From a virus: a DNA stretch of 20,875 nt. Both the position numbers and the translations under genes were made by a program. Positions within the stretch are counted from its first letter, which is position 1. Every line of letters begins with the position of its first letter. Shown piece by piece: positions 1 through 20,875 of the stretch. Location of the stretch: positions 1-20,875 of IMG/VR virus record IMGVR_UViG_3300042879_000847. The stretch is one strand, 5' to 3'. Under the pieces are notes generated by a model that was given only the letters and a program-made list of their open reading frames with translations, made no database searches and was not told where the DNA came from.

Positions 1-1
1 A

Positions 2-337
2 GCCCAACGATTCCTGCTGGCACACGACTTTGTGCGTAAATGGCAGGCTTTACATGGGGTGATGGTGGTTCCGCACACCACTTCCCGCAACAAACTAGAC
101 GAAAACTTGGGTGTCGAGGCTCTCCTGCCACAACTGTGGCGCACAGGTCAGGTTCGTTTGCCGACGATGCGGGAAAATTGGAAGACGTTGGCGTTTGTGG
201 AGGAAATGTCGTCGTGGACGCGCGACAAGAAGAACGGGACGGACTTGGTGATGGCTCACTGGTTCGCGGAGTTGCATATGCCGAATCTTGGTCCGGTGAA
301 AACGCCTCCAAGAATGTGGCGGCCGTCTTGGATTTAG
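2..337 (+). CDS. terL: Terminase large subunit, C-terminal part (partial)
   Basis: The reading frame is open from the left edge and ends at TAG 335-337, so only about the last 111 residues are present. The visible part matches the end of a terminase nuclease domain. It has a TTSRNKLDENLGVEALLP stretch, a basic QVRLPTM segment, and a GTDLVMAHWFAELH motif whose Asp is the usual late acidic residue of the RNase H-like nuclease. Terminase large subunits pump DNA into the prohead through the portal and cut the concatemer. A GTG at 32 could be read as a start, but the same frame continues upstream with similar character, so this is a truncated gene rather than a small one. The portal follows closely, as in most tailed phages. 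The family call is firm; the ATPase half lies outside the window. Confidence 0.88.
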   Translation, partial: AQRFLLAHDFVRKWQALHGVMVVPHTTSRNKLDENLGVEALLPQLWRTGQVRLPTMRENWKTLAFVEEMSSWTRDKKNGTDLVMAHWFAELHMPNLGPVKTPPRMWRPSWI

Positions 338-372
338 TGTGTTATCTTGGATGCACACGGATCTAGGAGCAC

Positions 373-654
373 ATGATGGCAGCAAAGAAGGCTAAGAAGG
401 CGGCACCAGCGAAAAAGGCACCAGCAAAGAAGGTTCCAACTGGACAAAAAGAAGATGATCGTCTTGCAAAGCGAGAAGAACAACTTCGTATTGCTCGCTA
501 TCGAACCGAATACAAGGGTGCGAGCAAGATAAACAATGCTTTGGAAAAGCGAGCTTGGACTCGTTATGGAAAAGCGTGGGAATCTGCACAGGGCGGGACT
601 GGTCGTTCGCTCTGGTCACGATTTGGTGGTGGCCCAAACTTGCGCGGAAAGTAG
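373..654 (+). CDS. Small lysine/alanine-rich basic protein between terminase and portal
   Basis: This 93-residue protein starts with a histone-tail-like stretch of KKA and PAKK repeats (about residues 4-22). A charged helical middle (DDRLAKREEQLRIARYRTEY) and a Gly/Arg-rich end follow. An AGGAG ribosome binding site at 365-369 sits 3 nt before the first ATG (373) and 6 nt before the in-frame ATG at 376, so the second ATG may be the real start. The gene lies in a short gap between terL and portal and ends 3 nt before the portal start. I do not recognise a named family. The composition suggests nucleic acid binding, and the position would allow a packaging or DNA-condensing role, but that is inference only. 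Confidence 0.7.
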   Translation: MMAAKKAKKAAPAKKAPAKKVPTGQKEDDRLAKREEQLRIARYRTEYKGASKINNALEKRAWTRYGKAWESAQGGTGRSLWSRFGGGPNLRGK

Positions 655-657
655 TCA

Positions 658-2421
658 ATGCTTTCCACAGACGAAATCGTTGAACTGTACAACCAGCGTC
701 GAAGGGCACTGGGACCAGTGCATGAGCAGATGCGCCGTGTACGCGAACTCGCGAACGGTGATGTCATTGTACCACTCAACGAACTGGACAGGAACGCGAA
801 GTCGTCTGTAGCGAACCTGCTTGTGCAAGGTTTGGATCAAATGTCGATGCGTGTCGCATCCACGATGCCATCCCCATACTTCCCACCGATGAAGGAAGGT
901 TCGGAGCGGTCTAAGAGTTCGGCTCGTACCCGTAAGCGGGCGATGCTTTCCATGTGGGATCACAACCGTATGCAGATGAAGATGCGTCGCCGCTCACGCC
1001 ACCTGCTTGGCTACAGCCAGTCGGCTGTTGTTATCAAACCTGATTTCAAAACGTTGATGCCAACCTGGTCTGTACGTAACCCGTTGGATACTTTCGCGGC
1101 ACCGATTGATGATCCTGATGATCCGCTACCCGAAGACTGCATTTTCTCGTATCGTGTCACCGCCTCGTATCTGATTCGCACCTACGGTGAACTTGTCACC
1201 AATCGTTTGCGTATGGGGCGCATTGATGCTGATACCCGTTACACGATGCTCGAATATGTATCACCATACGAAATTCAGCTTGTTGTTATGGGTGCAGAGA
1301 ATGATGCTCACCTGACCCCAGCAGAGTCATCTGGTCTTGGGGCTGTGATGGTTGAATACATCCCGAACCGTACAGGTATGCCGTTGGCTGTTGTTGCGAA
1401 CCGCATCACGTTGGATCGTCCACGCGGACAGTTCGATGGTGTGCTGGGAATGTATTACACCCGTGCCCGTCTACAAGCGCTCACCGAGATCGCTATTGAG
1501 CGCGGCATCTTCCCTGCCGAGTATCTGGTTGCGCGTTCAGGTGAGAACCCTGAGATCATTCAGATCGCTGACCCGCAAGCTGGTGTCATCGGTATCGTCA
1601 AGGGTGGCGACATCAAAGCCGAGCAACTCAACCCTGGTTACAAGACTGACACGGCTTTGGATCGGTTGGAGCGTCAGGAACGGCTTGAAGGTGCCATTCC
1701 AGCGGAATTTGGTGGCGAATCCGCCTCAAATATCCGTACCGGTCGGCGCGGCGAATCCGTTCTTTCTGCAACAGTTGACTATCGAGTTCAAGAAGCGCAA
1801 ACGACATTTGAGCAATCCATTCTGGCTGAGGACAAAATCGCTATTGCGATTGAGAAAGCGTATTGGGGTAACGAAAAGAAGTCATTCTATATTCCTGGTC
1901 GCGCCACAGTGGGACAAGATTCATACACGCCGAACAAGTTGTGGGAATCCGATTTCCATTATGTGGCGTATTCGGCGGCAGGCTCCGATGTGAACAGCCT
2001 GATTATTGGTCTAGGTCAGCGGCTCGGTACGGGATTGATGAGCAAAGAATCAGCGCGTGAAGCGGACCCGCTCATCACCGACCCTGATCTAGAACATGAT
2101 CGGATTATTGCGGAAGGGGTGGAGAGTGCTTTACTTCAGAGTATTCAGCAGCAGGCTTCGAATCCTGATGGCCCGTATCAACCAGAGGACTTGGCGTATC
2201 TGACCCGTCTTGTGGTGGAGCAGGATGTCCCGTTGTTTGAGGCGGTGAAGCGCACGGATCAGAGAGCACGTGATCGTCAGGCGGCGATGGCACCTCAGGG
2301 TGCACCTGAAACGATGCCAGGGTTGGCTATGCCTGGTATGGGTGCAGAGATGCAGGCTGCTGCACCTGTCCCTGCTGGTCCTCCACCTATCGGTGATTTG
2401 CTCGCACAGTTAGGAGGCTGA
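658..2421 (+). CDS. Portal protein
   Basis: This 587-residue protein directly follows terL and the small basic gene, which is the standard place for the portal. Portals form the dodecameric ring at one capsid vertex through which DNA enters and leaves. The N-terminal helical part (STDEIVELYNQRRRALGPVHEQM) leads into a VANLLVQGLDQMSMRVAS segment of the kind seen in actinophage portals. A long alpha/beta middle follows, and a helical C-terminal crown ends in a Pro/Gly/Met-rich tail (about residues 540-587). A GGAAAG ribosome binding site at 646-651 lies 6 nt before ATG 658. The length is normal for the family. The call rests on context plus overall character; I see no short diagnostic motif. 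Confidence 0.82.
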   Translation: MLSTDEIVELYNQRRRALGPVHEQMRRVRELANGDVIVPLNELDRNAKSSVANLLVQGLDQMSMRVASTMPSPYFPPMKEGSERSKSSARTRKRAMLSMWDHNRMQMKMRRRSRHLLGYSQSAVVIKPDFKTLMPTWSVRNPLDTFAAPIDDPDDPLPEDCIFSYRVTASYLIRTYGELVTNRLRMGRIDADTRYTMLEYVSPYEIQLVVMGAENDAHLTPAESSGLGAVMVEYIPNRTGMPLAVVANRITLDRPRGQFDGVLGMYYTRARLQALTEIAIERGIFPAEYLVARSGENPEIIQIADPQAGVIGIVKGGDIKAEQLNPGYKTDTALDRLERQERLEGAIPAEFGGESASNIRTGRRGESVLSATVDYRVQEAQTTFEQSILAEDKIAIAIEKAYWGNEKKSFYIPGRATVGQDSYTPNKLWESDFHYVAYSAAGSDVNSLIIGLGQRLGTGLMSKESAREADPLITDPDLEHDRIIAEGVESALLQSIQQQASNPDGPYQPEDLAYLTRLVVEQDVPLFEAVKRTDQRARDRQAAMAPQGAPETMPGLAMPGMGAEMQAAAPVPAGPPPIGDLLAQLGG

Positions 2422-2422
2422 A

Positions 2423-2803
2423 ATGTCTGACACCCCGTACTCGAATCGGAGCGATCTTCAGAATGTTGCTGCGAAAGTAGCAACAGGTCAAACCTACGGT
2501 ATGGCTAAACAGCAGATGGATGCGCAACGCGCCGTCCCAATGGGCAAATCGCCTGTCGATGTGGCGGCTGTTCAGCGTCCGGTGCCTGGAACGTTGGGTT
2601 CGTTGACTCGCCCAACTGAGCGTCCGATGGAACCGATCACGGCTGGTGCCCCGTTCGGTGCTGGACCGTCACCAACTGCTGCTGGCATCCCGATGCCAAC
2701 TTCTGCTTCCGCATCAGCGTTGGATGAGGTTCGCGCTATCGCAAGCATCTACGGGAATGATGATCTTCTTGATTTGTTGGATGCGTATGGAAACGACATC
2801 TGA
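2423..2803 (+). CDS. Small Pro/Ala-rich virion-block protein, function unknown
   Basis: This 126-residue protein begins SDTPYSNRSDLQNVAAKVATGQ and then has YGMAKQQMDAQRAVPMG. I associate that arrangement (a DL stretch, then ATGQ, YG, a Gln-rich helix and AVP) with small proteins encoded just after the portal in actinophages. The centre (residues about 50-95) is Pro/Ala/Gly/Ser-rich and probably disordered. The end (ALDEVRAIASIYGNDDLLDLLDAYG) looks like an acidic helical hairpin. A strong TAGGAGG site at 2411-2417 lies 5 nt before the ATG. Its stop overlaps the next start in TGATG (2801-2805), so the giant gene behind it is probably translationally coupled to it. It could be a small assembly factor or a linker; no function is assigned. 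Confidence 0.75.
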   Translation: MSDTPYSNRSDLQNVAAKVATGQTYGMAKQQMDAQRAVPMGKSPVDVAAVQRPVPGTLGSLTRPTERPMEPITAGAPFGAGPSPTAAGIPMPTSASASALDEVRAIASIYGNDDLLDLLDAYGNDI

Positions 2804-5800
2804 TGTATCTGTCGCGTCAAATCGTCCCAGAAACTAAATCCGCACCCGCCACCAAACCTGAACCGCAGGTGTCGATGACTCCTGCACAAGCTGAACGGCT
2901 TTCGCAGATCAAGCAGCGGGCAGGATGGATCCCACCCGACTATCAGGTGCAACTCGCAAAAAGTAACGCAACCGATCAGGCTGTTGATGCTGTAGCCAAC
3001 ATGAAGGCTAAGCAGATTGTTGACGATCAGGCATCCGAGGAAGAAGGTGGCTGGTGGCGACGTAACGTGTACGACCGTTTGAAAGCCGGAACCCGTTGGG
3101 GGTTCGCTGGTTTGAACTTTGTTCCAGAGTTCGTGCAGGGCGGTTTAGCGCAGATCGTTGATGAGGACAACAGTGTTGATGGCTGGTTCATTTCTTCGAC
3201 GCTCGGCTCAATGATTGAGAACCCTGAGTTGCAGGGTGAAGGGTTTTTCGCTGACGAGAAACTGATGGAGAAGCAGGCTGAACGTGCTCGCCGTTATCGC
3301 GGTACGGTAAACGGGTCTGCGTGGACCGTTGGACGTGGCGCAGCAAACGTAGTGTTCAAACCAAACTCGAAGCCGTACAACATCATGTCCGGCATTTTGG
3401 ATGCTGTTGCGATGGTCAAGTTCGATCCAACTGGGCCAGTGACTAAAGGTTTGAAGTATGTCACTAAAGGCAAGAACACTGTTCCGTTGTTCGCTGATGA
3501 GGCGACTCGTGCGTTGCGTGAAGCGCTTGAATCACAGGCTGGTGTTACTCGTGGTTTGGCGGAAGCAACTCTTGATGGAACGAAGTTTGATGCGTTCACC
3601 CGCACGAACGGTCGCATGGTTCGTCTTGTTGATCGTCTAACAGAAATCAAGAACCCTGTTCGTATCGCAGAAATCTTTGATTACAACCTGCCGAACGAGA
3701 TGATTACTGCGCTTGCTGACGCAAATGATCCTGATGTTGTTCGAGCGGTCTTGGGTGCTGGTTGGACGGTGCGTGGTGGTACCGCACTACCGCAAGACAT
3801 TCGCCTGATTCAAGGAAACCGTGTGGTTTCTGGTGTTGGGGATTTCATTGTTGAACGCGCCCCGTTCATTGACGGTATCCGCAAGTCACGTTTCTTCACC
3901 TCGATGGGTGACGCAAAGATTGTTACCCACGGAACACAGGAAGATAACCGTAACGCAGTCAAATCCATTGTGTCCTACCTGCGCACAGCTGGTGTTGATA
4001 ACGACACCGTTGACAGTGTTGCGAACCTTGCGTTCCGCTCGTTCACCCCTGGTGCTTCAGATGTTGCCCGTAAGCAGACTATGGATGCGTTCTACCAAAC
4101 GTTGAAGTCAGTGATGCGGGTCGATGGGATACCAGAACAATCGATTGACGAACTGTTCAATGTCGGCCGCCGCCGCATGGATCAGATGCGCCGATACTTG
4201 CAGGATCGTCTTGGTATGCCGTTCGACAACGGATACAAGTCTTACCTGATGAATAAGGACCGAGAGTTTCTTCCAGTTGAAGACATTGAGCGAATCATCA
4301 AAGAACTTGGTTTGGAGAAGGGTGGAAAGTCTGCGATCACGTCACCAACCGAACTGGTTGAGTTGTTGGATCGAGCAATCGTTTTGCCTGACTTGCGCGA
4401 GGTACGCCGATTCACCCGTAGCAAACTGTTCCGTGACGTTATCGGTGAACGGATGGGCAAGCTCCCTATCACCGCTAAACGGCAAACCCGCATGGTTGAG
4501 GTCATCACCGATGAGAAACGGTTTGATGAAGTCACCCGCGAAATCAACGACCTTCTGGAATTGCCGAACCCTGTTGATGCCGACTATGTGAAGTTGGAAG
4601 AACTACAGAAAGAACTTGCCTCGTTGAAGGCGATGGAGCCACGCAAGATCATCACCCCAGATCAGCGTTTCGCCTTCGAAGCAGTTGACTTTATGCAGAA
4701 CCAGTTGTGGAAGCCCCTTGCGCTGGCTACTGGTGGTTATGTGGTGCGTAACTCGTTGGATGCGCAGGTGCGTATGGCGTTCAGCGAACTCCCCTCACTG
4801 TTCACCCACCCGTTCGAGTACATCAACCTGGTGCTGGGTTCATCGAAGAAGATGACGTTGCGTATGGAAAACTTGGCGAAGGTGCGTGGCCGTGCCAAGC
4901 CTGGTGAGGTTTTGCCTGAGGATGTTTTGACGCTTGATGATTTGCGTGAGGATGTGCGTGAAGCCCTTACGTTTGGTTTGCGTCAGCAGGGTCTTGGTGC
5001 ATCAGAGATTGATAATCATTTGATTGCGACTGGTTCGTTTGACAATGTGAATCGTGGTATGTCGAACGGTTTGGCGTTGCATACGGATGCTGTTGTGCAG
5101 AACGGTCGCCGTACTCAGGGTGATCCGTTGCGGAAAGTCGCTACTCAGACATTTGTTGAGATGGGTGGCGTAAACAAAACCTCTATTGATATTGCTGCCA
5201 ACCGTGTAGCAAACGTAATCATAAAAAATCCAGACATCCGCAATGGTGTCGATGACCTTCACAAGTTCGGTTTTGAGATCACGGCTGCGGAAACCGGTCG
5301 CAAGGCTCGTACGCCCGCTATTGATTTGACAGTTCTACCCGAAGATGAACAGCTTGCCGCATACCGCCAGTACGCATATCGGGTCGTAGTCGGAAATCAG
5401 CAGATTTTGACCGGCGCTATCCCTGAAGCAGGGTTCATGTATGCGTTCGGATACGTTCCGAAAACAGCGGGCGGGAAAATGGCTGGCGCGTTTGAGCAGG
5501 CTGTTGACGAGTTGACCGTGTTAGAGCGACCGCAAGCTGGGTTTGTGGGTGCGACGGTACAGATGGCGGACGATCAGATTGGTGTTGTTACGCGCGTATC
5601 TGATTTATCTGGCGAGTTCGTGGTTGATCCGTTTGATGGTTCGGTGGTGGAGTTGAAGGGTCTTGTTGCGACTGTTCAGCCGGTGTTCCCCGATAAGGCT
5701 TTTGATGCGACGTATGGTTCGCGTGAGGCTCGCAAGTTGATTGAGTTGATGCCTGTGTCGGATGATGCGGCTCGACCTGGTTTGCCGATGGTGTTGAAGC

Positions 5801-7656
5801 GTGAGTTGTTGATGCGTGACGAGCGTTTCAAGACTCGTGCACAGAATCTTGAAGATGGGATGAATCAGGCTACGAACTGGTTTTTCGGTCGTTTGTATGG
5901 GACTGTGACCCGCAAGTTGGAGCGTTCGCCTGTGTTCCGCGAGTACTATTACCGTCAGGTGACTGATCTTGCTGGTCGGTTGAAGCCTGAGGATGCTCAA
6001 CGTTTCTTGGATGACGCGGCTGCTAAAGCAAAGAAGGCTGGTGTCAGCATCCAGGATTATGTTGGCGACAAGCAGATGGTGAGCGTTCTCCGCAGATCAG
6101 CCGAAACAACTGGCGACATCAGTTTGGAAGAATTGGATGATTACGCCAAGTTCGTGGCGTTGACACGTACCAAAGAACTTTTGTACGACGCATCAAATCG
6201 CAGCAACCTCGAAGATGTGCTCCGTGTCATCATGCCGTTTGCCCCAGCATGGAAAGAAATCATGGGTACCTATGTCGGGTTTATGAAAGCGAACCCCGTG
6301 AACACAGCCCGCTCATTCCAGCGTATCTACACAGGTTTACAGGGTGCAGACCCAGACAATGACGGGCGCGGATTCTTCTATCAGGATCCGAACACGAATC
6401 AGATGATGTTTACTTTCCCTGCATCAGGCACATTGGCGAAAGTTCTTACTGGTTTGGATGCGCCGTTGGAGGCACCGGTGAAGCGTCTGTCGCAAGGTAT
6501 TCAGGCGTTCCCTGCGCTCGGTCCTATGGGTCAGGTGGCAGCCTCGAAGATTCTTCCGCATCTACCTGAAGCAGAGTTCTTTACTGGCTTGTTGTTGCCG
6601 TATGGTTTGAAAGGTCCCGCAACAGCGTTCAACCCGACACCACAATGGTTGCAGAAAGCAACACAAGTTTTCACAGCCCCTACAGCCGATCTGGAAACAC
6701 AATACGCCAACACCTACATCGAAACACTGCGAGCACTCTCAGCCTCCGGCGACTATGACCTTTCATCGAAGGATGACATCAACCAACTGGAATCGGACGC
6801 AAAGTTCAAGGCCCGCATCTTGATGGGTTTCCGTGCCCTCTCCCAGTTCTTTGGTCCGACAGCTGGTGCTACAGAGTTCAAGATTCCGACCGAGCAGGGC
6901 GACAGGTTCGTGAGCGGACTCATCAAAGAGTTTTACGATATGCAAGCCAACCCTGACATCGGTTACGAGAAAGCGGTTCCAGAGTTTTTGCGTATCTACG
7001 GTGATGAGGCAGCACTCTATGTGGCATCGAAAACACGCTCAGTGGCGGAAGGTTTGGAGGCAACAAAAGAGTTCCAGGATTGGGCTGACGCTAACGCAGG
7101 GCTGGTGAAGGATTATGCGTCGGTTGCTAACTATCTGGCTCCTGCTGGATCGGACTTCAATTTCGCGGTGTGGAGCCTTCAGTTGCAGCGCGGTGAACGT
7201 GTCCGGTTGACGGATCGTGAAGTGGTTGAGTTGGCTCAGCAGCGTATCGGTTCAGCTAAGTATCGTGATGCTCGCCGTCAGGTTGGACCGTATCCGTCTG
7301 ATGCTGCTCGTGACGCTTTGAAGCGGTATCGAGAGTTCCTGCACGGTAAGTACCCTGGGTTTCCTGCGGTGGCAGAGTTCGAGGTTGGGTCGTTCTACAA
7401 TGACATTCTTTCGTTGAAGGATCTTGTGGATGATCCTCGGTCGGCGGGGAATGATACGGCTGTTGCGATCCGTGAGTATTTGATTGCTCGTGAGCGGGCT
7501 ATCGCGGTGTCTGGTGTGTCGGAGCAAGGGTTCAAGACTGCTAAATCTGCTGCTCGTGCTCGTGCAGGTTTGGAAAGTATCGGTATCTCGTTGGCAGAGA
7601 AGTATCCTGGGTTTTCCCGTATTTTTGATCGTCTATTAGCATCTGAGGTGGAATAA
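2803..7656 (+). CDS. Giant 1617-residue virion protein, probable internal/ejection protein
   Basis: One uninterrupted frame of 1617 residues starts at the ATG within TGATG. It is by far the largest gene in the window, about 23% of its length. Visible parts are a disordered Pro-rich N-terminus (1-30), a charged coiled-coil-like stretch (about 564-615), an Arg/Asn-containing GGYVVRNSLDAQVR segment near 642-656, and a compact beta-rich stretch near 913-962 that could be an SH3-like barrel. A Trp/Pro-rich block near 1139-1300 includes MPFAPAWKEIMGTYVGFM and GFFYQDPNTNQMMFTFPASG. It ends SLAEKYPGFSRIFDRLLASE. Similar segments occur, to my recollection, in very large unnamed actinophage proteins. 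No peptidase, transglycosylase or toxin signature is visible. Its place between portal and scaffold fits a protein packed inside the head and ejected with DNA. A tape measure is unlikely because there is no long helical repeat. Confidence 0.72.
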   Translation: MYLSRQIVPETKSAPATKPEPQVSMTPAQAERLSQIKQRAGWIPPDYQVQLAKSNATDQAVDAVANMKAKQIVDDQASEEEGGWWRRNVYDRLKAGTRWGFAGLNFVPEFVQGGLAQIVDEDNSVDGWFISSTLGSMIENPELQGEGFFADEKLMEKQAERARRYRGTVNGSAWTVGRGAANVVFKPNSKPYNIMSGILDAVAMVKFDPTGPVTKGLKYVTKGKNTVPLFADEATRALREALESQAGVTRGLAEATLDGTKFDAFTRTNGRMVRLVDRLTEIKNPVRIAEIFDYNLPNEMITALADANDPDVVRAVLGAGWTVRGGTALPQDIRLIQGNRVVSGVGDFIVERAPFIDGIRKSRFFTSMGDAKIVTHGTQEDNRNAVKSIVSYLRTAGVDNDTVDSVANLAFRSFTPGASDVARKQTMDAFYQTLKSVMRVDGIPEQSIDELFNVGRRRMDQMRRYLQDRLGMPFDNGYKSYLMNKDREFLPVEDIERIIKELGLEKGGKSAITSPTELVELLDRAIVLPDLREVRRFTRSKLFRDVIGERMGKLPITAKRQTRMVEVITDEKRFDEVTREINDLLELPNPVDADYVKLEELQKELASLKAMEPRKIITPDQRFAFEAVDFMQNQLWKPLALATGGYVVRNSLDAQVRMAFSELPSLFTHPFEYINLVLGSSKKMTLRMENLAKVRGRAKPGEVLPEDVLTLDDLREDVREALTFGLRQQGLGASEIDNHLIATGSFDNVNRGMSNGLALHTDAVVQNGRRTQGDPLRKVATQTFVEMGGVNKTSIDIAANRVANVIIKNPDIRNGVDDLHKFGFEITAAETGRKARTPAIDLTVLPEDEQLAAYRQYAYRVVVGNQQILTGAIPEAGFMYAFGYVPKTAGGKMAGAFEQAVDELTVLERPQAGFVGATVQMADDQIGVVTRVSDLSGEFVVDPFDGSVVELKGLVATVQPVFPDKAFDATYGSREARKLIELMPVSDDAARPGLPMVLKRELLMRDERFKTRAQNLEDGMNQATNWFFGRLYGTVTRKLERSPVFREYYYRQVTDLAGRLKPEDAQRFLDDAAAKAKKAGVSIQDYVGDKQMVSVLRRSAETTGDISLEELDDYAKFVALTRTKELLYDASNRSNLEDVLRVIMPFAPAWKEIMGTYVGFMKANPVNTARSFQRIYTGLQGADPDNDGRGFFYQDPNTNQMMFTFPASGTLAKVLTGLDAPLEAPVKRLSQGIQAFPALGPMGQVAASKILPHLPEAEFFTGLLLPYGLKGPATAFNPTPQWLQKATQVFTAPTADLETQYANTYIETLRALSASGDYDLSSKDDINQLESDAKFKARILMGFRALSQFFGPTAGATEFKIPTEQGDRFVSGLIKEFYDMQANPDIGYEKAVPEFLRIYGDEAALYVASKTRSVAEGLEATKEFQDWADANAGLVKDYASVANYLAPAGSDFNFAVWSLQLQRGERVRLTDREVVELAQQRIGSAKYRDARRQVGPYPSDAARDALKRYREFLHGKYPGFPAVAEFEVGSFYNDILSLKDLVDDPRSAGNDTAVAIREYLIARERAIAVSGVSEQGFKTAKSAARARAGLESIGISLAEKYPGFSRIFDRLLASEVE

Positions 7657-7658
7657 CT

Positions 7659-8441
7659 ATGGCAACTGACCCGATTGATCCAGCGCAGGTAGCAGACGAG
7701 GGCACCGACTGGTCGGCGTTTTTTGGTGGTGGCCAAACTGATCTTGGCGAAGATTTCCCGTATGGGAATCGTGTAGTTCGTGGTTTCGGCCCGAACATTC
7801 TTCCTGAGCAGGAAGCAACGATTCGCGGAAAACTGAAGTATTACGGGATGCCTGGTGGCAAAAAGAGTGCTTCCGTTTATCAGGGTGAGTTCTTAGTTGA
7901 TGGGCAAGGGCTAATCGTTCGCGGACCATACGATGTTGATGCTGATTCGTACAACGAGCTGTATGCGATGAGTGACACGAAACGGCAAACGATTCTGAAT
8001 CTGCTGTATTCGCGTGGCTTCTACGGCACGTCTAAGCCTTCTGCTACTGGCACGTTGGGGAAGGATCGTTCTGCGTTCAAAGAGTTTTTGCAGTACGCGA
8101 ACTCGAAGGGTCGTACATGGGATGTGGTGTTGGCAAATGTGGTGGCTGACCCGAATCGTGTAACGATTGGTGGTGGTGCTAGTTATCGGACTACACCGAA
8201 AGAAGATTTGACGGAGTATCTGCGTAAAGCGTCGTTGGATCGTTTGGGTCGCACGATGACGAAAGCGGACATTGATCGTGCTGTGGCGGCGATTCAGTCG
8301 CAGGAAGCGTCGAAGGGTCCGCAGGCTCCTGCTACGTCGGTGATGGCTGAGCAGCAGGTTGTACAGTTGAATCCGGATCAGGATAAGGCTGTGAGGTTTC
8401 GTCGGGGTGTTGACTTGTTCATGGGATTGTTGGGTCAGTAG
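7659..8441 (+). CDS. Virion-block protein of 260 residues, probable internal virion component
   Basis: Start ATG 7659 follows the giant gene by 2 nt, and GAGGTGG at 7645-7651 is a good ribosome binding site. The N-terminus (DWSAFFGGGQTDLGEDFPYG) is acidic and aromatic. The middle has a short helical repeat-like region (YSRGFYG, then AFKEFLQYANSKGRTWD), and residues about 193-213 read LGRTMTKADIDRAVAAIQSQ. That last segment resembles small helical units near the C-terminus of other phage internal virion proteins, in my memory. No catalytic Glu in a lysozyme or transglycosylase setting can be identified with confidence. It is followed by another large helical protein through a 1-nt overlap, so it probably belongs to the same complex as its neighbours. 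The exact role is unknown. Confidence 0.68.
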   Translation: MATDPIDPAQVADEGTDWSAFFGGGQTDLGEDFPYGNRVVRGFGPNILPEQEATIRGKLKYYGMPGGKKSASVYQGEFLVDGQGLIVRGPYDVDADSYNELYAMSDTKRQTILNLLYSRGFYGTSKPSATGTLGKDRSAFKEFLQYANSKGRTWDVVLANVVADPNRVTIGGGASYRTTPKEDLTEYLRKASLDRLGRTMTKADIDRAVAAIQSQEASKGPQAPATSVMAEQQVVQLNPDQDKAVRFRRGVDLFMGLLGQ

Positions 8442-10012
8442 TGGCAACAGTTGACGAACTGAAATCCCAGCTCGATGAGGCGAAAGCTACACGCGATGAT
8501 CTGAAAAGTCGTCTTGCGTCTGCCGCACCTGCTGATCGTGCCGCTATACAGAAGCAGTACAACGCCGCCAAGAAAGAAGTTGGTCGTTTGGAGGGCTTGT
8601 ATGAGGATGCGAAAGATGCGGCAAAAACCGCTGGTGAGACTGCTGCTGGACAGAAGCTTGCGTCTGAACGTGATTTAGGTAAAGCGCAGAGCGATATTCG
8701 TAGCCGTGAAGATGCGTTCCGTAAGTTGGCTGAACGGTTCAGGAAAGACCCAAACAACGACAAGTTGTATGCCGAATATCAGCAGGCCATGTCCGATTTG
8801 TCTGGTCGATACGATTTTTACGCTGGTAAAGGCTTTGATTTTCCGCGCATTGTTGAACCAATTCAGGGTGGGTTTCGTGAAGTTGCCGCTGAAGCTCCTG
8901 CTGTAACTACTGGTCGCACTATTGCACCTCGGAGAGCTACTGCTGGGATGCGTGGTGAGGGTATGGGTTCAACAACTGTTTCCAACATTGAACCAGTTGA
9001 GACTGGCAGCGGATCTGGTGGAGCTGGTGGGACAGGACCTAGCGCGACTCCAACCGGAACAGGTGGTAAAGCAAACAAAGTAACCAAGCAGGGCAAACAG
9101 GTTCCAACAACTGATGCGTGGATGGAGCAGTTCCGAAAGGACTATCCCGCGTACTCGGATTGGACCACACAATCTGTCATCGACTATTTCGGTCAGGACG
9201 TTATTGATGTTTTGATGAAGACCGTTGATCCGAACGTGGAGTATTCGGATGAGGAACTTCTCACACTGTTCAAACAGACCCGCTACTACAACCAGACGAC
9301 CGGTAAACAGCAGGAGTTTGATAAGGCTCGCCCAGCTGTTCAGACGCAGTTGTTGTCTGACGCTCGACGCGCAATCATTTCTGAGTATGCGGATTTGAAT
9401 TTGGCTGAGTCTGATCTTGTTGATTTGTCGCGTCAGGTTGCCCGTTCAGGGTTGACTGGTTCAGGGTTGAAGCAGGCGGTGTATCAGTATGCGTTTAGGC
9501 GACCGTCTGCCGCACCAGGCATGACCGCTCCTGAGACTGCGAAGAACGCTTTGCAGGGCGCTGACGCTGATGAGATCCGTAACTCGCTTCGAGCATACGG
9601 CTACAAGGTTTCTGATGCCGAGTTGCAGGCCGCGTTGACTGGCGGAATGTTCAACGGTGTCGCAGTGTCTAAGGATCAGTTGTTGCAGAAAGCACAGCGT
9701 TTGGCAAAGGTGCAATATGGTCAGTTGGCTGATGCGATTGATGCCGGCGCATCAGTCGATGACGTGTTTTACAACTATAAGCAGTATGCGGCACAGACAC
9801 TTGGTTTGGATCCGTCGCAGATTGACTATATGCGTGACCCGAAGTGGGCTGAGGCTTTCGGTACGAAGGAGACTGGCCCGTTGTCGTTGTCTGAGTGGGT
9901 CACAAAACTGAAGTCGGATTCTCGTTTTGGTTGGCAGTATACGGCTGATGCGAATAAGCAGGCTGAGGATGTGGCTATGTCTATTGCTCGTGCGTTCGGG
10001 AAGGTTCAGTAA
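8441..10012 (+). CDS. Coiled-coil virion protein of 523 residues, probable internal virion component
   Basis: GTG 8441 overlaps the previous stop by 1 nt (TAGTG). Residues 1-125 are dense in Lys/Glu/Asp/Ala with heptad character (VDELKSQLDEAKATRDDLKSRL) and should form a coiled coil. Residues about 187-225 are a Gly/Ser/Thr/Pro linker. The C-terminal 300 residues are helical, with YSDEELLTLFKQTRYYNQTTGKQ followed by a segment ending in LTGSGLKQAVYQYAF. That pattern (a T-x-Y-Y-x-x-T-T stretch, then LVDLSRQVARSGL) recurs in phage proteins annotated as internal virion or tail-associated. No enzymatic motif is visible. It is probably co-translated and co-assembled with the genes on both sides. 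A tape measure is an alternative but would be short and oddly placed before the capsid gene. Confidence 0.7.
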   Translation: MATVDELKSQLDEAKATRDDLKSRLASAAPADRAAIQKQYNAAKKEVGRLEGLYEDAKDAAKTAGETAAGQKLASERDLGKAQSDIRSREDAFRKLAERFRKDPNNDKLYAEYQQAMSDLSGRYDFYAGKGFDFPRIVEPIQGGFREVAAEAPAVTTGRTIAPRRATAGMRGEGMGSTTVSNIEPVETGSGSGGAGGTGPSATPTGTGGKANKVTKQGKQVPTTDAWMEQFRKDYPAYSDWTTQSVIDYFGQDVIDVLMKTVDPNVEYSDEELLTLFKQTRYYNQTTGKQQEFDKARPAVQTQLLSDARRAIISEYADLNLAESDLVDLSRQVARSGLTGSGLKQAVYQYAFRRPSAAPGMTAPETAKNALQGADADEIRNSLRAYGYKVSDAELQAALTGGMFNGVAVSKDQLLQKAQRLAKVQYGQLADAIDAGASVDDVFYNYKQYAAQTLGLDPSQIDYMRDPKWAEAFGTKETGPLSLSEWVTKLKSDSRFGWQYTADANKQAEDVAMSIARAFGKVQ

Positions 10013-11073
10013 TGAGTGACGTGTTTGATGCTGGGATGAGGGCTGAGCAGGCTCGTGCGCAGGAGGCGGCGGCTCAGCAAGCGAACTTTGATCGTTTCTA
10101 CGATTTCCGTAACACGCTTGTCACTCCATCGGTGCCTTCACCGGAAACGCAACAGACCCAAACCGCAGCGATACAGACTCAACTAGAAACCGAAGCTGCG
10201 TTAGAAGCTGCACAGATTGAGCGCACTAACCGTCAGCGTGATGCTCGGACCGTTATTGCCCAGATGCTTCAAACCTATGGTTTAGGTGAGTTAGCTGATT
10301 ACACGTACCGTGAAATTATTGCGCAGGATGTTACGAATCCTGATGTGATTATGTTTCGTTTGCGTGAACAGCCTGCGTATCAGCGTCGATTTTCTGCTAA
10401 TGCTGCTCGTGCCCGTAAGGGTTTGCCTGAGTTGGATCCTGCTTCGTATATCGGGTTGGAGAACCAGTATCGGGAAATTCTTCGTTCAAGCCTCGGACCC
10501 GATATGGCCGAAATGTATGACGCACCCAGCGACTTCAAGACTTTGTTGGAAGGCGATGTTTCCCCAGCTGAACTGAACACCCGTATTCAGGACGGGTATC
10601 GTGCGGTCGCTGACGCTGACCCTGAGGTGAAGCGCCAGATGCAACGCCTCTATGGTGTCACGGATCAGCAACTTGCCGCATACTTCATTGATCCTGAGAA
10701 GGCTGCGACGGTATTGACTCGTCAGGCTCGTGCCGCTCAGATCGCTGCCCGTGGAGCCGAGCAGGGTGGCATCCAGTTGACCGGTGCGCTCGCTGAGGAT
10801 TTGGCTCGACGCGGTATCACGGAGGCTGAAGCCCAGCGCGGGTTCGCAGAGATCGGTGCGTTAGGTGAGTTGCGTCAAACGTTCGCAGGCGAAACAGCAC
10901 TCTCTACTGAGCAGTTGGTCGGTTCACAGTTCGGGACCGATATTCAGGCTCAGCAGGAGTTGGAGCGTCGCCGCCGTTTGCGCACCGGTGAGTTCGCTGG
11001 TGGCGGTCAGTTCACCCGCACCACCGGAGCCACCTCAGGCGCTATCGAGACAGGTGTCGGCACCGCACAGTAA
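10012..11073 (+). CDS. Helical virion protein of 353 residues, recurrent actinophage family of unknown role
   Basis: ATG 10012 overlaps the previous stop by 1 nt (TAATG) and has GGGAAGG at 9998-10004, 7 nt upstream. The N-terminus is Ala/Gln/Glu-rich. Residues about 65-85 read RTVIAQMLQTYGLGELADYT. Residues 120-158 contain PAYQRRF, then LPELDPASYIGLENQYREIL. Residues about 219-252 contain AAYFIDPEKAATVL and an Ala-rich helix. The end is Arg- then Gly/Thr-rich. I recognise this order (short-loop YGL, YxxRF, ASYIGLENxYR, AYFxDP, AAQI) as a recurring unnamed family in phages of actinobacteria and uncultured aquatic phages, usually beside other internal virion proteins. It is the last gene before the capsid leader, so it closes the portal-proximal block. 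Function is not established. Confidence 0.72.
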   Translation: MSDVFDAGMRAEQARAQEAAAQQANFDRFYDFRNTLVTPSVPSPETQQTQTAAIQTQLETEAALEAAQIERTNRQRDARTVIAQMLQTYGLGELADYTYREIIAQDVTNPDVIMFRLREQPAYQRRFSANAARARKGLPELDPASYIGLENQYREILRSSLGPDMAEMYDAPSDFKTLLEGDVSPAELNTRIQDGYRAVADADPEVKRQMQRLYGVTDQQLAAYFIDPEKAATVLTRQARAAQIAARGAEQGGIQLTGALAEDLARRGITEAEAQRGFAEIGALGELRQTFAGETALSTEQLVGSQFGTDIQAQQELERRRRLRTGEFAGGGQFTRTTGATSGAIETGVGTAQ

Positions 11074-11090
11074 CCACCGACAGTGGTGTG

Positions 11091-11099
11091 TGCTACACT
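11091..11099 (+). promoter_or_regulatory. Extended -10 promoter for scaffold and capsid genes
   Basis: TGCTACACT is a TGn-extended -10 with hexamer TACACT at 11094-11099. No good -35 lies 16-18 nt upstream (positions 11071-11076 read TAACCA), which is common for actinobacterial promoters. The start point would fall near 11106, giving a leader of about 108 nt before the scaffold ATG. The same 10 bases (TGCTACACTT) recur at 12721-12730 in front of the next transcription unit, which strengthens the call. Confidence 0.6.
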
Positions 11100-11103
11100 T
11101 CGA

Positions 11104-11207
11104 GTGTTCCAACAGGGACACCATCGGAACCCCCCGATTTCGATGTGAAAACAAGGGTGAGACTTTGCAGCCATCTGGAACCTCCAACCAGATGTGGGCA
11201 GAAGGAG
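11104..11207 (+). promoter_or_regulatory. Structured 5' leader upstream of scaffold
   Basis: The gene-free stretch 11074-11213 holds three small hairpins. Stem A pairs 11104-11110 with 11115-11121 (7 bp including one G-U, loop AACA). Stem B pairs 11123-11127 with 11134-11138, with a competing pairing of 11122-11126 and 11141-11145. Stem C pairs CATCTGG 11172-11178 with CCAGATG 11188-11194. The 9-base loop of stem C contains CCTCC (11181-11185), which can pair with GGAG of the ribosome binding site AAGGAG at 11202-11207. This arrangement could act as a translational switch for the scaffold gene. The pairing is read by eye; function is inference. Confidence 0.45.
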
Positions 11208-11213
11208 TGAGCC

Positions 11214-11657
11214 ATGTCAGAAGCAAACTTTGAGTTTGATGAGGACGCGGTAGAGCAACAGCCGAAGGATCCCGTTAGGGCACATCTGCGGAAACTCGAA
11301 GCCGAAAATAAGGCTTTGAAAGAGCAGGTCGTAGCCAAAGCGGAAGCCGAACGGAAGTTGGCGTTTGTTGAGGCAGGTCTTGATCTGTCGAATCCAGCCG
11401 CCAAGTATTTCGTGAAGGGCTATGACGGTGAACTTTCACCGGAAGCAATCCGACAGGCGGCCGAGGAAGCAAGTCTCATTCGTAAGCAAGACACGTCTGG
11501 TGAACAGCAGGCGTGGAACAGGGTGGCTCAGGCTGCTCGTGCGGGTGACACAAGCGAACCGGTTGTTGACTACAGCACCAAAATCAAGCAGGCACGTTCA
11601 GCCGATGAAGTGATGCAGATCTTGGCTCAGGCGAGAGCTGAAGCAGAAAACCTGTAA
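11214..11657 (+). CDS. Capsid scaffolding protein
   Basis: This 147-residue acidic protein lies immediately before the major capsid gene. Residues 1-18 are strongly acidic (EANFEFDEDAVEQQPKD). Residues 19-50 are a coiled coil (PVRAHLRKLEAENKALKEQV). A LAFVEAGLDLSNPAAKYFVKGYDGELSPEAI segment follows, characteristic of actinophage scaffolds, with a helical C-terminus (SADEVMQILAQARAEAEN). Scaffolds guide assembly of the procapsid and leave or are cleaved before packaging. AAGGAG at 11202-11207 gives 6 nt spacing to ATG 11214. No prohead protease is seen in the window, so the scaffold probably exits intact or is removed by a protease encoded elsewhere. Confidence 0.85.
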   Translation: MSEANFEFDEDAVEQQPKDPVRAHLRKLEAENKALKEQVVAKAEAERKLAFVEAGLDLSNPAAKYFVKGYDGELSPEAIRQAAEEASLIRKQDTSGEQQAWNRVAQAARAGDTSEPVVDYSTKIKQARSADEVMQILAQARAEAENL

Positions 11658-11684
11658 ACCCCCAAACAAAAAGGAAGTAGCCAA

Positions 11685-12650
11685 GTGGCTTACACCCAGC
11701 AATCATCGCTGTCTGTCGATCAGGCAGCATACGATCAGATCGCATACTTCGCGTTGCGCTCTGAGCTTCTGTTCGATCAGGCGGCAGACGTGCAGCCAAC
11801 CAACCAGTCCATGCCTGGTTCGTCGGTGACGTTCACGATCTTCGCGGACCTCGATGCAGCAACCTCACCACTCACCGAAACCTCGGATGTGACCGCTGTC
11901 GCGATGAGCGATTCGCAGGTCACGGTGACCCTTGCCGAGTACGGCAACACCGTCAACACGACCGCCAAGCTTCGTGGAACCTCGTTCCTCGATGTGGATG
12001 TCACCGCAGCGAACGTCATCGGCTACAACGCTGGTGACTCCATCGATCAGGTCATCCGCGAAGTTCTCGCTGGTGGCACGAACGTCGTCTACGGTGGCGG
12101 TGGATCGTCCGATCCGTCGAGCCGTGTCACGGTTGCAGCAGAAGACATCATCGAAGCCAACGACATCCGCAAGGTGACCGCACAGCTTCGCAAGGCCAAC
12201 GTCGCAACGTTCAACGGCTACTACATGGGTTTCATTCACCCAGACGTGTCGTACGACCTGCGTCGTGAAACCGGCAACGCTTCGTGGAACGCTCCGCACG
12301 TCGCTGTCGATACCGCCAACATCTACAACGGCGAGATCGGCACCTTCGAGTCGGTGCGCTTCATCGAAACGCCACGTGCAAAGGTCTTCGAGAACGCCTC
12401 GAACGGCACCAGCACCACCGGAACCATTGACGTGTACTGCACCCACATCATGGGTCGTCAGGCACTCGCAAAGGCGTACAGCCAGGTTGATGGCAACAGC
12501 GCGTTCCCGAAGGTCGTTCGCGGCCCGATCGTGGATTCGCTCATGCGTTTCAACCCGATCGGCTGGTACTGGCTCGGCGGTTACGGTCGATTCCGTGAGG
12601 CATCGCTCCGTCGCATCGAGTCGTCGTCCAGCATCGGCGCAAACAGCTAA
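11685..12650 (+). CDS. Major capsid protein, N4-gp56-like HK97 fold
   Basis: This 321-residue protein starts at GTG 11685 with AAGGAAG at 11671-11677, 7 nt upstream. It has the layout I associate with the N4-gp56 family: an N-terminal helix (VDQAAYDQIAYFALRSELLFDQAA), then PGSSVTFTIFADLDAATSPLTET, then VTLAEYGNTVNTTAKL. An IRKVTAQLRKANV helix, the segment YMGFIHPDVSYDLRRET, NIYNGEIGTFESVRFIET, and a C-terminal RFNPIGWYWLGGYGRFREASLRRIES complete it. It forms the icosahedral shell. Codons are strongly shifted to C-ending forms (TTC, GTC, AAC, ATC, GGC) compared with the T-ending neighbours, consistent with selection for very high expression. A strong terminator follows 23 nt after the stop. 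No N-terminal delta domain is present; the separate scaffold replaces it. Confidence 0.9.
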   Translation: MAYTQQSSLSVDQAAYDQIAYFALRSELLFDQAADVQPTNQSMPGSSVTFTIFADLDAATSPLTETSDVTAVAMSDSQVTVTLAEYGNTVNTTAKLRGTSFLDVDVTAANVIGYNAGDSIDQVIREVLAGGTNVVYGGGGSSDPSSRVTVAAEDIIEANDIRKVTAQLRKANVATFNGYYMGFIHPDVSYDLRRETGNASWNAPHVAVDTANIYNGEIGTFESVRFIETPRAKVFENASNGTSTTGTIDVYCTHIMGRQALAKAYSQVDGNSAFPKVVRGPIVDSLMRFNPIGWYWLGGYGRFREASLRRIESSSSIGANS

Positions 12651-12673
12651 TTGATTTAGCTGTCCCTCGCAGA

Positions 12674-12715
12674 GCGGGGAGCATCGGGTGTTTCACCTGA
12701 TGTTCCCCGCTTTTT
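12674..12715 (+). terminator. Strong intrinsic terminator after the capsid gene
   Basis: A 17-bp stem pairs 12674-12690 with 12694-12710. All positions pair when two G-U pairs are allowed, and the loop is TTT. Five T residues follow at 12711-12715. It lies 23 nt past the capsid stop and is the only convincing intrinsic terminator in the window. Confidence 0.9.
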
Positions 12716-12720
12716 GCGTT

Positions 12721-12729
12721 TGCTACACT
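12721..12729 (+). promoter_or_regulatory. Extended -10 promoter giving a leaderless transcript
   Basis: TGCTACACT repeats the capsid-promoter core, with TACACT at 12724-12729. The ATG of the next gene is at 12737, exactly 7 nt after the hexamer, so transcription should begin on or next to the A of the start codon. No Shine-Dalgarno sequence is present between 12716 and 12736. This geometry is typical of leaderless genes in actinobacteria. The -35 position falls inside the terminator stem and has no consensus. Confidence 0.65.
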
Positions 12730-12736
12730 TGTCGCG

Positions 12737-13099
12737 ATGTCAATTTCTAACTACGCCGAAAACGCACTACTTAACACTCTGAGGAATCAGTCGTTTGCTG
12801 TCACCACCACTTACGTCAAGTTGCACACCGGCGACCCAGGCGAGGCGGGCACGAGCAACGCTGCGACTGAGACTACTCGTAAGTCGGTGTCGTGGTCGGC
12901 TGCTTCGTCGGGTTCGATGGCTTCTTCTGCGACTCTTGAATGGACCAACGTCGCGGCAACAGAAACGTACTCACATTGGTCGCTTTGGGATAATGCTTCT
13001 GCGGGGAACTGTTTGTGGTCTGGTGCTTTGTCTTCTTCTGCCGCTGTTACTGCTGGGGATACGTTTCAGATCACTTCTCTCACCTTGTCGCTCGACTAG
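12737..13099 (+). CDS. Small beta-rich virion protein, tail-fibre-like family
   Basis: This 120-residue protein begins MSISNYAENALLNTLRN, then TTYVKLHTGDPGEAGTSN, a Ser/Ala-rich strand region, and YSHWSLWDNASAGNCLWSGALSSSAAVTAGDTFQI. This sequence order (SNYAENALL, YVxLHTxDPG, ATxxWT, HWxxWD, GxxLWxGxL, VxxGDTF) is a familiar phage family often annotated as a tail fibre or structural protein. It is predicted all-beta after an N-terminal helix. It has no ribosome binding site and appears to be translated from a leaderless message. It is the first gene of the distal transcription unit. Its virion location (fibre, head decoration or adaptor) cannot be decided here. Confidence 0.75.
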   Translation: MSISNYAENALLNTLRNQSFAVTTTYVKLHTGDPGEAGTSNAATETTRKSVSWSAASSGSMASSATLEWTNVAATETYSHWSLWDNASAGNCLWSGALSSSAAVTAGDTFQITSLTLSLD

Positions 13100-13104
13100 C
13101 CGTT

Positions 13105-13118
13105 AGGGGATAACCCCT
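13105..13118 (+). promoter_or_regulatory. Hairpin over the ribosome binding site of the repeat protein
   Basis: AGGGG (13105-13109) pairs with CCCCT (13114-13118) around the loop ATAA. The only Shine-Dalgarno candidate for ATG 13120 is AGGGGA at 13105-13110, which is buried in this stem. The short distance to the upstream stop (TAG 13097-13099) would let ribosomes finishing the upstream gene open the hairpin. Confidence 0.35.
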
Positions 13119-13119
13119 T

Positions 13120-14979
13120 ATGGCTCTAACGATTTCTGAGGCGGGTAGCGCAACTTCTAACACCTCGTCTTCGACGCTGGTTGTTACTCCAACGGTTTCG
13201 TTTTCTGCGAATGATGGTGTTGTGGTTTGTATCGCCGCCGATAATTCAACCGCACAGGGCGGTTTGCCGTTTTCGTCGGTTACTGATTCTCAATCAAACA
13301 CATATACGCTTGTTCGGAGCGTAAAACAGCAAGGGGCATCCCAAAATAATCTTGCCTGTGGCGCTATTTATTTTTGTGTTGTGCAAAATGCGTTGTCTGT
13401 ATCGGATTCAATCACTGTCAACTTTCTGAATAACACGACCGCAAAAGCCGCCGTTACATTCAAAATTGGTGCTGCAGCGAATAAAAAACCCAGCCAAATT
13501 AGCGATAATGTTTTCAGTCCTACTGGTGATGCGTCTTCATCGTCGAGGTCTACAACGACTATGACATCTGGCGATGCGTTGGTCTACTTTCTTGCCATCG
13601 AAAACAATGGTGTTGTGACTGGTGACTCAGACACAACAAGGGGTTCTTGGTCATCTGCTTATGTGGCAAATGCGGATTCTGGCACTGCTCTCACATCCAT
13701 GCAGGCGTTTTCGCAATATAAAATTGTTACAGGGAATGGAACTCAAACATGGGATACAACATTCCCAAGTTCTAGCAGTTTCGCAACAGCATACGCCACA
13801 TTCAGAGAAGTTGCTGCCCTTTCAACATTTGATAGAACTGCCACTGGGTCTGGTGCTGGGACAGCAACAGCCGCCACAAAAGTAACCCAACTTCGACTTG
13901 GCATCCACACCGATTTTTCATTCGGTTTCATCAACGGTGCAGGACGTTTCTATATCGGTCCACCAACCATTGTGCGCACCGCTACAGGTTCAGGGACGGG
14001 TGCTGGATCTGCGACAAAGAAAATAGTTGCTGTCCGAACCGCCACAGGCTCAGGTACAGGCACATCCTCCAGTGCCGAAATCCTAATAGCGAAACGCACC
14101 GCCACAGCAACCAGCACAGGCACCTCAACCGCCGCAACCAAAGCCAGCCGCACACGCCTCGGCTACCTCATCGACTACCACACAGGCTTCTACGGCAACG
14201 GCGGACGCTTCTACCTCGGCGCACCAATCATCGCCCGAACCGCCACAGGCGCAGGGCAAGGCACCCAAACCGCTACACCGCTCCCAATAAAAGTACGCAC
14301 AGCCACAGGCACTGGAACAGGAACCTCCAACAACACCATAGTTGTTGGCAGACTTCGCACAGGATACGGTTCGGGCGGTGCCACCGCAGGCGACCAAGCG
14401 CTAATCCTGGTTGCACGGGTACGCACCGCCACAGGCAGCGGTACCGGCGGATCCAGCATCAGCTACATCGAACTCCTCCCACGCACAGCCACCGGCACAG
14501 GACAGGGCACAGCAACCACCACCATCCTCAGGGTCGTGCCACGCACCGCCACAGGTGGAAGCACCAGTGGTTCCGTCACCATCGAAATCCTTATCGCTAT
14601 TCGCACCGCAACAGGATCGGGCACCGGAACAGCACAGGCCATCGGTGCACGAATCAGGCGTCGCACAGGAACAGCAACAGGAACAGGAGACGGATCAGCA
14701 GATTGGACTAAATCGCATATCTTCCGTGTCCCCTACACGGAAACCTATCCAGGCGGATACTTCGGTGGCGGTGACGCAGCGAACCGTCTGCAACGCTACA
14801 ACCGCACAAACGTGCGTGGACTCAACCTGTACAAACTCACAGACGGCAGTTACACAACCATCACCCAGCGCGATCTTGGGCAGGTAACAAAAATCTGGTA
14901 TGGTGGCCGCGACCATTTCCTCACCGACGCAGAAGTTGTAGAGTTGACCGAAGCAGGATTCGGAGCGAGCATCACCTGA
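13120..14979 (+). CDS. Thr/Ser/Gly repeat virion protein of 619 residues
   Basis: Residues 1-237 are Ser/Thr-rich and strand-like, resembling a bacterial surface or tail-fibre beta-sandwich (TSSSTLVVTPTVSFSANDGVVVCIAADNSTA). From residue 239 to about 530 there are eleven copies of a motif beginning RTATGSGTGT, mostly 20 residues apart, with two related 47-residue long units. Residues about 531-619 form a distinct C-terminal domain (LNLYKLTDGSYTTI, then TKIWYGGRDHFLTDAEVVELTEAGFG) that is duplicated in the next gene. No signal peptide, membrane segment or enzymatic motif is visible. The protein is probably an elongated fibre, collar or decoration component. It overlaps the next gene by 1 nt (TGATG). 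The repeat half has base composition unlike its neighbours. Confidence 0.75.
   Translation: MALTISEAGSATSNTSSSTLVVTPTVSFSANDGVVVCIAADNSTAQGGLPFSSVTDSQSNTYTLVRSVKQQGASQNNLACGAIYFCVVQNALSVSDSITVNFLNNTTAKAAVTFKIGAAANKKPSQISDNVFSPTGDASSSSRSTTTMTSGDALVYFLAIENNGVVTGDSDTTRGSWSSAYVANADSGTALTSMQAFSQYKIVTGNGTQTWDTTFPSSSSFATAYATFREVAALSTFDRTATGSGAGTATAATKVTQLRLGIHTDFSFGFINGAGRFYIGPPTIVRTATGSGTGAGSATKKIVAVRTATGSGTGTSSSAEILIAKRTATATSTGTSTAATKASRTRLGYLIDYHTGFYGNGGRFYLGAPIIARTATGAGQGTQTATPLPIKVRTATGTGTGTSNNTIVVGRLRTGYGSGGATAGDQALILVARVRTATGSGTGGSSISYIELLPRTATGTGQGTATTTILRVVPRTATGGSTSGSVTIEILIAIRTATGSGTGTAQAIGARIRRRTGTATGTGDGSADWTKSHIFRVPYTETYPGGYFGGGDAANRLQRYNRTNVRGLNLYKLTDGSYTTITQRDLGQVTKIWYGGRDHFLTDAEVVELTEAGFGASIT
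13834..14700 (+). repeat. Tandem 60-nt coding repeats (20-residue RTATGSGTGT units)
   Basis: Repeat motifs begin at nt 13834, 13975, 14035, 14095, 14236, 14296, 14422, 14482, 14542, 14602 and 14662. Runs at 13975-14095, 14236-14296 and 14422-14662 keep an exact 60-nt step. The units starting at 13834 and 14095 are both 47 residues and share an extra RLG, GF, NG, GRFY, G-x-P tail. The DNA copies differ at many third positions, so the repeat is old or under protein-level selection rather than a recent expansion. Confidence 0.85.
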
Positions 14980-15275
14980 TGGCAACATTCACCCCACCCA
15001 CAGACAACTTTGTTCGACCAACCTTGTACGAAAATCAGGCACGAGGCTTCATCCTTTCTGCTGAGCAACGGTTAGCGAACCGATTGGCTGCGCACCGTAA
15101 CGCCACCCCTCGCGGTCGAAACGTCTATCTGTTGACGGATGGCACCTATACAGAGAATCAGCCTGGTGACATGACAACGGTCAGCAAGGTTTACTATGGT
15201 GGGCACAACATTGAGGTGACAGCCGATGAGGTTGCGTCACTAACGGCAGCTGGTTACGGGGAGTACATCACGTGA
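14979..15275 (+). CDS. Small protein sharing the C-terminal domain of the repeat protein
   Basis: This 98-residue protein starts at the ATG of a TGATG overlap. Its last 55 residues (RGRNVYLLTDGTYTENQ, then VSKVYYGGHNIEVTADEVASLTAAGYGEYIT) align closely with the last 55 residues of the preceding gene. Shared positions include RG-x-N-x-Y-x-LTDG-x-YT, the YGG motif, the (T/A)D-x-(A/E)-V segment and the final AG-(F/Y)-G-x-x-IT. The family is, to my recollection, common at the end of small actinophage structural proteins. Only weak GGAG lies upstream (14962-14965), so translation is likely coupled. The function is unknown; a collar, hub or fibre-attachment domain would fit. Confidence 0.75.
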   Translation: MATFTPPTDNFVRPTLYENQARGFILSAEQRLANRLAAHRNATPRGRNVYLLTDGTYTENQPGDMTTVSKVYYGGHNIEVTADEVASLTAAGYGEYIT

Positions 15276-15556
15276 TAAAGCATCAAGAAACCCACCCATA
15301 TTTGGATGTTGAGGGATGTTTCGGTTGCCGTACAGCAGGCATCCAGTTCGGTGCCTCATCTATGCCGACTCGTGCCGGTAGTGCCCGTTCAGCTGTTATC
15401 GAGGCGAAGGATCGTGTGCTAGACAAAGATTTGGACGCATATAAGCGTTTGCGTAAAGATGGTTTGCAGCCACGCAAGATTGATGGTTCGGCTGAAGTGG
15501 AAAAGAGGGCTGAAGAAAAATGGCAGGTGGAAACGGGGATCATTCCCAATACCTGA
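15272..15556 (+). CDS. Small GCFGC-motif protein, function unknown
   Basis: This 94-residue protein starts at GTG 15272 inside a GTGA overlap, with GGGGAG at 15258-15263, 8 nt upstream. It begins HPYLDVEGCFGCRTAGIQFGAS, and the rest is charged and helical (DLDAYKRLRKDGLQPRKIDGSAEVEKRAEE). The H-P-x-L-D-V-x-GCFGC opening followed by AYKRLRxDGLQP is a familiar pattern in small proteins of actinophages and uncultured aquatic phages. The single Cys-x-x-Cys pair could bind metal only with extra ligands or as a dimer. It lies between the duplicated-domain protein and the glycosyltransferase and overlaps the latter by 37 nt. Its role is not known. Confidence 0.72.
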   Translation: MIKHQETHPYLDVEGCFGCRTAGIQFGASSMPTRAGSARSAVIEAKDRVLDKDLDAYKRLRKDGLQPRKIDGSAEVEKRAEEKWQVETGIIPNT

Positions 15557-16656
15557 GTTTGGTTGGGGTGAACCTGCCCCATGTTGGTTACGGCAAAATG
15601 GTTTCTGGTTTGCGGTCTGCGCTCGCAAGCAGAGTTGAGTTGTGTGATGATGCGGAGCGGGTGGTGTTTGCGCTTCGACCAAATCTTGTGAAAGGTTGGA
15701 TGTCGGATCAGCAGCCTGCGCTTCTTACGATGTGGGAAACAAACTGGCTTCCACCAGAGTTCTCCGAATATCTGCATTATTTCGACACCATCGTTGTCCC
15801 AAGTGTCCACAACTGGGAACTGTTCTCAGAGTTCCATGACAATGTTCGGGTAGTGAACTTGGCGGTTGATCGCAGCATCTATTTCCCTGTTGAGCGTGAA
15901 CAGACCCGTAAGTTCCGTATCTTGTGTGGCGGTTCAGAGTGGCATCGCAAAGGGTTAGATGTTGTGTTGAGGGTGTTCAACGAGATGCAGTTACCTGACT
16001 GTGAGTTGCATATCAAGATTGTGCCCCCCTATCTGTCGGCACCGGACAATTTGGATAATCCGAATGTGGTGGTGTGGCGACATTGGATGACCCCTGATGA
16101 GGAAGCTGATTTGATGCGGTCGTGTGACGTGTTTGTGTCGGTGTCGCGTGGTGAAGGGTTTGGGTTGATGCCGTTGCAGGCGATTTCGTGTGGGGTGCCA
16201 ACGATTGTGTCGAACGCTCACGGTCATCGAGAGTTCTCAGATCTAGCCACCCACCGAATTAGCACTAAATCAGTGCCTACGGATAACGGGGTTTGGAAAG
16301 ACATGGGGGACTGGGATGAACCGAATCAGGATGAGTTGAAGGAAGCGATTCTGGACTGCTACGAGAACCGTGACAGGTATCGACAGCAGGCATCAGAGCA
16401 GGCTGAACAAACTTCGGTATTCAACTGGGATACGGCTGCCGAAGAACTGGTGAAGGCGGTCAAACCGACCAGCAGACGGGCATCAGGCAAGTTCAAACAT
16501 TTGGAGCCAACCTGCATCATCATGGTATCCAAACGGGTACAGGCACAGATCGGGAACCATGCGATTGATCTGGCTCCTGGGGTAAAGCACAGTGTAGTGT
16601 TGAATGTGCGAGATGTTTTACGAGCTTCAGGAGTCGTAACGTATGAAGAAATCTAA
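15520..16656 (+). CDS. GT4-like glycosyltransferase with extra C-terminal domain
   Basis: This 378-residue protein has a GT-B layout. The N-terminal Rossmann-like half starts SLVGVNLPHVGYGKMVSGL. The C-terminal half has the nucleotide-sugar loop GGSEWHRKG (137-145; R143 and K144) and the acceptor/donor motif GEGFGLMPLQAISCGVPTI, where E212 is present but the second Glu of the usual E-x7-E motif is Gln220. It should transfer a sugar from a nucleotide donor. Residues 332-378 (CIIMVSKRVQAQIGNHAIDL, then VLNVRDVLRASGVVTYEEI) are not part of a GT4 fold and resemble a small phage structural domain. The ATG 15520 start overlaps the previous gene by 37 nt; AGAGGG at 15504-15509 is the best ribosome site. 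TTG 15559 is an alternative. Its place among virion genes suggests modification of a virion protein. Confidence 0.82.
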   Translation: MAGGNGDHSQYLSLVGVNLPHVGYGKMVSGLRSALASRVELCDDAERVVFALRPNLVKGWMSDQQPALLTMWETNWLPPEFSEYLHYFDTIVVPSVHNWELFSEFHDNVRVVNLAVDRSIYFPVEREQTRKFRILCGGSEWHRKGLDVVLRVFNEMQLPDCELHIKIVPPYLSAPDNLDNPNVVVWRHWMTPDEEADLMRSCDVFVSVSRGEGFGLMPLQAISCGVPTIVSNAHGHREFSDLATHRISTKSVPTDNGVWKDMGDWDEPNQDELKEAILDCYENRDRYRQQASEQAEQTSVFNWDTAAEELVKAVKPTSRRASGKFKHLEPTCIIMVSKRVQAQIGNHAIDLAPGVKHSVVLNVRDVLRASGVVTYEEI

Positions 16657-16807
16657 GAGTCAGAAGAAGGTCACGAAGGTGATGCGTGAATTCAAGGCTG
16701 GTTCGTTGCACTCTGGGAAGGGTGGTCCTGTGGTGAAGTCTCGTAAGCAGGCTGTCGCTATCGCGCTGTCTAGCGCTGGGAAGTCGAGGATGAAGCGTGG
16801 CAAGTAA
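16643..16807 (+). CDS. DUF6496-like basic microprotein
   Basis: This 54-residue protein begins MKKSKSQKKVTKVMREFKAG, then SLHSGKGGPVVKSRKQAVAIALSSAGKSRMKRGK. The segment KVMxEFKxGxLxSGxxGxVVKxRKQAxAIALSxA is what I recognise as DUF6496, found in phages and bacteria with no firm function. AGGAG at 16629-16633 lies 9 nt before the ATG. It overlaps the end of the glycosyltransferase by 14 nt and the next gene's start by 11 nt. The very high Lys/Arg content suggests nucleic acid or polyanion binding, which is inference. Confidence 0.75.
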   Translation: MKKSKSQKKVTKVMREFKAGSLHSGKGGPVVKSRKQAVAIALSSAGKSRMKRGK

Positions 16808-16955
16808 GAAGGCTTTTTGGGATAAGAAGAACCCGAAGAAGAAGTCCACTCCGTTGTCGGCTTCTCAGAAGAAAGCTGCGCAGGCTCGTGCGAAGAAGGC
16901 TGGTCGCCCGTACCCGAACCTTGTGGATAACGCTTGGGCTTCTCGTAATGGCTAA
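16797..16955 (+). CDS. Basic microprotein with YPNLVDN motif
   Basis: GTG 16797 opens a 52-residue frame, MASKKAFWDKKNPKKKSTPL, then a Lys/Ala helix and AGRPYPNLVDNAWASRNG. GAGGA at 16786-16790 is 6 nt upstream. The FWDKKNPKK start and the GRPYPNLVDN end form a familiar pattern of tiny phage proteins found beside DUF6321-type genes. No function is known. It overlaps the next start by 8 nt (ATGGCTAA), so the two are probably translationally coupled. Confidence 0.72.
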   Translation: MASKKAFWDKKNPKKKSTPLSASQKKAAQARAKKAGRPYPNLVDNAWASRNG

Positions 16956-17208
16956 GACACCGGCATGGCAGCGCAAAGAGGGCAAGGATCCGAAGGGCGG
17001 GTTGAACGCGAAGGGTCGAGCGTCAGCGAAAGCGCAGGGGATGAATTTGAAGCCACCTGTGTCTGCGGCGCAGGCAAAGCGTTCACCGAAGGCGGCTGCA
17101 CGGAGGAAGTCGTTTTGTGCGCGAATGTCTGGTATGCCTGGGCCGATGAAAGACTCGAAGGGTCGTCCGACCCGCAAAGCGCTGGCTTTGCGTAAGTGGG
17201 ATTGCTGA
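16948..17208 (+). CDS. DUF6321-like basic small protein
   Basis: This 86-residue protein reads MAKTPAWQRKEGKDPKGGLN, then AKGRASAKAQGMNLKPPV, RRKSFCARMSGMPGPMKDSKGRPT and a final ALRKWDC. That is the DUF6321 signature as I know it (PAWQRKEGKNPxGGLNxKGRxS, then RRxSFCARMxGM, ending ALRKWxC). The frame is open further upstream to 16888, but those extra 20 residues are only the shadow of the previous gene, and the family begins at the MAKTPAWQ start. There is no clear ribosome site, and the ATG sits in an 8-nt overlap with the preceding stop. The family is widespread in phages; its role is not known. Confidence 0.8.
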   Translation: MAKTPAWQRKEGKDPKGGLNAKGRASAKAQGMNLKPPVSAAQAKRSPKAAARRKSFCARMSGMPGPMKDSKGRPTRKALALRKWDC

Positions 17209-17211
17209 GAG

Positions 17212-17220
17212 TGGTATCCT
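17212..17220 (+). promoter_or_regulatory. Possible extended -10 promoter before the last microproteins and tail genes
   Basis: TGGTATCCT gives TGn-TATCCT with the hexamer at 17215-17220. It sits in the only gap between microprotein genes (17209-17248). No -35 of quality lies 16-18 nt upstream. The 3' part overlaps the inverted repeat at 17219-17241. Confidence 0.35.
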
Positions 17221-17241
17221 TTTCGTTTAGTCAACGAAAGG
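17219..17241 (+). promoter_or_regulatory. Inverted repeat covering the ribosome binding site of the next gene
   Basis: Positions 17219-17227 pair with 17233-17241 (9 bp with one G-U) around the loop TAGTC. The 3' arm contains GAAAGG (17236-17241), the Shine-Dalgarno sequence for ATG 17249. In a read-through transcript the stem would hide that site. In DNA it could be an operator overlapping the possible -10. It has no T tract, so it is not a terminator. Confidence 0.4.
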
Positions 17242-17248
17242 TTTCCGT

Positions 17249-17371
17249 ATGTCCATGAAGGGCAAGAAGTACAAGTCCAAGAAGGCCGAGATGAAGCATG
17301 AGCGTTCTGAGGGCAAGAAGGAACGCATGATGGAATACGGTGCCAAGAAGTCCAAGAAGAAGGGAAAGTAA
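17249..17371 (+). CDS. Lysine-rich microprotein, 40 residues
   Basis: ATG 17249 opens MSMKGKKYKSKKAEMKHERS, then EGKKERMMEYGAKKSKKKGK. GAAAGG at 17236-17241 is 7 nt upstream. More than a third of the residues are Lys. I do not recognise a named family, though tiny Lys-rich proteins of this style are common in uncultured phages. The start is supported by the ribosome site, the clear gap before it, and the close neighbour behind it. Confidence 0.6.
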   Translation: MSMKGKKYKSKKAEMKHERSEGKKERMMEYGAKKSKKKGK

Positions 17372-17373
17372 TT

Positions 17374-17487
17374 ATGCCAATGGTCGGAAAAAAGGAATTC
17401 CCGTACACGAAGGCTGGAATGGCTGCCGCTAAGAAGCAGGCCAAGAAGTCTAGCAAGCCGATGAAGAAGGCTAAGAAGAAGAAGTAG
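17374..17487 (+). CDS. Lysine-rich microprotein, 37 residues
   Basis: ATG 17374 opens MPMVGKKEFPYTKAGMAAAK, then KQAKKSSKPMKKAKKKK. AGGGAAAG at 17361-17368 is 5 nt upstream, and the gene follows its neighbour by 2 nt. The VGKK-x-FPYTKAGMAAAKKxAKK opening is a familiar pattern of very small phage proteins. The polylysine-like tail suggests polyanion binding. Its TAG overlaps the GTG of the next gene by 1 nt. Confidence 0.65.
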   Translation: MPMVGKKEFPYTKAGMAAAKKQAKKSSKPMKKAKKKK

Positions 17488-18371
17488 TGTCCACTGCTGG
17501 TGCGCTCCTTGACCGAGTTGCCCGTCAACTTCTTTCCGGCACCATCGAGGAACGGAACAAGTTAGCAACATCGGTTGACTCTGATGACACGTCTTTCGTG
17601 TTGTCGTACGAGCTTGGTGCGTTGCGTACCGGCGCAGTCTTTGAGATTGATTCAGAGTTGTGCTACGTGTGGGAAGCCACCGTGGGTAGCAAGACGCTGG
17701 TGGTCGAGCGCGGGTATGCGGGAACGACCGCGGCTTCGCATACTGCTGGGGCGATTGTGACGATCAACCCGCGGTTCCCGAAAGCGCAGATGCTTGATGC
17801 GTTGAATCAGGACATTGATGACCTGTCTAGCCCTGCGAACGGTCTGTTTCGTGTAGTTGTTCAAGATGTCACCTATAACGGTTCTGATCGACAAGTGAAT
17901 CTGACGAGCGCATCCAATGTCATTGATTTGATTGATGTTCGTTTGCGTTATTTGGCTGATGATTTTCCTGCTATTCGCCGTGTCCGTTTAGCGCGGGATC
18001 TTCCGACCGCTGATTTTGCGTCAGGGTATGCGTTGACGTTTGATGAGTCGGTGATGGCTGGCACTTTGCGTGTCCGCTACAAGGCCCCATATACCCGTGT
18101 TTCGGCGTTGACCGACAACATTCAGTCGGTTGCTTTCATTCCGATCAACATGGAAGACATTTTGGAGATGGGTGTCATGTCGCGTCTGTTGTCGATGCGT
18201 GAAGTGAAGCGTAACTTTGTTGAGTCGCAGGGTGATACTCGTCGCGCTGATGAAGTTCCGCCTGGTGCGATGCGTGACTCATTCAGCAACATTTTGCGTT
18301 TGCGTAGGGATCGTATTGTCGCTGAGGCGGCACGTTTGGCGAGGCAATATCCACTAGTCATTAGGCAGTAG
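17487..18371 (+). CDS. Head-tail adaptor or tubular tail protein candidate
   Basis: GTG 17487 opens a 294-residue protein. The N-terminus (STAGALLDRVARQLLSG) is helical. A small beta domain follows, with GAVFEIDSELCYVWE, then the motif ERGYAGTTAASHTAGAIVTI at residues 74-93. After that come PKAQMLDALNQDIDDLSSPANGLFRVV and a strand-rich middle. The last 80 residues are helical and include DILEMGVMSRLLSMREVKRNF. This order (EID-x-EL, V-x-RG-x-x-GT-x-A-x-H-x-x-G, an Asn-containing helix, a C-terminal GA/GVxxRLL helix) is one I have seen in actinophage proteins between the capsid genes and the large tail protein. A gp4-like or tubular tail A-like role is plausible. It is the first large gene after the microprotein cluster. 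Confidence 0.6.
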   Translation: MSTAGALLDRVARQLLSGTIEERNKLATSVDSDDTSFVLSYELGALRTGAVFEIDSELCYVWEATVGSKTLVVERGYAGTTAASHTAGAIVTINPRFPKAQMLDALNQDIDDLSSPANGLFRVVVQDVTYNGSDRQVNLTSASNVIDLIDVRLRYLADDFPAIRRVRLARDLPTADFASGYALTFDESVMAGTLRVRYKAPYTRVSALTDNIQSVAFIPINMEDILEMGVMSRLLSMREVKRNFVESQGDTRRADEVPPGAMRDSFSNILRLRRDRIVAEAARLARQYPLVIRQ

Positions 18372-18373
18372 CC

Positions 18374-20233
18374 GTGGCTGTTCTTACTGATTTCACTTTC
18401 CCGTTTAGGGGTGGCACAGCGTTCTATACGGGCACTGGTGCAACGGAACTTGTTCCGTACACATTCCCTATTGCGATCAATGGTCGCCCGTATCTGATTG
18501 ATACGAAGTCTGGTGATTTTGGTCGCCAGTTTGATGCTCGTGTTCGTGACTCGGTTGACCAGTCAACGGAGCCTGGTGAGGCTGCTATCAACCCACAAGG
18601 ACTTTGGCGTAGGTCGCAGTCGTCTTGGCATTATGGGGCTGGGCAGGAATACTCCGACACTGCTGATGCAGAGAACTACAGGTTCCGTTCCTCGAAGGGT
18701 GTGGATGTTTGGAATCGTGGCGAACTGTCATTGTTGTCTGACACTACGCAGGCTTATTCAACATCAAACACGAACTTGTATATGTCCACGGCTGATGGTC
18801 GCATCTACGGATCTGATGGGCAGAATGTCAAGTACACGAGTGACTGGGTGACATTCACCACCGTGACTGGCACAGACGCATCAAACATTTATTCGCTCAC
18901 CTCTGACGGATACAACGTGTTCTTTTCGTATGCGAACGGGGACATCGATCAGACGAACGCTGGTACTTCTGCGGCATCTAACTACATCACCGGTATTGAG
19001 GCTGGCACTTTGCGTTATGTGCGTGGCCGTTTGATGGTCGCTGGGCAGGGTGTGGATAAGAACAAGATTTGGAACATCACTACAGCCCCAGGCTCCAATG
19101 CGAATAACCCTGGTGCTCTGTATACGCACCCGAACACGAACTTCAACTGGGTTGGTTTCGCTGGTGGACAGAACCATATTTATGCGGCAGGGTACGCAGG
19201 CAACAAGTCACTGATTTACAAGACCACTATCAAAGCTGACGGAACAGCACTCGACATCCCGACGGTCGCTGGAGAGTTGCCACAGGGCGAGATCGTCGCA
19301 GGCATGGAGGCGTATCTCGGATACATCATCATCGGGCTAACGACAGGGTTCCGTTTCTGTTCAGCGGATGACAACGGCAACTTGGTTATCGGACCGTTGA
19401 TTGAGACTGGCACCACCGTCAACTCGTTTGCTGGTATCGGCAAGTTCGTGTATTTCGGTTGGACGAACTATGACTCCACCTCCACGGGTATTGGGCGCAT
19501 GGATGTCTCGACGCAGGTGAGCACGAACCAGCCTGCTTACGCATCAGATTTGATGGCTACAGGACAGGGCACCATTGTGGATATTCACGAGTACGACAAT
19601 GAGCCTGTGTTCACGGTCGCTGGGTTGGGTGCGTACAGGGTGCATCCAACGAACAAGGTTGCGTCAGGCACCATCGATACAGGTATCTACCGTTGGGGTG
19701 TTCCTGATGCGAAGTTCATTCCGAAATGGGATCTACGCACCCAGCCGTTGAACGGGACTGTAGGACTTTCAGTTGCTTCAGATAACGGATCATTCCAATC
19801 AGTCGGCACTCAATCCACCTCAGGGTCGTTGGAGTCCACGTTTGATGGGTTTGAAACGAAGGTGTTTGAGGCTGAGGCACGGCTCACGCTCACCCGTTCC
19901 GCTTCGGATGCCACGGTTGGTCCGGTGGTGACACGCTGGCTGGGTCGAGCGTATGCTGCCCCGCTCCGCTCCCAGATTTTCTCGGTTCCTGTTCTGTTGC
20001 ATCACACGGTTCGCGACAAGAACGGGCGTGAAGCCTTCCTTGATGTGGACTACGAGCTGTCCCTGCTACGGGATCTGGTTGAGAATCCGCGTGTCGTCAC
20101 CTATCAGGAGAACACCGATTCGTATTCGGTGGTGGTTGAGGATGTCCGTTGGCGACCGATTCAGGATGCCCGAAACCATAACGAGTGGGATTGGAACGGC
20201 ACCTGTACCGTCATTATGCGTTCAGTCAGATAG
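18374..20233 (+). CDS. Large tail protein of 619 residues, propeller-like
   Basis: GTG 18374 starts 2 nt after the previous stop. The N-terminus (VLTDFTFPFRGGTAFYTGTG) is a strand-rich opening often seen in short-tail hub proteins. Residues about 110-420 contain repeated strand units (NLYMSTADGRIYGSDG, YSLTSDGYNVFFSYANGDI, FAGGQNHIYAAGYAGNKSL, FAGIGKFVYFGWTNYDSTS) that look like beta-propeller blades. The C-terminal quarter (AAPLRSQIFSVPVLLHH, then FLDVDYELSLLRDLVENPRVVTYQ and SYSVVVEDVRWRP) is a separate strand domain. Together with its neighbour it could form the tail tube or nozzle of a short tail. A siphovirus distal tail protein is an alternative. No enzymatic motif is visible. Confidence 0.65.
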   Translation: MAVLTDFTFPFRGGTAFYTGTGATELVPYTFPIAINGRPYLIDTKSGDFGRQFDARVRDSVDQSTEPGEAAINPQGLWRRSQSSWHYGAGQEYSDTADAENYRFRSSKGVDVWNRGELSLLSDTTQAYSTSNTNLYMSTADGRIYGSDGQNVKYTSDWVTFTTVTGTDASNIYSLTSDGYNVFFSYANGDIDQTNAGTSAASNYITGIEAGTLRYVRGRLMVAGQGVDKNKIWNITTAPGSNANNPGALYTHPNTNFNWVGFAGGQNHIYAAGYAGNKSLIYKTTIKADGTALDIPTVAGELPQGEIVAGMEAYLGYIIIGLTTGFRFCSADDNGNLVIGPLIETGTTVNSFAGIGKFVYFGWTNYDSTSTGIGRMDVSTQVSTNQPAYASDLMATGQGTIVDIHEYDNEPVFTVAGLGAYRVHPTNKVASGTIDTGIYRWGVPDAKFIPKWDLRTQPLNGTVGLSVASDNGSFQSVGTQSTSGSLESTFDGFETKVFEAEARLTLTRSASDATVGPVVTRWLGRAYAAPLRSQIFSVPVLLHHTVRDKNGREAFLDVDYELSLLRDLVENPRVVTYQENTDSYSVVVEDVRWRPIQDARNHNEWDWNGTCTVIMRSVR

Positions 20234-20252
20234 TGTACGATAGGACACCAAG

Positions 20253-20875
20253 ATGCCTGCTTTCACTAGACGACAATACAAGGGTGCGGCGGTAGCGACC
20301 ACTACCACGAACTCGTTGAACACCACCGACACATCGGTGACGATTGCTGCGAACACAGGCTGGCCAGCATCGGCTGGTGTCCCGTTCTATGTGGTGATTG
20401 ATCCAGGTACTTCGGCTGAGGAGAAGTGTTCGGCAACGATTTCTGGTACGACGCTCACGTTGACTCGTGCGCAGGATGATACGACCGCTTCGGCGCACTC
20501 GTCTGGCGCAACGATCTATCCGGTGTTTACCGCGAATGATGCGGATGAGGCGAATGAACTTGTTGCGAAGCTGACCACGAAGGGTGACTTGCTTGCCACG
20601 GATGGGTCGGCGTTGAATCGTTTGGCTGTCGGAACAAATGACTATGTGCTGAAGGCTGACTCATCAGCGACGAATGGTGTTGCGTGGGGTCAAGTTGCGG
20701 CTGCTGGCATCGCATCTAATGCTGTTACTACCGCCAAGATTCTTGACGCAAACGTGACTGGTGCGAAGTTGGCAAACCTTACGGTTTCAACCAAGACTAC
20801 TTCGTACACGCTTGTCGCTGCTGACCGCAACACTCGTGTAGTGATGAACTCTGCAAGCGCCACAACGATTACCGT
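20253..20875 (+). CDS. Tail fibre protein, N-terminal part (partial)
   Basis: ATG 20253 with AGGA at 20242-20245 (7 nt spacing) opens a frame still running at the window edge, 207 residues so far. The beginning has a beta domain ending in TRAQDDTTASAHSSGATIYP (residues 71-90), related to the ERGYAGTTAASH motif two genes earlier. It continues TKGDLLATDGSALNRLAVGT, then YVLKADSSATNGVAWG, a widespread phage tail-fibre signature. Short repeat-like segments (NAVTTAKILDANVTGAKLAN) and TSYTLVAADRNTRVVMNSAS follow. The protein probably forms a host-recognition fibre or its attachment stem. The receptor-binding tip lies outside the window. Confidence 0.82.
   Translation, partial: MPAFTRRQYKGAAVATTTTNSLNTTDTSVTIAANTGWPASAGVPFYVVIDPGTSAEEKCSATISGTTLTLTRAQDDTTASAHSSGATIYPVFTANDADEANELVAKLTTKGDLLATDGSALNRLAVGTNDYVLKADSSATNGVAWGQVAAAGIASNAVTTAKILDANVTGAKLANLTVSTKTTSYTLVAADRNTRVVMNSASATTIT

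Follow-up and report, generated by a model that had tools for sequence, protein, structure and literature searches.

What is the role of a long gene-free stretch that lies directly before the genes for a viral shell? The window analyzed here is an entire virus record of 20,875 bases, in which the portal and capsid genes share one direction and in which the 140-nt gap at positions 11074-11213 is, as the initial annotation had stated and as a check of open reading frames and genes confirms, the largest between genes that harbors no plausible gene. The gap is followed on the plus strand by a putative scaffold gene (11214-11657), which matches a family of unknown function (phrog_7813) and adjoins the major capsid gene (11685-12650, also on the plus strand; PF13252, Phage_capsid_3, and phrog_1357), presumed to be the second gene of the operon. 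We infer that the first of these genes encodes the scaffold from its position directly 5' of the capsid gene, from its size and from a helical structural model of modest quality (pLDDT 73, pTM 0.35) with low confidence at the N-terminus. In this model we recognize helices and no RNA-binding fold.

One report treats WhiB as a key marker of actinophages (PMC10202952). Of 17 whole relatives (38-42 kb), 16 contain a WhiB gene, and the window virus is taken here to be an actinophage. Searching a phage genome collection with tblastn yielded no cultured relative of the window scaffold at an E-value of 0.01, and the window capsid matches 91 records in the phage genome collection, all of them below 60% identity.

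Layout of the leader

The three stems proposed for this gap in the initial annotation were located where it had placed them (11104-11121, 11122-11145 and 11172-11194), and the loop of the last one (11179-11187, AACCTCCAA) does contain CTCC (11182-11185), complementary to GGAG at 11204-11207. Taken together with the comparisons presented below, these elements suggest that the 5' untranslated region of the scaffold-capsid mRNA would fold into a small control RNA. In the window, all of whose leader features lie on the plus strand, a -10-like box (TACACT, 11094-11099) without a matching -35 box stands 5' of the leader and is followed by an optional 5' half. This half comprises hairpin P1 (GTGTTCC-AACA-GGGACAC, 11104-11121), supported by single-sequence folds and by the alignment, and hairpin P2 (CATCGGAA-CCCCCCGA-TTTCGATG, 11122-11145), supported by single-sequence folds. 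The CCC of the P2 loop (11132-11134) pairs with a GGG at 11155-11157, which is then followed by TGAGA, in a first pseudoknot (PK1).

The core hairpin would consist of a two-pair closing helix, P3a (11167-11168 and 11198-11199), of an invariant AGC/TGG internal loop and of a variable helix, P3b. Position 11167 pairs with 11199, a pair that we call X-Y, and 11168 with 11198. The AGC side of the internal loop (11169-11171) faces its TGG side (11195-11197), and the P3b arms, CATCTGG (11172-11178) and CCAGATG (11188-11194), enclose the CTCC of the P3 loop (11182-11185), which is the 5' strand of a second pseudoknot (PK2). Its 3' strand is the GGAG (11204-11207) of the ribosome-binding site AAGGAG (11202-11207). 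The stems and PK2 of the initial annotation stand in this scheme, and what its structure had missed is PK1, the closing helix, the internal loop and the dispensability of the 5' stems in some relatives.

Single-sequence folding of the leader is unremarkable, with z-scores of -1.96 over 150 nt (6 of 200 shuffles as stable), -1.38 over 114 nt (18 of 200) and -0.67 for the core (47 of 200), and the minimum free energy folds of two relatives (L262 and L264) lack P3. Given such weak z-scores, stability was rejected as proof of structure, and it is comparison that carries the case.

Conservation of the core

Relatives were gathered by capsid-led searches of viral contigs (best 80 loci each) and by two motif-led scans, for a total of several hundred loci, some of which are one contig under two identifiers. 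A leader was considered readable when the locus includes the scaffold start together with 75 or more bases 5' of it. Loci truncated by a contig end, either ahead of the leader or inside the leader or gene, were set aside (9 of 80 in the first search, 9 of 80 in the second and 6 of 67 in the two further ones described below). Among the best 80 of 373, the best 80 of 228 and the best 80 of 414 relatives, the core is found in all 152 readable leaders (71 of 71, 71 of 71 and 10 of 10 new ones), corresponding to 104 distinct sequences. Two further capsid-led searches revealed it in 61 of 61 new identifiers, which are partly repeat contigs of the first search. Although CAGCC belonged to the search pattern, this pattern matched every readable capsid-led leader.

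Stem sequences differ widely among these relatives while pairing is kept, and the compensatory changes across related phages by which the initial annotation had proposed to check its stems are thus present. Over 63 distinct cores, 98.3% of the 756 cells of the 12-pair structure are paired, and 96 cells have changed on both sides against a shuffled mean of 25.6, a figure that none of 500 shuffles equals. In the same cores, neither the count of doubly changed pairs (6 versus 5.3 in shuffles; 239 of 500) nor that of pair types (17 versus 14.8; 22 of 500) is outstanding. Shifting the partner by one to three columns lowers pairing in this alignment to 37-56%. The ribosome sites of L264, L300 and L302 look misaligned in it, and we take them to account for most of the five cells scored as 'other' at the last PK2 pair. 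Both CAGCC and GTGGG are invariant in 63 of 63 distinct cores. The counted structure and the covariance model pair the CC of the former with the GG of the latter, and the energy estimates used the arrangement of a single-sequence fold, a 3x3 loop topped by a single C-G pair; because all of these bases are invariant, covariation cannot decide which of them pair.

Covariation was then assessed on a tree of scaffold and capsid proteins covering 110 distinct leaders, 84 of them capsid-led, by scanning all 325 pairs of variable columns in a 48-column core alignment, the arms of which were justified from the stem foot, against a null in which the changes per column were kept and redistributed on the tree. 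Four P3 pairs rank first of the 325 (E ~0) and another one reaches E ~0.17, and three of the expected P3 pairs, namely the innermost two and the one next to the outermost, lack significance (E 1.8 to 7.3). Where wobble pairs occur, the plus strand carries them as T-G (at one P3 pair, 35 T-G and no C-A), which points to RNA rather than DNA as the conserved molecule.

The closing helix is likewise maintained. The X-Y pair is G-C in 42 and A-T in nine of the 51 distinct capsid-led cores, and broken in none. This count is the fair one because the motif patterns fixed X-Y as G-C; with motif-led cores included, the figures are 52 G-C and nine A-T over 61 distinct cores. In the 325-pair scan X-Y obtains E ~0.017, tied with one unexplained spacer pair, and a likelihood test that, here and below, is inflated when events are few favors dependent over independent evolution of its two bases (p = 1.8e-5; 110 rows). 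On average, P3a contributes about -2.5 kcal/mol (63 distinct cores). The tied pair lies in the spacer between the ribosome site and the ATG (11208-11213), where two columns, mostly G-T or A-C, are coupled (E ~0.017) although they do not make up a standard pair.

Pairing between the loop and the ribosome site

The pseudoknot between the last loop and the ribosome site, which the initial annotation had put forward as possible, covaries: a CCTCC loop accompanies GGAG and a CCTCT loop accompanies AGAG. The fourth PK2 pair is C-G in 51, T-A in six, T-G in two and a broken A-G in two of 61 distinct cores, and among the 51 distinct capsid-led cores this last pair is C-G in 47, T-A in four and never broken. 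All six distinct cores seen with an AGAG site (L079, L055, L127, L142, L155 and L240) have a CTCT loop. When viral contigs were scanned with the ribosome site set to AGAG and the loop left free, 22 stretches were obtained, of which 21 present the core and, in 21 of 21 cases, a CCTCT loop; the scan is only partly independent, 11 of its loci having been fetched earlier, and the remaining stretch (L354) lacks the stem loop and looks like a chance match. With AGAG in place of GGAG, the site pairs less strongly with the 16S tail (-8.3 instead of -11.4 kcal/mol), so that PK2 seems to be preserved even where this makes the site weaker.

In the likelihood test, the loop base and the ribosome site evolve dependently (p = 1.5e-5; 108 rows, two rows with a loop A being left out), and mismatched-column controls give p values of 0.44 and 0.36. 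The fewest changes that the tree requires are seven at the loop base, four at the ribosome site and three each at X and at Y. PK2 has E ~1.6 in the all-against-all scan and ~0.005 as one pair named beforehand; supported branches provide three independent contrasts, too few for significance, and none in the opposite direction. Informative variation is confined to one of the four PK2 pairs. The resulting layout is that of an H-type pseudoknot masking the ribosome site, in which the loop of a 5' hairpin pairs with the site and shows compensatory change, with two of 61 distinct cores breaking the pair.

Stacking in PK2 is roughly estimated at about -7.7 kcal/mol before the cost of closing the pseudoknot. 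In 107 of 110 leaders the distance between P3a and the ribosome site is no more than 3-5 nt, and with GGAG so close, PK2 over a fully closed P3 would be cramped. P3a and PK2 may thus exclude each other: either the internal loop bends the helix or the two alternate, as the rough energies allow. The safest functional deduction is that PK2, wherever it forms, must hinder initiation, because the ribosome site is one of its strands.

The optional 5' half and the putative transcription start

In most relatives the RNA would begin with the optional 5' half, P1 coming first and then P2 with its CCC/GGG pseudoknot. PK1 can be read in 86 of 110 distinct leaders, as CC(C/T) in the P2 loop and (G/A)GG downstream. 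Its third pair is C-G in 80, T-A in five and T-G in one of these 86 leaders, and dependent evolution is favored here too (p = 1.1e-3; 86 rows), in a parse restricted to C/T and A/G at the position tested, under which three of the four combinations score as paired. In 44 of the 86, a potential fourth pair does not form. PK1 cannot be read in the other 24 leaders, and the tree requires three or more gains or losses of it. The 5' half, including both 5' stems, appears to be dispensable in some relatives. A separate scan of this half (82 rows, 3655 pairs), which suffers from misaligned short forms, places P1 and P2 pairs at the top with borderline E-values of 0.2-0.8, the best pair being in P1 (~0.2) and the next ones being 11123-11144 (~0.3) and 11122-11145 (~0.8).

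Of 106 distinct leaders, 88 have a TTGACA-like box combined with a -10-like box 5' of the core, a combination present in 81 of 2120 shuffles; the window leader itself carries the -10-like box only. Among full forms with a match, the -10 box lies 65-70 nt from the core in 59 of 66 and 46-47 nt in the other seven; in the 22 short forms with a match the distance is 18-20 or 7 nt, five of them having a box that ends 7 nt 5' of the core. Judging from these distances, the mRNA would begin at the element. This agrees with the start point 5' of the stems assumed in the initial annotation, as the promoter-like sites lie upstream of the stems and none is needed downstream of the third.

Specificity of the core

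Of 43 stretches searched with the core covariance model, 41 yield a single match each, whereas the regions of Streptomyces phage Kumquat and of Planktophila phage E7 yield none. Each of the 17 whole relatives (38-42 kb) holds one strong match (52-73 bits), and two further matches in these genomes are noise (10.9 and 9.4 bits; E 0.26 and 0.58). The motif scan contributed at least 107 new loci, 105 of which present the core directly before a readable scaffold start; one locus (L228) has the same protein start, cut off, and another (L202) is without the core. The core was not seen before any other gene among these loci. A copy in hosts or prophages was also considered and rejected: the 11 pattern matches in bacterial genomes (84,980 species) have at most one paired base at the stem foot and are read as chance, and no capsid relative was confirmed in the bacterial genome collection (84,980 species by description).

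The initial annotation knew of no named RNA class for this leader, and we find none either, with no Rfam 15 family, SAM-II and preQ1-II included, at gathering threshold in the window and 12 further loci of the class. At E-values up to 10, the leader attracts only two sub-threshold families, both partially and neither of them SAM-II or preQ1-II. The L31-Firmicutes leader (RF03156) was rejected at 15.4 bits (E 0.6) against a gathering threshold of 33.3, its partial match around GGGCAGAAGGAG covering little beyond the ribosome site and three pairs. No published description of the leader was found in the literature searched, which does not include the 224-motif collection, and the passages on capsid and phage in the 104-motif paper hold no capsid leader. 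We regard it as a new RNA family that belongs to a general kind already known, the ribosome-site pseudoknot leader, no example of which is known to us at a scaffold gene.

A different leader in a sister clade

In the sister clade formed by relatives of Planktophila phage LanE43AprE7 (phage E7; OX376640), the core is absent from 68 of 68 readable leaders among the best 80 of at least 595 relatives. This clade presents a conserved leader of its own 5' of the scaffold gene (L150:2310-2425; leaders in L367-L446). Its five-base helix takes the form ACCAG/CTGG, ATCGG/CCGA or ACCGG/CCGG plus the last base, with five pairs in 39 and four pairs in 17 of 56 distinct leaders and no mismatched combination at the two swapping positions. 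A second helix, interleaved with the first, has a mean length of 5.72 over 25 distinct pairs, exceeding all 500 shuffles (maximum 4.64). A column-pair filter applied without a null to 45 distinct leaders is passed by 11 pairs, five of which are fully paired with two-sided changes. The ribosome site reads GGGTGG in all 56 leaders; facing it, a CCCC-loop hairpin could be parsed in 52 of 56, a candidate pairing that varies little. No Rfam family reaches threshold at seven loci of this class.

Profile comparison shows homology between the scaffold proteins of the two clades (probability 95.5, E 1.4e-8), with a score possibly helped by coiled-coil segments. The two clades thus appear to carry unrelated leaders before homologous scaffold genes. 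A comparable situation is described in one study for ribosomal protein S15, where homologous genes of different lineages have unrelated leader RNAs that answer to one protein (PMC5100602). Like the S15 leaders, for which control has been demonstrated, the two leader classes might answer to one protein at homologous genes.

Proposed mechanism and alternatives

The comparisons above support the helices, both pseudoknot pairings, the link to the scaffold gene and the presence of one strong copy per whole relative, and the structured leader noticed in the initial annotation is, on this evidence, real. The structure is well supported; the regulator and the switching are what we infer. Because its fold is kept by matching mutations in more than 100 relatives, the leader probably controls the amount of shell protein made. 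As to how, we tentatively favor, as somewhat short of an even chance, that masking of the ribosome site would control scaffold-capsid translation, most likely autogenously through free scaffold (or capsid). Pairing of the apical-loop CTCC with GGAG would keep ribosomes off for as long as PK2 is formed. The regulator would come from the operon itself, most likely as free scaffold and in second place as capsid, and would recognize the invariant internal loop and the junction, a natural place for a regulator to choose between states. By shifting the balance between masked and open ribosome sites, this regulator would let shell-protein synthesis track head assembly. The single gene link, the single copy and the presence of a different RNA at the homologous gene of the sister clade fit such autogenous control by scaffold or capsid.

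A wider proposal, in which we place clearly less confidence, is that RNA assembly sensors gate head building in freshwater actinophages: free scaffold would close a pseudoknotted leader over the ribosome site, which would reopen as scaffold enters procapsids, and at least two unrelated leader classes would do so at homologous genes of sister clades.

The most serious competitor, which we nonetheless consider unlikely, is a fixed translation-rate device without a ligand, in which the pseudoknots and the hairpin at the 5' terminus would hold scaffold output constant, or melt as the temperature rises, and would shield the mRNA 5' end. The five short forms in which the -10 box lies 7 nt before the core suit this explanation, because their mRNA would begin with the hairpin itself, and with P3a at about -2.5 kcal/mol the states could be finely balanced. 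A passive structure, however, has no need for the CAGCC and GTGGG of internal loop and junction to be invariant, as they are in 63 of 63 distinct cores, nor for X-Y to be restricted to G-C or A-T. It is distinctly improbable that the leader is a riboswitch for a small molecule or ion reporting the stage of infection. SAM-II and preQ1-II riboswitches are H-type pseudoknots with the ribosome site in the second stem, and the leader shares this layout together with invariant loop bases. Unlike them, it has a different sequence, different junctions and another gene context, matches no Rfam family and, on the at least 107 new motif loci and the 11 stemless bacterial matches, stands before no other gene. 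Slightly more doubtful still is a target for a host factor (a ribosomal protein, an RNA-binding protein or a nuclease) instead of a phage protein, an idea to which the partial L31-Firmicutes match (15.4 bits, E 0.6) lends itself but which the distance of that match from its 33.3-bit cut-off, and its near restriction to the ribosome site and three pairs, speak against. Finally, conservation of DNA (promoter or operator palindromes) or of plain sequence, suggested by the promoter in the same gap, is very improbable given that the stems diverge widely yet stay paired, that wobble pairs fit one strand only and that most promoter-like sites end 5' of the stems.

Relation to known systems

In P22, free scaffold protein lowers its own synthesis post-transcriptionally. 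To our knowledge, no RNA element has been defined for this autoregulation, and what we know of scaffold/coat balance in tailed phages comes mainly from P22 genetics, likewise without a defined RNA element. Our literature search found no paper on P22 scaffold autoregulation covering all the aspects searched. The window resembles P22 in so far as its putative scaffold gene lies beside the coat gene, and differs from it in offering a defined RNA with a conjectural regulator.

For phage T4, passages of a study on gene 32 describe a pseudoknot in the mRNA leader, upstream of the ribosome site, that nucleates cooperative binding over UUAAA repeats (PMC535899). As in that operator, pseudoknots (here PK1 and PK2) lie 5' of the start codon in a phage leader, before a gene with a product that has to be tuned. 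Unlike in gene 32, the ribosome site is itself a pseudoknot strand and the gene is that of a head scaffold; repeats of the UUAAA or UAAA type are absent before the start codon of the window, where the sequence reads AGAAGGAGTGAGCC. Autogenous control by scaffold or capsid would resemble that of gene 32 by gp32 in principle, and that of the P22 scaffold in its biology. Passages of a 2010 review mention possibly one viral pseudoknot used in translational autocontrol (PMC3014915), and the leader, if our favored reading of autogenous masking is true, would be the second such phage pseudoknot. This compact RNA, strongly conserved and plausibly two-state in its layout, is present in every readable relative examined, at the step where scaffold and coat are balanced. 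A different leader of the same kind exists in the cultured pair of Planktophila phage E7 and strain LanE-43, which makes autogenous control of head assembly directly testable.

Other genes of the window were noted in passing. Between the portal and scaffold genes, positions 2803-7656 encode a 1617-residue protein without PHROGs or Pfam match at the thresholds used, and the protein encoded at 13120-14979 contains many copies of an RTATGSGTGT-like repeat. A glycosyltransferase gene (15520-16656; PF20706 and PF00534) lies 3' of the structural genes, and positions 16643-17487 hold a series of small, very lysine-rich open reading frames.
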